Positions 1-64,000 of a stretch of 64,000 nucleotides of DNA are shown piece after piece (positions within the stretch are counted from its first letter, which is position 1; every line of letters begins with the position of its first letter). Below the pieces are notes generated by a model. The model did no database searches and was not told the DNA's origin. It worked only from the letters and a program-made list of their open reading frames with translations. Source of the DNA: Ideonella sp. (lineage in GTDB: Bacteria; Pseudomonadota; Gammaproteobacteria; Burkholderiales; Burkholderiaceae_C); NCBI GenBank assembly GCA_015075165.1, contig JABTUY010000004.1, positions 124,001 to 188,000 of the forward strand, given 5' to 3'. A program made the position numbers and the translations under genes.

Positions 1-778
1 TGGTCTGCAGGCCGCACATGCCGGCCATCAGCGGGTGGTCGTCGGGGATCGTGCCCCAGCCCATCAGCGTGGGGATCACCGGGATGCCGGTGAGCTCGGC
101 GAACTGCACCAGGAGCTCCGACGCGTCGGCGTTGATGATGCCGCCGCCGGCGACGACGAGCGGCTTGGCTGCGGCGGCCAGCAGGTCGAGCGCCTTGTCG
201 ATCTGCTTGCGGGTGGCCGCGGGCTTGTACACCGGCAGCGGCTCGTAGGTGTCGATGTCGAACTCGATCTCGGCCATCTGCACGTCGAACGGCAGGTCGA
301 TCAGCACCGGCCCGGGGCGGCCCGAGCGCATCAGGTGAAACGCCTGCTGGAACGCGCGCGGCACCTGCGCCGGCTCGAGCACGGTGGTGGCCCACTTGGT
401 GACCGGCTTGGCGATCGACGCGATGTCCACCGCCTGAAAGTCTTCCTTGTGCAGCCGCGCGCGCGGCGCCTGGCCGGTGATGCACAGGATCGGGATCGAA
501 TCGGCCTGCGCCGAATACAGCCCGGTGATCATGTCGGTGCCCGCGGGGCCCGAGGTGCCGATGCACACGCCGATGTTGCCGGCCTTGGCGCGCGTGTAGC
601 CCTCGGCCATGTGCGAGGCGCCTTCGACGTGGCGCGCCAGCACGTGGGCGATGGTCTGGCGCTCCTTCAGCTGCGCATACAGCGGGTTGATCGCCGCGCC
701 CGGCACGCCGAAGGCCTGCGTCACGCCTTCCTTCTCCATCACCAGCACCGCCGCCATCGCGGCCTTCATCTTCGCCAT
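1..778 (-). CDS. gcl: Glyoxylate carboligase, N-terminal part (runs off left edge)
   Basis: Thiamine-diphosphate enzyme joining two glyoxylates to tartronate semialdehyde plus CO2, the usual exit for glyoxylate from urate/allantoin breakdown. The visible 259 residues start [18 protein letters not shown] and continue into the pyrimidine-binding domain: [15 protein letters not shown] near residue 25, [15 protein letters not shown] near 47, and [20 protein letters not shown] near 73, all typical of Gcl. The family is about 590 residues, so roughly the C-terminal 55 percent, with the cofactor-binding domain, lies outside the window. The ATG follows a GAGGAGCAACGC leader. It is divergent from a LysR regulator across 122 bp, which suggests local control. 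Function is well supported by the residues and by the purine genes alongside. Confidence 0.93.
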
Positions 779-856
779 GCGTTGCTCCTCGAATCGGACG
801 GGCGCCATCGTGCGACTGCGCGCGACGAAAGAGAAGGCCTGCGGCCGGATATCTTC

Positions 857-873
857 TATTCCGAAACGGAATA
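857..873. promoter_or_regulatory. Palindrome between gcl and the LysR gene, candidate LysR operator
   Basis: TATTCCG-AAA-CGGAATA is a perfect 7 bp inverted repeat with a 3 bp spacer, placed about midway between the two divergent starts. It contains TTCC-N5-GGAA, fitting the T-N11-A rule of LysR boxes. Binding is inferred from position and symmetry only. Confidence 0.45.
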
Positions 874-900
874 CCGAGGCCGGACTGCATACACTGCGGT

Positions 901-1809
901 ATGGACCGGATCCTCGCGATGCAGATGTTCGTTCGTGTCGTCGAGACCGGCAGCTTCAGCAAGGCGGCCGCGGAGCTGGGCACGACGCAGCCCACCGCGA
1001 CCAAGGCGGTGGCGCAGGCCGAGCGGCGGCTCGGCGCGCGGCTGCTGCATCGCACCACCCGCGGCGTGACGCCGACCGAGGCGGGCCTGCTGTACTACGA
1101 GCGCTGCAAGCTGATCGCGCGCGACGTCGAGGAGGCCGAGAACGTGGCCGCGCTGGTGCAGAAGGGCGCCACCGGCACGCTGCGCGTCAGCACCTCGGTG
1201 GCGTTCGGACGCCGCGTGATGGCGCCGCTGATGCTGCGCTACATGCTCGAGCAGCCGACCCTGCAGATCGACCTCGGGCTCGACGACCGCTATGTCAACC
1301 TGGTCGAGCAGGGCGTGGATGTGGCGGTGCGCATGGGGCGTCTCGCCGACTCCACGCTCGGTGCCAGCTATCTCGGCACCAACCCGTGGCTGCTCGCCGC
1401 CGCGCCGGCTTACCTCGCGCGGCGCGCGGCGCCCAAGCTGCCGCGCGAGCTGGCCCGGCACGCGTGCCTGGTCTACAGCAGCGTGCAAGGCGACGCGCGC
1501 TGGCAGTTCGTCGGCCCGTCGGGCGAGGAGGAATCGGTGCCGGTCAAGGGGCCGCTCAGATCGAACAGCCTGAGCACCGTGCTGGCGGCGTGCGAAGCCG
1601 GGTTCGGGCTCGCGCTGCTGCCGTGGTACGTGGCGCGCGATGCGGTACGCACCGGTGCCGTGGTGCCGCTGCTCGAGCGCTACACGCCGCCATCGCAGCA
1701 GATGCACGCGGTGTTTCCGTCACCGAAGCTCGTGCCGCACAAGGTCAGCGTGTTCATCGCGTGGCTGCAGTCGCAACTGGTGGGCGAGTGGTGGCAGCGC
1801 GAACGCTGA
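901..1809 (+). CDS. LysR-family transcriptional regulator beside gcl
   Basis: 302 residues, the normal LysR length. The N-terminal winged helix-turn-helix is at about residues 1-60 ([20 protein letters not shown], then [20 protein letters not shown]). The LysR substrate domain is at about 90-295, with [18 protein letters not shown] in the middle and the usual tail [20 protein letters not shown]. The ATG lies about 28 bp after a perfect palindrome shared with divergent gcl, so it probably controls gcl or the adjacent purine genes. The effector is unknown; a glyoxylate-pathway metabolite is the natural guess. This subgroup is often annotated as CrgA/DmlR-like. Confidence 0.9.
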
Positions 1810-1959
1810 CCGCCCTCAGCCGCCCATCAGCTCGAGCAGGGCCGCGCCGTTGTCGAGATCGACTCCGGCACGCACGCCGGTGCCCTTGAAGGTCTCGAGG
1901 CACACGGGTCTTGCTTTCGCCTTCGGTGTCCTGGGCCCTTCGCCGGCGCCGGTCCCCGC

Positions 1960-2163
1960 TCACCCCGGCGTGGGCGGCGTCTTGGTGCTCCACAGCACGC
2001 CGCCGGTCGCCCAGTCGTGTCGCGCCACGTCGCGAAAGATGATGTCGACCGCGTCCGGCGTGCCGCCGAGCACGCTGACGCAGGCGCGCGTCAGCGCATC
2101 GGCCAGCGCGGCCTTGGTTTCGGGCGTGCGGCCTTCGAACAGTTCGACGTGCAGCGTGGGCAT
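1960..2163 (-). CDS. Tautomerase (4-oxalocrotonate tautomerase family)
   Basis: A 67-residue protein starting MPTLHVELFEGRTPETK, so processing would expose the catalytic N-terminal proline of the tautomerase superfamily. The pattern E-G-R-T-x-E-x-K-x-x-L, then CVSVLGGTPDAVDIIFRDV, fits the family; 60-75 residues is the usual subunit size. The ATG has GGAGAACCCC upstream. It lies 23 bp downstream of the class II aldolase gene in the same direction and is probably the last gene of the puuD-aldolase-tautomerase unit. Its substrate here is unknown. A role in isomerising an unstable purine ring-opening product is possible but unproven. Confidence 0.85.
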   Translation of the reverse strand: MPTLHVELFEGRTPETKAALADALTRACVSVLGGTPDAVDIIFRDVARHDWATGGVLWSTKTPPTPG

Positions 2164-2186
2164 GGGGTTCTCCGTCGGTTGCGCAG

Positions 2187-2930
2187 TCAGTCCTTGTAGT
2201 CGGGCGCGATCCGGTCGAGCCGGCGCAGCAGGTGCGGCCACTCGAGATCGCCGTCCCACTCGCTGCCGTCGCCGAGCCACTGCCGCTGCGCGCGCTCGGC
2301 CACCGCGCGGCCGAGCGGCGCAAGGCGGCCGCCGGTGGCGGCCATCGCGCGCAGCTGCGCGCCGGCGGCGCGCTCGAGCAGGTACGTGAGCATGTAGGCC
2401 TCGGCGACCGTGCGTCCGACGGTCAGCGTGCCGTGGTGGCGCAGGATCAGGCCGTCGAGCGCGCCGAGGTTCGCCACCAGCCGCTGCTGCTCCTGCGCGC
2501 CGAGCGCGAGCCCTTCGAAGTCGTGGCGGCCGAGCCTGCCGACCAGCCGCATCGCCCACTGCGACACCGGCAGCAGGCCCTCGTCGAGCATCGACAGCGC
2601 GACACCGGCCTCGGTGTGCAGATGCATCACGCACGCCGCGTCGGGGCGCGCCCGGTGCACGGCGCCGTGGATCGTGAAGCCGGTCGGGTTGACCTTGCGG
2701 CCCGAACCGTCGAGTACCTTGCCTGCGATGTCGACCTTGACCAGGTTGGACGCGCGGATCTCGTCGAAGCCGAGCCCGAACTCGCCGATCAGGTAGGCGC
2801 CGTCGTCGCCGGGCACCGCGGCCGAGATGTGCGTGTAGATGGTGTCGTCCCAGCCGTTCAGCGCGGCCAGGCGGTGTGCCGCCGCCAGGTCGACGCGGAC
2901 CTGGGCTTCGGTGGGCAGTGGGCGCGTCAA
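2187..2930 (-). CDS. Class II aldolase/adducin family protein in the urate operon
   Basis: About 247 residues. Metal-ligand motifs of class II aldolases are visible: ACVMHLHTEAG (HxH) and, further on, LILRHHGTLTVG (HHG). YTHISAAVP and NPTGFTIHGAVHRARPDA are also typical. I chose a TTG start at 2930 (MTRPLPTEAQVRVDLAAAH), because the upstream frame is non-conserved leader and no ATG is available; AGG sits 6 bases before it. The gene begins 26 bp after the puuD stop. Members of this subgroup act on sugar phosphates or are uncharacterised. Its place between urate hydroxylase and a tautomerase suggests a purine-linked role, which is inference. Confidence 0.8.
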   Translation of the reverse strand: MTRPLPTEAQVRVDLAAAHRLAALNGWDDTIYTHISAAVPGDDGAYLIGEFGLGFDEIRASNLVKVDIAGKVLDGSGRKVNPTGFTIHGAVHRARPDAACVMHLHTEAGVALSMLDEGLLPVSQWAMRLVGRLGRHDFEGLALGAQEQQRLVANLGALDGLILRHHGTLTVGRTVAEAYMLTYLLERAAGAQLRAMAATGGRLAPLGRAVAERAQRQWLGDGSEWDGDLEWPHLLRRLDRIAPDYKD

Positions 2931-2956
2931 CGTCGGCCTCGCGTGTCGGTCGCGTT

Positions 2957-4180
2957 TCAGTTCACCGGCGCGCCGGATTCGTACCAGCGCTTGAGCAGAT
3001 CGCGCTCGGCATCGGTCATCTGCGTGGCGTTGTTCAGCGGCATCAGCTTCAGCACCGTGGCCTGCTGGTACACGGCCTGCGCGTGCTGCTTCAGCTGCTC
3101 GGCGGTGGCCAGCTCGACGTTCTTCTGGTGCAGCGTGGCGTTGTGGCACATCACGCAGCGCTCGTCGACGATCGTGCGCACCTGCGCGTAGCCGGCGGGC
3201 TTGGCGGCCAGCGCCTTCGCCTCGGCCACCTGGGCGGCGCTCGGCGGCTTCGGCGCGAGCCACAGCGTCAGCCCGACGATCGCCGCGGTGCCGACGATGG
3301 CGTGCTCCCACGGCGTGCGCTTGCCCTGCACGTGCGCCTTGTGGCGTGCGACGAAGCTGTGGCGGATCAGCGCGCCGGCCAGCATCAGCAGCACCAGCAC
3401 GATCCAGTTGTGCGGCCCCTGGTACAGCCAGCCGTAGTGGTTGGACAGCATCGCGATGATCACCGGCAGCGTGAAGTAGGTGTTGTGCACGCTGCGCTGC
3501 TTGCCGCGCTGGCCGTGGATCGGGTCGGGGGTCTGGCCGGCACGCAGCTGGGCCACCACCTTGCGCTGCCCCGGAATGATCCAGAAGAAGACGTTGGCGC
3601 TCATCGTCGTGGCGATCATCGAGCCGACGAGCAGGAACGCGGCGCGCCCGGCGAAGAAGCGGCACGCCACCCACGACGCGACGATGACGAAGACGAACAC
3701 GCCGACGCCGACGATCAGATCGCCGTTCTTCATCCGCCCGAAGGCGCGGCAGATGCCGTCGTAGCCGACCCAGAACACCACGTAGAACGCCAGCGCGGCG
3801 CTGATCGCCGCGGCCGGCGACCAGTCGTGCACCGTCTTGTCGATCAAAAAGCTGCTGGCGTTGAACAGGTACAGCACCGTGAACAGCGCGAACCCGGTCA
3901 GCCACGTGCTGTAGCTCTCCCAGTACGACCAGTGCAGGTTCTCGGGCAGCGGCCGCCAGCGCGGCGCCACCATGTACTTGTTGGCGTGGTAGAAGCCGCC
4001 GCCGTGCACCGCCCACATCTCGCCGTCGACGCCCTTGCCCTTCAGCTCGTCGCCTTCGGGCGGCGTCAGGCTGTTGTCGAGCAGCACGAAGTAGAACGAC
4101 GAGCCGATCCACGCGATCGCGGTGATCACGTGCGCCCAACGCAACAGCAGGTTTGCCCAGTCGAGCAGGTACGCTTCCAT
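2957..4180 (-). CDS. puuD: Urate hydroxylase, membrane-bound with cytochrome c domain
   Basis: Oxidises urate to 5-hydroxyisourate at the cytoplasmic membrane, passing electrons to a fused cytochrome c. The 407 residues comprise an N-terminal multi-helix membrane domain (about 1-300) and a C-terminal haem domain (about 310-407) carrying CVMCH (CxxCH). The start MEAYLLDWANLLLRWAHVI follows GGAGGATGCTCCG. An in-frame ATG 24 codons upstream lacks a comparable ribosome binding site and would add a non-family leader. It is the first gene of a minus-strand unit with the aldolase and tautomerase. It faces a GntR gene across 372 bp that holds two TGTATACA sites. Confidence 0.93.
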   Translation of the reverse strand: MEAYLLDWANLLLRWAHVITAIAWIGSSFYFVLLDNSLTPPEGDELKGKGVDGEMWAVHGGGFYHANKYMVAPRWRPLPENLHWSYWESYSTWLTGFALFTVLYLFNASSFLIDKTVHDWSPAAAISAALAFYVVFWVGYDGICRAFGRMKNGDLIVGVGVFVFVIVASWVACRFFAGRAAFLLVGSMIATTMSANVFFWIIPGQRKVVAQLRAGQTPDPIHGQRGKQRSVHNTYFTLPVIIAMLSNHYGWLYQGPHNWIVLVLLMLAGALIRHSFVARHKAHVQGKRTPWEHAIVGTAAIVGLTLWLAPKPPSAAQVAEAKALAAKPAGYAQVRTIVDERCVMCHNATLHQKNVELATAEQLKQHAQAVYQQATVLKLMPLNNATQMTDAERDLLKRWYESGAPVN

Positions 4181-4349
4181 CGGAGCATCCTCCAGTTCAT
4201 GCGCGGGCAGCGCCGGATCGAGGGCACGCGCGAGGCACGGTCCCCTCACCACGGCGGGCCCTGTGAGGCTGGATTGTCGCGTTCATCGACCCGGCCCCGT
4301 GCGCCGGTGCGACGGCGGTGGGCGGCTCGACCCGCGGCGACCGCGCCAC

Positions 4350-4515
4350 TGTATACAATCACGTGTACCAAACATTCCAGGGAAAACCCGTAGATGTGGC
4401 GGCGAACCTGTCGGGTCGTGGAGCGGTCCGTGATCGGCGTACCCGGGCGCCACAGGACGACGATACGCAGGGCCATGCGCCGGTGCTTGTTCTCGGTGCC
4501 GTTCACGTGTATACA
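4350..4515. promoter_or_regulatory. Two TGTATACA palindromes in the puuD/GntR divergent intergenic region
   Basis: The 372 bp between puuD and the GntR gene (4181-4552) contain no convincing gene. Perfect 8 bp palindromes TGTATACA lie at 4350-4357 and 4508-4515. Each has a TCACGTGTA string next to it (about 4359-4367) or overlapping it (about 4503-4511). FadR-subfamily GntR proteins commonly bind short TNGTNNNACNA-like palindromes, and the same octamer precedes the second GntR gene at 26559, so these are probably operators for the adjacent regulator. The binding assignment is inference. Confidence 0.5.
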
Positions 4516-4552
4516 CTCCGGTTTTCCAGCAGCCCAGGTTACCGACCCCGCC

Positions 4553-5275
4553 ATGCCCCGCAAGCGCGACGCCACCCTGCGACTCGTGGATGCGCCGCCA
4601 CCGGCGCGCACGGCGAGCGTCACCGACCAGATCGTCGACTCGGTGACCACCGCGATCGTCGAGCGCCGGCTGATGCCCGGCACGCGGCTGGTCGAGCAGC
4701 AGATCGCCGACGTGTTTTCGGTCTCGCGCACCGTCGTGCGCCAGGCGCTGAACCAGCTCAGCCGCGACCGCCTGGTCACGCTCGAGCCGGCGCGCGGCGC
4801 GTTCGTCGCGATGCCCAGCATCGACGAGGCGCGCCAGGTGTTCGAGGTGCGCCGGCTGCTCGAAGGCGGCGTCGCGCGGCAGCTCGCCGCGCAGATCACC
4901 GATGCGCAGCTCGCCGAACTGCGCGCGCACCTGCGCGACGAACGTGCCGCGGTCGCGCGCGTGGACGTTTCCGGCCGCACGCGGCTGCTGGCCGACTTTC
5001 ACGTGGTGCTGGCTCGTCTGCTCGGCAACCAGGTGCTGGCCGAGCTGGTGGGCGACCTGCTGTCGCGCTCGCAGCTGATCGCGCTGATGTACCAGAGCGG
5101 GCACTCGGCCGGGCATTCGCAGAGCGAACACGTCGACATCGTCGAGGCGCTCGCCAAGCGCGACGGCCGTGCCGCAGGCCGCCTGATGGAGCAGCACATC
5201 ACGAGCGTCGAGCGCAACCTGCGGCTCGACCCACGCACGCCCGACCTGGCCACCGTGCTGCGGCCGAAGGGATGA
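4553..5275 (+). CDS. GntR/FadR-type regulator of the urate genes
   Basis: 240 residues. The N-terminal winged helix (about 20-85) contains LVEQQIADVFSVSRTVVRQA followed by LSRDRLVTLEPARGAFVA. The C-terminal FCD ligand domain (about 95-230) has FEVRRLLEGGVARQLAAQI and conserved histidines (DFHVVLARLLGN; SEHVDIVEAL) of the metal-binding FCD type. I chose the start at MPRKRDATLRL; longer in-frame starts add non-family residues and run through the 4508 palindrome. The stop overlaps puuE (ATGA), so it is translationally coupled to the allantoin genes. The effector is probably a urate or allantoin catabolite (inference). Confidence 0.88.
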   Translation: MPRKRDATLRLVDAPPPARTASVTDQIVDSVTTAIVERRLMPGTRLVEQQIADVFSVSRTVVRQALNQLSRDRLVTLEPARGAFVAMPSIDEARQVFEVRRLLEGGVARQLAAQITDAQLAELRAHLRDERAAVARVDVSGRTRLLADFHVVLARLLGNQVLAELVGDLLSRSQLIALMYQSGHSAGHSQSEHVDIVEALAKRDGRAAGRLMEQHITSVERNLRLDPRTPDLATVLRPKG

Positions 5276-6273
5276 ACATGAGCCACACCACACCGCCGCG
5301 CTACCCGCGCGATCTGCGCGGCTACGGACGCAACCCGCCGCACGCGCGCTGGCCCGGCAACGCGCGCGTGGCGTTGCAGTTCGTGCTGAACTACGAAGAG
5401 GGCGGCGAGAACTGCGTGCTGCACGGCGACGCCGGCAGCGAGCAGTTCCTGTCGGAGATGTTCAACCCGGCGGCGTATCCGGCGCGGCATCTGAGCATGG
5501 AGGGCATCTACGAGTACGGCGCGCGCGTCGGCGTGTGGCGCATCCTGCGCGAGTTCGAGCGCCGCCGCCTGCCGCTGACCGTGTTCGGCATCGGCATGGC
5601 GCTCGAGCGCTGCCCCGAGGTCACCGCCGCGTTCGTCGAGCTCGGCCACGAGATCGCCTGCCACGGCTGGCGCTGGATCCACTACCAGAACGTCGACGAA
5701 GCCACCGAGCGCGAACACATGCGCCTCGCACTGCGCGTCATCGAGCAGGCCACCGGCGCGCGCGGCGCAGGCGGGGTGCACGGCCTGGGCTGGTACACCG
5801 GCCGCGACAGCCCCAACACGCGCCGCCTGGTCGCCGACCACGGCGGCTTCGAGTACGACAGCGACTACTACGGCGACGATCTGCCGCTGTGGCTGCAGGT
5901 GCGCAAGAGCGACGGCTCGCTGGCGCCGCACCTGGTGGTGCCGTACACGCTCGACTGCAACGACATGCGGTTCGCGCTGCCGCAGGGCTTCAGCCACGGC
6001 GACGAGTTCTTCCAGTACCTGCGCGACGCGTTCGACGTGCACTACGCCGAGGGCGGCCGCGATCCGGCCGACGGCGGCGCGGGCCCCGCGATGATGAGCA
6101 TCGGCATGCACTGCCGGCTGCTCGGGCGGCCCGGCCGCATCCAGGCGCTGCAGCGCTTCCTCGACCACGTGCAGCGCCACGACCGCGTCTGGATCACGCG
6201 CCGCATCGACATCGCGCGCCACTGGAAGCAGGCGCATCCGTTCGACGCCGCCACCGCCTTCGTCTGGGAATAG
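5272..6273 (+). CDS. puuE: Allantoinase, polysaccharide-deacetylase (PuuE) type
   Basis: Metal-independent allantoinase of the NodB/CE4 fold that opens allantoin to allantoate. 333 residues, close to the family length. Diagnostic stretches are YPRDLRGYGRNPPHARWPGN at the N-terminus, VLNYEEGGENCVLHGD, LGHEIACHGWRWIHYQNVDE, and GRDSPNTRRLVADHGGFEYD. The ATG overlaps the GntR stop; a second ATG two codons on (MSHTTPPRY) is equally possible. The next gene begins 2 bp after the stop and carries UraD and allantoate amidohydrolase, so urate degradation steps are consecutive in one operon. There is no separate amidohydrolase-type AllB here. Confidence 0.92.
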   Translation: MNMSHTTPPRYPRDLRGYGRNPPHARWPGNARVALQFVLNYEEGGENCVLHGDAGSEQFLSEMFNPAAYPARHLSMEGIYEYGARVGVWRILREFERRRLPLTVFGIGMALERCPEVTAAFVELGHEIACHGWRWIHYQNVDEATEREHMRLALRVIEQATGARGAGGVHGLGWYTGRDSPNTRRLVADHGGFEYDSDYYGDDLPLWLQVRKSDGSLAPHLVVPYTLDCNDMRFALPQGFSHGDEFFQYLRDAFDVHYAEGGRDPADGGAGPAMMSIGMHCRLLGRPGRIQALQRFLDHVQRHDRVWITRRIDIARHWKQAHPFDAATAFVWE

Positions 6274-6275
6274 AC

Positions 6276-8054
6276 ATGCCGCTGACGCTCGAGCAACTCA
6301 ACGCCGCCGGCCGCGCCGAGTTCAGCGCGCTGCTGGAGGGCACCTACGAGCACTCGCCGTGGATCGCCGCAAGGGCGTGCGACGCCCGGCCGTTCGCGAC
6401 GCTCGCCGCGCTGAAGCGCGCGCTGGTGCAGGCGGTGCGCGAGGCCGGCCGCGAGGCGCAACTCGGCCTGATCCGCGCCCACCCCGAGTTGGCCGGCAAG
6501 GCGATGGTCGCCAAGACGCTGACCGCCGAGTCGACGCACGAGCAGGGCCGCGCCGGGCTCACGCAGTGCACGCCCGAGGAGTTCGCGCGCATCCAGCAGC
6601 TCAACGCCGACTACAACGCCCGCTTCGGCTTCCCGTTCATCCTCGCGGTACGCGGCTCGCGCGGCACCGGATTGGGCAAGCAGCAGATCATCGCCACCTT
6701 CGAGCGCCGCCTCGACAACCACCCGGATTTCGAGTTTGCCGAGGCGCTGCGCAACATCCACCGCATCGCCGAGATCCGCCTCGACGACAAGTTCGGCACC
6801 GAGCCGACGCTCGGCAACCAGGTGTGGGACTGGGCCGAGCGGCTGGCCAGCAACAGCGAGCCGCCGTACGCCGAGCGCGGCGAGCTGACGGTGACCTACC
6901 TCACCGACGCGCACCGCGCGGTGGCGCAGCGGCTGGCGCACTGGATGCGCGCCGACTGCGGCTTCGACGAGGTCGAGATCGACGCGGTCGGCAACGTCGT
7001 CGGGCTCTACCGCGGCAGCGATGCGGCCGCGCCGCGGCTGATCACCGGCAGCCACTACGACACGGTGCGCAACGGCGGCAAGTACGACGGCCGGCTCGGC
7101 ATCCTGGTGCCGATGGCGTGCGTGCGCGAGCTGCATCGCGCCGGCCGGCGGCTGCCGTTCGGCTTCGAGGTGATCGGCTTCGCCGAGGAGGAGGGCCAGC
7201 GCTACAAGGCCGTGTTCCTCGGCTCGGGCGCGCTGACCGGGCACTTCGATCCCGCCTGGCTCGAGCAGAAGGACGCGCAGGGCATCAGCATGCGCGAGGC
7301 GATGGTGCACGCCGGCCTGTGCATCGACGACATCGCCAAGCTCAAGCGCGACCCCAGGCGCTACCTCGGCTTCGTCGAGGTGCACATCGAGCAAGGCCCG
7401 GTTCTCAACGAGCTCGACCTGCCGCTGGGCATCGTGACCTCGATCAACGGCAGCGTGCGCTACCTCGGCGAGGTGATCGGCATGGCCAGCCATGCCGGCA
7501 CCACGCCGATGAACACGCGGCGCGATGCCGCCACCGCGGTCGCCGAGCTGGCGCTATTCGTCGAGCGGCGCGGCGCCGCGGTGCCCGACCTGGTCGCCAC
7601 CATCGGCATGCTCGAGGTGCCCAGCGGCTCGATCAACGTGGTGCCGGGCCGCTGCCGCTTCAGCCTCGACATCCGCGCCACCACCAACGAGGTGCGCGAT
7701 GCCTGCGCGCGCGACGTGCTGGCCGAGCTGGACGCGATCTGCCGGCGCCGCGGCGTCAGCCACCGCATCGAAGAGACGATGCGCGCGGCCGCCGCGCCGA
7801 GCGCCGCCGCCTGGCAGCAGCGCTGGGAGCGCGCGGTCGCCGCGCTCGGCCTGCCGCTGCACCGCATGCCCAGCGGCGCCGGCCACGACGCGATGAAGAT
7901 GCACGAGCTGCTGCCGCAGGCGATGCTGTTCCTGCGCGGCGAGAACGCCGGCATCAGCCACAACCCGCTGGAGTCGATCACCAACCACGACAGCGAGCTG
8001 TGCGTGCGCGCCTTCCAGACTCTGCTCGAACAACTCGCCAGCGAGACACGATGA
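6276..8054 (+). CDS. Fused OHCU decarboxylase (UraD) and allantoate amidohydrolase
   Basis: 592 residues with two enzymes in one chain. Residues about 1-170 are 2-oxo-4-hydroxy-4-carboxy-5-ureidoimidazoline decarboxylase, making S-allantoin: LIRAHPELAGKAMVAKTLTA with the catalytic histidine near 69, and FGFPFILAVRG. Residues about 180-590 are an M20-type allantoate amidohydrolase: TGSHYDTVRNGGKYDGRLG, GFAEEEGQRYKAVFLGSGAL with metal-site glutamates, FVEVHIEQGPVLNE, SGAGHDAMKMHE and GISHNPLESI. The two halves act before and after PuuE. The stop overlaps the next gene. I see no internal frame break, so the fusion looks genuine. Confidence 0.92.
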   Translation: MPLTLEQLNAAGRAEFSALLEGTYEHSPWIAARACDARPFATLAALKRALVQAVREAGREAQLGLIRAHPELAGKAMVAKTLTAESTHEQGRAGLTQCTPEEFARIQQLNADYNARFGFPFILAVRGSRGTGLGKQQIIATFERRLDNHPDFEFAEALRNIHRIAEIRLDDKFGTEPTLGNQVWDWAERLASNSEPPYAERGELTVTYLTDAHRAVAQRLAHWMRADCGFDEVEIDAVGNVVGLYRGSDAAAPRLITGSHYDTVRNGGKYDGRLGILVPMACVRELHRAGRRLPFGFEVIGFAEEEGQRYKAVFLGSGALTGHFDPAWLEQKDAQGISMREAMVHAGLCIDDIAKLKRDPRRYLGFVEVHIEQGPVLNELDLPLGIVTSINGSVRYLGEVIGMASHAGTTPMNTRRDAATAVAELALFVERRGAAVPDLVATIGMLEVPSGSINVVPGRCRFSLDIRATTNEVRDACARDVLAELDAICRRRGVSHRIEETMRAAAAPSAAAWQQRWERAVAALGLPLHRMPSGAGHDAMKMHELLPQAMLFLRGENAGISHNPLESITNHDSELCVRAFQTLLEQLASETR

Positions 8055-9283
8055 CTGACACCGCCTACGACACGCTCGACGCTTATGTCGACGCGCACTT
8101 CGACGAGCAGGTGCGCTTCCTGCAAGAGCTGGTGCGCGTGCCCACCGACACGCCGCCGGGCGACAACACGCCGCATGCGCTGCGCACGCGCGAACTGCTG
8201 CAGGCGTTCGGCTACGACGCGCAGGCGCACGAGGTGCCCGAAGCGACCGTGCGCGCGCACGGCCTGCGCTCGATCACCAATCTGGTGGTGCAGCGGCGCT
8301 ACGGCCCCGGCCGCGTCGTGGCGCTGAACGCGCACGGCGACGTCGTGCCGCCGGGCGAAGGCTGGACGCGCGACCCCTACGGCGGCGAGGTCGTGGGCGG
8401 CAGGCTCTACGGCCGCGCCGCGGCGGTCAGCAAGTGCGACTTCTCGACCTTCACGTTCGCCACGCGCGCGCTCGAAGCCAGCGGCGCCAAGCTGGCCGGT
8501 GGCGTCGACCTGCTGTTCACCTACGACGAGGAGTTCGGCGGCGAACTGGGGCCCGGCTGGCTGCTCGAGCACGGGCTGACGAAGCCCGACCTCGAGATCG
8601 CCGCCGGCTTCAGCTACCAGGTGGTCACCGCGCACAACGGCTGCCTGCAGCTCGAAGTGACGGTGCACGGCAAGATGGGCCACGCCGCGGTGCCGCAGAC
8701 CGCGGTCGACGCGCTGCAGGCGGCCACGCGCGTGCTGGTCGCGCTGTACGCGGAGAACCAGCGGCTCGAGCGCACGCGCAGCGCCGTCAAGGGCATCGGC
8801 CACGGCTACGTCAACGTGGGGCAGATCGCCGGGGGCACCAACACCAACGTCGTACCCGGCAAGGTGGTGCTCAAGGTCGACCGGCGCATGATTCCCGAAG
8901 AGGATCCGGCCGCGGTCGAGGCCGGGCTGCGCGCGCTGATCGAAGACGCCGCGCGCGGGCAGGCCGGCATCACGGTGCAGATCAAGCGGCTGCTGCTCGC
9001 GCGCGCGATGAAGCCGCTGGCGGGTAACGAGCCGCTCGTGAAGGCGCTGACCACACACGCCAGCGCGCTGTTCGGCGAGAAGATCGAGGCCTCCGGCACG
9101 CCGCTGTACACCGATGCGCGCCTGTTCAGCGAACGCGACATCCCGGCGGTGATCTACGGCGCCGGCCCGCGCACGGTGCTCGAATCGAACGCCAAGCGCG
9201 CCGACGAGCACATCGTGCTCGAAGACCTGCGCCGCGCAACGAAGGTGGTGGCGCGCACGCTGTTCGATCTGCTCGGCGTGTGA
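8051..9283 (+). CDS. M20-family amidohydrolase/deacylase
   Basis: 410 residues of the ArgE/DapE-like M20 family. The metal-binding NAHGDVVPPGEGWTRDPYGG is near residue 95, the catalytic-glutamate motif TYDEEFGGELGPG near 155, and a dimerisation domain follows (GKMGHAAVPQTAVDALQAAT). The usual GRGxxDMKG motif is replaced by YGRAAAVSKCDFSTF, a variant of one uncharacterised M20 subgroup. The start overlaps the stop of the UraD-AllC fusion (ATGA), so it is the last gene of the allantoin operon. A ureidoglycolate- or carbamoyl-amino-acid-type amide substrate would fit the neighbours, but the sequence does not define it. Confidence 0.85.
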   Translation: MTDTAYDTLDAYVDAHFDEQVRFLQELVRVPTDTPPGDNTPHALRTRELLQAFGYDAQAHEVPEATVRAHGLRSITNLVVQRRYGPGRVVALNAHGDVVPPGEGWTRDPYGGEVVGGRLYGRAAAVSKCDFSTFTFATRALEASGAKLAGGVDLLFTYDEEFGGELGPGWLLEHGLTKPDLEIAAGFSYQVVTAHNGCLQLEVTVHGKMGHAAVPQTAVDALQAATRVLVALYAENQRLERTRSAVKGIGHGYVNVGQIAGGTNTNVVPGKVVLKVDRRMIPEEDPAAVEAGLRALIEDAARGQAGITVQIKRLLLARAMKPLAGNEPLVKALTTHASALFGEKIEASGTPLYTDARLFSERDIPAVIYGAGPRTVLESNAKRADEHIVLEDLRRATKVVARTLFDLLGV

Positions 9284-9399
9284 CCGATCGGGCCGGCGTC
9301 GGATCGCGCATGATGGCAGCCCGCAGCCCGCAGCGCGGGACGCATGGGCTGCCCGTTCGCGTATACCGAAACCGGCCGTGCCGGGGCAGGAGTGCCGTG

Positions 9400-9918
9400 A
9401 TGAGCTCGCGCCGAATGATGCTGTCGATCGTTTCGCTGGGCCTGCTGGCCGCCTGCGCCGGCTACGCGCCACCGGACACGCTGCGGCCGGGCAGCACCGA
9501 GGCCGACGTGCGCCAGGCGATGGGCGAACCCACCGGCCGCTATGCGATGCCCGGCGGCGTGCAGCGGCTGGAGTACGCGCGCGGCCCGGGCGGGCGCCAC
9601 ACCTACATGCTCGATTTCGACGCGCAGGGGCACCTGCAGCAGTGGCAGCAGGTGCTCGACGAGCGGCATTTCGCGCTGGTGGTGCCGGGGCTGTCGCGCG
9701 ACGACGTGCTGCGCACGCTCGGCCGCCCGAGCCAGCGCGAGGGCATGATCCGCGGTGGCCAGATCTGGTCGTGGCGCTACGCCAACAACGATTGCCTGTG
9801 GTGGCAGGCGCAGTTCGACGCGCAGGGCGTCGTCACTTCGGTCGGCTACGCGCCCGAGCGCGGCTGCGGCGACGGGCCCGACCGCACCGCCCGCACAGTC
9901 ACCCGCGCGATCCGCTGA
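9400..9918 (+). CDS. Predicted lipoprotein with two SmpA/BamE-like repeats
   Basis: 172 residues. A lipoprotein signal with lipobox LLAAC gives Cys19 as the lipidated residue after MSSRRMMLSIVSLG. The mature part has two similar halves, TLRPGSTEADVRQAMGEPTG and LVVPGLSRDDVLRTLGRPSQ, each in the style of SmpA/OmlA (BamE-like) domains, followed by short beta strands such as QIWSWRYANNDCLWWQAQF. The upstream in-frame leader to 9280 lacks a ribosome site, whereas CAGGAGTG precedes this ATG. It is probably anchored in the outer membrane facing the periplasm. The function is unknown, and it is not obviously linked to purine breakdown. Confidence 0.75.
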   Translation: MSSRRMMLSIVSLGLLAACAGYAPPDTLRPGSTEADVRQAMGEPTGRYAMPGGVQRLEYARGPGGRHTYMLDFDAQGHLQQWQQVLDERHFALVVPGLSRDDVLRTLGRPSQREGMIRGGQIWSWRYANNDCLWWQAQFDAQGVVTSVGYAPERGCGDGPDRTARTVTRAIR

Positions 9919-9931
9919 GCCCGCGCACTGC

Positions 9932-9990
9932 GGCAGTCCCTGCGGACTGCCCTGTGGCTGGCGAAGGACGGGCCGCGTCTCGCGCGGCCC
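9932..9990. terminator. Two tandem perfect hairpins after the lipoprotein gene
   Basis: GGCAGTCC-CTGC-GGACTGCC (9932-9951) and GGGCCGCG-TCTCG-CGCGGCCC (9970-9990) are each 8 bp perfect stems beginning 14 bases after the stop codon. Neither is followed by a clear T-run, so they may be Rho-assisted terminators or transcript-stabilising structures. Confidence 0.5.
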
Positions 9991-10023
9991 GGCCCGCACC
10001 CATCCGGTGCCGTGTGGGCACCC

Positions 10024-10077
10024 TTGGTGCGATTCATGCTCTCGCCGGCGCCGGCTTGGTGCGGCCGGTGGCACCAA
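10024..10077 (+). promoter_or_regulatory. Possible sigma-54-like promoter and hairpin upstream of amt
   Basis: TTGGTGCGATTCATGCT (10024-10040) has GG and GC dinucleotides 10 bp apart, as in -24/-12 promoters. Just downstream, TTGGTGC-N8-GCACCAA (10056-10077) is a perfect 7 bp inverted repeat. Ammonium transporters are often NtrC/sigma-54 controlled, but the repeat orientation is opposite to an NtrC box, so this is weak. Confidence 0.3.
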
Positions 10078-10157
10078 ACGCAGGCATGGGCCTTGCATTC
10101 CGGGTGCGTTCGGGCACCACAGCCGCCCGTGCGCGGCATCGGCAGGAGACGATTTCG

Positions 10158-11360
10158 ATGGAGCAACTCAAGCAAGGCAGCGATGCGCTGTTCATCCTGC
10201 TCGGCGCGGTGATGGTGCTGGCGATGCACGGCGGCTTCGCGTTCCTCGAGCTGGGCACGGTGCGCAAGAAGAACCAGGTCAACGCGCTGGTCAAGATCCT
10301 GGTCGATTTCTCGGTGTCGACGATCGCCTACTTCTTCGTCGGCTATGCGGTGGCGTACGGCGTCAGCTTCTTCACCGGCGCCGAGACGCTGGCGGCCAAG
10401 AACGGCTACGAGCTGGTGAAGTTCTTCTTCCTGCTCACTTTCGCGGCGGCGATCCCCGCGATCGTGTCGGGCGGCATCGCCGAGCGCGCGCGCTTCGGCC
10501 CGCAGTTGATCGCCACCGCGGCGCTGGTGGCGCTGGTGTACCCGGTGTTCGAGGGCATTGCGTGGAACGGCCGCTTCGGTGTGCAGGCGTGGCTCGAGCG
10601 CGTGACCGGCGCGCCGTTTCACGACTTCGCCGGCAGCGTGGTGGTGCACGCGGTCGGCGGCTGGATCGGCCTGGCCGCGGTGCTGCTGCTCGGCGCGCGC
10701 GCCAACCGCTACCGCAAGGATGGCGCGATCAGCGCGCACCCGCCGTCGAGCATTCCGTTTCTCGCGCTCGGCGCGTGGGTGCTGTCGGTCGGCTGGTTCG
10801 GCTTCAACGTGATGAGCGCGCAGACGATCGACAAGATCTCGGGCCTGGTGGCGGTGAACTCGCTGATGGCGATGGTCGGCGGCACCTTGGTGGCCACGCT
10901 GCTCGGCCGCAACGACCCCGGCTTCGTGCACAACGGCCCGCTGGCCGGGCTGGTGGCGGTGTGCGCCGGCTCCGACGTGATGCACCCGGTGGGCGCACTG
11001 GTCACCGGCGGCGTCGCCGGCGCCATCTTCGTCACGCTGTTCACGCTGACGCAGAACCGCTGGAAGATCGACGACGTGCTCGGCGTGTGGCCGCTGCACG
11101 GCCTGTGCGGCGCGTGGGGCGGCATCGCCTGCGGCATCTTCGGCGCGAAGGCGCTCGGCGGCCTCGGCGGCGTGAGCTTCGGCGCGCAGCTCGCCGGCAC
11201 GCTGCTCGGCGTGGCCTGGGCGCTGATCGGCGGGTTCGTGGTCTACGGCGTGCTGAAGGCCGCGCTCGGCCTGCGCCTGTCGGCCGAGGAGGAACACAAC
11301 GGCGCCGATTTGTCGATCCACAAGATCGGCGCGACGCCGGAGCGTGAGGTGAGTTGGTAG
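10158..11360 (+). CDS. amt: Ammonium transporter (Amt/MEP/Rh family)
   Basis: 400 residues with about eleven hydrophobic segments. Family signatures include GAVMVLAMHGGFAFLELGTV, FFLLTFAAAIPAIVSGGIAE, DFAGSVVVHAVGGWIGLAAV with a pore histidine, and WPLHGLCGAWGGIACGIFG with the second pore histidine. It has no cleaved signal peptide and would sit in the inner membrane, conducting ammonium/ammonia. No glnK lies next to it in this window, unlike the common glnK-amtB pair. Position after a urate operon that releases ammonia may be meaningful or coincidental. The ATG is preceded by GGCAGGAGACG. Confidence 0.93.
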   Translation: MEQLKQGSDALFILLGAVMVLAMHGGFAFLELGTVRKKNQVNALVKILVDFSVSTIAYFFVGYAVAYGVSFFTGAETLAAKNGYELVKFFFLLTFAAAIPAIVSGGIAERARFGPQLIATAALVALVYPVFEGIAWNGRFGVQAWLERVTGAPFHDFAGSVVVHAVGGWIGLAAVLLLGARANRYRKDGAISAHPPSSIPFLALGAWVLSVGWFGFNVMSAQTIDKISGLVAVNSLMAMVGGTLVATLLGRNDPGFVHNGPLAGLVAVCAGSDVMHPVGALVTGGVAGAIFVTLFTLTQNRWKIDDVLGVWPLHGLCGAWGGIACGIFGAKALGGLGGVSFGAQLAGTLLGVAWALIGGFVVYGVLKAALGLRLSAEEEHNGADLSIHKIGATPEREVSW

Positions 11361-11636
11361 GCGAGGGGGGACGGGCGAGCGCGCCTGCGGGCACGCGATG
11401 CTGCGGTGCGGTTTGCGTGGGCGGCGACCGCGCCAGACTGGGAGCTGTCGGTCGCGCCTTGAAGTCGAACGACGGTAGCGGCGGAAACCTGTCGTCCGCA
11501 TGCTCGCTGCTGATCTGCAGGGACGACTCAGGTTGCGAGCCCAGCGTTGGGCTGAACGCGTGGCTTGGCGTAGCATGGCGCCGGTTGGAGTTCAATGCCG
11601 CCGCTACCCGTGCGTTCCAAGCCTGCTGGAATCTCG

Positions 11637-11837
11637 ATGCCTGACGAGGTCCTGACCATCAAGGAGGTCGCGGCGCTGCTCAAGCTCGCCGAGAAGACCG
11701 TCTACGCCATGGCCGCGGCTGGGGTGCACTTGGTGACGCCCACCACCCGCAAGCGCGCGGCGCGGGTGCAGGCGTTCATGGACTGGGCGCACGCACTGCT
11801 GTTGCGGCGAGTGGGGGCCCAGATGGACTTGAGATGA
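11637..11837 (+). pseudogene. Chimeric remnant: excisionase-type HTH start joined to a LysR-type tail
   Basis: 66 codons. The first 26 residues (MPDEVLTIKEVAALLKLAEK, then TVYAMA) match the start of excisionase/MerR-type DNA-binding proteins. Instead of the usual wing, the frame then reads VHLVTPTTRKRAARVQAFMD, WAHALLLRR. That resembles the C-terminal end of a LysR substrate domain; compare [20 protein letters not shown] in the LysR protein at 901. The simplest reading is a deletion that fused two unrelated genes, leaving a fragment. The preceding 276 bases (11361-11636) hold no convincing gene, and neither do 11838-12055. Confidence 0.5.
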
Positions 11838-12055
11838 CTGGAACGCCGGGGCAAGGGAATCGGATGGTCTTGATCGTTCACCAACGAGTTGAGCCGCCGG
11901 CCAGCCGACTCTGGGCATCGACCGCTCCTGTGGCCGAAACCGGCTGATGAAGGTCTGCAAAGTGCCCGCGCGCTGAACCACGCTCGACCGAGTCCTGTTT
12001 AGCCGACTCCGAAGCCGACCTTGTCGAGCCGTCGAAGGCGCAAGTGGGCGGCGCG

Positions 12056-12355
12056 CTACTGGGCTTCGTGGAACGCCGTATCGACATCACGCGCGCTGTG
12101 CAGCACGCGCACCACGTCGATGCCATCGTTCATCGGCAGGTAGAAGATGACGTAACGACGGAACGGATGGCTTCGCACTTCAGCGGCCAGCTCCGGGCGG
12201 GCGCGCCCCATGAGGGGCTGCGTGGCGAGGAGTTCGAGCGTTGCACCGATCTCATCGACCCACCGATCGGCCGCATCGAGGTTGTCTTCGGCGATGTGGT
12301 CCCAGATGTCCAGGATGTCGAGCGTAGCCTGCGGCCTGCGATTGACTTGCGCCAC
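12056..12355 (-). CDS. parE: ParE/RelE-superfamily toxin
   Basis: About 99 residues from a GTG start (MAQVNRRPQATLDILDIWDH), which lies 5 bp after the antitoxin stop. Family features are ATLDILDIWDHIAEDNLDAA at the N-terminus, then LATQPLMGRARPEL, and the C-terminal strands RRYVIFYLPMNDGIDVVRVL with the arginine typical of ParE. Known members inhibit DNA gyrase or act as RelE-type ribonucleases; sequence alone favours ParE because it is paired with a ParD-type antitoxin. It is expected to be silent while the upstream antitoxin is made. It lies in a small island with recombinase remnants, consistent with acquisition by transfer. Confidence 0.87.
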   Translation of the reverse strand: MAQVNRRPQATLDILDIWDHIAEDNLDAADRWVDEIGATLELLATQPLMGRARPELAAEVRSHPFRRYVIFYLPMNDGIDVVRVLHSARDVDTAFHEAQ

Positions 12356-12360
12356 GGTGG

Positions 12361-12621
12361 CTACTTGCCTTGGCGGGTCTTGCGTGTGCGCGCCTGCGCC
12401 TTGACTTCCGCAGCGCTCCACTTCTTCGCTGGCCCGCTGGCCATGCCCACCCGGATGTCGTCGCGCAGTTGTTCGAGCTTGGCCGAGCGCAGCCGGTCTT
12501 GCTCGTCCATCAGGCGCAGCGCCTCGCGCACAACCTCGCTGGCCGAGGTGTACAGGCCGGATGCGACTTTCGAGCGCACCAGTTCCTCGAGCTGCGGGGT
12601 GAGGTTGACGTTCATGCCCAT
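12361..12621 (-). CDS. parD: ParD-type ribbon-helix-helix antitoxin
   Basis: 86 residues. The N-terminal ribbon-helix-helix (NVNLTPQLEELVRSKVASGL, then YTSASEVVREALRLMDEQ) is the canonical ParD DNA-binding and dimerisation part. The charged C-terminal tail (AAEVKAQARTRKTRQGK) would wrap the toxin. GGAG precedes the first ATG by 6 bases; a second ATG two codons later is possible. It is the first gene of a two-gene operon with the ParE toxin and presumably autorepresses it. Bases 12622-12737 upstream contain no other gene I can support. Confidence 0.9.
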   Translation of the reverse strand: MGMNVNLTPQLEELVRSKVASGLYTSASEVVREALRLMDEQDRLRSAKLEQLRDDIRVGMASGPAKKWSAAEVKAQARTRKTRQGK

Positions 12622-12737
12622 GAGGGTCTCCGGGTGGGGTTCGCCATTCTATCCATTTATGTCAAAGATGGACATCCGGTGCCGGCCGGCACCGGCGCTG
12701 TTGCGGCGGCGCCTTGCCGCTACGTTGGAGGTTCATC

Positions 12738-13365
12738 ATGGACGCCAATTCCTCAGGCCGGTCACACCACCGCGAACCCTGGAGCAAGGGCAAGCTCGTC
12801 GGGCAGAAGGCGCCGTTCAAACCCAAGGACGTGTGGGCGATGCGCGCGCGCCTGCAGCAGGAGCACCGTACGCGCGAGTTGGCGCTGCTCAACCTGGGCA
12901 TCGACGGCAAGTTGCGCGGCTGCGACCTGGTGGCGCTGCGCGTGCGCGATCTGCAGCATGGCGAACAGCTTGCGCCGCGGGCGATCATCACGCAGCACAA
13001 GACAGGACGACCGGTGCAGTTCGAGATCACGCCGCCCACGCGAGCGGCCGTGCAGGCGTGGATCCTGGAGGCGCGCCTGAAGTCCGAGGACTACTTGTTC
13101 CCGAGCCGGATCCATCGATCACCGCACATCTGCACGCGGCAGTACGCGCGGATGCTGCGGCAGTGGGTGCGTGATGCCGATCTCGACAGGACGGCGTACG
13201 GTACGCATTCGATCCGCAGGACGAAGGCCGCATTGATCTACCAGAGCCAAGAATCTGCGCGCGGTTCAGCTGCTGCTGGGCCACAGCAAGTTGGAGAGCA
13301 CGGTGCGGTACCTGGGTGTGGATGTGCACGATGCGCTGGAGATCTCCGAGCAGACCGAGATCTGA
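12738..13365 (+). pseudogene. Tyrosine recombinase/integrase with a late frameshift
   Basis: The frame from ATG 12738 reads a short integrase: LGIDGKLRGCDLVALRVRDL (catalytic Arg I region), ITQHKTGRPVQFEITPPTR and TAYGTHSIRRTKAALIYQ (H-x-x-R). It then loses family similarity near 13245-13260. The missing C-terminus continues in another frame as LRAVQLLLGHSKLESTVRYL, with the final His and nucleophile Tyr, and ends DALEISEQTEI at 13365. A single-base indel therefore separates Arg/His/Arg from His/Tyr. Either the gene is dead or the consensus has an error. The protein lacks the long N-terminal arm-binding domain of phage integrases and resembles small plasmid or transposon recombinases. Confidence 0.75.
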
Positions 13366-13375
13366 GGTTGTCGAG

Positions 13376-13481
13376 CGCCGGCCCGATGCATCACTGCTCG
13401 GGCCGGCGTCCGCTCACGAGAACGCGCTTGACTCGACATTGCGAGGGAGGTGAGACCCGGTGTCCGCGAAGCGGACATCGG
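13376..13481. terminator. Two hairpins downstream of the recombinase remnant
   Basis: CGCCGGCCCGA-N11-TCGGGCCGGCG (13376-13408) is a perfect 11 bp stem 10 bases past the recombinase stop. TGTCCGC-GAA-GCGGACA (13461-13477) extends to an 11 bp stem (13457-13481) with one G-U pair. No T-run follows either. The rest of 13366-13588 shows no gene. Confidence 0.45.
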
Positions 13482-13588
13482 TCTTCGGGTTTCGACCCAG
13501 AGCGGTCAGAGTGCCTCGAAGGGAGCAGACGTCAACAACACATGGGCCCGGACAACCATGGCGGCCTCCACAAGTGAACCGCCCCCCG

Positions 13589-14911
13589 CTACAACCGCAC
13601 CGGCAAATGCCTGAAGCCGCGAAACCGCACGCGCCGGTCGCGCGTGGCCGGCGCGGCCGCCTCCAGCTTCGGAAACCGCGCCACCAGCGCGCCGATCGCG
13701 ATGCGTGCCTCGAGGCGCGCCACGTTCATGCCGGCGCAGGCGTGCGCGCCGTGGCCGAAGGCCAGGTGCAGGTTGGGCTTGCGCGCGATGTCGAGGCGGT
13801 CGGGGTCGGCGAATTGTGCCGGGTCGCGGTTGGCCGCGCCGATGCCGAGCGTGACAAACGCACCGGCGGGCAGCGTGTGCGCGCCGAGCGTCACCGGTGC
13901 GGTGAGCTGCCGGTTGTTCAGCTGCAGCGGGCTCTCGAAGCGCAGCAGCTCCTCGACCGCGCTGTTGATCAGCGCCGGCTCGCGCTGCAGCCGTTCGAGC
14001 TGGCTGCGCTGCGCCAGCAGCGCGTGCACGCCGTTGCCGATCAGGTTGGTGGTGGTCTCGTGGCCGGCGTTGAGCAGGAAGATGCAGTTGTGCAGCAGCT
14101 CGACGTCGCTGAGCCGGTCGTCGGGCCGCCCCAAGACCGGCTTGCGCCCCCTCGGGGGGCCGGCGCCATCGGCGCCTGGGGGGCCATTGCGTTCACCCTC
14201 GTGCTCGCCGAGCAGCCGCGTCAGCACGTCGACCTCGGGGTCGCCGGGGTGCGCGCGGCGCTGCGCCACCAGCTCGCGCAGGTAGGCCAGAAACTCCGTT
14301 ACCGCGGCGTGGCCGCGCGCCAGCGTGTCGGCGCCGGGCGCCGGCTCGAGCGCCGACAGGATCGCCAGCGACCAGCCGCGCAGCGGGCCGCGCTCGGCAC
14401 GCGGCACGTCGAGCAGGTTGCCGATCACCTCGACCGGAATCTGCGCCGCGAAGTCTTCGATCAGGTCGGCCTCGGGTTGCGCCGCCAGGCGATCGAGCAG
14501 CGTGTTCACCAGCGCAACGACGCCGGCCTCCATGCGCGCGATCGCGCGCTGGTTCAGCGCGCCCATCATCAGCCGGCGCACGCGCGTGTGCAGCGGCGGG
14601 TCGCTGAACACCAGGCTGGTGGTGTGGTGCTCGAACAGCGGCGTGCCGGCGCCGAACTTCGGCGCGAACTCGCGCTGCTTGTCGGAGCTGGCTGCCGCGC
14701 TGCGGTACAGCGCCGCCACGTCGTCGTAGCGCGTCAGCAGCCACTGGTTGCCGCCGAGCGGGTGCACCGGGCTGTGCCGGCGCAACGCGGCATACACCGG
14801 ATACGGGTCGTCGACGAACGACGGCGGCGCACCGGCGAGCGTGAAGCTCTCGGCGATGCGTTGCGCGTCGGCGTCCGGCAGCGGCGGCGTGCCATCGGTG
14901 TCGTGGCTCAT
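13589..14911 (-). CDS. Cytochrome P450
   Basis: 440-residue soluble bacterial P450. The I-helix oxygen-activation motif is AGHETT, the K-helix ExxR is EELLRFESPLQ, and the haem loop FGHGAHACAGMNVARLE carries the cysteine ligand. The start MSHDTDGTPPL overlaps the stop of the upstream enoyl-CoA hydratase gene by 4 bases, so the pair is an operon. About 23 extra residues (GERNGPPGADGAGPP..., near residue 242) interrupt the region before the I helix. They are encoded by a GC-rich palindromic repeat (14139-14184) that stays in frame. The substrate is unknown; with a hydratase, a fatty-acid or terpenoid-type acyl substrate is possible. No ferredoxin partner is adjacent. Confidence 0.92.
   Translation of the reverse strand: MSHDTDGTPPLPDADAQRIAESFTLAGAPPSFVDDPYPVYAALRRHSPVHPLGGNQWLLTRYDDVAALYRSAAASSDKQREFAPKFGAGTPLFEHHTTSLVFSDPPLHTRVRRLMMGALNQRAIARMEAGVVALVNTLLDRLAAQPEADLIEDFAAQIPVEVIGNLLDVPRAERGPLRGWSLAILSALEPAPGADTLARGHAAVTEFLAYLRELVAQRRAHPGDPEVDVLTRLLGEHEGERNGPPGADGAGPPRGRKPVLGRPDDRLSDVELLHNCIFLLNAGHETTTNLIGNGVHALLAQRSQLERLQREPALINSAVEELLRFESPLQLNNRQLTAPVTLGAHTLPAGAFVTLGIGAANRDPAQFADPDRLDIARKPNLHLAFGHGAHACAGMNVARLEARIAIGALVARFPKLEAAAPATRDRRVRFRGFRHLPVRL
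14139..14184. repeat. GC-rich palindromic repeat inside the P450 gene
   Basis: The stretch contains CCCCC-T-CGGGGG and GGCGCC-ATC-GGCGCC stems followed by GGGGGGCC. The same architecture (C-run, GGCGCC-type mini-hairpin, G-run) recurs at 15791 in an intergenic site and in modified form at 34603 inside another gene. It resembles REP-type elements of Burkholderiales. Confidence 0.55.
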
Positions 14912-15690
14912 TCGAACGCTCCGTGGCGGCCGGCGCCGGCGGCGAAGCGCGCCGCGCCGGCCAGGCTCTCGGCGGCCACCACCGGGTAGCCGCCGGCGCC
15001 TTCGCGCCGTAACGCCTCGGCCAGCGGCAGGTCCCACTGTGCGAACGCGCTCGCACGATCGGCGCGCAGGCAGGTCTGCGGGAAGGCCGCGATCTCGCGC
15101 GCCAGCGCCTGCGCGGCGGCGAGCGCGTGGCCGTCGTCGACCACGCGGTTGGCCAGCCCGATCGCCAGCGCCTCGTCGGCCGCCACCGCGCGGCCGGTGA
15201 GGATCAGGTCGAGCGCGCGGCCCATGCCGACGATGCGCGGCAGCCGCACGGTGCCGCCGTCGACCAGCGGCACGCCCCAGCGGCGGCAGAACACGCCGAA
15301 CACCGCGCTGCGTGCGGCCACGCGCAGATCGCACATCAGCGCCAGCTCGAGGCCGCCGGCCACCGCGTGGCCTTCGATTGCGGCGATCACCGGCTTGGCG
15401 AACGCCATGCGCGTCGGCCCCATCGGGCCGGGGCCGCTGCCGTGCGGCTCGATCGCGTTGGCGCGCGCCGGGTCGGCCAGCGCCTTCAGGTCGGCGCCGG
15501 CGCAGAACGTGCCGTTCGCGCCGGTCAGCACCGCGACCGCGAGCGACGTGTCGGCCTCGAAAGCCGCGAAGGCCGCGCGCAGCGCCGCCGCGGTGGGGCC
15601 GTCGACCGCGTTGCGGCACGCCGGGCGGTCGAGCGTGATCGTGATCACCGGTCCGTCGATGCTCGATGTCACCGCGTGGTCGTCGGCCAT
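14908..15690 (-). CDS. Enoyl-CoA hydratase/isomerase family protein
   Basis: 260-residue crotonase-fold protein. The acyl-CoA oxyanion-hole motifs are GTFCAGADLKALADPA near residue 60 and AAIEGHAVAGGLELALMCDL near 100. The third motif region, WGVPLVDGGTVRLPRIVGMG, is near 138 and has VDGG where classical hydratases carry a catalytic glutamate, so hydratase activity is not certain. The ATG (MADDHAVTSSIDGPV) follows CAGGAGACGC. It is transcribed with the P450 gene (overlapping ends). The upstream 148 bases contain a palindromic repeat. It could be an isomerase or a thioester-handling enzyme for the P450 substrate. Confidence 0.85.
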   Translation of the reverse strand: MADDHAVTSSIDGPVITITLDRPACRNAVDGPTAAALRAAFAAFEADTSLAVAVLTGANGTFCAGADLKALADPARANAIEPHGSGPGPMGPTRMAFAKPVIAAIEGHAVAGGLELALMCDLRVAARSAVFGVFCRRWGVPLVDGGTVRLPRIVGMGRALDLILTGRAVAADEALAIGLANRVVDDGHALAAAQALAREIAAFPQTCLRADRASAFAQWDLPLAEALRREGAGGYPVVAAESLAGAARFAAGAGRHGAFE

Positions 15691-15790
15691 GCGCGTCTCC
15701 TGTCGTGTCGCGCCAGTGTGCCGCAGCGCTGGGGCACGAACCGACGTAGCCGAGAGCCGCCGCGGATCCGGCTTCGCCGGGCCGCTGGCG

Positions 15791-15836
15791 GCGCCCCCCC
15801 TGGCGGGAGGCGCCGAAGGCGCATCGGGGGGGATCC
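15791..15836. repeat. Intergenic copy of the GC-rich palindromic repeat
   Basis: GCGCCCCCCC, then a GCGCC-GAA-GGCGC mini-hairpin near 15810-15822, then GGGGGGG. It lies between the FAD oxidoreductase and enoyl-CoA hydratase genes, both on the minus strand, and makes up most of the structured DNA of the 148 bp gap. Confidence 0.55.
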
Positions 15837-15838
15837 TT

Positions 15839-17011
15839 TCAGATGATCGCGCGCTCGACCAGCGCCGCGCCGCCGGCCAGGCGCGTGGCGGCCAGCGGTG
15901 TGAGGTCGAGGCTGCGGTAGCCGCCGTGCACCAGCCACTCGGCCACGCCGCGCCCGATGCCCGCGGCGTGCTGCAGCCCGTGGCCCGAGAAGCCGCACGC
16001 CAGCAGCAGGTTGGCGCACTGCGGGTGCGGGCCCACCAGGCCGTTGTGGTCGAGCGGGTGCACCTCGTAGTAGCCGGCCCAGGCGCCGCTGCGGCGCAGC
16101 GCGTCGAACGCCGGTACGCGGTGCGCCAGCGCGGGCCACAGTCGCTGCTCGAACTGGTCGAGGTCGGGCTCGTCGAGCGGCAGGTCGTCGGGGTCGGCGT
16201 CGTGCGCGCCGGGCGACCAGCCGCCGATGAAGCCCGCACCCTCGCTGCGAAACCAGATGCCCGCCGGGTCGACCACCAGCGGCGTGCGCGGCAGCGGTGT
16301 CGGGCAGCTGAACACGAACACCGTGCGCCGGCGCGCGAACACCGGCACCGGCGCGCCGGCGAGCGCGCCCACCGCGTGCGACCACGCGCCGGCGGCGAGC
16401 ACGAACGCATCGGCCTCGAAGCGCGTGCCGTCCGACAGCTGCGCGGTCCGCAGCGCGTGCGCGCCGCGCTCGAAGCCGACCACGCGCGCCGGGTGCCAGT
16501 GCGCGCCGAGCGCGCGCGCCTTGCGCGCCAGCGCACGCGCAAAGGCCTCGCCGTCGAACCAGCCTTCGCCGCCGCTGCCCAGGCTGGCGAGCCGCACGTC
16601 GTCGCTGCGCAGCCACGGCATGCGTCGCGCCAGCTCGGCGGCATCGAGCAGTTGCACCGGTGCGCCCGCTTCGCGCTGCACGGCATGGTTGTCGCGCAGC
16701 GCCTGCGCGCCGGCGTCGCCGGTGGCCACGAACAGGTAGCCCGATTCGACGAAACCGAGGTCCAGCGGCGCATCGTCCACCGCGAGCCAGTCGTGCGCCT
16801 CGCGCAGCACCTGCAGCCCGAACTGCGACAGCCGCACGTTCAGCGCGTTCGAGAACTGCTGGCGGATCGACGCCGCCGAGCGTGCCGACGACGCCAGGCG
16901 CAGCGTGGGATCGGGCTCGATCACGCGCACGTCGGCGTGCGGCGCGAGGCGGCGCAGGAACATTGCGCACGCGGCGCCGATCGCGCCGCCGCCGATGATC
17001 GCCACGCGCAT
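15839..17011 (-). CDS. FAD-dependent oxidoreductase (DAO/DadA family)
   Basis: 390 residues. The N-terminal dinucleotide-binding motif MRVAIIGGGAIGAACAMFLR (GxGxxG) is followed by an acidic residue ending strand 2 (VRVIEPD). SSARSAASIRQQFSNALNVR is typical of sarcosine/D-amino-acid/glycine oxidase relatives, and the C-terminal FAD loop is YEVHPLDHNGLVGPH then GFSGHGLQHAAGIGRGVAEW. It should oxidise a secondary or D-amino acid. It is soluble, with no signal peptide. It lies 18 bp downstream of aconitase on the same strand, but a functional link is not evident. The exact substrate cannot be told from sequence. Confidence 0.85.
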   Translation of the reverse strand: MRVAIIGGGAIGAACAMFLRRLAPHADVRVIEPDPTLRLASSARSAASIRQQFSNALNVRLSQFGLQVLREAHDWLAVDDAPLDLGFVESGYLFVATGDAGAQALRDNHAVQREAGAPVQLLDAAELARRMPWLRSDDVRLASLGSGGEGWFDGEAFARALARKARALGAHWHPARVVGFERGAHALRTAQLSDGTRFEADAFVLAAGAWSHAVGALAGAPVPVFARRRTVFVFSCPTPLPRTPLVVDPAGIWFRSEGAGFIGGWSPGAHDADPDDLPLDEPDLDQFEQRLWPALAHRVPAFDALRRSGAWAGYYEVHPLDHNGLVGPHPQCANLLLACGFSGHGLQHAAGIGRGVAEWLVHGGYRSLDLTPLAATRLAGGAALVERAII

Positions 17012-17029
17012 CGGCGGTGCCGGGGCGTA

Positions 17030-19840
<2,811 letters not shown>

Positions 19841-19957
19841 CGTGGCGCTCCTGCGGCTGATCGGTGAGCCGATTCTGGCAGCATTGCGCCGCCGTGCCTC
19901 GCAGGAGGGTCTCGGCGGGCGTTGTCACGGACCGTCGCGGTCGACGACAATCGCGCC

Positions 19958-20155
19958 ATGGAGATCGTCGCGTCTCGTGTGTCGCGCCGCCTGCAGCAAG
20001 CGGCCGACCTGGCGTACTGGCTGTCTCGACCGATGGCCGAGCGCATCGCCGCCGTCGAGGCGCTACGCGCGCAGCATCACGCGACCGACGGAGCAGCCGA
20101 TGCTGAACCGCGACTTCAGAGAGTTTGTCGGGTTGCTCGGCGCCAGGGGCGTTGA
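19958..20155 (+). CDS. Small protein paired with a nucleotidyltransferase
   Basis: 65 residues (MEIVASRVSRRLQQAADLAY, then WLSRPMAERIAAVEALRAQH). Small proteins of this type, with a YW(L/A)S-P-x-ER-x-x-AVE-x-LR pattern and an ending like QRVCRV, commonly precede MNT/DUF6036-type nucleotidyltransferase genes. The reading frame extends 56 bases into the next gene. It is divergent from acnA. The function is unknown; an antitoxin or regulatory partner is conceivable. The family recognition is from memory of gene-pair architecture, not a search. Confidence 0.65.
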   Translation: MEIVASRVSRRLQQAADLAYWLSRPMAERIAAVEALRAQHHATDGAADAEPRLQRVCRVARRQGR

Positions 20156-20567
20156 GTATCTGGTCGTCGGCGGGTACGCGCTGGCCGCCCACGGGCACCC
20201 GCGCTACACCGGCGACATCGACTTCTGGGTCCGGCCGAGCGCCGACAACATCGCCAGGCTGCTGACGGCGCTGCGCGATTTCGGCTTCGGCTCGCTGGGG
20301 CTCACCGAGGGCGACTTCTCGTCCGATTCGGTCGTGCAACTGGGGCGGCCGCCGCGGCGCATCGATCTGCTCACGGCGATCGACGGTGTGACGTTCGATG
20401 ACTGCTACGCGCGCCGCATCGAGGTCGAGGTCGCCGGCGTGCGCATGAACATCCTCGGATTCGACGACTTCAAGGCAAACAAGCGTGCGAGCGGACGCCT
20501 GAAGGATCTGGCCGACCTCGAGACCCTGGAACGGCCCGATGTGCCGGACGGCGACGCCGACGCCTGA
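20100..20567 (+). CDS. MNT-type nucleotidyltransferase (DUF6036-like)
   Basis: 155 residues. The minimal nucleotidyltransferase signature is clear: EYLVVGGYALAAHGHPRYTG followed by DIDFWVRPS, giving the GG and DxD metal-binding residues near 26-41. VVQLGRPPRRIDLLTAIDGV supplies the third strand, and KANKRASGRLKDLADLETLE the C-terminal part. Relatives occur in HEPN-MNT toxin-antitoxin systems and as stand-alone enzymes that may nucleotidylate proteins or RNA. Here the partner is the overlapping 65-residue protein upstream rather than a HEPN protein. The ATG at 20100 starts MLNRDFREFVGLLG; longer in-frame starts run into the acnA promoter. Confidence 0.82.
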   Translation: MLNRDFREFVGLLGARGVEYLVVGGYALAAHGHPRYTGDIDFWVRPSADNIARLLTALRDFGFGSLGLTEGDFSSDSVVQLGRPPRRIDLLTAIDGVTFDDCYARRIEVEVAGVRMNILGFDDFKANKRASGRLKDLADLETLERPDVPDGDADA

Positions 20568-20627
20568 GTGCTACCGCCAGCGCGACAGCCGATCATCACC
20601 CACCACGGCGCACCCAGAGCGAATCGT

Positions 20628-21803
20628 TCAGCCAGCCGCCGGCAAGTACCGCACCGCGAGCACGCCGCGGATGCCCGCGATGCTGGCCAGCACCGCATCG
20701 CTCACGGCGCTGTCGACGTCGACCAGCGTGTACGCCATTTCGCCGCGCGACTTGTTGACCATGTTGTGAATGTTGAGCCCGGCCTGGGCCATCGCGGTGG
20801 AGATCTGGCCCAGCATGTTGGGCACATTGGCGTTGGCGATCGCGACGCGGAACGCCGATTCGCGCGCCATCGCGACACCAGGGAAGTTCACCGCGTTGAC
20901 GACGTTGCCGTGCTCCAGGTAGTCACGCAATTGGTCGACCGCCATCACCGCGCAGTTGTCTTCGGCCTCCTGCGTGCTCGCGCCCAGGTGCGGCAGCGCG
21001 ATCACGCCGGGGCGCTTCAGGATCGCCGCGTTCGGAAAGTCGCACACGTAGGCGGCGAGGCGGCCGGCCGCGAGCGCGGCGCTGACCGCGCGGTCGTCGG
21101 CCACGCCCTCGCGCGAGAAGTTGAGCAGCACCGCGTCGCGGCGCGCCAGCGCGAGGTTGCGCTCGGCCACCAGGTGGCGCGTGGCCGGCAGCAGCGGCAC
21201 GTGCAAGGTGACGAAGTGCGCCGCCTTCAGCACCTCGTCGACGCTGGCGGCGCGCTTGACCTGCGACGGCAGGCTCCACGCCGCATCGACGGTGATCTCG
21301 GGGTCGTACCCGAGCACGTTCATGCCCAGCTCGAGCGCCGACTTGGCCACCAGGCAGCCGATCTTGCCCAGGCCGATCACGCCCAGCGTACGGCCGGCGA
21401 GCTCGGTGCCGGCGAATGCCTTCTTGCCGTTCTCGACCTGCGCGTCGAGATCGGCGGCCGCGGCGTCGAGCGAGTTCACGTAGTGCAGAGCCGGCGCGAG
21501 GCGGCGCGCGGCGATCAGCATGCCGGCCAGCACCAGCTCCTTCACCGCATTGGCATTGGCACCCGGCGTGTTGAACACCGGCACGCCGCGCGCGCTCATC
21601 TGGTCGACGGGAATGTTGTTGGTGCCGGCGCCGGCGCGCGCGATCGCGCGCACGCTGGGCGCGATCGCAGCCTTGTGCAGGTCGGCCGAGCGCAGCAGGA
21701 TCGCCACCGGTTCGGCCACATCCTTGCCCACGCGGTAGCGTTCGGCCGGCAGCCGCGCGAGGCCGAGCGGCGAGATCTGGTTCAACACGAGGATCGGTTG
21801 CAT
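20628..21803 (-). CDS. serA: D-3-phosphoglycerate dehydrogenase
   Basis: First step of serine biosynthesis, oxidising 3-phosphoglycerate with NAD. 391 residues. The Rossmann motif is LGVIGLGKIGCLVAKSALEL near residue 140, catalytic stretches are NFSREGVADDRAV and LPHLGASTQEAEDNCA (His of the Arg-Glu-His triad), and the C-terminal ACT domain is VPNMLGQISTAMAQAGLNIH. The start MQPILVLNQISPLGLAR was chosen because AGAAGAAAG precedes it; 26 further in-frame upstream residues look non-coding. It lies 90 bp downstream of serC on the same strand, giving a serC-serA operon. Confidence 0.94.
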   Translation of the reverse strand: MQPILVLNQISPLGLARLPAERYRVGKDVAEPVAILLRSADLHKAAIAPSVRAIARAGAGTNNIPVDQMSARGVPVFNTPGANANAVKELVLAGMLIAARRLAPALHYVNSLDAAAADLDAQVENGKKAFAGTELAGRTLGVIGLGKIGCLVAKSALELGMNVLGYDPEITVDAAWSLPSQVKRAASVDEVLKAAHFVTLHVPLLPATRHLVAERNLALARRDAVLLNFSREGVADDRAVSAALAAGRLAAYVCDFPNAAILKRPGVIALPHLGASTQEAEDNCAVMAVDQLRDYLEHGNVVNAVNFPGVAMARESAFRVAIANANVPNMLGQISTAMAQAGLNIHNMVNKSRGEMAYTLVDVDSAVSDAVLASIAGIRGVLAVRYLPAAG

Positions 21804-21893
21804 CTTGGGTCGCTTTCTTCTCGGCGCTCGCGAATTCAGCGCGTGTGATGGTCGAAAGCTCGAACAGGCCGGGCCTGCCAAGCCAATGAACCC

Positions 21894-22976
21894 TCAGCCA
21901 TGCCGCGCTTCGAACTCCTTCATGTACGCCACCAGCGCGCGCACGCCGTCGATCGGCATCGCGTTGTAGATCGACGCGCGCATGCCGCCCACCGAGCGGT
22001 GACCCTTCAGTTGCACCATGCCGCGCTGCTGCGCGCCCTCGAGAAACGCCGCGTCGAGCTTCTCGTCGGGCAGGCGAAACGGCACGTTCATCAGCGAGCG
22101 GTCTTCGCGCGCCACCGGGCACTTGTAGAAGCTGGTGCGGTCGAGGTAGTCGTACAGCAGCGCGGCCTTCTGGCGGTTGTGCGCTTCCAGCGCCGGCAGG
22201 CCGCCCTGCGCTTCGATCCATTTCAGCACCAGGCCGGCGATGTAGATCGCGTAGGTGGGCGGCGTGTTGTACATCGAGTCGTTGTCGGCCACCAGCTTGT
22301 AGTCGAACGCGCTCGGGCACGCGGGTGATGCATGGCCGATCAGGTCGTCGCGCACGATCACGATCGTCACGCCCGACGGGCCCACGTTCTTCTGCGCGCC
22401 GCCGTAGATCAGGCCGAACTTCGACACGTCGAGCGGCCGCGACAGGATGTCGCTGCTCATGTCGGCCACCAGCGGCACCGCTCCGACCTCGGGCGTCCAG
22501 TGGTACTGCACGCCGCCGATCGTCTCGTTGGAGCAGATGTGCACGTAGGCGGCGTCGGGGTCGAGCTGCCAGCCCGCGCGCGCCGGGATGCGCGTGTAGC
22601 CGCTGTCCTTGCCCGATGCGGCGACGTTGACGCTGCAGTAGCGCTGCGCCTCCTTGATCGACTTCTTCGACCACTCGCCGGTGTCGACGTAGTCGGCCTT
22701 GGTCTTGCCGCGCAGCAGGTTCAGCGGCACGATCGCGTTCTCGCCGATCGCGCCGCCTTGCATGAACAGCACCTTGTAGTTGGCCGGCACCGCGAGCAGC
22801 TTGCGCAGCAGGCTTTCCGCCTCGGCGTGGATCGAGATGAATTCCTTGCCGCGGTGGCTCATTTCCATCACCGACATGCCCGAGCCGTGCCAGTCGAGCA
22901 TCTCGTCGGCGGCTTGGCGCAACACGGCCTCGGGCAGCGCGGCAGGGCCGGCGCTGAAGTTGAATACGCGGGTCAT
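21894..22976 (-). CDS. serC: Phosphoserine aminotransferase
   Basis: PLP enzyme converting 3-phosphohydroxypyruvate plus glutamate to phosphoserine; it also serves pyridoxine synthesis. 360 residues, the family length. It starts [20 protein letters not shown], with [34 protein letters not shown] and the PLP lysine in [34 protein letters not shown] closes the active site. It is upstream of serA and divergent from an acyl-CoA dehydrogenase across 88 bp, which would hold both promoters. Confidence 0.96.
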
Positions 22977-23064
22977 CGGGGGCCTCGAAGGAGTTGAAAA
23001 AAGCGCTGCGGCCGGCGGCCGCGAAGCGGCAAGAATACCGAACCCGCCCAGCTTGACCTGCGAC

Positions 23065-24234
23065 ATGTTCGATCTGCCCCCACGTCCCGAGTACTTCGGC
23101 CCCGAGCACGAGGCGCTGCGCGCGAGCGTGCGCCGCTTCGTCGAGCGCGAGATCGCGCCGCACGTCAACGCCTGGGACGAGGCGGGCAGCTTCCCGCGCG
23201 AGCTGTACCGCCGCGCTGCGGCGCTCGGCATCACCGGCATCGGCTACCCGGCCGAGCTCGGCGGCACGCCGGCCGACGGCTTCATGACGCTGGTGGTCGC
23301 CGAGGAGATCGCGCGCGCCGGCTGTGGCGGCGTGCAGGCGAGCCTGGGTTCGCACGGCATCGCGTTGCCGCCGATCGTGGCGCACGGCAGCGCTGCGCTG
23401 CGGCAGCGCGTGGTGCCGCCGGTGCTCGCCGGCGAGAAGATCGCCGCGCTCGCCATCACCGAGCCCGGCGGTGGTTCCGACGTGGCGGCGCTGAAGACCA
23501 CCGCGCGGCGCGACGGCGACCACTACGTCGTCAGCGGCGAGAAGACCTTCATCACCTCGGGCATGAGGGCCGACTTTCTCACCGTGGCCGTGCGCACCGA
23601 GCCGGCGAACCGCGGCCCCGGTGGCATCTCGCTGCTGGTGATCGACGGCGACACGCCGGGTCTGTCGCGCAGCGAGCTGAAGAAAATGGGCTGGTGGTGC
23701 AGCGACACCGCGCACCTGCGCTTCGACCATTGCCGCGTGCCGGTAGCCAACCTCGTCGGTGCCGAGGGCGAGGGCTTTCGCGCGATCATGCACAACTTCA
23801 ACGCCGAGCGGCTGACGATGGCGGCGATGGCGTGCAGCTACGCGCAGGCGTGCACCGAAGAGGCGCTGGCCTGGGCGCGCGAGCGCCAGACGTTCGGCGC
23901 GCCGCTGGTCGAGCGCCAGGTGATCCGCCACAAGCTGGTCGACATGGTGGCGCGTACCGACGCCGCGCGCGCGCTGGTCTACGACCTCGCGTACCGGTTG
24001 CAGCACCGCCTCGGCGCCGCCAACGAGTTCGTCGCACGCACCTGCATGGCCAAGGTGCTGGCCACGCAGGCGATGCAGTTCTGCGCCGACCAGGCGGTGC
24101 AGATCCTCGGCGGCATGGGCTTCATGCGCGGCACGAAGAGCGAGCGCCTGTACCGCGAGGTGAAGGTGATGATGATCGGCGGCGGGTCCGAAGAGATCAT
24201 GAAAGACCTGGCGGCGCGGCAACTGGGGCTCTGA
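23065..24234 (+). CDS. Acyl-CoA dehydrogenase
   Basis: 389-residue FAD flavoenzyme of the medium/short-chain ACAD type. It has the N-terminal helical domain, the FAD-binding beta barrel ([40 protein letters not shown]), and the C-terminal helices with [20 protein letters not shown] and [13 protein letters not shown]. The final loop is [20 protein letters not shown]; glycine replaces the glutamate found at this position in MCAD, as in isovaleryl-type enzymes where the base lies elsewhere. It is followed after 19 bp by an alpha/beta hydrolase. The substrate chain is not determinable. Confidence 0.9.
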
Positions 24235-24253
24235 GCCGGCCCGGGCGGCTCGC

Positions 24254-25243
24254 ATGCTGCGATGGGCCTTGTCGGCGATCGCGCTCGCGCTGGCGGCGGG
24301 CGGCGTGTCGATCACCATCGCCTACTCGCGCGCGATGGACCGCGCCTACCAGCGCATCGGCGGCGGCAGCGAGGTGATCGGCTCGCCGCTGGGTGACATC
24401 GAGTACGCCGATCGCGGGGTTGGGCCCGCGGTGCTCGTCGTGCACGGCAGCGGCGGCGGCTTCGACCAGGGCCTGTTGCTGGCGCAGGCCGCTTTGGGTG
24501 ACGGCTTGCGCCGGATCGTGCCGTCGCGCTTCGGCTACCTGCGCTCCACCGTTCACGCCGGTGCCACCTTCGACGACCAGGCGCAGGCCTATGCCCATCT
24601 GCTCGACCGGCTGGGCCTGCAGCGGGTCGCGGTGGTGGCGTTCTCGCACGGCGGGCCGTCGGCGGCGCTGTTCGCGGCGCTGTACCCGCAGCGGGTGTCG
24701 TCGCTGACGCTGCTGTCGGCGGGCGTCGCGTCGTCCGACTCGCCGGGGCAGCTCGAAGCCAACCGGCGCGGCGACGCGCTGGCGCGGATCTTCCAGCACG
24801 ACCTCGGGTACTGGGCGGTCGCCACCGCGCTGCGCGGCCGCCTGCTCAGCCTGATGGGCGCCGACGCGCAGGTGATCGCGCAGCTCACGCTGCCGCAGCG
24901 GCAACTGATCGACGAGCTGATCGAGGTGATGCATCCGGTGGCGCCGCGCGCCGCCGGCGTGCGCTTCGACAACCGGGCACCGTTGCCGAACGAGCGCATC
25001 GCCGCCATCCGGGCGCCGACGCTGATCGTGCACGCGCGCGACGACTCGCTGCAGCGCTTTCACCATGCCGAGTTTGCCGCGCGCACGATCCCCGGTGCGC
25101 GCCTGCACGCGTTCGAGCACGGCGGCCATCTGCTGGTGGCGGTGCAGCAAGATGCCGTGCAGCGGCTGGTGCGGCAGCATGTGCTGACGCAGGTCGATCC
25201 GGCGTTGCCGCTGGCGCCGCAAGATCATCTGCCGCGCCGATGA
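24254..25243 (+). CDS. Alpha/beta hydrolase with an N-terminal membrane anchor
   Basis: 329 residues. One hydrophobic N-terminal segment (LRWALSAIALALAAGGVSIT) could anchor it or act as an uncleaved signal. The hydrolase domain follows, with oxyanion loop VVHGSGGGFDQGLLL, nucleophile elbow VVAFSHGGPSAAL (Ser in FSHGG), an acid in TLIVHARDDSLQ, and a final histidine in FEHGGHLLVA. The fold is canonical and the catalytic triad complete. It is translationally coupled to the next gene (ATGA). The substrate is unknown; esterase or thioesterase activity is plausible next to an acyl-CoA dehydrogenase. Confidence 0.85.
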   Translation: MLRWALSAIALALAAGGVSITIAYSRAMDRAYQRIGGGSEVIGSPLGDIEYADRGVGPAVLVVHGSGGGFDQGLLLAQAALGDGLRRIVPSRFGYLRSTVHAGATFDDQAQAYAHLLDRLGLQRVAVVAFSHGGPSAALFAALYPQRVSSLTLLSAGVASSDSPGQLEANRRGDALARIFQHDLGYWAVATALRGRLLSLMGADAQVIAQLTLPQRQLIDELIEVMHPVAPRAAGVRFDNRAPLPNERIAAIRAPTLIVHARDDSLQRFHHAEFAARTIPGARLHAFEHGGHLLVAVQQDAVQRLVRQHVLTQVDPALPLAPQDHLPRR

Positions 25244-26136
25244 ATCATGCTCGCAACCGCCGCATGCCGATGCGAACCGTCCTGATCGTGATCGGGCTCG
25301 TTGCCGCGGCCGCGGTGGTCGCGACGGGCATCGGCCGCTGGCGTCACGCGGCGGCGCTGGCACGCCTGCAGCAGCGGGTGCTGCAGGCGCCGGCCGGCGC
25401 GCGCCTTGCGGCCGCGCCCGAATGGGCGGCGTTGCCGCCGCCGGTGGCACGCTATCTGCAATGGGCGCTGGGGTCGCGGCCGGATGCGCCCGCCGGCATC
25501 GAGATCGAGCAGGCCGGTGAGCTGCGCACCGACGAGAACGTCGGGCGCTGGCTGCGCTTTCACGCCCTGCAGGTGGTGTCGCCGGCCGGCTGCGGCTTCG
25601 TCTGGAACGCCAAGGTCGTGCTGGCGCCGCTGCTGCACGTGCGCGTGGTCGATTCGCTGGTGGGCGGGCGCGCGGCGGGCCGCGTGCTGCTGCAGTCGGC
25701 GCTGGCCGTCGCCGATGCCGGCGACGAGCCCGAGCTGAACGCCGGTGCGCTGCACCGCCTGCTGGCCGAAGCGGTGTGGTTCCCGTGGCTGCTGCTGCCG
25801 GGCGAGCATCTGCAATGGCAGGCCATCGACGCGCAGCGCGCCCGCGCCACGCTGACTTGCGGCGGGCTCAGCGTCGCACTCGAGTTCCGCTTCGGTGCCG
25901 ACGGCGAGGTGGTGGCGATCCACACCCCGGCACGCTGGGGCCGCTTCGGCGGCCGCTACGAGCAGGTGCCGTGGCAGGGTCACTTCGCACGCTACGAAGA
26001 GCGCGCTGGCGTGCGCGTGCCGCTCGAGGGCGAGGTGGGCTGGTGGCGCGCCGGGCAGTTGCAACTGGTGTGGCGCGGTCAGGTGCTCGGCTATCGGCTG
26101 ATCGAGCTGCAGCGTGCGCAGCCGCCATCGGGTTAG
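25240..26136 (+). CDS. DUF6544/DUF6920-like protein with one membrane segment
   Basis: 298 residues. A hydrophobic helix near residues 10-30 (RTVLIVIGLVAAAAVVATGI) precedes a soluble domain with LPPPVARYLQWALG, RFHALQVVSPAGCGFVWNAK, LLAEAVWFPWLLLPGEHLQW, and a C-terminal GEVGWWRAGQLQLVWRGQ. This resembles a domain of unknown function found widely in bacteria (I recall DUF6544). The start overlaps the upstream hydrolase stop. The stop codon TAG lies at the first bases of the 272 bp inverted-repeat element, so the insertion may have supplied the gene's end. Function unknown. Confidence 0.72.
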   Translation: MNHARNRRMPMRTVLIVIGLVAAAAVVATGIGRWRHAAALARLQQRVLQAPAGARLAAAPEWAALPPPVARYLQWALGSRPDAPAGIEIEQAGELRTDENVGRWLRFHALQVVSPAGCGFVWNAKVVLAPLLHVRVVDSLVGGRAAGRVLLQSALAVADAGDEPELNAGALHRLLAEAVWFPWLLLPGEHLQWQAIDAQRARATLTCGGLSVALEFRFGADGEVVAIHTPARWGRFGGRYEQVPWQGHFARYEERAGVRVPLEGEVGWWRAGQLQLVWRGQVLGYRLIELQRAQPPSG

Positions 26137-26404
26137 GGCCTGTTCACACTACGGATGCCAGTGCGAGCGGGCCTGGCAAGCCGCAGGGCTAGGCGGACGA
26201 CGCCGCTCGGGTTGGGCGCCCGAGCAAGGAGTTCAACGACGCCATGCGGCTTGCCAGGCCCGCTCCCGAACGGGTTGCCACCAGAATGCCCGCGCGCGTC
26301 GTTGCAAATCCTCGCCGGGTGTCCAACCCGGCTGCGGTTTGCGCCTATCTCGCGGGCATTCTGGTGGCAACGCATCTGGCATCCGTAGTGTGAACAGGCC
26401 CTAA
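26133..26404. mobile_element. 272 bp MITE-like element with nested perfect inverted repeats
   Basis: Terminal inverted repeats are 29 bp and perfect: 26133-26161 begins TTAGGGCCTGTTCACACTAC and its complement ends at 26404. Inside are two further perfect 21 bp inverted-repeat pairs: arm 1 is 26165-26185 with 26245-26265, and arm 2 is 26274-26294 with 26351-26371. Each arm's loop contains another hairpin (GCTCGGG/CCCGAGC; GCCGGGT/ACCCGGC). It encodes no transposase. Short reading frames through it are repeats of the inverted sequences. A TA or similar short target duplication is possible at the ends, as in IS5-type or Tc1-like elements, but the family is not certain. The rest of 26405-26616 is promoter DNA. 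Confidence 0.85.
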
Positions 26405-26558
26405 GGCTGTGCGCGGTCGTTGCAGCCGCCCGGCCGATCCGCGGCAGCATGGCCGCCACGAGCCTGCGCGGGCGCGCGATGACGCGGCTGCGCGGCATTT
26501 GACCCAGCGCAAACAAGCCGCACGCAACCGGGTGAGTCCTCTTGTCGCGCCGGCACTG

Positions 26559-26566
26559 TGTATACA
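26559..26566. promoter_or_regulatory. TGTATACA palindrome upstream of the second GntR gene
   Basis: Perfect 8 bp palindrome 51 bp before the GTG start of the regulator, identical to the two octamers upstream of the GntR gene at 4553. It is a probable operator for autoregulation and control of the long operon behind it (inference). Confidence 0.45.
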
Positions 26567-26616
26567 GTATCCACGTCCAGGTCGGCCGCTGACGCCGGCT
26601 GCGTGGAGGTGCCACG

Positions 26617-27342
26617 GTGGGCGATCGCGATCGCAGTTTCGCGCCGGTGGAGCGGCCGGTGGCGCTGGCCGAGCAGGTCTATCACGCGCTGCGTGAGCGC
26701 CTGCGCAACGGCGCGATCATGCCCGGCCAGCCGCTGCAGGAGGTGCAGCTGGCCGCGGCGCTCGGCGTGTCGCGCACGCCGGTGCGCGAGGCGCTGGCGC
26801 GGCTGGCCAGCGAAGGGCTGCTGTGCGGCAGCCGCCGCAGCTTCATGGTGCCGGCCCTCACCCGGCAGGACGTGGAAGACATCTACGAGGTGCGCTACCT
26901 CGTCGAGCCGGCCGCGCTGCGGCGCGTGGCGCCGCTGACGGTGCAGCCGCGCGTGCGCGCGCCGATCGATGCCGCGTTCGCAGCGGCCCTGGCCGCGCAC
27001 CGTGCCGACGATGCCGATGCATTCCGCCAGGCGCACATCGACTACCGCAACGCCTGGCTCGCGCTGGTGCCCAACGCGCGGCTGGTGCGGCTGATCGAGC
27101 AGTACGCCGATCACCTGCAGCACATCCGCACGTTGACGCTCGGCGACGCGGCGGTGCGCACGATCGTGCTGCGCGGCCTGAAGCGCGTGGCCGCCGCGCT
27201 GGCCGCCGGCGATGGCGATGCCGCCGCCGCCGCGATGCTCGAGCACCTGCGCCAGGCGCATCGCGTGTTCGTCGAGGTCACCGGCCTCGACGCCGAGCCG
27301 CAGCAAGGCGAGCGCATCGCCGCAGGGGGTGCCACGACATGA
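26617..27342 (+). CDS. GntR/FadR-type regulator heading the indoleacetate-like operon
   Basis: 241 residues from a GTG start with GGAGG 7 bases upstream. The winged helix (about 15-80) has LQEVQLAAALGVSRTPVREA and LARLASEGLLCGSRRSFMVP. The FCD ligand domain (about 90-225) has VEDIYEVRYLVEPAALRRVA and the histidine-containing stretch AHIDYRNAWLALVPNARLV. Its last bases overlap the thiolase start (ATGA), so it is the first cistron of an approximately 25 kb operon and probably its local repressor. The effector is presumably the pathway substrate or a CoA intermediate (inference). Confidence 0.88.
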   Translation: MGDRDRSFAPVERPVALAEQVYHALRERLRNGAIMPGQPLQEVQLAAALGVSRTPVREALARLASEGLLCGSRRSFMVPALTRQDVEDIYEVRYLVEPAALRRVAPLTVQPRVRAPIDAAFAAALAAHRADDADAFRQAHIDYRNAWLALVPNARLVRLIEQYADHLQHIRTLTLGDAAVRTIVLRGLKRVAAALAAGDGDAAAAAMLEHLRQAHRVFVEVTGLDAEPQQGERIAAGGATT

Positions 27343-28562
27343 GCCGCCACGCCCAAGCGCGCTACTGCGCCGAGATTCCGTACGGCGCGTACTGGAGCAC
27401 GCCGTTCGCACGCTGGCAGGGCAGCTTCGCCCACCTGCACAGCATCGAATTCGCGGCCTGGGTCGCCCGCCGCGAGCTGGCCAGGCGCCGCATCGATGCG
27501 ACCGCGTTCGACTACGGCGTGCTCGGCTTCTCGGTGCCGCAGAAGCACTCGTTCTACGGCGCACCGTGGTTGATGGGCCTGATCGGCGCACCGACCGTCG
27601 GCGGCCCGACGCTGATGCAGGCCTGCGCCACCGGCGTGCGCACGCTGCTGGCCGGCGTGCAGGAGATCGAGGCGGGTCTGGCCACCACCGCGCTGGTGCT
27701 CAACTGCGACCGCACCAGCAACGGCCCGCATCTCTACTACCCGAACCCCAAGGGCCCGGGCGGCACCGGCGCGGCCGAAGACTGGGTGATGGACAACTTC
27801 GCATGCGACCCGCTCGGCCCGCACGCGATGATCGCCACCGCCGAGAACGTGGCCCGCCGCCACGGCATCGCCACCGCCTTGCAGCACGAGGTGGTGCTGC
27901 AGCGCGAGGCGCAGTACGCGCAGGCGCTCGAGCACCAGTCGGCGTTTCTCAGGCGCTTCATCACGCTGCCGTTCGAGGTGCCGGCGCCCAACCTGAAGAA
28001 GACGGCCGGCGCGCTCGAAGGCGACGAAGGCCTCACCCGCTCGACCGCCGAGGGCCTCGCCGCGCTGAAGCCGGTGGTGCCGGGCGGCACGGTGACCTAC
28101 GGCGGCCAGACCCACCCGGCCGACGGCAATGCGGCGATCGTCGTCACCACGCGCGAGCGCGCCCGCGAGCTCGCCAGCGACGCGAAGATCGCGGTGCGCA
28201 TCAAGGGCTTCGGCCTCGCGCGCGCCGAGCTGGCGCACATGCCCGAGGCCACGGTGCCCGCGGCGGCGCGGGCGCTGGCGCAGGCCGGCTGCGCGATCGC
28301 CGATGTGGCAGTGGTGAAGACGCACAACCCGTTCGCCGTCAACGACGTGCTCTTCGCGCGCAGCACCGGCATCGACTGGCGCACGATGAACCCGTACGGC
28401 TGCTCGCTGGTGTGGGGCCATCCGCAGGCGCCGATGGGCACGCGCTCGATCATCGAGCTGATCGAGACGCTCGTGCTGCGCGGCGGCGGCACGGGCCTGT
28501 TCACCGGCTGCGCCGCGGGCGACACGGCGATGGCGGTGGTGCTCGAAGTGGGCGACGCCTGA
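27339..28562 (+). CDS. Thiolase-family protein
   Basis: 407 residues, thiolase fold. The acyl-accepting cysteine is Cys96 in GPTLMQACATGVRTLLAG. The second half carries VVKTHNPFAVNDVLF, GCSLVWGHPQAPMGTRSIIE (histidine of GHP) and the C-terminal cysteine motif LFTGCAAGDTAMAVVLE, so all three catalytic motifs are present. It could perform the final thiolytic step of beta-oxidation, releasing acetyl-CoA from a 3-oxoacyl-CoA. In an indoleacetate-type pathway that would yield 2-aminobenzoyl-CoA. It follows the GntR gene with overlapping ends and precedes a CoA ligase by 29 bp. Confidence 0.85.
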   Translation: MSRHAQARYCAEIPYGAYWSTPFARWQGSFAHLHSIEFAAWVARRELARRRIDATAFDYGVLGFSVPQKHSFYGAPWLMGLIGAPTVGGPTLMQACATGVRTLLAGVQEIEAGLATTALVLNCDRTSNGPHLYYPNPKGPGGTGAAEDWVMDNFACDPLGPHAMIATAENVARRHGIATALQHEVVLQREAQYAQALEHQSAFLRRFITLPFEVPAPNLKKTAGALEGDEGLTRSTAEGLAALKPVVPGGTVTYGGQTHPADGNAAIVVTTRERARELASDAKIAVRIKGFGLARAELAHMPEATVPAAARALAQAGCAIADVAVVKTHNPFAVNDVLFARSTGIDWRTMNPYGCSLVWGHPQAPMGTRSIIELIETLVLRGGGTGLFTGCAAGDTAMAVVLEVGDA

Positions 28563-28591
28563 AGCTCGGCTGACGAAACGAGGCATCCGCG

Positions 28592-30226
28592 ATGAACGTG
28601 CACGACTGGATCCGCACCAACGCGGCCGCGCTGCGCGACCGGCCGGCCTTGCAGGCGGCCGATGGCCGCTGGAGCCATGCCGCGTTGGCGCGGCGCATCG
28701 ACGAAACCGCGGCGCTGCTGGCGGCGCAAGGCATCGGGCGCGGCGATGCGGTGGCTTGGCTGGCGCTCAACAGCGGCCAGATGCTGGCGACGCTGTTCGC
28801 GTGCGCGCGGCTGGGCGCGATGTTCGTGCCGCTGAACTGGCGCCTCGCGGCACCGGAGCACCGCGCGATGCTGGCCGAGTGCGAGCCGGCGCTGCTCGCG
28901 GTCGACGAGCCGTTCACCGCCGCGAGCGCGGCGCTGCCGATCGCGCCGAAGGGCACGCGCTGCGTCGCGCTCGGCGGCACCGTGCCGCGCGGCTGGGCGC
29001 GCTGGGACGACTTGGCCGAGCGTGCCGGCCGCCTGTTGCCATCAGCGGCCGCGGGCGACGCGGCGCCGCTGCTGCTGTGCTACACGTCGGGATCCACCGG
29101 CCGGCCCAAGGGCGTGGTGCTGTCGCACGCGGCGCTGCACGCCAACGCCGATGCCAGCGCCGCGATGCACGGGCTCACGGCCGCCGACCGCGTGCTGACC
29201 ACACTGCCGCTGTTTCACGTCGGCGGGCTCAACATCCTGACCACACCGGCGCTGCGCGCGGGCTGCACGGTGACGCTGCATCCGAAGTTCGACGCCGACG
29301 ACACGCTGGCGGCGATCGAGAGCGAGCGCATCACGCTGACCGTGCTGGTGCCGGCGCAGCTCGACGCGCTGATCGCGCACCCGCGCTGGGTGAGCGCCGA
29401 CCTGTCGAGCCTGCGCATGATCACCACCGGCTCCACCGTGGTGCCGCAGCGGCTGATCGAGGCGGTGCACGCGCGCGGCGTGCCGCTGGTGCAGGTGTGG
29501 GGCGCGACCGAGACCGCACCGATCGCCGCCTGCCTGCACGCGCACGAGGCGGTGGCCAAGGCCGGCTCGACCGGCCGCGCCGCCTGCGCTTGCGAGTTGC
29601 GCGTCGTCGACATGGCCGGTCGCGATGTGGCCGCCGGCGTCAGCGGTGAGATTCTGGTGCGCGGCGCCAACGTGATGAGCGGCTACTGGCGCGATCCACG
29701 GGCGAGCGCGCTGGCGCTCGCCGGCGGCTGGTTCCACTCGGGCGACAGCGGCCATCTCGACGCCGACGGTTTCCTGTGGGTCGACGGCCGGCTGAAGGAC
29801 ATGATCATCTCCGGCGGCGAGAACGTCTCGCCGGCCGAGGTCGAGGCGGTGCTGCTCGACTGCCCCGAGGTCTCCGAGGCGGCGGTGGTCGGCCGGCCCG
29901 ACGATCGCTGGGGCGAGGTGGTGGTCGCGGTGGTCGCGCCGAAGCCTGGCACCGAACTGCGGCGCGAGCGCGTGCTCGGCCTGTTCGACGGGCGGCTGGC
30001 GCGCTTCAAGCACCCGAAGGACCTGCTGGTCGTCGACGCGCTGCCGCGCAACGCGCTCGGCAAGGTGCTGAAGGAGGATCTGCGCCGATTGGTGGCGGCG
30101 CAGGCGAACGACCCCGGTGGCGCGGAGCAGGCGAACGACCTGCGCCGCGCGGCGCAGGGCAACGACGAGCTCCGACGGGGCGCGACGCCGCGCGGCGGGG
30201 CCGCGGCACAAGGGGCAGGAGCATGA
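28592..30226 (+). CDS. AMP-forming acyl-CoA ligase with repeat-containing tail
   Basis: 544 residues of the ANL superfamily. The ATP loop is LLCYTSGSTGRPKGVVLSHA near residue 163, the adenine motif VWGATETAPI near 306, and the hinge FHSGDSGHLDADGFLWVDGR then KDMIISGGENVSPAEVEA, with the C-terminal lysine in LPRNALGKVLKEDLRR. It activates a carboxylic acid as the AMP ester, then the CoA thioester; an arylacetate such as indoleacetate would fit the cluster. After residue 501 the chain ends in an unusual alanine-rich tail built from three 9-residue repeats (A-x-Q-x-N-D...). It is coupled to the hydantoinase gene (ATGA). Confidence 0.88.
   Translation: MNVHDWIRTNAAALRDRPALQAADGRWSHAALARRIDETAALLAAQGIGRGDAVAWLALNSGQMLATLFACARLGAMFVPLNWRLAAPEHRAMLAECEPALLAVDEPFTAASAALPIAPKGTRCVALGGTVPRGWARWDDLAERAGRLLPSAAAGDAAPLLLCYTSGSTGRPKGVVLSHAALHANADASAAMHGLTAADRVLTTLPLFHVGGLNILTTPALRAGCTVTLHPKFDADDTLAAIESERITLTVLVPAQLDALIAHPRWVSADLSSLRMITTGSTVVPQRLIEAVHARGVPLVQVWGATETAPIAACLHAHEAVAKAGSTGRAACACELRVVDMAGRDVAAGVSGEILVRGANVMSGYWRDPRASALALAGGWFHSGDSGHLDADGFLWVDGRLKDMIISGGENVSPAEVEAVLLDCPEVSEAAVVGRPDDRWGEVVVAVVAPKPGTELRRERVLGLFDGRLARFKHPKDLLVVDALPRNALGKVLKEDLRRLVAAQANDPGGAEQANDLRRAAQGNDELRRGATPRGGAAAQGAGA
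30095..30175 (+). repeat. Three 27 bp tandem repeats in the ligase tail
   Basis: CAGGCGAACGACC occurs at 30101 and 30128 and as CAGGGCAACGAC at 30155, exactly 27 bp apart. They encode AAQANDPGG, AEQANDLRR and AAQGNDELR. Slipped-strand duplication in the 3' end of the gene is the likely origin. Confidence 0.7.
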
Positions 30227-32364
30227 CCGCAACGCTGAAGGTCGGCGTCGACGTCGGCGGCACGTTCACCGATTTCGTCGTCGCGCAGGCGGGCGAGGCG
30301 CCGCGCATCCACAAGACGCTGTCGACGCCGGCCGACCCGTCGATCGCGGTGGTCGAGGGCCTGGCGCAGCTCGCTGCCGCCCTCGACCCGCCGCGCACGC
30401 TGCCCGAGTTCGCGCGCTCGATCGACACCATCGTGCACGGCACCACGGTGACGACCAACGCCACGCTCACCTCCACCGGTGCGGCGTGCGCGCTGCTCAC
30501 CACCGAGGGCGTGCGCGACGCGCTCGAGATGCGCCGTGGCATCCGCGAGCAGCAGTACAACAACCGCTACACCAACGTGGCGCCGCTGGTGCCGCGCGCG
30601 CGCCGCATCGGCGTGCGCGGCCGCATCGACCGCGACGGCCGCGAGCTGCAGCCGCTCGATCTCGACGCGGTGCGCGCGGCGGTCGCGCAGTGGCAGGCGC
30701 AGGGCGTGCAGGCGGTAGCGGTGTGCTTCATGAACTCGTTCGCCAACCCGGCGCACGAGCAGGCGGCCGCCGCGCTGGTGCGCCAGGCGTGGCCGCAGGC
30801 GTACCTGTCGGTCTCGACCGAGGTGCTGCCGTCGATCCGTTTCTACGACCGCGTCAGCACCACGGCACTCAACGCCTACGTTGCGCCGAAGCTCGGCCAC
30901 TACCTCGACCAGCTGGTGGCGCGGCTGGCCAAGGCCGGTTTCGGCGGGCTGCTGCTGATCATGCAATCCAACGGCGGCGTCATCACGCCGCAGGCGGCGC
31001 GCGACAAGGCGGCGCTCACGCTGCTGTCGGGCCCTGCCGGCGGCCCGGGCGCGGGCCTGTTCTACGCCGAGGCGCTGGGTGCCGACCGCTGCATCACCAC
31101 CGACATGGGCGGTACCAGCTTCGAGGCGTCGGTGGCGGTGGGCGCGCCGCTGCTGAAGAACGACGGTGCGATCGCGCGCCACCGCATCGCGCTGCCGATG
31201 CTCGACATCCACACCATCGGCGCCGGTGGCGGCTCGATCGGCTGGCTCGACGAGGGCGGCCTGCTGCGCATGGGCCCGCAAAGCGCCGGTGCCGACCCGG
31301 GCCCGGCGTGCTACGGCCGCGGCGGCGAGCTGCCCACCACCACCGACGCCAACGTGGTGCTCGGCTACCTCGATCCGCAGTACTTCGCCGGCGGGCGCAT
31401 GGCGCTCGACGTGGCCGCCGCGCGGCGCGCGATCGAACGTCACATCGCGCAGCCGATGGGCCTCACGATCGAGCAGGCCGCGGCCGGCATGTACCGCGTG
31501 GCGTGCAACAACATGGCGCAGGGCGTGCGCGAGGTCACCATCAAGCGCGGCTTCGATCCGCGCGAGTTCCCGCTCATTCCCGGCGGCGGCGCCGGGCCGA
31601 TCCACGGCTGCCTGATCTGCACCGAGCTCGAGGTGCCGCTGCAGATCGTGCCGCGCGAGGCCTCGGTGCTGTGCGCGTTCGGCATGCTGATGGGCGAGCT
31701 GAAGCACGACTTCGTGCGCACCTTCGTCGCGCGGCTCGAGTCGATCGACTGGCCGCGCCTGGCCGCGCTGGTGGCGCAGATGCGCGACGAGGGCACGCAG
31801 CTGCTGCACGGCGAGCGCGTGGCGCCGGCGGCGCAGCGCGTCGCGCTGCGGCTCGACTGCCGGTACCTGAAGCAGTACCACGAGGTGTCGGTGCCGGTGC
31901 CGCTGGCGGCGATCGAGCGTCGCGACGCGCTCGCGATCGCGCGCGCGTTCCACGACGAGCACCAGCGCCTGTTCGGCTACACGCTCGAGGCCGAGGGCAG
32001 CCCGGTGGAGATCATCAACCTGCGCTTGCAGGCGATCGGCGCCGTCGAGCGGCCGGCGCTGCGCCGCGAGACGCCGGGGCCGGCCGATGCGAGCGGCGCG
32101 CTGAAGGGCCGGCGCGAGGTCTACATCGCCGAGCGCGACGGCTTCGCCGCGGTGCCGGTGTACGACGGCCACCGGCTGCGCTGCGGCCACCGCATTGCCG
32201 GGCCGGCGTTGATCGAGCAGCAGACGACCGCGATCTTCGTCAGCGACTCGTTCGACTGCACGGTCGACGCGCTCGGCTCGTTCGTGCTCTACGCCAAGGG
32301 CCGCGAGGATCTGCTGCAGCGGCGCGCGCTCGCACGCACCACGCCGGAGGAGGTGGCCGCATGA
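30223..32364 (+). CDS. Hydantoinase A/oxoprolinase family subunit (ATP-dependent)
   Basis: 713 residues. It starts with the actin-like ATP-binding motif KVGVDVGGTFTDFVVAQAGE and has HGTTVTTNATLTSTGAACAL, DMGGTSFEASVAVGAPLL and IHTIGAGGGSIGWLDEGGLL. This is the ATPase subunit of N-methylhydantoinase, 5-oxoprolinase and acetone/acetophenone carboxylase relatives. With a molybdenum hydroxylase and B12 mutase nearby, the best fit is the hydantoinase-like enzyme that opens the lactam of 2-oxoindole-3-acetate at the cost of ATP (established for the iaa pathway; assigned here by context). ATGA overlaps both neighbours. An aryl-ketone carboxylase is the main alternative. Confidence 0.88.
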   Translation: MTATLKVGVDVGGTFTDFVVAQAGEAPRIHKTLSTPADPSIAVVEGLAQLAAALDPPRTLPEFARSIDTIVHGTTVTTNATLTSTGAACALLTTEGVRDALEMRRGIREQQYNNRYTNVAPLVPRARRIGVRGRIDRDGRELQPLDLDAVRAAVAQWQAQGVQAVAVCFMNSFANPAHEQAAAALVRQAWPQAYLSVSTEVLPSIRFYDRVSTTALNAYVAPKLGHYLDQLVARLAKAGFGGLLLIMQSNGGVITPQAARDKAALTLLSGPAGGPGAGLFYAEALGADRCITTDMGGTSFEASVAVGAPLLKNDGAIARHRIALPMLDIHTIGAGGGSIGWLDEGGLLRMGPQSAGADPGPACYGRGGELPTTTDANVVLGYLDPQYFAGGRMALDVAAARRAIERHIAQPMGLTIEQAAAGMYRVACNNMAQGVREVTIKRGFDPREFPLIPGGGAGPIHGCLICTELEVPLQIVPREASVLCAFGMLMGELKHDFVRTFVARLESIDWPRLAALVAQMRDEGTQLLHGERVAPAAQRVALRLDCRYLKQYHEVSVPVPLAAIERRDALAIARAFHDEHQRLFGYTLEAEGSPVEIINLRLQAIGAVERPALRRETPGPADASGALKGRREVYIAERDGFAAVPVYDGHRLRCGHRIAGPALIEQQTTAIFVSDSFDCTVDALGSFVLYAKGREDLLQRRALARTTPEEVAA

Positions 32365-34079
32365 ACCACAATGCCAGCCCGAACAGCGACGCGGCGGCGA
32401 TCGACCCGATCCTGCTGTCGGTGTACGCGCGCACGTTCAAGGCGATCACCGACGAGATGAGCATCTCGATGGAGCGCACCACGCGCAGCCCGATCCTGTG
32501 CGAGGCCAAGGACTACGTCACCGGCCTGTACGACGCCGACGGCCGCATGCTCGAGCAGACCGAGAACCTGCCGATCCTCGCGTTCTCGCTGGCGCCGGTT
32601 TGCAAGCACATTCGCCAGACCTTCGGCGACGACATCCACCCGGGCGACGTGTTCTTCCACAACGATGTGTTCTCGCTCGGCAACCAGAACAACGACGTGG
32701 CGGTGTTCAAGCCGGTGTTCCACGGTGACACGCTGGTGGCGTGGACGGCGGTGAAGGGCCACCAAGCCGACATCGGCGGCAACGTGCGCGGCGGCTACAA
32801 CCCCAACGCGGTCGAGGTCTGGCAGGAGGCGCTGCGCATTCCGGCGGTGAAGGTGGTCGAGCGCGGCAAGCTCCGCCAGGACGTGTGGAACCTGATCTTC
32901 GCCAACATCCGGCTCGACATCGTGCAGCACGACATGAAGGCCGAGATGGGTGCCTGCGCGGTCGGCGAGCGGCGCATGCTGGAGCTGATTGCCAAGTACG
33001 GCCTGGCGAGCTTCGATGCGCACAAGCTGGCGTTGTTCGACGCCACGCGGCGGATGATGGAAGCCGAGATCGCGAAGATCCCCAACGGCCGCTACTCGGG
33101 CGAAGGCACCGTCTACTACGACGGCCGCAACGTCGGCAGCAAGTACACCATCCGCGTCGACGTGGAGGTGGGCGAGCGCTCGATTCGCTTCGACTACTCG
33201 CGCACCGACCCACAGACCAACGGGTTCGTCAACGGCACCTTCACGTCGAGCGCGTCGGCCACCATCCTGACGCTGCTGCAGATGGTGAACCCCGACATCC
33301 CGCACAACGAGGGGATGGTGCAGCCGATCGAGATCGTGATCCCCGAGGGCACGATCCTCAACGCCGCGTACCCGAAGGCCACCACCTTCGGCAACCACCT
33401 GTGCCCGCCGAACGCCGACGCGATCCAGCGCGCGCTGAGCGGCGTGATGCCCGATCGCGTCACCGCCGGCTGGAACAACCTGCTGTGCTCGCTGACCACC
33501 GGCACCGACCCGGGCCGGAATGAGGCCTACGTCGACATCGGCTTCATGGGGCTCAAAGGCGGCTCCGGCGCGCTGCCCGGCTGCGACGGCTACGACCACA
33601 TCGGGATGATCGACGCCTCGGGCGGCGTGCTCGACCAGGACTACGAGATGTTCGAGCAGCAGACGCCGCACCGGCTGCTGAAGCACGAGCTGCTCGCCGA
33701 CTCGGCCGGTGCGGGCCAGTGGCGCGGCGGCCTCGGCGTGGAAACGATCTTCGAGATCGGCTCCGACGACACCCAGCTCGTCACCTTCGGCGACGGCGAC
33801 TTCGAGGGCGCGTTCGGCCTCGCCGGCGGCCACGGCGCGGGGCTGAACTTCATCCGCCTGACCTACCCCGACGGCACGGTGGTGGTGCCGAAGAACAAGG
33901 ACCTGATCACCGGCGTGCCGCGCGGCACCGTGTACCACCAGGTGGCCAACGGCGGCGGCGGCTGGGGCGACCCGCGCAAGCGCGATCGCCGCCGCGTGGC
34001 CGACGAGGTGCGCAACGGCGTGATCTCGCGCGAGGCGGCGATACGAGACTACGGGATGACCGCAGGCGAGTTGCCATGA
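32361..34079 (+). CDS. Hydantoinase B/oxoprolinase family subunit
   Basis: 572 residues, the partner of the HyuA-type protein, with overlapping ends. Family features are DPILLSVYARTFKAITDEMS, SPILCEAKDYVTGLYDADGR, DVFFHNDVFSLGNQNNDVAV, AVKGHQADIGGNVRGGYNPN and, near the end, VANGGGGWGDPRKRD. HyuB subunits carry the substrate-binding and metal site and form the active amidohydrolase or carboxylase only with HyuA. The histidines and aspartates of the conserved central region are intact. The predicted role is hydrolytic opening of an oxidised indole lactam; this rests on operon context rather than on residues specific for the substrate. Confidence 0.88.
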   Translation: MNHNASPNSDAAAIDPILLSVYARTFKAITDEMSISMERTTRSPILCEAKDYVTGLYDADGRMLEQTENLPILAFSLAPVCKHIRQTFGDDIHPGDVFFHNDVFSLGNQNNDVAVFKPVFHGDTLVAWTAVKGHQADIGGNVRGGYNPNAVEVWQEALRIPAVKVVERGKLRQDVWNLIFANIRLDIVQHDMKAEMGACAVGERRMLELIAKYGLASFDAHKLALFDATRRMMEAEIAKIPNGRYSGEGTVYYDGRNVGSKYTIRVDVEVGERSIRFDYSRTDPQTNGFVNGTFTSSASATILTLLQMVNPDIPHNEGMVQPIEIVIPEGTILNAAYPKATTFGNHLCPPNADAIQRALSGVMPDRVTAGWNNLLCSLTTGTDPGRNEAYVDIGFMGLKGGSGALPGCDGYDHIGMIDASGGVLDQDYEMFEQQTPHRLLKHELLADSAGAGQWRGGLGVETIFEIGSDDTQLVTFGDGDFEGAFGLAGGHGAGLNFIRLTYPDGTVVVPKNKDLITGVPRGTVYHQVANGGGGWGDPRKRDRRRVADEVRNGVISREAAIRDYGMTAGELP

Positions 34080-35281
34080 ACTTCGACCTCAGCGACGACC
34101 AGCGCGCGATCCGCGACGCGTTCGCGCGCTTCGTCGACCAGCGCGTGGTGCCGCAGGCGGCCGCGATCGACGAGGCGCGCGTGTTCCCGCGCGAGCTGTT
34201 CGCCGAGCTGGGCGGCCTCGGCTTCTTCGGCCTGCGCTACCCCGAGAGCGTGGGCGGCTCGGGCCTTGCGCTGCCGGAGTTCGCGCTCGCGCTGGAGGAG
34301 ATCGCGCGCGGCTCGATGTCGCTCGCCGGCGCGGCGGCGATGCAGTCGCTGATGGGCACCAAGTTCCTGCACCTGCTCGGCAACGTCGACATCGTCGAGC
34401 GGCTGCTTCAACCCGCGCTCAAAGGCGAGAAGATCGGCGCGGTCTGCATGACCGAGCCCAACGCCGGCTCCGACCTCGACGGCATCGCCACCACGGCGCG
34501 CAAGGTCGACGGCGGCTACCTGCTCGACGGCCAGAAGACCTGGGTCACGTCGGCGCCGGTGGCCGACTTCTTCACCGTGTTCGCGAAGGTGGGCGAGGAG
34601 CCTGACCCCCAGGCAGCGGCTTCGCCGCCGCCGCCCAAGGGGGTCTCGTCGAGTGGCAGAGCCACATCGACTCGCAGGCTCACCATCTTCCTGGTCGAGC
34701 GCAACTTCAAGGGGCTCGCGGTCGGCCGCGAGATCCACAAGATGGGCGTGTGGGCGCTGCCGACCGCGCAGCTCGCGTTCGACGGCTGCTTCGTGCCCGA
34801 CTCGCACCGGCTGTCGAAGGAGGAGGGCGACGGCGAGCAGCACCTGCGCAAGCTGCTGGCCGAGATCCGCATCATCACCGGCGCGATGGCGCTCGGCGTC
34901 GCGCGCGCCGCGCTCGACGCGGCGCAGCGCTACGCCGGCGAACGCGCGCAGTTCGGCAAGCCGATCAACCGCTTCCAGGCCATTCAGCTCAAGCTCGCCG
35001 AGATGGCCACCGGGCTCGAATCGGCGGTGCATCTGGTGCGCTACGCCGCCTGGCTGCACGCCGCGGGCCGGCCGCACCACAAGGAGGCCGCGATGGCCAA
35101 GCTGCACGCCACCGAAACCGCGGCCGCGGTGTGCGACCAGGCCGCGCGCGTGCTCGCCAGCTACGGCTACGCGATGGAGTACCCGGTGCAGCGCTACCTG
35201 CGCGACGTGCGCTTCACGCTGATCGGCGGCGGCACGAGCGAGATCCTGAAGCTGATCATCGCGAAGGAGTTGGCCCAATGA
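34076..35281 (+). CDS. Acyl-CoA dehydrogenase of the mutase operon
   Basis: 401 residues. FAD-domain motifs are VCMTEPNAGSDLDGIATTAR and YLLDGQKTWVTSAPVADFFT, and the C-terminal part has YAGERAQFGKPINRFQAIQL and TLIGGGTSEILKLIIAKELA. Residues about 177-205 (DPQAAASPPPPKGVSSSGRA) are an extra surface insertion encoded by palindromic repeats. In the indoleacetate pathway an ACAD-type enzyme decarboxylates and oxidises (2-aminobenzyl)malonyl-CoA to aminocinnamoyl-CoA; that role is inferred from its place between hydantoinase and mutase genes. GGGTSE replaces the YEGT motif of MCAD, so the catalytic base must lie elsewhere (for example the glutamate of LLAEIRIITGAMALG). Confidence 0.87.
   Translation: MNFDLSDDQRAIRDAFARFVDQRVVPQAAAIDEARVFPRELFAELGGLGFFGLRYPESVGGSGLALPEFALALEEIARGSMSLAGAAAMQSLMGTKFLHLLGNVDIVERLLQPALKGEKIGAVCMTEPNAGSDLDGIATTARKVDGGYLLDGQKTWVTSAPVADFFTVFAKVGEEPDPQAAASPPPPKGVSSSGRATSTRRLTIFLVERNFKGLAVGREIHKMGVWALPTAQLAFDGCFVPDSHRLSKEEGDGEQHLRKLLAEIRIITGAMALGVARAALDAAQRYAGERAQFGKPINRFQAIQLKLAEMATGLESAVHLVRYAAWLHAAGRPHHKEAAMAKLHATETAAAVCDQAARVLASYGYAMEYPVQRYLRDVRFTLIGGGTSEILKLIIAKELAQ
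34603..34674. repeat. Palindromic repeats inserted in the acyl-CoA dehydrogenase gene
   Basis: GACCCCC...GGGGGTC encloses a GCGGC-TTC-GCCGC mini-hairpin (about 34603-34645). CGAGTGGC-AGA-GCCAC...ACTCG follows directly (about 34650-34674). The design matches the repeats at 14139 and 15791, and the reading frame is preserved through it. Confidence 0.5.
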
Positions 35282-35712
35282 GCGACAAACCCATCAAGGT
35301 CGTGCTCGCCAAGCCCGGGCTCGACGGCCACGACCAGGGCGCCAAGGTGGTGGCGCGCGCAATGATCGACGCCGGCTTCGACGTGCACTACACCGGGCTG
35401 CGCCAGTCGCCCGAGCAGGTGCGCGACGCCGCGCTGGCGCACGATGCCGACGTGATCGCGCTGTCGAGCATGGCCGGCGCGCACCTCGACTTCTGCACGC
35501 GGCTGAAGCCGCTGCTCGAAGCCGCCGGGCTGGCCGACCGGCTGTGGGTGATCGGCGGCAACCTTCCGGCCGCCGACCACGACGCGCTGCGTGCGCTGGG
35601 CTTCGTCGGCGTGTTCCCGGTCGGCACGCCGCTGCAGGCGACCTGCGACTTCCTGCACCGCCACGCACCGCGTCGCGATGCGCCGGTGGTGCCGGCGGAG
35701 GTGGTGCGATGA
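35278..35712 (+). CDS. B12-binding small subunit of an acyl-CoA mutase
   Basis: 144 residues. The base-off/His-on cobalamin signature is complete: KPGLDGHDQGAKVVARAMID gives D16-x-H18-x-x-G21, followed by SSMAGAHLDFC (S-x-L-like region) and WVIGGNLPAADHDALRALGF (GG motif). This is the C-terminal domain of methylmalonyl-CoA mutase encoded as a separate subunit, as in isobutyryl- and 2-hydroxyisobutyryl-CoA mutases and the aminophenylsuccinyl-CoA mutase of the iaa pathway. It overlaps both neighbours (ATGA) and must pair with the catalytic subunit encoded immediately after it. Confidence 0.92.
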   Translation: MSDKPIKVVLAKPGLDGHDQGAKVVARAMIDAGFDVHYTGLRQSPEQVRDAALAHDADVIALSSMAGAHLDFCTRLKPLLEAAGLADRLWVIGGNLPAADHDALRALGFVGVFPVGTPLQATCDFLHRHAPRRDAPVVPAEVVR

Positions 35713-37382
35713 AGGCGCCGGGCAGCAAGCCCGCGGCCGCGCTGCGCCGCGTGGTCAACGAGTCGGGCGTCGAGATCCGGCCGCTGTACACGCCCGCCGA
35801 CGTCGCCGCCAGCGGCGGGCTGGCGATGCTGGGCCAGCCGGGCGAGTTCCCGTTCACGCGCGGCATCCACCCGCAGATGTACCGCAAGCAGCCGTTCACG
35901 ATGCGCCAGTACACCGGCTTCGGCAGCCCGGCCGACACCAACCGGCGCTTCAAGTTCCTGATCGACAACGGCCAGACCGGACTCAACGTGGCGTTCGACC
36001 TGTCGACGCAGTGCGGCATCGACTCCGACGACCCGCGCGCCGCCGGCGAGGTCGGCCGCGTCGGCATGGCGGTGGACACGCTGCGCGACTTCGAGATCGC
36101 CTTCGACGGCATCGACCTCGACCGCATCACGGTGTCGCTGACCGTCAACGGCTCGGCGGCGATCCTGATCGCGATGTACCTGGCGATGGCCGAGAAGCGC
36201 GGCTTCGACCTGCGCACGCTGCGCGGCACCGCACAGAACGACATCCTGAAGGAGTTCGTCGGCCGCGGCACCTGGATCTACCCGGTGCGCCCGTCGATCG
36301 CGCTGGTGGGCGACACGATCGAGTACTGCGCTGCGCACGCGCCGAAGTACAGCCCGGTGTCGGTGTGCGGCTACCACATCCGCGAGTCGGGCGCCACGCC
36401 GACGCAGGAGATGGCGTGGGGCTTCTGCATCGCGCGCGCCTACGCCGCCGAGGTGGTGCGCCGCGGCGTGCCGATCGACGAGTTCGCCGACCGGCTGTCG
36501 TACAACTTCAACATCTACGGCAACCTGTTCGAGCAGGTGGCCAAGTTCCGCGCCGGCCGCGGGCTGTGGGCGCGGATCGTGCGCGACGAGTTCGGCGCCA
36601 CCAAGCCCTCTTCGATGTGGCTGCGCATGATCGCCGGTGGCGGCGGCAGCGGGCTGACCGCCGAGCAGCCCGAGCTGAACATCGTGCGCGGCGCGTACTA
36701 CGCGCTGGTGGGCGCGCTCGCCGGCGCGCAGACCATGGCGCTGTGCTGCTACGACGAGGCCTACACGATCCCGAGCGAGTACGCGCAGCGCATCTCGCTG
36801 CGCACGATGCAGCTGCTGGTCGAGGAGATCGGCCTGGCCGACACCGTCGACCCGCTCGGCGGCTCGTACTACATCGAGACGCTGACCAACCAGATGCGCG
36901 CCGAGATGCAGCGCATCATCGCCGAGACCGATGCCGCCGGCGGCATCGTCGCGCTGATCGAGCAGGGTGTGATCCAGGCGCGCGTATCGGCGCAGGCGTA
37001 CCGGATGCGACGCGCCATCGAGTCGGGCGAGTTCGCGAAGGTCGGCGTCAACCGCTATCGCAACGACGGCGAGCGCGAGCCCGAGGTCGAGATGCACCCC
37101 TACGACACTGCCGCCGCGGCTGCGCAGGTGGCGGCGCTGCAGCGCGTGCGCGCCGAGCGCGATGGCGACGCGGTGGCACGCGCGCTGGCGCGCGTCGAGG
37201 CCGACGCGCGCGCCGCGCGCAACCTGATGCCGGCGGTCGTCGACGCGGTGAAGGTCTACGCCAGCGTCGGCGAGATCACGCAGCGGCTGGTCGACGTGTT
37301 CGGCCGCTACGCCGAGCCGGTGCGCTTCGACGACCCCGACATCGGCCAGATGGCGCGCGCGCGCGCGGAGACCGTGCTGTGA
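35709..37382 (+). CDS. Catalytic large subunit of a B12-dependent acyl-CoA mutase
   Basis: 557-residue TIM-barrel subunit without its own B12 domain. Family motifs: FTMRQYTGFGSPADTNRRFK (Tyr68 corresponds to MCM Tyr89), GLNVAFDLSTQCGIDSDDP, GTAQNDILKEFVGRGTWIYP, and GYHIRESGATPTQEMAW (His223 equals MCM His244). The MCM arginine that binds the succinyl carboxylate (PSMRI) is replaced: the sequence reads IYPVRPSIAL, with Ala198 at that place and an arginine four residues earlier. It is therefore not an ordinary methylmalonyl-CoA mutase. Context points to (2-aminophenyl)succinyl-CoA to (2-aminobenzyl)malonyl-CoA rearrangement; another branched acyl-CoA is the alternative. Confidence 0.9.
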   Translation: MKAPGSKPAAALRRVVNESGVEIRPLYTPADVAASGGLAMLGQPGEFPFTRGIHPQMYRKQPFTMRQYTGFGSPADTNRRFKFLIDNGQTGLNVAFDLSTQCGIDSDDPRAAGEVGRVGMAVDTLRDFEIAFDGIDLDRITVSLTVNGSAAILIAMYLAMAEKRGFDLRTLRGTAQNDILKEFVGRGTWIYPVRPSIALVGDTIEYCAAHAPKYSPVSVCGYHIRESGATPTQEMAWGFCIARAYAAEVVRRGVPIDEFADRLSYNFNIYGNLFEQVAKFRAGRGLWARIVRDEFGATKPSSMWLRMIAGGGGSGLTAEQPELNIVRGAYYALVGALAGAQTMALCCYDEAYTIPSEYAQRISLRTMQLLVEEIGLADTVDPLGGSYYIETLTNQMRAEMQRIIAETDAAGGIVALIEQGVIQARVSAQAYRMRRAIESGEFAKVGVNRYRNDGEREPEVEMHPYDTAAAAAQVAALQRVRAERDGDAVARALARVEADARAARNLMPAVVDAVKVYASVGEITQRLVDVFGRYAEPVRFDDPDIGQMARARAETVL

Positions 37383-38266
37383 GTGCCGCGTTCGATACCG
37401 TGGTGCGCACCCTTGCGGCCACCCGGCTGCAGCAGGCGCTGGCGGCACTGGCGCAACCCGGTGGCGCCACCGTGCTGGCCGGTGGCACCGACCTGATGCC
37501 GCAAGGCCAGGCCGGCCGGCTGCGGCCGGCGGCGACGCTGCTGAACATCTGCCGCGTAGAGGGCCTGGGCGAGCTGCAGGCGCGCGACGGGCGGCTCGCG
37601 ATCGGCGCGCTGGTCAGCGTGACCACGCTGCTCGAGCACACCCTGGTGCGGCAGCACGCGCCGCTGCTGAGCCAGGTGGCCGCGCGGTTCGCGAGCGAGC
37701 AGATCCGCAACGCCGCCACCGTCGGCGGCAACCTGTGCAACGCGTCGCCGGCGGGCGACCTGCTGACGCCGCTGCTGGCGCTGGATGCCGAGGTCGACCT
37801 GGCGCGGCTGGCCGACGATGGTTCGACGCTGACGCGCACGCTGCCGCTGACGGATTTCTTCGTCGGCCCCGGACGCACCGCGCGCACGCCGCACGAACTG
37901 CTGACGGCGGTGCACCTGCCGCTGGCGCCGCCCGAGCAGGTGGTGCGCTACTACAAGGGCGGCACGCGGCAGGCGCTGGACATCTCGTCGATCTCGATCG
38001 CGCTGGCGGCGCGGCGCGGCGGCTACGGCGTGCTGACCCGCGTGCGGCTGGCGCTCGGGGGCGTCGGACGCCGACGCCGCTGCGCGCACAGCGCCGAGGC
38101 GCAGCTCGAAGGCCGGCGGCTCGAGCCGGCGCTGGTGCGCGCCGCGGCCGCGGCCGCCGCCGCCGACGCGCGACCGATCGACGACGTGCGCGCCAGTGCC
38201 TGGTACCGCCGCGAGCTGTTGCGCAACATGACCAAGAGGATGCTGAGCGATGTCGCCGAACACTGA
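37379..38266 (+). CDS. Molybdenum hydroxylase, FAD-binding subunit
   Basis: 295 residues from a GTG start overlapping the mutase stop. This is the medium subunit of xanthine dehydrogenase-family enzymes: TVLAGGTDLMPQGQAGRLRP and IRNAATVGGNLCNASPAGDL bind FAD, and YYKGGTRQALDISSISIALA is the C-terminal CO-dehydrogenase flavoprotein part. It relays electrons from the molybdenum site through the [2Fe-2S] clusters to an external acceptor. It overlaps the next gene by 17 bases. The three subunits are in the order FAD, Fe-S, Mo, as in many hydroxylases of N-heterocycles. Confidence 0.9.
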   Translation: MSAAFDTVVRTLAATRLQQALAALAQPGGATVLAGGTDLMPQGQAGRLRPAATLLNICRVEGLGELQARDGRLAIGALVSVTTLLEHTLVRQHAPLLSQVAARFASEQIRNAATVGGNLCNASPAGDLLTPLLALDAEVDLARLADDGSTLTRTLPLTDFFVGPGRTARTPHELLTAVHLPLAPPEQVVRYYKGGTRQALDISSISIALAARRGGYGVLTRVRLALGGVGRRRRCAHSAEAQLEGRRLEPALVRAAAAAAAADARPIDDVRASAWYRRELLRNMTKRMLSDVAEH

Positions 38267-38735
38267 GATCGCGTTCACGCTCAACGGCGTGCGCCAGCGT
38301 GCCACGGTGGCGCCGGGTACCAGCGCGCTCGGTCTGCTGCGCGAGGATCTGGGACTCACCGGCACCAAGTACGGCTGCGGCGAGGGCGAATGCGGCGCCT
38401 GCACGATCGCGGTCGATGGCCGCTCGGTCAACGCGTGCCTGATGTTCGCGGTCGATCTCGACGGCCGCACGGTCACCACCATCGAAGGCCTCGGCGGCGA
38501 CCGACGCGCCCAGGCCGTGCGCCACGCGCTCGTCGAGTACGGCGCGGTGCAGTGCGGCTTCTGCACGCCGGGCATGGTGATGCAGGCGACGCAACTGCTG
38601 GCGCGCTCGCCGCGGCCCGACGCGGCGGCGGCCAAGACGGCGATCGAGGGCAACCTGTGCCGCTGCACCGGCTACCAGAAGATCGTCGAAGCGATCGTCG
38701 CCGCCGGCGAGCGGCTGGCGAAGGAGGGCGTGTGA
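38250..38735 (+). CDS. Molybdenum hydroxylase, [2Fe-2S] subunit
   Basis: 161 residues with two [2Fe-2S] clusters. The plant-ferredoxin-type cluster is YGCGEGECGACTIAVDGRSV with a fourth cysteine in NACLMF. The second, near the molybdopterin, is VQCGFCTPGMVMQA with GNLCRCTGYQKIVEAI. Length and both motifs match small subunits such as those of isoquinoline or nicotinate hydroxylases. Its stop codon shares a base with the ATG of the large subunit, ensuring stoichiometric translation. Confidence 0.93.
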   Translation: MSPNTEIAFTLNGVRQRATVAPGTSALGLLREDLGLTGTKYGCGEGECGACTIAVDGRSVNACLMFAVDLDGRTVTTIEGLGGDRRAQAVRHALVEYGAVQCGFCTPGMVMQATQLLARSPRPDAAAAKTAIEGNLCRCTGYQKIVEAIVAAGERLAKEGV

Positions 38736-41146
38736 TGAACGACATCGTCCAGCCGCCGAAGGCCGCCGCCGGCAGCCTGATCGGCCAGCGCATCACCAAG
38801 CTCGATGCGCCGGAGAAGGCCAGCGGCAAGACGCGCTACGTGCACGACATCGACCTGCCGGGTCAGTTGCACGCGGCGATCCTGCGCTCGGCGCGCGTGC
38901 ACGCGCGCATCGTGCGCATCGATACGTCCAAGGCCAAGGCGCTGCCGGGCGTGCATGCGGTGATCACCGCGGCCGACGTGCCCGACCAGCGGCCGATCGG
39001 CGTCGCCAAGGACCATCTGCCGCTCAAGCTCGATCGCGTGCGCTCCAGCCGCGACGAGATCGCCGCGGTGGCCGCCGAGAGCGAGGCGCTGGCGCGCCGG
39101 GCGCTGGAACTGATCGAGGTGGAGTACGCGGATCTGCCGGTGCTCGCCGACGCCGCTGCCGCGCTGGCGCCCGGCGCGCCGCTGATCCACCCGCCGATCG
39201 CCGGCAGCAAGCCGGGCGCACCGGTGGGCCTGGCCGGCAAGGGCGACAACCTGGCGATGCGCTTCGACTACGCGCACGGCGACGTGGCGCGAGGCGAGGC
39301 CGAGAGCGACGTGGTGGTCGAGGACACGTTCGCGCTGCACTACGTGACGCACTGCTGCATGGGCGTCTCGGGCGTGATCGCCGAGTTCGATGCCCGCGGC
39401 AACCTGCTGCTGCACTCCAACACCCAGGTGCCGTTCCTGCACAAGCGCGAGTTCGCCGAGTACCTGGGCATGGACCCGGGGCGCATCCGCATCATCCAGC
39501 CGCCGATCGGCGGCGGCTTCGGCTCCAAGCTCGACATCTACCCGTTCGAGGTGATCTGCGTCTTCCTGGCGCGCGCCACCGGTCGGCCGGTGAAGCTCGT
39601 CTTCAGCCGCGAAGAGGAGTTCCTGGCCTCGCCGACGCGCCAGCCGGTGCGGCTGACGTTGCGCTCGGGCTGCAAACGCGACGGCACGCTGACCTTCCGC
39701 ACGGTGCACACGCTGCACGACAACGGCGCCTACACCTCGTGGGGTGCGACCACGCCGTTCGTGATGATGCAGACCTTCTCGTCGCTGTACCGCGTGCCGC
39801 ACTGCGACTACCACACGCAGGCGGTGTACACGAACAACCCGTACGCCGGGTCGTTCCGCGGCTACGGCAACCTGCAGGCCACGTTCGCCGTCGAGGCACA
39901 GATGGACGCAATGGCCGCCGCGATCGGCATGGACCCGCTCGCGTTCCGGTTGAAGAACGCGCAGGTGGCCGGCGAGGTGACCGGCCAGGGCATGGTGTTC
40001 AGGAGCTGCGGCTTCCAGGATTGCCTGAAGATCGCCGCCGAACGCAGCGATTTCCAGCGCAAGCACCGCGAGTACGCCGCCCGTCGCGGCGACGGCCACC
40101 CGCTCAAGCGCGGCGTCGGCATCGCGTCGATGCTGCACGTGGGCGGCGGCGCGAAGATCTATCCGTCCGACGGCTGCGGCACGATCCTCAAGCTCGACGA
40201 CTTCGGCCACGTCACGCTGATCACCGGCGCGTCGGAGATCGGCCAGGGTTCCGAGACCGTGCTGGCGCAACTGGTGTGCGAGGAGCTCGGCCTGCCGATC
40301 AGCGCCGTCACGGTGGTCAACAACGACACCGACATCACGCCGTGGGATGTCGGCGTGCACGCCAGCCGCACCACGTTCATCGCCGGCAACTCGGCGATCG
40401 GCGCGGCGAAGAAGGCGCGCGACAAGATCCTCGCGGCCGCCGCGCCGCGCTTCGAGTGCCGGCCCGAGGATCTGGCCCTTGCCGGTGGCCACATCGTGCG
40501 GCGTGGCGACCCGGGGCAGGCCCCCGAGAAGCTCACCGACCTGCCGCGCTTCCTGCGCAGCCTGCACTTCAACGATCGCGCCGAGCTGGTGATGACCAGT
40601 TTCTACTACGAGCCGCCGAGCGTGCACCAGGACAAGGGCTTCAAGGGCGACGTCTCGGCCGCGTATGCGTGGGCCACGCAGGTGGTCGAGGTCGAGGTCG
40701 ACACCGCCACCGGCGTGGTGCGGCTGCTGAAGGTGACCGGAGCGCACGATGTCGGCCGCGTGCTCAACCGCCTGGGCATCGAGGGCCAGATCGAAGGCGG
40801 CATCGTGATGGGCCAGGGCTACGCGCTGACCGAGAACCTGATCGTCCAGGCCGGCGTCGTGCGCAACCCCAACTTCCGCGACTACAAGCTCGTCACCGCG
40901 CCCGAGATCCCGCAGATGGACATCAGCTTCATCGAGACGATGGACGGCGAGGGGCCGCAAGGCGCCAAGGGCGTCGGCGAGGCGCCGGCGATCTGCATCG
41001 CCGCGGCGGTGGCCAACGCGATCGAGAACGCCACCGGCGTGCGCATCACCAGCCTGCCGTTCACGCCCGAGCGCGTGTACCGTGCGCTGCACGGCGAGCT
41101 GCCGCCACCCGCACCGGTGCCGCGGCCCGAAGCGGCCACCGCCTGA
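38735..41146 (+). CDS. Molybdenum hydroxylase, catalytic molybdopterin subunit
   Basis: 803 residues of the xanthine dehydrogenase family. Mo-cofactor motifs include PPIGGGFGSKLDIYPFEVIC, AGSFRGYGNLQATFAVEAQM, ASEIGQGSETVLAQLVCEEL, and the catalytic glutamate in GAKGVGEAPAICIAAAVANA near residue 750. The enzyme hydroxylates an electron-poor ring carbon with water-derived oxygen. In the proposed pathway it would hydroxylate indole-3-acetate at C2 to 2-oxoindole-3-acetate, a reaction established in denitrifying indoleacetate degraders. Other N-heterocycles are possible from sequence alone. It lacks a Tat signal, so it acts in the cytoplasm. Confidence 0.9.
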   Translation: MNDIVQPPKAAAGSLIGQRITKLDAPEKASGKTRYVHDIDLPGQLHAAILRSARVHARIVRIDTSKAKALPGVHAVITAADVPDQRPIGVAKDHLPLKLDRVRSSRDEIAAVAAESEALARRALELIEVEYADLPVLADAAAALAPGAPLIHPPIAGSKPGAPVGLAGKGDNLAMRFDYAHGDVARGEAESDVVVEDTFALHYVTHCCMGVSGVIAEFDARGNLLLHSNTQVPFLHKREFAEYLGMDPGRIRIIQPPIGGGFGSKLDIYPFEVICVFLARATGRPVKLVFSREEEFLASPTRQPVRLTLRSGCKRDGTLTFRTVHTLHDNGAYTSWGATTPFVMMQTFSSLYRVPHCDYHTQAVYTNNPYAGSFRGYGNLQATFAVEAQMDAMAAAIGMDPLAFRLKNAQVAGEVTGQGMVFRSCGFQDCLKIAAERSDFQRKHREYAARRGDGHPLKRGVGIASMLHVGGGAKIYPSDGCGTILKLDDFGHVTLITGASEIGQGSETVLAQLVCEELGLPISAVTVVNNDTDITPWDVGVHASRTTFIAGNSAIGAAKKARDKILAAAAPRFECRPEDLALAGGHIVRRGDPGQAPEKLTDLPRFLRSLHFNDRAELVMTSFYYEPPSVHQDKGFKGDVSAAYAWATQVVEVEVDTATGVVRLLKVTGAHDVGRVLNRLGIEGQIEGGIVMGQGYALTENLIVQAGVVRNPNFRDYKLVTAPEIPQMDISFIETMDGEGPQGAKGVGEAPAICIAAAVANAIENATGVRITSLPFTPERVYRALHGELPPPAPVPRPEAATA

Positions 41147-41209
41147 GCACGAGGCGATGCACAAGGCGATGAACGGTCCGCACCGCACGGCGCCCGCCGC
41201 GGCCACGCC

Positions 41210-42400
41210 ATGACGCGCTGCACCGTGCTGTCGCTCGAGCAGGCGCTGTCGCTGCCGTACGCGACGCTGCGCTTCGCGCAACTGGGCTGGCGCGTGATCC
41301 GCGTCGAGGCGACGCCGGGCGGCGACGGCCTGCCGGGTGACCCCAACCGCTACATCGGTGCACGCGTGCTCGACGACGACCGCCGCAGCTACTTCATCGC
41401 GCCCAATGTCGGCAAGGAGGCGATCGCGCTGAACCTGAAGGACGCGCGCGGCCAGCAGCTGTTGCAGCGGCTGATCGAGCGACTCGACGTCGACGTGTTC
41501 TGCTGCAACACGGTGCCGGCGCGCTATGCGTCGCTGGGCATCGCACCGGGGCTGCTGCGCGAGCGCTTTCCGCGCCTGATCTGGGGCGGCATCTCGGCGC
41601 AGGGGCCGCAGGTGCCCGACGCGCCCGGCTACGACCCGGTGATCCAGGCGATGTCGGGCTTCATGGAGGTGACCGGCCCGAGCGACGGCCCGCCGACGCT
41701 GACCGGCATTCCGGTGATCGACCTGAAGGCCGGCGACGAGCTGTACGCCAATGTGCTGCTGGCGCTGCTCGAGCGCGCGGAATCGGGCGCCGGCCGCGAG
41801 ATCCACGTCTCGATGCTGCAGGCGGCGGCGTCGTGGCTGATCACGGTGCTGCCGCTGCTCGATTTCGACTGCCGCCCCGACGAGATCACGCGCGTCGGCA
41901 ACGAGCACCGCAAGTTCATCCCGACCAATGTCTACCCGGTGCGCGACGGCTTCGTCTATCTCGCCATCGGCAGCGACGTGCAGTGGCGGCGCCTGACCGC
42001 ACTGCCGATGTTCGCCGCCGTGGGCAACGACGTGCGCCGGACCAACGAGGGGCGCCATGCCGAGCGCGAGGCGATCCACCGCGACATCGCCGCGGTGACC
42101 CGCCGCCACAGCGGCGAGGAAACCCTCGCGGCGCTGCGCAGCGCCACCATCCCCGCCACGCGCATCCTCGATATCCGCCAGGTGCGCGAGCTGGCGCCGC
42201 TGCGCGAGCGGCTGACCCTGACCACGCTGCCCGATGGCCGCGCGGTGCGCATGCCGCCGATGGCGGTGGACCGCCCCGGCGCCTCGCGCAGCCTGCCGCC
42301 GCCGCCGAAGTACGGCCAGCACACCCCGACGGTGCTGGCCGAAGCCGGGCTGGATGGCGACGAGATCGAAGTTCTCTACGGTGCCGGCGTCGTGGCCTGA
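41210..42400 (+). CDS. Family III CoA-transferase (CaiB/BaiF)
   Basis: 396 residues. Typical family III features: [20 protein letters not shown] and [19 protein letters not shown] at the N-terminus, [20 protein letters not shown], the catalytic aspartate in [19 protein letters not shown] near residue 143, and [20 protein letters not shown]. It moves CoA between carboxylic acids by a covalent aspartyl intermediate. In the indoleacetate pathway the equivalent enzyme makes (2-aminophenyl)succinyl-CoA, the mutase substrate, which fits its place here. The 63 bp before it contain no gene. Confidence 0.88.
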
Positions 42401-42445
42401 GCACCGGTTCCCTGCGTCCGTGCACACCACACAAGGAGACGATCG

Positions 42446-43819
42446 ATGACCACGCCGACCAAGTTCCTGCTCGACGAGAGCCGCATGCCGCGCGACTGGT
42501 ACAACATCATGGCCGACCTGCCGGTGCCGTGCGCGCCACCGCTGCACCCGGGCACGCTCAAACCCGTCGGCCCCGACGACCTGGCGCCGCTATTCCCGAT
42601 GGAACTCATCATGCAGGAGGTGAGTGCCGAGCGCGCGGTGCCGATCCCCGAGCCGGTGCGCGAGGTGTTCAAGCTGTGGCGGCCGTCGCCGCTGGTGCGC
42701 GCGCACCGCCTCGAGAAGGCGCTGGGCACGCCGGCCAAGATCTACTACAAGTACGAAGGCGTGTCGCCCGCCGGTTCGCACAAGCCCAACACCGCCGTGC
42801 CGCAGGCCTGGTACAACGCGCAGGCCGGCATCAAGAAGCTCACCACCGAGACCGGTGCCGGGCAGTGGGGTTCGTCGCTGGCGTTCGCCGGCGCGCTGTT
42901 CGGCCTGCAGGTGCAGGTGTTCCAGGTGCGCGTGTCGTACGACCAGAAGCCGTACCGCCGCGCGCTGATGGAAACCTACGGTGCCACCTGCGTCGCGTCG
43001 CCGTCGAACCTGACCAACAGCGGGCGCGCGATCCTGGCCAAGAACCCCGAGCATCCGGGCTCGCTCGGCATCGCAATCAGCGAGGCGGTGGAGATCGCCG
43101 CCACCCACGACGACACCAAGTACGCGCTCGGCTCGGTGCTGAATCACGTGCTGATGCACCAGACCATCATCGGCCAAGAGGCGATGCTGCAGCTCGAGAT
43201 GGCCGGCGACGACCCCGATGTCATCGTCGGCTGCACCGGCGGCGGCAGCAACTTCGCCGGCATCGCGTTCCCGTTCATCGGCCAGCAGCTGCGCGGCAAG
43301 GGCAAGACCAAGCAGCGTCGCATCGTCGCGGTGGAGCCGGCGGCGTGCCCGAGCCTGACGCGCGGCAAGTTCGCGTACGACTTCGGCGACACCGCGCACC
43401 TGACGCCGCTGACCAAGATGCACACGCTGGGCAGCACGTTCACGCCACCGGGCTTCCACGCCGGCGGCTTGCGCTACCACGGCATGGCGCCGCTGGTGTC
43501 GCACCTGGTGGACCTGAAGATGATCGAGCCCACGGCCTATCACCAGAAGGCCTGCTTCGACGCCGGCGTGCTGTTCGCGCGCGCCGAGGGCATCGTGCCG
43601 GCGCCGGAGGCCAACCACGCCGTCAAGGGGGCGATCGAAGAGGCGCTGCGCTGCAAGCAGCAGGGCCGCAGCGAGGTGATCCTGTTCAACCTGTGCGGTC
43701 ACGGTCACTTCGACATGAGCGCCTACATCAGCTACTTCGGCGACAAGCTGGTCGACCAGCCGTACGACGAGGCCGAGCTGGCGATGGCGCTGGCAGGCCT
43801 GCCGTCGGTGCCGGCCTGA
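42446..43819 (+). CDS. TrpB2-type tryptophan synthase beta-like PLP enzyme
   Basis: 457 residues, longer than TrpB1 (about 400) and matching the TrpB2 group. It has the N-terminal TrpB2 extension (DESRMPRDWYNIMADLPVPC) and the PLP lysine K113 in PAGSHKPNTAVPQAW. The catalytic glutamate is in TTETGAGQWGSSLAFAGALF, the phosphate loop is VGCTGGGSNFAGIAFPFIG, and the end is ILFNLCGHGHFDMSAYISYF. No trpA is nearby, as expected for TrpB2. Known TrpB2 enzymes condense indole with serine (or phosphoserine). Its position inside an indoleacetate-type operon is unusual; it might recycle indole to tryptophan or act on a different indole-like nucleophile. Confidence 0.9.
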   Translation: MTTPTKFLLDESRMPRDWYNIMADLPVPCAPPLHPGTLKPVGPDDLAPLFPMELIMQEVSAERAVPIPEPVREVFKLWRPSPLVRAHRLEKALGTPAKIYYKYEGVSPAGSHKPNTAVPQAWYNAQAGIKKLTTETGAGQWGSSLAFAGALFGLQVQVFQVRVSYDQKPYRRALMETYGATCVASPSNLTNSGRAILAKNPEHPGSLGIAISEAVEIAATHDDTKYALGSVLNHVLMHQTIIGQEAMLQLEMAGDDPDVIVGCTGGGSNFAGIAFPFIGQQLRGKGKTKQRRIVAVEPAACPSLTRGKFAYDFGDTAHLTPLTKMHTLGSTFTPPGFHAGGLRYHGMAPLVSHLVDLKMIEPTAYHQKACFDAGVLFARAEGIVPAPEANHAVKGAIEEALRCKQQGRSEVILFNLCGHGHFDMSAYISYFGDKLVDQPYDEAELAMALAGLPSVPA

Positions 43820-43917
43820 GCGAGCCGGCGGCGCCGGCGTGGCCGGGTGCGGCGACAGCGCCCGCACCGGCCGCGCCGGCGCCGATTGCAGCCAACCCAA
43901 CAAGCAAGGAGACACCG

Positions 43918-45057
43918 ATGTCACACATGCGCCTGGCCGCCCTGGCCCTGGTTTGCAGCTTCGCCGCCGCAGCGGCGCGCGCCGAGATCACGGTCGGCGT
44001 GTCGCTCGGCACCACCGGCCCGGGCGCGTCGCTGGGCGTGCCGTACAAGAACGCGTTCCAGCTGGTGCCGAAGACGCTCGGCGGCGAGCCGGTGCGCTAC
44101 ATCATCCTCGACGACGAGTCCAAGCCCGACAACGCGGCCAAGAACGCGCGCAAGTTCGTCGCCGAAGACAAGGTCGACGCGATGATGGGCTCCACCGGCG
44201 TCCCGTCGGCGCTGGCGATGGCGCAGGTGGCGGCCGAGGCGAAGACGCCGCTGATCTCGCTGACGCCGCTGCCGCCGCTGCCGCCCGAGCGCGCGCCGTG
44301 GAGCTACATCGTCCCGCAGCCCACCGAGCTGATGATGAGCGCGGTAGCGCAGCACATGAAGAGCAAGGGCATCAAGAGCGTCGGGTTCATCGGCTTCTCC
44401 GACAGCTGGGGCGATCTCGTCTACAACGCCATCGGCGCGCTCGCGCCGCAGTATGGGTTCAAGGTGGTCACCAACGAGCGCTTCGGCCGCGCCGATACCT
44501 CGGTGACCGGCCAGGTGCTGAAGCTGATCGCCGCGGCGCCCGACGCGGTGGTGGTCGGCGGCTCGGGCTCGCCGGCGGCGACGCCGCAGATCGCGCTCGC
44601 CGAGCGCGGCTTCAAGGGGCCCATCTACCACAACCACGGCACCGTGAACCTGGCGTTCATCCAGACCGCGAAGAAGGCTGCCGAGGGCGCGGTCGCACCG
44701 ACCGGGCCGCTGATCGTCGCCGAGGACCTGCCGGCCGATTCGCCGACCAAGTCGGTGTCGCTGGATTTCGTCAAGCGCTACGAGGCCGCGTTCGGCGCCG
44801 GCACGCGCAATGCCTTCTCCGGCTACAGCTACGACGGCGTGCTGCTGCTCGACGCCGCGGCCGGCGTGGCGCTGAAGAAGGCCAAGCCCGGCACCGCGGA
44901 GTTCCGCGCCGCGCTGCGCGACGCGCTCGAGAACGTGAAGAACCTGATCGGCAGCCACGGCGTCTACAACATGACGCCGACCAACCACAACGGCGAGGAT
45001 GAGCGCGCCCGCGTGCTGGTGCATGTCGTCGACGGCCACTGGAAGCTGATGAAGTAG
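43918..45057 (+). CDS. ABC transporter substrate-binding protein (LivJ type)
   Basis: 379-residue periplasmic type I binding protein. The signal peptide is MSHMRLAALALVCSFAAAAA, with cleavage after ARA before EITVGVSLG. The two-lobed fold is recognisable from ITVGVSLGTTGPGASLGVPY, YIILDDESKPDNAAKNARKF, SVGFIGFSDSWGDLVYNAIG and APDAVVVGGSGSPAATPQIA. CAAGGAGACACC precedes the ATG. As first gene of a five-gene transporter block inside the operon, it probably captures the aromatic or indole-type acid that the operon degrades. The preceding 98 bp are GC-rich low-complexity DNA. Confidence 0.92.
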   Translation: MSHMRLAALALVCSFAAAAARAEITVGVSLGTTGPGASLGVPYKNAFQLVPKTLGGEPVRYIILDDESKPDNAAKNARKFVAEDKVDAMMGSTGVPSALAMAQVAAEAKTPLISLTPLPPLPPERAPWSYIVPQPTELMMSAVAQHMKSKGIKSVGFIGFSDSWGDLVYNAIGALAPQYGFKVVTNERFGRADTSVTGQVLKLIAAAPDAVVVGGSGSPAATPQIALAERGFKGPIYHNHGTVNLAFIQTAKKAAEGAVAPTGPLIVAEDLPADSPTKSVSLDFVKRYEAAFGAGTRNAFSGYSYDGVLLLDAAAGVALKKAKPGTAEFRAALRDALENVKNLIGSHGVYNMTPTNHNGEDERARVLVHVVDGHWKLMK

Positions 45058-45084
45058 CGCACCGCGCGCCGCACCGCCAGCGCC

Positions 45085-46131
45085 ATGAACACCGACATCG
45101 CGCTGTGGCTGCTGCAAGACGGCGTCACCAGCGGCGCGATCTACGCCTTGATGGCGCTGGCGCTGCTGCTGGTGTTCGCGGTCACGCGGGTGATCTTCGT
45201 GCCGCAGGGCGACTTCCTGTCCTATGCGGCGCTGTCGCTGGGGTGGCTGCAGCAGGGCAAGGTGCCGGGCACGGTGTGGCTGCTGGTCGGCGCGAGCGCG
45301 TGGGTGGGGGCCGCCGAGGCGTTGCAGGCGCTGCGCGCCGGCGAGCCGTCGCGCCTGGTGCGCGTGGCGCTGCAGTTCGTGCTCGCGCCGCTGGCGCTGG
45401 CGGCGCTGGTCACTTGGGCCGCGCCGCGCCAGCTCGGGCTGGCGCTGCAGGCGGCGCTGGTGGTGGCCGTGGTGGTGCCGCTCGGGCCGCTGGTGTATCG
45501 CATCGCGTTCCGGCCGCTCGCGCAGGCGTCGGTGCTGGTGCTGTTCATCGTGTCGATGGCGGTGCACTACGCGCTCACCGGCATCGGTTTGGTGATGTTC
45601 GGCGGCGAGGGTCTGCGCACCAACGCCGTGTCGGACGCCCGCTTCGACTGGGGCGTGCTGAAGATCGGTGCGCAGAGCCTGTGGGTGCTCGGCGCGAGCC
45701 TGGCGTGCATGCTCGCGCTGTGGCTGTTCTTCGAGCGCAGCCTGGTCGGCAAGGCGCTGCGCGCCACCGCGATCAACCGCGTCGGCTCGCTGCTGGTGGG
45801 CATCCCGACCGCCTACGCAGGGCGGCTCGCGTTCGGCCTCGCGGCGGCGATCGGGGCGCTGTCGGGCATCCTGATCTCGCCGATCACGACGATCTACTAC
45901 GACACCGGGCTGATGATCGGCCTCAAGGGTTTCGTCGGCGCGATCCTGGGCGGCATGGGCAGCTACCCGCTGGCCGCGCTGGGCGCGCTCGGGCTCGGTC
46001 TGCTGGAGTCGTTCTCGTCGTTCTGGGCCAGCGCCTACAAGGAGGTGATCGTCTTCACGGTGATCATTCCGGTGTTGCTGTGGCGCTCGCTGCTGGCGCT
46101 GCACCCGGTGGTCGAGGACGAAGAGGAATGA
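45085..46131 (+). CDS. Branched-chain-type ABC permease (LivH-like)
   Basis: 348 residues with about eight hydrophobic helices. The LivH-like start is WLLQDGVTSGAIYALMALAL then LLLVFAVTRVIFVPQGDFLS, and the cytoplasmic coupling loop is GKALRATAINRVGSLLVGIP then TAYAGRLAFGLAAAIGALSG. The C-terminal pore region has LKGFVGAILGGMGSYPLAAL. It forms the transmembrane channel with the LivM-like protein, and its stop overlaps that gene's ATG. Confidence 0.9.
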   Translation: MNTDIALWLLQDGVTSGAIYALMALALLLVFAVTRVIFVPQGDFLSYAALSLGWLQQGKVPGTVWLLVGASAWVGAAEALQALRAGEPSRLVRVALQFVLAPLALAALVTWAAPRQLGLALQAALVVAVVVPLGPLVYRIAFRPLAQASVLVLFIVSMAVHYALTGIGLVMFGGEGLRTNAVSDARFDWGVLKIGAQSLWVLGASLACMLALWLFFERSLVGKALRATAINRVGSLLVGIPTAYAGRLAFGLAAAIGALSGILISPITTIYYDTGLMIGLKGFVGAILGGMGSYPLAALGALGLGLLESFSSFWASAYKEVIVFTVIIPVLLWRSLLALHPVVEDEEE

Positions 46132-47150
46132 AGCGCTGGGCCGCCTGGGCGCTGGCGGCCGTGGCCGCGGCCGCGCCGCTGGTGCTGCCGGAGTTCACCG
46201 TCACGCTGCTCGATTATGTGGGCCTGGCCACGCTGGTCGCGCTCGGGCTGGTGGTGCTCACCGGTGTCGCCGGTGTCGTGTCGTTCGGCCAGCAGGCGTT
46301 CGTCGGGCTGGCGGCCTACGCCACCGCGGTGCTGACGACCGGCGCGGGCTGGTCGCCGTGGGGCGGCCTCGTCGCCAGCCTGGCTACCACGGTGGCTGCC
46401 GCGCTGCTGCTCGGCGCCGTGACGCTGCGGCTGTCGGGCCACTACCTGGCGATCGCGACGATCGCCTGGGGCATCGCGTTCTACCACCTGTTCGGCACCT
46501 TGCCCGGGCTCGGCCAGTACACCGGCATCGACGAGCTGCCGCCGGTGCGCGTCGGCGGCTTCGCGTTCGACAACGGCCGCAAGTCGTGCTACCTGATCTG
46601 GGGCGCGGTGGTGCTGGCGCTGCTGGCGGCGCGCAACCTGCTCGACTCGCGCAGCGGCCGCGCGATCCGCGCACTTCGCTTCCGCTCGGGCATGGCCGAG
46701 AGCTGCGGCGTCGACACCGCGGCGCTGAAGCTGACGGTGTTCGTCTATGCCGCGTTGCTGGGCGGCGTGTCGGGCTGGCTGCACGCCCACTTCCTGCGCT
46801 TCGTCAGCCCGTACGCGTTCGGCGTCAACGCCGGCATCGACTACCTCTTCATGGCGGTGATCGGCGGCGCGGCCCAGGTCTGGGGCGCGGTGGTCGGCGC
46901 CGGCGTGGTGACTCTGCTGCGCGAGTGGCTCAAGGACGTGCTGCCGGTGTTGTTCCAACACAGCGGCAACTTCGAGACCATCGTGTTCGGCGTGTTGATG
47001 ATCGCGCTGCTGCAGCGCACGCGCGAGGGCCTGGTGCCGGCGCTCGTCCGCTGGTGGCCCCGGCGCGCCGGCGCGCGCCCCTGGCTGCGGCCGGCGCGCT
47101 GCCGCCGCGGCGCGAGCGGCCGGCCGCTGGCACGCCGGTGCTCGAACTGA
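46128..47150 (+). CDS. Branched-chain-type ABC permease (LivM-like)
   Basis: 340 residues as read. LivM features: [40 protein letters not shown], the coupling loop [20 protein letters not shown], and [29 protein letters not shown] near the end. The family core ends around [14 protein letters not shown]. The last about 30 residues are an arginine-rich run ([20 protein letters not shown]) that looks out of frame. Two other frames carry what seems to be a linker and the start of the ATP-binding protein. A permease/ATPase fusion split by one or two indels is possible. Confidence 0.85.
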
Positions 47151-47184
47151 ACGGCGCGGCAAGCGCTTCGGCGGCCTGGTCGCG

Positions 47185-47886
47185 GTGGCCGATCTGTCGC
47201 TGCGGCTCGATGCCGGCCGCATTCTGGGCCTGATCGGGCCCAACGGCGCGGGCAAGAGCACGCTGTTCAACCTGGTCAGCGGCGTGCTCGCCTGCGACGG
47301 CGGCGAGGTCAGGTTGCAGGGCGAGCGCATCGAGCGATCGCGCGCGCGCGCCATCGCGCGGCGCGGCCTCGGGCGCACCTTCCAGCACGTGCACCTGGTG
47401 TCGTCGATGTCGGTGCTCGACAACGTCGCGCTCGGCGCGCACCTGCGCGGGCGCAAGGGCACGCTGGCGGCGATGCTGCGGCGCGACCGTGCCGAAGAGG
47501 CGATGTTGTTGTCCGAGGCGCGGCGGCAGCTCGAGCGCGTGGGCCTGGGCGCGCACCTGCACGACAGCGCCGGCAGCCTCGCGCTCGGCCAGCAGCGGCT
47601 GGTGGAGATCGCGCGCGCGCTCGCCGGCGACCCGCTGGTGCTGCTGCTCGACGAGCCCGCGGCCGGGCTGCGCTGGGCCGAGAAGCAGGCGCTGGACGCG
47701 CTGCTGCGGCGGCTGCGCGACGAGGGGCTGGCGATCCTGCTGGTCGAGCACGACATGGAGTTCGTGATGGGGTTGGTCGATCGCCTGGTGGTGATGGACT
47801 TCGGCCAGAAGATCGCCGAGGGGCCGCCTGCCGAGATGCAGCGCCACCCGGCCGTACTCGAAGCCTACCTCGGGGGTGTCGAGTGA
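47185..47886 (+). CDS. ABC ATP-binding protein (LivG-like), N-terminus disturbed
   Basis: 233 residues from a GTG. Walker A is [16 protein letters not shown]-loop [20 protein letters not shown], signature [19 protein letters not shown], Walker [13 protein letters not shown] and H-loop [12 protein letters not shown]. The usual first strand is missing: the residues [15 protein letters not shown] lie in this frame just upstream of the GTG, while the preceding PVLELNGA lies in a different frame, so a one-base deletion near 47155 is likely. Without it the protein would begin normally or be fused to the permease. It energises the importer. Confidence 0.82.
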
Positions 47887-48614
47887 ACGCACCGCTGCTC
47901 GAGGCGCGCGGCCTGCGCGTGCGCTACGGCAAGATCGAGGCGGTGCACGGGGTCGACCTGCGTGTCGAGCGCGGCAGCATCGTCACAGTGATCGGCCCGA
48001 ACGGCGCCGGCAAAACCACGCTGCTGGGGGCGCTGATCGGGCTGCTGCCGTGCGACGGCAGCGTGCACCACGACGGGCGCGATCTGCACGGCGTCGCGGT
48101 CCACGCGCGCGTGGCCGCGGGCATGTGCCTGGTGCCCGAGCGGCGCGAGCTGTTCGGCGAGTTGTCGGTCGAAGACAACCTGCGGCTGGGTGCGTTTGTG
48201 CGCGTGCGCCGCGGCGAGCGCGGCGCGGCCGACGACCTGCACGAGGTCTATGCACGCTTTCCGCGCCTGGCCGAGCGGCGGCGCCAGCTCGCCGCCACGC
48301 TGTCGGGCGGCGAGCGTCAGATGCTGGCGCTCGGGCGCGCGCTGATGGCCAAGCCGTCGCTGCTGCTGCTCGACGAGCCGAGCCTGGGGCTGGCGCCGCG
48401 CATCGTGCGCGAGATCCTGCACATCGTCGCCGACCTGCGGCGTGCCGGCACCGCGATCCTGCTGGTCGAGCAGAACGCGCGCGCGGCGCTGCAGATCGCC
48501 GATCGCGGCTATGTGCTCGAGCTGGGCGAGATCGTGCTCGAGGGCCCGGCGTCCGAGCTGGCCGGCCACCCGCGCGTGGTGGCGTCGTACCTGGGCGCGA
48601 GGCAGGCCGCATGA
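47883..48614 (+). CDS. ABC ATP-binding protein (LivF-like)
   Basis: 243 residues from a GTG start overlapping the LivG-like stop. Walker A is [18 protein letters not shown], the Q-loop region is [20 protein letters not shown], signature [19 protein letters not shown], Walker [14 protein letters not shown], and H-loop [38 protein letters not shown] at the N-terminus is typical of LivF. It is the second nucleotide-binding subunit of the importer, and its last bases overlap the start of the second CoA ligase. Confidence 0.93.
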
Positions 48615-50203
48615 GCACCGAGGCAGGCGGCATGAACACCGACGCAGACCACGCCGCGAGCCGCGTTGCCGAGCCGGCGCTGCCGCGCGTGCACGCCAGC
48701 GTGGTCGCGATGCTGGCGGCTGCCGCCGCGCAGGCGCCGCAGGTCGAAGCGCTGGTCGACGGGCCGCGGCGGCTGCGCTACGACCAGTATCTCGGCTGCG
48801 TCGCCGGCTTCGCCGCCCGGCTCGAGGCGCTGGGCGTGCGCGGCGAGCGCGTGGCCACGCTGCTCGGCAACTCGATCGAAGCCTGCGTCGCCGCCTACGC
48901 CGTGCTCGCCGCCGGCGCGCAGCAGGTGCCGCTGAACCCGCTGGTCACCGCCGCGGAGCTGGCCGCGATCCTCGACGATGCGCGAGCGTGCGTGCTGGTG
49001 GTCGACGCCGCCGGTGCCACGCTCGCGCGGCCGCTGGCGCAGCGGCTGGGCATCGGGCGCGTGATCGAGGTCGGTGCACACGCGCTGCGCATCGACGACG
49101 CACCCGCAGGGGGTGCGCCGGCGGTGCTGCCGCGCTCGCCCGAGCCGGACGATCTCGCGCTGCTGCAGTACACCGGCGGCACCACCGGCCGCGCCAAGGG
49201 CGTGGATCTCACGCACCGGTCGATCGCTGTCAACGTGGCGCAGCGCGAGGCGCTGCTACCGGGCCGCCGCGGTGATCGCATCCTGTGCATGATGCCGCTA
49301 TCGCACGCGTATGCGATGGCGATGGGGCTGTTCCTCGCGCCGTACTGCTGCGGCACGCTCGTAATCCTGCCGCGCTACCAGGGCGACGCGGTGCTGGCCA
49401 CGGTGCTGCGCGAGCGCATCAGCGTCTTCCCCGGCAGCCCGACGATCTTCAACGCGTTGCTCGCGCACCCGGCGTTCGCCGCCACCGACTGGCGCAGCGT
49501 GCACACCTGCTACTCGGGTTCGGCACCGCTGGCGGCAGCGACGCTCGAGCGCTGGCGCGACGCCGTGGGCGCGCCGGTCTACGAGGGCTACGGCATGACC
49601 GAAGCCGGGCCGGTGGTGAGCTTCAACCCCGCGGGGCGGCCCGCGAAGCCGGGCTCGGTCGGTGTCGCCGTGCCGCTGACCGAGATCGAGATCGTCGACG
49701 CCACCGGCGGCGCGCGCGTGCTCGGGCCCGGCGAGCGCGGCGAGATCCGCGTGCGCGGGCCGCAGATCATGCGCGGCTACCGCAACCGCCCCGACGAGAC
49801 CGCGCAGGCGCTGCGCGACGGCTGGCTCTACAGCGGCGACATCGGCGAGATCGATGCCGACGGCTGGCTGTGGATCCGCGACCGCAAGAAAGACATGGTG
49901 ATCGTCGGCGGCTACAACGTCTATCCGCGCGAGGTCGAGGAGGCGCTGTTCGCGCACCCGGCGGTCGCCGACGCGGCGGTGATCGGCGTGCCCGACGCCT
50001 TCCGCGGCGAGGCGGTGCTGGCCTATGTCGTGGCGCGGCGCGAGGGCGGCGTCGATGCGCAGGCGCTGCTCGCGCACTGCCGCGACCGGCTCGCGAAGTA
50101 CAAGCTGCCGTCGCGCATCGAGTTCCGTGCGGAGCTGCCGAAGACCTCCGCCAACAAGACCGACAAGGCGGCGCTGCGACGGCAAGCCGCGAAAGGAGAC
50201 TGA
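48611..50203 (+). CDS. Second AMP-forming acyl-CoA ligase
   Basis: 530 residues of the ANL family, distinct from the ligase at 28592. The ATP loop is [20 protein letters not shown] near residue 187, the adenine motif [19 protein letters not shown], the hinge [20 protein letters not shown] with [20 protein letters not shown], and the catalytic lysine in [16 protein letters not shown]. It is likely a long- or aryl-chain acyl-CoA synthetase. With two ligases in one operon, one may activate indoleacetate and the other a related substrate or side product. An in-frame ATG seven codons downstream is an alternative start. It overlaps the preceding livF-like gene by ATGA. Confidence 0.88.
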
Positions 50204-50204
50204 C

Positions 50205-52229
50205 TTGACGACCACCGCCGGCTGGGCCAACCCGCTGCTGCAGCCGCTCGAGCGTGCGCTGCCGCGCCACATCGGTGTCGTCGGGGCCGGCGCGATCGGG
50301 CCCGACATCGCGTACTACCTCAAGGCGGCGCTGCCGCAGACGTCGGTCACGCTGATCGACATCCGCCAGCCGGCGATCGACGCCGCGCTCGAACGGCTGC
50401 GCGGCTACCGCGACAAGGCGGTGGCGCGCGGCAAGATGGCCGCCGCGGCGGGCGAGCGGCTGCTCGACGGGCTGACCGGCAGCACCGACTACGACGCGCT
50501 CGCCGGCTGCGACTGGGTGCTCGAGGCCGCCACCGAGAACCTGGCGCTGAAGCGCCGCATCTTCGCCGACGTCGAGGCCCGCGTCGCCGGCGATGCGGTG
50601 ATCACCTCGAACACCAGCTCGCTGCCGGCGGCACGCATCTTCAGCGCGCTGCGTCGGCCGCAGCGTGCGACGGTGACGCACTTCTTCGCGCCCGCGTGGC
50701 GCAACCCGGCGGTCGAGGTGATCGCCTGGGCCGGCGCCGATGCCGCGCTGGTGGCGTGGCTGCGGCGCGTGTTCTGCGCCACCGGCAAGCTGCCGCTGGT
50801 GACCGCCGACGTGCCGTGCTTCATGCTCGATCGCGTGTTCGACAACTGGTGCAACGAGGCCGCGCACCTGCTCGCGCACGCCAGCGCCGCCGAGATCGAC
50901 ACGGTGGCCGGCGAGATCGTGCACGCCGGGCCGTTCTTCGTGCTCAACCTCGCGCACGGCAATCCGATCATCGTCGAGACCAACACGCTGCAGGCCGACG
51001 AGGAGGGCGAGCACTACCGGCCGGCGGCGATCTTCCGCTCGGTCGAGCGCTGGCTCACCGTGGCGCCGAACCAGCGCATCGAGGTGGCCCCGCCGACGCA
51101 CGCGCGCATCCGCGACCGCCTGCTCGGCGTGCTGCTGTCGCAGTCGGTGGACATCCTCGATCGCGACATCGGCAGCGCCGCCGATCTCGACATCGGCTGT
51201 CGCGTCGCGCTGGGCTTCAAGCGCGGGCCGGTCGAACTGCTGCGCGAGCTGGGCGACGAGCAGGCGCAGCGCATGCTCGCGCGCTTCGCGGCCGAGCGAC
51301 CGGGCATGCCGATGCCCAGGCGCGCGCTGGCGGCCTACCGCGACGCGCAGCGCCACGTGCTGGCGGACCGCGTCGGCGACGTGGTCGTGATCACGCTGCG
51401 GCGGCCCGAGGCGCTGAACGCGCTGCACGACGAGATGACCGACGAGATCCTGGCGGCGATCCGGCAGCACGAGGCCGACGCGGGCGTCGCCGGCTTCGTG
51501 CTCGTCGGCTACGGCACCAAGGCGTTCTGCGCCGGCGCCGACATCGGTCGCTTTCCGGCGGTGCTGGGCGACGCCGGCGCGGCGGCGCAGTACGCGCGCG
51601 ACTGCTCACGGCTGCTGGTGCACCTGGACCGCTGCGGCAAGCCGGTGGTGGCCGCGCTCAACGGCCTGGCGCTGGGCGGTGGCTTCGAGCTGGCGATGCG
51701 CTGCCATGCGCGGGTGGCCGAACGTCACGCCTTCATGCAGCTGCCCGAGGTGACGCTGGGTATCGTGCCGGGCATCGGCGCGATGGTCGTGCCGTACCGC
51801 CGCTGGCCGGCGGCCGCGGCCACGTTCCACCGCATGCTGGTACGCGCCGAGCGGCTGCGCGCCGCCGAGGCGCACGAACTGGGCGTCGTCGATGAACTCG
51901 CCGACGGTTTCGACGACCTGATCGTGCGCAGCATCGCGCGCGTGCATGCGCTGGCCGCCGCCGGCATCACACGCATCGGCGACGCGCCGGTCGAGCTGCC
52001 GCCGTTCGAGCCGCACGCGGGCACGGCGGCCGACGGCCGACCGCTGAGCGCGCAGGTGGTGTGCACCATCGAGGCCGGCGTGCGCGAGGCGGCCGCGCAG
52101 TCGACGCTCGGCGCGGCGCTCGAGGCGGGCTACCGCGCCTTCGGCGCGGTCGCCTGCACGGCGGCGGCTCGCGAAGGCATCGACGCCTTCGTGCAGCGGC
52201 GCGAGCCGGACTTCGGCAAGACCGGTTGA
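50205..52229 (+). CDS. 3-hydroxyacyl-CoA dehydrogenase/enoyl-CoA hydratase fusion (reversed order)
   Basis: 674 residues from a TTG start placed after AAGGAGACTGAC. The N-terminal half is the NAD-dependent hydroxyacyl-CoA dehydrogenase: IGVVGAGAIGPDIAYYLKAA (GxGxxG), SNTSSLPAARIFSALRRPQR and THFFAPAWRNPAVEVIAW with the catalytic histidine. Residues from about 390 are a crotonase-fold hydratase: GTKAFCAGADIGRFPAVLGD, NGLALGGGFELAMRCHARVA and LPEVTLGIVPGIGAMVVPYR with the glutamate. FadB-type proteins have the opposite domain order. It would hydrate and oxidise an enoyl-CoA, such as aminocinnamoyl-CoA, before thiolysis. It is the last gene of the plus-strand operon. Confidence 0.9.
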   Translation: MTTTAGWANPLLQPLERALPRHIGVVGAGAIGPDIAYYLKAALPQTSVTLIDIRQPAIDAALERLRGYRDKAVARGKMAAAAGERLLDGLTGSTDYDALAGCDWVLEAATENLALKRRIFADVEARVAGDAVITSNTSSLPAARIFSALRRPQRATVTHFFAPAWRNPAVEVIAWAGADAALVAWLRRVFCATGKLPLVTADVPCFMLDRVFDNWCNEAAHLLAHASAAEIDTVAGEIVHAGPFFVLNLAHGNPIIVETNTLQADEEGEHYRPAAIFRSVERWLTVAPNQRIEVAPPTHARIRDRLLGVLLSQSVDILDRDIGSAADLDIGCRVALGFKRGPVELLRELGDEQAQRMLARFAAERPGMPMPRRALAAYRDAQRHVLADRVGDVVVITLRRPEALNALHDEMTDEILAAIRQHEADAGVAGFVLVGYGTKAFCAGADIGRFPAVLGDAGAAAQYARDCSRLLVHLDRCGKPVVAALNGLALGGGFELAMRCHARVAERHAFMQLPEVTLGIVPGIGAMVVPYRRWPAAAATFHRMLVRAERLRAAEAHELGVVDELADGFDDLIVRSIARVHALAAAGITRIGDAPVELPPFEPHAGTAADGRPLSAQVVCTIEAGVREAAAQSTLGAALEAGYRAFGAVACTAAAREGIDAFVQRREPDFGKTG

Positions 52230-52292
52230 CGCGCCGCAGCGATCGACCGGCACCCGCGCAGATGACACCCACGCCCCGCCGTCGCCACTTCA

Positions 52293-52313
52293 GCGGCACA
52301 CCCGGTGTGCCGC
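52293..52313. terminator. Palindromic hairpin between convergent genes
   Basis: GCGGCACACC-C-GGTGTGCCGC is a perfect 10 bp palindrome between the end of the operon (52229) and the convergent alpha/beta hydrolase gene (ending at 52322). There is no T-run, but its position suits a bidirectional terminator. Confidence 0.55.
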
Positions 52314-52321
52314 GCGGGCGG

Positions 52322-53128
52322 TCATGCGGCCGCGAGAAACGCGTCGACCACGCGCGCGAACTCGTCGGGCATCTGGTCGGGCAGCGGCACCATGCCGTGC
52401 GCGATCTCGACCAGCTTCGCCTGCGGCAGCCGCGCCAGCAGCCGTGCCGCGTGCGGCGCCGCGAACGGATCGGCACCGGCGCGGATCACCAGCACCGGCT
52501 GGCGCACGCGGCCGATGCGCTTTTCCATCGCGTAGCTTGCCACCGCGCGGTGGCCTTCTTCGACACGGTCGAGCACGCGCAGCGCGTCGCGCACGAAGGC
52601 CAGCAGCAGGTCCGGGCGATCCGGCGGATAGAACGCCTGCCGGCGCCGCCACAGCGCGGCCAGGTGGCTGCCGTCGTCCGCCGGTGCCACGTGGTCGATC
52701 GGCGGCTGCTGTGCGCGCTCGCGGCGCAGCGCCGCGTCGACATACGGCGTCGACGACAGCACGAGGCGGCCGACGCGCTCGGCATGTGCGGCCGCCAGCT
52801 CCAGCGCGATGACGCCGCCGGTGTGGTGACCCACGACATGCGCGCGCGCGATGCCCAGCACGTCGAGCAGTTCGGCTGCCACGGCGGCCCAGCGCTCGAT
52901 GCTCGCGGGGCCGGCCGGCCGGACCGAATCGCCGAAGCCCGCCGTGTCCATCGCGATCGCGCGCCAGCGCCGCCCGAGCAGCGGCAGCACCGCGGCGTAC
53001 TCGGCCCAGCTGCGCGGGCTCTGGTGCAGCAGCAGCACCGGCGGCGCGTCGGCGGCGCCGCATGTGGCGAAGTGAACCTGCCCCTCGCGCAGATCGGCGA
53101 AGGCGCGGTGGATCGGTCGGTCGGGCAT
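52322..53128 (-). CDS. Alpha/beta hydrolase-fold protein without the usual nucleophile serine
   Basis: 268 residues. The fold is clear: PPVLLLHQSPRSWAEYAAVL (oxyanion loop), AIAMDTAGFGDSVRP, and a C-terminal histidine in LVEIAHGMVPLPDQMPDEF. The nucleophile elbow, normally GxSxG, reads VVGHHTGGVIALE, with His102 at the serine position. An Asp is present in VIRAGADPFAAP. Such proteins may be non-hydrolytic, use another nucleophile, or catalyse lyase or isomerase chemistry. It is convergent to the indoleacetate-like operon and divergent from the ferredoxin oxidoreductase gene. Its role there is unknown. Confidence 0.82.
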   Translation of the reverse strand: MPDRPIHRAFADLREGQVHFATCGAADAPPVLLLHQSPRSWAEYAAVLPLLGRRWRAIAMDTAGFGDSVRPAGPASIERWAAVAAELLDVLGIARAHVVGHHTGGVIALELAAAHAERVGRLVLSSTPYVDAALRRERAQQPPIDHVAPADDGSHLAALWRRRQAFYPPDRPDLLLAFVRDALRVLDRVEEGHRAVASYAMEKRIGRVRQPVLVIRAGADPFAAPHAARLLARLPQAKLVEIAHGMVPLPDQMPDEFARVVDAFLAAA

Positions 53129-53190
53129 GGCGTCGGCGGCGCGATGGCGGCCGGGCCCGGCGCGCCGTTGCGTTCAAGAGGGTCTGCGTC

Positions 53191-56100
53191 ATGAGTCTTG
53201 CCGACGTCGCGCTCGACGACAAGTACCGCCTCGAGCACGGCCGCGTGTTTCTCACCGGCGTGCAGGCGCTGGTGCGGCTGCCGATGCTGCAGCAGCTGCG
53301 CGACCGCGCGGCCGGCCTGCGCACCGCGGGTTTCGTCTCGGGCTATCGCGGCTCGCCGCTCGGCGGGCTCGACACCGCGCTGCACGAGGCGCAGCCGTTC
53401 CTTGCGCAGCACCGGGTGCGCTTTCGCCCCGCGGTCAACGAGGAGCTCGCCGCCACCGCGATCTGGGGCACGCAGCAGCTGCACCTGATGCCGGGTGAGC
53501 CCGACTGCGACGGCATCTTCGGCCTGTGGTACGGCAAGGGCCCGGGCGTGGACCGCTGCGGCGACGTGTTCAAGCACGCCAACTACGCCGGCACTTCGCG
53601 CCACGGCGGCGTGCTGGTGGTGGCCGGCGACGACCACGCCGCGCGCTCGTCGGCGGTGGCGCACCAGAGCGAGCACATCTTCTCGGCCTGCGCGCTGCCG
53701 GTGCTGGCGCCCGCGAGCGTGCAGGACATCCTCGACTACGGGCTGCACGGCTGGGCGATGTCGCGCTACACCGGCTGCTGGGTGGCGATGAAGCTCAGCG
53801 CCGACGTGGTCGAGAGCTCGGCCACCGTCGAGGTCGACGTCGAGCGCGTGCGCGTGCAGCAGCCCGCCGATTTCGCGCTGCCCGCCGACGGCGTGCACAT
53901 CCGCTGGCCCGATCCGCAGCTCGCGCAGGAACACCGGATGCAGGCCTACAAGATCTACGCCGCGGCGGCCTATGCGCGTGCCAACGCGCTCGACCGCATC
54001 GTGCTCGACAGCCCGCGCGCGCGGCTCGGGCTGATCGCCTGCGGCAAGGCCTGGCTCGATCTGCGCCAGGCGCTCGACGACCTCGGCATCGACGCCGCGC
54101 GCGCCGCCGCGCTCGGTCTGCGCGTGTGCAAGGTCGCGATGCCGTGGCCGCTCGAGGCTGCCGGCGTGCGCCGCTTCGCCACCGGGCTGGAGGAGATCCT
54201 GGTCGTCGAGGAGAAGCGCCAGATCATCGAGTACCAGTTGAAGGAGATGCTCTACAACTGGCGTGACGACGTGCGCCCGCGCGTGCTCGGCAAGTTCGAC
54301 GAGGCCGGCGAATGGCCGGCGCCGCACGGCCAGTGGCTGCTGCCGCCCACCGGCGAGATGACGCCGCTCGTCGTCGCGCGCGCGCTGGCGTCGCGGCTGG
54401 CGCGCATCGACGCCGCAGGCGGCTGGCGCCAACGCGCGCTCGCACTCGGCGGCAGCGCAGCGGGCGGCATCGCGGCGCATGCCCCGCTGCAGCGCACGCC
54501 GTACTTCTGTTCCGGCTGCCCGCACAACCGCTCCACCGTGGTGCCCGAGGGCTCGTGCGCGCTGGCCGGCGTCGGCTGCCACCTGATGGTGCTGGGCATG
54601 GAGCGGAGCACGCTCACGATCAGCCAGATGGGCGGCGAGGGCGCCACCTGGATCGGCATGGCCGAGCACGCCGGCGTGCAGCACGTGTTCGCCAACATGG
54701 GCGACGGCACCTACTTCCACTCGGGCCTGCTGGCGATCCGCGCCGCGGTCGCCGCCGGCGTCAACATCACCTACAAGCTGCTGTTCAACGACGCTGTGGC
54801 GATGACCGGCGGCCAGCCGGTCGACGGTCCGCTCACGGTGCCGCGGCTGACGCAGCAAGTGCACGCCGAAGGCGTGGCGCGCATCGTGGTGGTGGCCGAC
54901 GACGTGCACAAGTATCCGCGCGACACCGGCTTCGCCGCCGGCGTGCAGCTGCGCGCGCGCGACGAGCTCGACGCGGTGCAGCGCGAGCTGCGTGCGGTGC
55001 CCGGTGTCACGGTGCTGGTGTACGACCAGGTCTGCGCCACCGAGGCGCGGCGGCGCCGCAAGCGTGGGCTGCTGCCGCCACCGCGGCGCCAGGTGGTGAT
55101 CCACGAGGCGGTGTGCGACGGCTGCGGCGATTGCAGCGTGCAGTCGAACTGCCTGTCGATCGTGCCGGTGGACACCGAGTTCGGCACCAAGCGCGCGATC
55201 GACCCGTACACCTGCAACCTCGACGAGAGCTGCCTGCTCGGCTGCTGCCCGGCGCTGGTCACCGTCGAGGGCGCGTCGCGCGAAGCCGCCGCCGGCGGCC
55301 ACGGGCTGCCGGTCGACGATGCCGCGCTGCCCGAGCCGGCGCTGCGCGTGAACGCCGACGCGTGTTCGCTGCTGATCGCCGGCACCGGTGGCACCGGCGT
55401 GGTCACGCTCGGCGCGCTGCTGGGCATGGCGGCGCACCTCGAAGGCCGCGCCGCGACCGTGCTCGACCAGACCGGCCTGGCGCAAAAGGGCGGCGCGGTG
55501 CTGACGCACGTGCGCTTCGCCGCCAGCCCGGCCGCACTGGCGTCGCCGCGCATCGTGCGCGCCGACGTGCTGCTCGGCGTCGACCTGCTGGTGGCCGCCG
55601 GCGACGAAGCGCTGCAGCGCCTGCGCGCCGACCACACGCGCGCGGTGATCAACTCCGCCGCCGCGATCACCGGCCAGTTCGTGCGCCACGCCGAGACGCT
55701 CTTTCCGCGCGACGCCACGCTGGCATTGCTGCGCGGCCGCGTAGCCGAAGCCGATGCGCTCGATGCGACGCAACTGGCCGCCGCGCTGGCGGGCCATTCG
55801 ATCGCCACCAACCTGTTCCTGCTCGGCTTCGCGTGGCAGCGCGGCCTGGTGCCGGTGGGGCGCGACGCGCTGCTGCGCGCGATCGAGCTCAACGGCACCG
55901 CGGTTGACGACAACCGGCGCGCGTTCGCCTGGGGCCGGCGCGCCGCGCTCGACCGCGAGGCCGTCTTGGCGCAGGCCGCTGCGGCGCGGCCGCTGCCGCC
56001 GTCGCAGCGCCTGTCGGCCGGCTTCGACGAGATGCTGGCGCGCCGGCGCGCGGCGCTGGTGGCCTACCAGGGCGAGGCGCTGGCGCGCCGCTACGTGGCG

Positions 56101-56733
56101 CTGGTCGAGCGCGTGCGCGCCGCCGAGCACGCCGTACAGCCGGGCAGCGAGCGGCTGGCCGACGCGGTGGCGCGCCAGGCGCACCGGCTCTATGCGGTGA
56201 AGGACGAATACGAGGTGGCGCGGCTGTTCGCTGACGACCCGTCGCTCGAACTGCAGCTTGCCGAACGCTTCGCGCCGGGCTTTCGCGTGCACTACCACCT
56301 GTCGCTGCCGTGGCAGCGTACGGCGGCCGGCGGCCGGCCGCGCAAGCGCGCGTTCGGCCCCTGGCTGCGCGTTGCGATGCGCGTGCTCGCCGCGGCCAAG
56401 GTGCTGCGCGCGACGCCGCTCGATCCGTTCGGCTGGAGCGCCGAGCGCAGCGACGAGCGCGCGTTCGCACGCGAGTACGAGACTGTGGTCGAGCGGCTGC
56501 TGCTGCGGCTCGATGCCGCGCACCTCGAGGCGGCGATCGAGATCGCGCGGCTGCCCGACGAGGTGCGCGGCTTCGGCGTCGTCCGCCGCCAGCGCATGGC
56601 GGCGGTGCGCCAGCGGCTGGCGGCGCGGCAGGCCGACTACGATGCACTGGGCGCGCACGCCACGGCACCTGCCGGCGTGACCGCAGCTGCGGGCGAAGCG
56701 ACGGCAGCCGGCACGACCGCTGCGGCGGCGTGA
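53191..56733 (+). CDS. Indolepyruvate ferredoxin oxidoreductase, fused alpha/gamma form
   Basis: 1180 residues; oxidatively decarboxylates aryl 2-oxoacids (indolepyruvate, phenylpyruvate) to aryl-acetyl-CoA with reduced ferredoxin. Order: pyrimidine domain (GFVSGYRGSPLGGLDTALHE near 50), C-terminal TPP domain (FANMGDGTYFHSGLLAIRAA near 505), ferredoxin-type cysteines (CDGCGDCSVQSNC near 642, then CNLDESCLLGCC), and the gamma domain from about 725 (LLIAGTGGTGVVTLGALLGM). It lies outside the main operon, separated by the minus-strand hydrolase. It could feed indoleacetyl-CoA from tryptophan into the same catabolism. Relatives also act on other 2-oxoacids, so the name is a family call. Confidence 0.9.
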   Translation: MSLADVALDDKYRLEHGRVFLTGVQALVRLPMLQQLRDRAAGLRTAGFVSGYRGSPLGGLDTALHEAQPFLAQHRVRFRPAVNEELAATAIWGTQQLHLMPGEPDCDGIFGLWYGKGPGVDRCGDVFKHANYAGTSRHGGVLVVAGDDHAARSSAVAHQSEHIFSACALPVLAPASVQDILDYGLHGWAMSRYTGCWVAMKLSADVVESSATVEVDVERVRVQQPADFALPADGVHIRWPDPQLAQEHRMQAYKIYAAAAYARANALDRIVLDSPRARLGLIACGKAWLDLRQALDDLGIDAARAAALGLRVCKVAMPWPLEAAGVRRFATGLEEILVVEEKRQIIEYQLKEMLYNWRDDVRPRVLGKFDEAGEWPAPHGQWLLPPTGEMTPLVVARALASRLARIDAAGGWRQRALALGGSAAGGIAAHAPLQRTPYFCSGCPHNRSTVVPEGSCALAGVGCHLMVLGMERSTLTISQMGGEGATWIGMAEHAGVQHVFANMGDGTYFHSGLLAIRAAVAAGVNITYKLLFNDAVAMTGGQPVDGPLTVPRLTQQVHAEGVARIVVVADDVHKYPRDTGFAAGVQLRARDELDAVQRELRAVPGVTVLVYDQVCATEARRRRKRGLLPPPRRQVVIHEAVCDGCGDCSVQSNCLSIVPVDTEFGTKRAIDPYTCNLDESCLLGCCPALVTVEGASREAAAGGHGLPVDDAALPEPALRVNADACSLLIAGTGGTGVVTLGALLGMAAHLEGRAATVLDQTGLAQKGGAVLTHVRFAASPAALASPRIVRADVLLGVDLLVAAGDEALQRLRADHTRAVINSAAAITGQFVRHAETLFPRDATLALLRGRVAEADALDATQLAAALAGHSIATNLFLLGFAWQRGLVPVGRDALLRAIELNGTAVDDNRRAFAWGRRAALDREAVLAQAAAARPLPPSQRLSAGFDEMLARRRAALVAYQGEALARRYVALVERVRAAEHAVQPGSERLADAVARQAHRLYAVKDEYEVARLFADDPSLELQLAERFAPGFRVHYHLSLPWQRTAAGGRPRKRAFGPWLRVAMRVLAAAKVLRATPLDPFGWSAERSDERAFAREYETVVERLLLRLDAAHLEAAIEIARLPDEVRGFGVVRRQRMAAVRQRLAARQADYDALGAHATAPAGVTAAAGEATAAGTTAAAA

Positions 56734-56806
56734 GCGCGCGGTTGGCGCGCCGGCGCGAACCCTGCAGACATCGTATCGAGCGCAACGCCCGTATGACACC
56801 GCCCGC

Positions 56807-58021
56807 ATGACACCGCCCGCGCCCCACGTGACGGTGCCCTGGCTCGCGAGCCCGTTCCGGCCGTTCTACCTGCTCGGTGCGCTGTACGCACCGCTGCTCG
56901 CGCTCGGTGGCGCCGGCGCGTTCTTCGGCTTCGTCGACCTCGGCGGCGCCGGCGCGCTGATGCTGTGGCACGGGCACGAGATGCTGTTTGGCTTTGCCAG
57001 CGCGATCGTGATCGGCACGTTGCTCACGGCGCTGCCGAGCTGGGCCGGGCTGACCGAATGGCATGGCGCGCCGCTCGGCGCGCTGGCGCTGTTGTGGCTG
57101 GCCGGCCGCGTCGCCTTCTGGGCCGCGCCGTGGCTGCCGCCGCTGGCGGTGGCGCTGGTCGATGGGCTGCTGTGGCCGCTGATGCTGGCGCTGCTGGCGG
57201 CGCCGCTGTGGCGGTTGCGCCAGCGCCTGTACCGGCTGCTGCTGCCGGTGCTGGCCGGCTTCGCGCTCGCCAATGCGGCGTATCACGGCGCCGTGCTGGC
57301 GGCCGACGTGCACGGCGCCGAGCGCGCGCTGCGTGCGGCGGTGTGGACGCTGGTTGTGCTGTTCACGCTGATCGGCGGCCTGCTGACGCCGGTGTTCACC
57401 GGCAACGCGCTGCGCACGCTGCGGCGCGGCGAGCCGGCGCGGTTCTCGCTGCCGCTGGAGAGCGTGGCGCTCGCACTGCTGCTCGCGCTGGCGCTGGCCG
57501 ACGTGGCCGGTGCGCCGTCGCGCACGGTCGGCGTGCTCGCGCTGGCGTGCACCGCGGTGCACGGCGTGCGCGTGGTGCGCTGGCGCGGCTGGCGCGTGCT
57601 CGACCAACCGCTGCTGCCGACGCTGCACCTCGGCTTCGCGTGGCTGCTGCTGGCGTTCGCGTTGAAGGCTGCCGCCGGGCTGGGCGCCGCGCTGCCCGAG
57701 CCGGCGTGGCTGCACGCGTTCACCGTCGGTGCGCTCGGCGCGATGATGCTCGGGCTGATGACGCGCGTGTCGCTGCGCCACACCGGCCGCGCGCTGCGCG
57801 TGCCGCCGGCGATGCAGGCGGCGGCGCTCGCGGTGTTCGCCGCCGCGGCGCTGCGGCTGGCCGCCGGCATGCAGGCGCTGGCGACGCCGGTGGTCGCGCT
57901 CGCGGCGGCGCTGTGGGCGGCGGCGTTCATCGTCTACCTGGTGCAGTTCGCGTCGGTGCTGCTCGCGCCGAGCCTGCCGCGGCAGGCAGTCGACGACGAG
58001 GACGGCACAATGAGGCCATGA
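56807..58021 (+). CDS. NnrS family membrane protein
   Basis: 404 residues with about twelve hydrophobic helices. NnrS signatures are ASPFRPFYLLGALYAPLLAL at the N-terminus, MLWHGHEMLFGFASAIVIGT with conserved histidines, TALPSWAG and AAYHGAVLAADVHGAERAL, and the C-terminal GALGAMMLGLMTRVSLRHTG. NnrS is a haem- and copper-containing protein linked to nitric-oxide stress tolerance during denitrification. The start is doubled: the 14-mer ATGACACCGCCCGC occurs twice in tandem (56793 and 56807), and only the second ATG is in frame. The stop overlaps mtnP (ATGA). Confidence 0.88.
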   Translation: MTPPAPHVTVPWLASPFRPFYLLGALYAPLLALGGAGAFFGFVDLGGAGALMLWHGHEMLFGFASAIVIGTLLTALPSWAGLTEWHGAPLGALALLWLAGRVAFWAAPWLPPLAVALVDGLLWPLMLALLAAPLWRLRQRLYRLLLPVLAGFALANAAYHGAVLAADVHGAERALRAAVWTLVVLFTLIGGLLTPVFTGNALRTLRRGEPARFSLPLESVALALLLALALADVAGAPSRTVGVLALACTAVHGVRVVRWRGWRVLDQPLLPTLHLGFAWLLLAFALKAAAGLGAALPEPAWLHAFTVGALGAMMLGLMTRVSLRHTGRALRVPPAMQAAALAVFAAAALRLAAGMQALATPVVALAAALWAAAFIVYLVQFASVLLAPSLPRQAVDDEDGTMRP

Positions 58022-58887
58022 ACCGCATCGCAATCATCGGCGGCAGCGGCGTCTACGACCTGCCGGGTCTCGCCGACACGCGCTGGGTGCGCGTCGAGAC
58101 GCCCTGGGGGCCGCCGTCGGACGAGATCTTCCTCGGCACGCTCGGCGATGTGCCGCTGGCGTTCCTGCCGCGCCACGCGAGGGGACACCGCATCGCGCCG
58201 TCGCAGGTGAACTACCGCGCCAACATCGCGGCGCTGAAGAGCCTGGGCGTCAGCGACGTGCTGTCGGTGAGCGCGGTCGGCGCGCTGCGCGCCGACCTGC
58301 CGCCCGGCACCTTCGTGATCGTCGACCAGTACATCGACCGCACGACGCGGCGCGAAGCGTCGTTCTTCGAGCCCGGGCTGGTGGCGCACGTGTCGATGGC
58401 GCACCCGGTGTGCAGCCGGCTCGGCGAGCATCTGGCACGCGCGCTCGCCGCGCGTGGCGTCGCGCACGCCGTGGGCGGCACCTATGTCTGCATCGAGGGG
58501 CCGCAGTTCTCGACGCTGGCCGAGAGCCGGCTGTACCGCACGTGGGGCTGCGATGTCGTCGGCATGACCAACCTGCCGGAGGCCAAGCTCGCGCGCGAGG
58601 CCGAGCTGTGCTACGCCAGCCTGGCGATGGTGACCGACTTCGACTGCTGGCACCCCGATCACGATTCGGTGACCGTCGGCGCGATCATCCAGGTGCTGCT
58701 GGCCAATGCCAGGCAGGCGCAGGCGCTGGTGGCCGAGTGGGCGCCGGCGGTCGCGCACGATGCGCATGCGGCCGATTGCGCGTGTCGCCGCGCGCTGGAC
58801 CATGCGCTGATCACCGCGCCCGAGCGGCGCGACGCGGCCGCCGTCGAGCGCCTGCGCGCCATCGCCGGCCGGGTGCTCGGCGGCTGA
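58018..58887 (+). CDS. mtnP: S-methyl-5'-thioadenosine phosphorylase
   Basis: 289 residues. Phosphorolyses methylthioadenosine (and possibly 5'-deoxyadenosine) to adenine plus methylthioribose-1-phosphate. Motifs: AIIGGSGVYDLPGL (phosphate loop), PRHARGHRIAPSQVNYRANI, TYVCIEGPQFSTLAESRLYR and VVGMTNLPEAKLAREAELCY, with the purine-site aspartates in VTDFDCWHPDHD. GMTNLPE is typical of MTAP rather than of purine nucleoside phosphorylase (GMSTVPE). It is followed by mtnA and a class II aldolase in one operon. Confidence 0.94.
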   Translation: MNRIAIIGGSGVYDLPGLADTRWVRVETPWGPPSDEIFLGTLGDVPLAFLPRHARGHRIAPSQVNYRANIAALKSLGVSDVLSVSAVGALRADLPPGTFVIVDQYIDRTTRREASFFEPGLVAHVSMAHPVCSRLGEHLARALAARGVAHAVGGTYVCIEGPQFSTLAESRLYRTWGCDVVGMTNLPEAKLAREAELCYASLAMVTDFDCWHPDHDSVTVGAIIQVLLANARQAQALVAEWAPAVAHDAHAADCACRRALDHALITAPERRDAAAVERLRAIAGRVLGG

Positions 58888-58903
58888 CGCCGCGCGCGAA
58901 GCC

Positions 58904-59988
<1,085 letters not shown>

Positions 59989-59992
<4 letters not shown>

Positions 59993-60651
59993 CCGACCCG
60001 GGCGTCGGCGACCGCGCGCTGCGCGAGGCGCTGGTGGCGACCGTGCGTCGCCTCGATGCGCTCGGCCTCAACCGCGGCAGTACCGGCAACGTGAGCGCGC
60101 GCGGCAGCGACGGCAGCGGCTGCTGGATCACGCCCACCGGTATGGGTGCCGAGGTGGGCGTCGACGACCTGGTCTGGCTGGGCGACGACGGCCGCGTACG
60201 CGGCGCGTGGCAACCGTCGAGCGAGGCGGCGTTTCATCGCGCGATCTACGCCGCGCGACCCGATCTGCGCGCGGTGGTGCACGTGCACTCGGTGCATGCC
60301 ACGGCGCTGGCGTGCCTGCGCCGTGGGTTGCCGGCGTTTCACTACATGGTCGCGGTGGCCGGTGGCGACGACGTGCCGTGCACGCCGTACCACCGGTTCG
60401 GCTCCGACGCGCTGTCGGAGGCGGTGGCGCAGGCGTTCGCCGAGCGCCACGCCTGCCTGATGGCCAACCACGGCCTGGTAGCCGGCGGCACCTCACTCGC
60501 GCATGCGACGCAGGTAGCGCTCGAGGTGGAGTCGCTCGCCGAAACCTACCTGCTGGCGCTGGCTGTGGGCGAACCCGCGATCCTCGGCCGCGACGAGATG
60601 GCCGCCGTGCTCGCGCGCTTCCAAACCTACGGCCGCACCCGCCGCGCGTGA
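59989..60651 (+). CDS. Class II aldolase of methylthioadenosine salvage (DHAP-shunt type)
   Basis: 220 residues of the fuculose-1-phosphate aldolase family. The zinc ligands are in RAVVHVHSVHATALACL (HxH) and ACLMANHGLVAGGTS; LNRGSTGNVSARGSDG, SSEAAFHRAIYAARPDL and the catalytic glutamate (PSSEAA) are present. A dehydratase MtnB would share the fold, but the mtnP-mtnA-aldolase order matches the described DHAP shunt, where methylthioribulose-1-phosphate (or its 5-deoxy analogue) is split to DHAP and (methylthio)acetaldehyde. No mtnC, mtnD or mtnE is next to it in this window, supporting the aldolase reading. Confidence 0.83.
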
Positions 60652-60681
60652 TGCGCGGTCGACCCGCGGTCGGCCCGCCGC

Positions 60682-61506
60682 TCAGCCGATCGGGGCGGCG
60701 CGCGCGTGTGCATCGTCGCGCGGCACGGCGGCGCGGTAGGCGTGCCAGCTCGCATGGCCGAGCACCGGGCCGACGACCAGCAGGCCGGCGAACCCCGGCA
60801 GCATCGCGATCACCACCAGCGCGGTCAGCAGCACGCCCCACCACAGCATCACCGCCGACTGCGTGAACACCAGCCGCATGCTGGTGAGCCCGGCGGTGAT
60901 GGCGTCGCTCGAGCGGTCGAGCATCATCGGGATCGAGATCACGCTGACGGCGAAGATCAGCCCGGCGAAAACGCCGCCGACGATCACCCAGGCCGTGATG
61001 AAGCCGAGGTTCTGCACATCCAGCAGCGCCAGCAGCGAGCCCTTGAAGTCAGGCATGCCGTCGAAGCTCACCGCGAACACCACCAGCGACGCGCGGCCCC
61101 ACAGCATCTCGAGCACCAGCAGCACGAAGCCGAACACGCCCAGCGTCGACAGGCGGCCGCGCCAGGCGGTGGCCGAGTCGAGCAGCGCCGGCCGTTCGCC
61201 ACGCTCGAGGCGCCGGCTGGCCTGGTACAGGCCGAGCGCGAGAAACGGCCCCATCAGCAAGAAGCCGGCCGACAGCGCCAGCACGTAGGCCGGCGCGTGT
61301 TCGAACACGCTCAGCAGGGCCCAGCCCATGGCGACGAAGCACGCGCCGTAGAACAGCCCGATGCCGGGGCAGCGCAGGAAGTCGCGCCAGCCGGCGGCGA
61401 GCCAGCGCAACGGGTCGGCCAGGGTCAGCGCGTTCAACCGGGTGTCGAACGCCGACGGCGGCGCTGGGGGGCGGGCGGGCGGGTCGGGCGGATCGGGCGA
61501 TGGCAT
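60682..61506 (-). CDS. DUF2189 integral membrane protein
   Basis: 274 residues. A proline-rich N-terminus (PSPDPPDPPARPPAPPSAFD) is followed by about six membrane helices, including GLFYGACFVAMGWALLSVFE, AGFLLMGPFLALGLYQASRR and WVIVGGVFAGLIFAVSVISI. The pattern LADPLRWLAAGWRDFLRCPG at the start and GPVLGHASWHAYRAAV at the end are typical of DUF2189 proteins, which are unassigned in function. It is convergent with the aldolase gene across 30 bp. The ATG lies 118 bp downstream of lspA on the same strand. Confidence 0.82.
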   Translation of the reverse strand: MPSPDPPDPPARPPAPPSAFDTRLNALTLADPLRWLAAGWRDFLRCPGIGLFYGACFVAMGWALLSVFEHAPAYVLALSAGFLLMGPFLALGLYQASRRLERGERPALLDSATAWRGRLSTLGVFGFVLLVLEMLWGRASLVVFAVSFDGMPDFKGSLLALLDVQNLGFITAWVIVGGVFAGLIFAVSVISIPMMLDRSSDAITAGLTSMRLVFTQSAVMLWWGVLLTALVVIAMLPGFAGLLVVGPVLGHASWHAYRAAVPRDDAHARAAPIG

Positions 61507-61624
61507 CGGCGCGCGCAGTGTCGCGCAGCTCGCGCCGCCGGTGCATGCGGCGCTACCCGGGGGCCGCGGCCGGCGCGCAACGCGATCGCCACCGTCTCGC
61601 GCATCGGCGCGACGACGCGCCCGC

Positions 61625-62119
61625 TCAGCTGCGGCGCACGCGCCGCAGCTCGTCGACGATCAGGCCGATCGCGCCGCCGGTGATCGCGCTGTCGGCGAGG
61701 TTGAAGCTCGGGAAGTGTCCGCCCGGGAACAGCGGCGCCAGCAGCGGCCAGTGGAAGTCGAGAAAATCGACCACGTGGCCGTGCAGCAGGCGGTCGATCA
61801 CGTTGCCGAGCGCGCCACCGAGGATCAGGCTCACCGCCAGGCAGAACAGCGTCTGCTGTGGGTGCCGGCGCAGCATCCAGACGATGAAGACCGACGCCGC
61901 GATGCCGAGCGCGACGAAGAACCAGCGCTGCCAGCCGGCCGCGCCGGCGAGGAACGAGAACGCCGCGCCGGTGTTGTGCGCGCGCACGATGTTGAACCAC
62001 GACGTGACGCGCACGCTCTCGTGCAGCGTGAAGTGCTCGACGATCCAGGCCTTCGTGGCCTGGTCGGCGACGATGACGAGCGCGGCCAGTGCCAGCCAGC
62101 CCCAGAGTCCCTTGCGCAT
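61625..62119 (-). CDS. lspA: Lipoprotein signal peptidase (signal peptidase II)
   Basis: 164 residues, four membrane helices. Cleaves prolipoprotein signal peptides. Conserved boxes: [28 protein letters not shown], and the catalytic aspartates in [20 protein letters not shown] and [18 protein letters not shown]. It lies 18 bp after ileS on the same strand, the standard ileS-lspA arrangement. Confidence 0.96.
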
Positions 62120-62137
62120 CGGTGCGCCCGGACGGGG

Positions 62138-64000
62138 TCAGGCCACGGTGCGGGTCTCGCCCGCGCCGTACAGGTTGCTGACGCAGCGGCCGCAGATCGC
62201 CGGGTGCGCGGCATCGCAGCCGACGTCGTCGCGGTAGTGCCAGCAGCGTTCGCACTTTGCGGCCGTCGACGGCGTCACCTCGACGCGCAGCGCATCGGCC
62301 GCGTGCAGCGAGGCCGCCGAGGTGATGAAGACGAAGCGCAGCGCGTCGCCGAGCGAGGCCAGCAGCGCGTGGTCGTCGGCCGCGGCATGCAGCGCCAGCG
62401 TGGCCTGCAGCGACGAGCCCACCTGCCCGGCGGCGCGCAGCGACTCGATCTCCTTGTTGGCGCTGTCGCGGATCGCGCGGATGCGCGCCCACTTGTCGAG
62501 CAGCGCGGCATCGTCGGCGCCGGCGAGCGCCGCGCCGTCGGGCGCCTGGAAGCGCCAGTAGGTCTGCTCGAAGATCGAGCCGCGACCGGGCGCGAACACG
62601 CCCCACGCCTCCTCGGCGGTGAAGCTGAGGAACGGCGCCATCCAGCGCAGCATCGCGTGCGTGATGTGCCACAGCGCGGTCTGCGCCGAGCGGCGCGCGG
62701 GCGAGTTGGCCGCGGTGGTGTAGAGCCGGTCCTTCAGCACGTCGAGATAGAACGCGCCCAGGTCTTCCGAGCAGAACAGCTGCAGCTTGGCCACCACCGG
62801 GTGGAACTCGTAGGCCTGGTAGTGGCCGCCGTCGAACACGCCGCGCTGCGCGTCGAAGCTGCCGGCGAATTCGGCTTGCACCTGCGCCGCGCGCGCCAGC
62901 GCCCAGCGGTCGATCTCGAGCAGCTGCGCGGGCGCGACGGCGTCGGCCGCGGGGTCGAAATCGCTGGTGTTGGCCAGCAGGAAGCGCAGCGTGTTGCGGA
63001 TGCGGCGGTACGCATCGACCACGCGCGCGAGGATCTTGTCGTCGACCGCGAGGTCGCCCGAATAATCGGTGGCGGCCACCCACAGCCGGATGATCTCGGC
63101 GCCGAGCTTGCTGCTCACCTGCTGCGGCTCGATGCCGTTGCCCAGGCTCTTGCTCATCTTGCGGCCCTGGCCGTCCACCGTGAAGCCGTGCGTCAGCAGG
63201 CCGCGGTACGGCGCGCGGTCGAAGATCGCGCACGCCAGCAGCAGCGAGCTGTGGAACCAGCCGCGGTGCTGGTCGTGGCCCTCGAGGTACAGATCGGCCT
63301 CGGGGCCGTGCGCATGGTGCGTCGGCCGGCCGTCGCCGGTGGTGGCGTGCGTGCCGTGCAGCACGTGCCAGAACGTGCTGCCGGAGTCGAACCACACCTC
63401 GAGGATGTCGCTGCTCTTGGTGTAGTGCCGCGCGTCTTCGGTACCGAGGATCTCTTCGGCCGTGGTGCGGCTCCACGCCTCGATGCCGCCGCGCTCGACG
63501 ATGGCCGCGGCCTGGTCGAGGATCTCCATCGTGCGCGGGTGTGGCTCGCCCGAGTCCTTGTGCAGGAACAACGGCAGCGGCACGCCCCAGCTGCGCTGGC
63601 GGCTGATGCACCAGTCGGGCCGGTTGGCGATCATGTCGCGCAGCCGTGCGCGGCCGTTCTCGGGGTAGAAGGCGGTGGCGTCGATGGCATCGAGCGCGAG
63701 CTGGCGCAGCGTCTTGGCGGCCTTGTCTTTCGTGAAGATGCCGTCGCCTTCGTCCATGCGCACGAACCACTGCGCCGCGGCGCGGTAGATCACCGCGGTC
63801 TTGTGGCGCCAGCAGTGCGGGTAGCTGTGCACCAGCGTGTCAGTGGCCAGCAGCCGGCCGGCGTTGCGCAGCGCGTCGGTGACCACCGGCACCGCCTGCC
63901 AGATGTCGAGGCCGCCGAACAGCGGAAAGTCCTGCGCGTACTGCCCGTTGCCCTGCACCGGGTTCAGGATGTCGTTCACCTTCAGCCCGTGCGCGACGCA
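62138..64000 (-). CDS. ileS: Isoleucyl-tRNA synthetase, C-terminal part (runs off right edge)
   Basis: The visible 620 residues are the C-terminal two thirds of this class I synthetase. The class I lysine loop is [20 protein letters not shown], preceded by [20 protein letters not shown]. The anticodon-binding helical domain follows, and the chain ends in a zinc finger ([20 protein letters not shown] then [11 protein letters not shown]), with four cysteines in two CxxC pairs. The HIGH motif and editing-domain start lie outside the window. The frame stays open to base 64000. Confidence 0.95.

Follow-up and report, generated by a model that had tools for sequence, protein, structure and literature searches.

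A 266-bp three-armed non-autonomous element with IS5-type ends in Ideonella sp. and the probable concerted evolution of its arms at the DNA level

The locus and the fold of the element

The window, that is, the whole 64,000-nucleotide stretch of Ideonella sp. DNA analysed here, carries at the 3' end of one of its genes a short palindromic element, the features of which are collected in Table 1. As the original prediction had stated, the element adjoins the stop codon of this upstream gene, to the point of supplying its last base, and no transposase gene is encoded within it. Further along lies a 241-aa reading frame (window 26617-27342) with the look of a GntR-type regulator, starting 216 bp past the element. 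In layout, the outer stem encloses two arms, which in turn flank a CCC-GGG mini-hairpin. All three inverted-repeat pairs had been described as perfect, and the repeat search bears this out for the outer pair (29/29 matched, 26133-26161 with 26376-26404), for the second arm (21/21) and for the outer 21 bp of the first arm, which over its whole stem is matched at 24 of 25 positions. The predicted three-armed fold is upheld, with a folding energy of -212 kcal/mol against -121 +/- 5.5 in shuffled sequences (z = -16.5), and is thus not a product of chance. Its extent, originally given as 26133-26404, has to be corrected to 26136-26401, since the outer TA on each side belongs to the target duplication and the T/A match at the very ends of the 29-bp pair is a coincidence lying beyond the element proper. 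Both arms do end in hairpin tips, though these are imperfect and bear a conserved asymmetric motif, and a fourth short hairpin sits at the junction.

Table 1. Coordinates of the element and its surroundings in the window
Feature	Position	Strand	Basis
Whole element, 266 bp, GGGCCTGTTCACAC...GTGTGAACAGGCCC	26136..26401	.	copies with differing flanks and empty sites of a relative
Left TA of target duplication; TAG stop of upstream gene = TA + G26136	26134..26135	.	
Right TA of target duplication	26402..26403	.	
Left terminal inverted repeat = outer stem, 26 bp	26136..26161	+	
Right terminal inverted repeat = outer stem	26376..26401	-	
First arm, stem 26165-26189 with 26241-26265	26165..26265	+	repeat search, folding
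Arm-tip core, conserved, first arm	26185..26246	+	covariance model R1, 64.4 bits
Junction mini-hairpin CCCGAACGGG, family consensus CCCTTCGGG	26265..26274	.	helix 5, 100% paired
Second arm, stem 26274-26294 with 26351-26371	26274..26371	+	repeat search, folding
Arm-tip core, conserved, second arm, inverted orientation	26292..26352	-	covariance model R1, 74 bits
Upstream gene, 298 aa; TAG stop 26134-26136 takes in the element's first base	25240..26136	+	

Copies, hosts and target sites

The element is multi-copy, its own genome holding three full copies at different sites (C23:150133, C23:262710 at 100% and C12:91270 at 94%), two of which align at 100% identity, and one genome of the same genus holding a 95% identical copy. 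In the copy at C12:91270 (L003 1501-1774), the junction segment is swapped for about 30 unrelated bases, GATGACCGACCAGCGCGCAGCGCGCAGG, and both arms are broken; a template-switch patch is a possible origin of this replacement. Within the host family, 54 of 301 genomes, representing 40 of 141 genera, carry the terminal sequence with at most one mismatch, and very often two ends face each other at a distance of about 270 bp. One genus (g16) has up to about 15 matches per genome. Scanned with a pattern, the GTDB-genome collection yielded at least 119 DNA stretches with the element, in beta-, gamma- and zetaproteobacteria as well as a few alphaproteobacterial and Acidobacteria MAGs, placements that may include contamination. 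Plasmids and phages are not the main carriers, since plasmid collections gave one partial match, viral contigs three and phage collections none.

Among the 133 distinct copies collected, mean pairwise identity is 54%, length falls between 263 and 268 bp in 125, TA stands on both flanks in 105, and the outer 16 bp of the terminal inverted repeat are almost invariant across the family. Shortened copies (stem-only forms of 45-51 bp and others of 83, 158 and 168 bp), each with a different interior, look from their sequences like hairpin deletions. One genome (G071, L176-L182) contains many stem-only remnants of 47-51 bp and one 83-bp perfect hairpin, the interiors of which differ, suggesting that arms were repeatedly deleted in place.

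The three bases outside the element ends are CTA in 149 and TTA in 77 of 266 cases. A genus of 26 genomes has many copies, at differing sites, and two relatives have an orthologous site that is empty, the filled site reading CTCAC-[TA-element-TA]-ACGCGACAG and the empty ones CTAAC-TA-ACGCGACAG and CTGAC-TA-AGGCGACAG (L235, L236). With a single TA in each empty site, the target duplication is a 2-bp TA, and the possibility raised against the original prediction, that of a single-copy sequence without empty sites, falls away. In empty and filled sites alike, the adjacent gene on the reverse strand has its TAG stop at this TA, so the insertion appears to have restored the stop. Across the 96 copies with usable flanks, 92 gene 3' ends face an element, and 30 of these take their stop codon from the element end, a count perhaps somewhat inflated by ORF-calling. 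The rebuilding of a stop codon on insertion would explain why the elements are tolerated. At six loci (L012, L028, L029, L032, L041, L044), a lone element end still supplies the TAG stop of the preceding gene, although nothing else of the element is left. A homologue of the window's upstream gene is present in another genome (G001), without synteny.

Partner insertion sequences and class membership

A transposon sharing the terminal sequence, which the original prediction had proposed to look for, exists in other genomes: one of them contains two IS, of 804 and 799 bp, with exactly the element's ends and TA flanks. The two ORFs of the 804-bp IS match DUF4096 / DDE_Tnp_1 and the NCBIfam IS5 transposase model NF033580, on which the ORFs of the partner IS score 112.9 and 93.0 bits. 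Six further genomes have IS with the ends TAGGGC[C/G]TGTTAACAC, which brings the total to seven within the host family, none of them the element's own; the latter contains no IS with these ends and nothing closely related to the partner transposase, its one weaker IS5-family match being a gene of a different subgroup. The window copy is therefore probably immobile at present. Partner IS and element are, besides, seldom found together in one genome, and both this and the missing partner count against the mechanism put forward below.

An IS5-type DDE transposase beside these ends, the mark of the IS5 family, is found in the partner IS and not in the element, which instead combines the attributes of a MITE: it is short (under 600 bp), lacks a transposase gene, has perfect 26-bp terminal inverted repeats, lies in multiple copies at different sites with a target duplication shown by an empty site, and has its ends in common with an autonomous transposon, the IS5-family IS of other genomes. 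On these sequence grounds, its assignment as a non-autonomous IS5-type element is well supported in every respect save mobility. The claim that it exceeds a simple MITE in complexity also holds. In the mechanism proposed, an IS5-family DDE transposase (DUF4096 + DDE_Tnp_1, NF033580 type) would recognise the GGGCCTGTTNACAC ends and move the element in trans, with insertion at YTAR, duplication of TA and, often, a position inside a TAG/TAA stop that would be rebuilt as TAG; ends, target and duplication are observed here, and from them we infer the transposition.

Evolution of the arms

Pairing was scored on a common structure of outer stem, arm, mini-hairpin and arm. Over 40 oriented and diverse copies, pairing holds in 92.6% of cells, compared with 65.8% in shuffled and 35-41% in slid alignments, and covariation amounts to 0.667 against 0.169 in shuffles, a level reached by 0 of 500; double changes affect 72 of 89 pairs (973 cells). 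The long stems contain few wobbles (1763 Watson-Crick, 69 G.T and 55 A.C pairs). Isolated mismatches comprise 87 G.T and 73 A.C, and neither the orientation of the element (G.T 38, A.C 46) nor the transcribed strand (54 and 50) introduces a bias. In the tip helices, G.T exceeds A.C both with the plus-strand consensus (74 and 8) and with the minus-strand consensus (59 and 26), so the excess is largely a matter of the choice of pairs. Among 59 non-overlapping pairs of closely related copies, base pairs had changed on both sides in 227 cases (111 transitions, 116 transversions; unpaired sites 319:220) and on one side alone in 263. Adjacent double changes number 42, compared with 16.2 +/- 5.5 expected and a maximum of 31 in 200 permutations, and at 75-85% identity base pairs change in total about as much as single unpaired sites do. 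Judged by these sequence comparisons, changes seem to arrive as coupled, at times multi-base steps, which is what arm homogenisation of inverted repeats by template switching yields (PMC8604942).

The original prediction had offered very recent insertion or selection on structure as the cause of the perfect arms. A young, simple insertion, with arms perfect from recency alone, would account for the near identity of two own-genome copies (L001, L002), but the paired-arm architecture is retained in copies averaging 54% identity and across proteobacterial classes, which refutes this reading and makes it the least credible of the explanations considered. Scarcely more credible is a nest of two or more unrelated insertions: the one-armed (158 and 168 bp) and stem-only (45-51 bp) forms do exist, yet the two-armed form is dominant and conserved in length, the stem-only forms differ inside, as if each had arisen by its own deletion from a full copy, and both arm tips are one motif, inverted, contrary to what was to be expected of unrelated internal arms. 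Selection at the RNA level, in which transcripts reading through past the stop would fold, for instance to stabilise or process the mRNA, and compensatory selection would keep the pairing, draws on the very stable predicted fold and on the stop codons formed by element ends. As the main force it is nonetheless rejected, and as an explanation it is improbable, since G.T equals A.C approximately in either orientation and on the transcribed strand, double changes are not rich in transitions and the folding energy is the same on either strand; no Rfam family matches either. Equal G.T and A.C, the missing transition bias and the clustering of adjacent doubles point instead to concerted evolution at the DNA level.

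The main rival within that level is selection on a DNA cruciform or single-stranded hairpin, serving transposition or the binding of a host protein, rather than mutational correction. The constancy of length, the conservation of tip motif and junction hairpin next to variable stems, and strand-symmetric mismatches, which suit a two-strand cruciform, all agree with it; the clustering of adjacent double changes beyond chance does not, and the similar rates of change of pairs and unpaired sites fit templated correction better than slow two-step selection. Cruciform selection as the sole cause is accordingly a minority view, though a serious one, and it can contribute beside templated correction, so that the two may act together. 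Clustered double changes could also stem from recombination of diverged copies or from uneven constraint. The best explanation of the pairing remains arm correction: the three-way-junction body would be an inherited family trait in which stem sequences drift freely while both strands of a stem change together, most likely, to go by the substitution patterns, through extruded or single-stranded hairpins being copied or repaired against themselves (template-switch or quasipalindrome correction). We put the probability of the combined reading, an IS5-mobilised MITE with an inherited three-way junction, arms corrected at the DNA level and a tip that is a candidate binding site, at roughly 0.75.

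The arm-tip motif and its other carriers

While the stems are near random, CNAGGCGC...GCAACGNCG is kept at the arm tips, twice per element and in inverted orientation. A covariance model of the tip matches ten places in the own genome, of which six belong to the three full elements, three to a second family with the ends GAAGCTGTGAAYGAA and one to a decayed third type. At a strict threshold, the tip core appears in 3 of 114 genomes of a class survey, the own genome included, a patchy distribution. The second family is one-armed and carries the same core (L006, L007, L008, L014, L016, L020, L021, L026; own-genome members L006 at C26:156998, L007 at C1:917411 and L008 at C27:95235); several copies have an apparent 3-bp TGA/TCA duplication, often at TGA stops, and the flanks of the family are compatible with a 3-bp TNA duplication. 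Another genome (G391, L304 1346-1611) holds a 265-bp two-armed element of like layout with entirely different ends, GTACTCCGTCCAGGCATTATTGGC, and a further one (G394, L305-L317) has a dozen one-armed elements, nearly identical to one another, that carry this core and have ends including CCCGGCAAGGGTTTACATTAT, a recent amplification of another type.

The motif is hypothesised to be a structure-dependent protein-binding site that aids spread or tolerance. Going further, and with distinctly less than even confidence, one may picture the arm with its CNAGGCGC...GCAACGNCG tip as an autonomous module recognised by a host factor and captured by several MITE families that differ in their ends and in their IS5-type or other transposases, two inverted copies giving the length-fixed three-way junction. 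If so, such non-autonomous elements would form a class of their own, 'structure-guided' and with DNA arms evolving in concert.

Novelty and comparison with known systems

A MITE is usually regarded as what is left of a decayed IS, its interior being dispensable. In the present family it is the interior that is most constrained, its length, junction and tip motif being fixed over several proteobacterial classes while the stems vary yet stay complementary. The family is widespread and apparently undescribed. Rfam gave nothing at gathering score and only chance-level matches at permissive thresholds, a search of the text of published papers for the end sequence nothing relevant, and a literature search for MITEs of three-armed, cloverleaf or IS5 type no counterpart, although further papers or ISfinder entries could hold one. 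Its more than 100 natural copies amount to a natural experiment in bacterial palindrome homogenisation, and they make testable what the tip motif binds and why differently ended MITEs keep it.

With IS5-family IS (NF033580, two ORFs) and their MITEs the element has in common the terminal inverted repeats TAGGGC[C/G]TGTTAACAC, the TA flanks and insertion without coding capacity; the likeness to the IS is confined to the ends, as the 234-bp interior is a conserved three-way junction not derived from the IS. Correia/NEMIS, RUP, ERIC, Bcr1 and QMITE elements are likewise short, non-coding, multi-copy, strongly folding and gene-adjacent (review PMC10969869), but the present family is far wider in hosts and fixed at 266 bp, and has two pseudo-symmetric arms and a tip motif common to differently ended elements. 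REP, REPIN and CGTC repeats are also palindromic, intergenic and often in inverted pairs, but REPs measure 20-40 bp, bear a GTAG or CGTC tag, lack terminal inverted repeats and, for CGTC, have a stem of 8-9 bp (PMC3733652), whereas the element has terminal inverted repeats, a TA duplication and 266 bp, and lies outside the REP definition. Identity with CGTC-REPs came into question because the arm tip, on its reverse strand, reads CGTCGTTGC; it was rejected against that definition on the same three features. Quasipalindrome correction and arm homogenisation (PMC8604942, PMC7202029) produce coupled two-arm changes and multinucleotide tracts like those seen here, and the difference from the published cases is that such correction is proposed here as a lasting feature of a mobile-element family.
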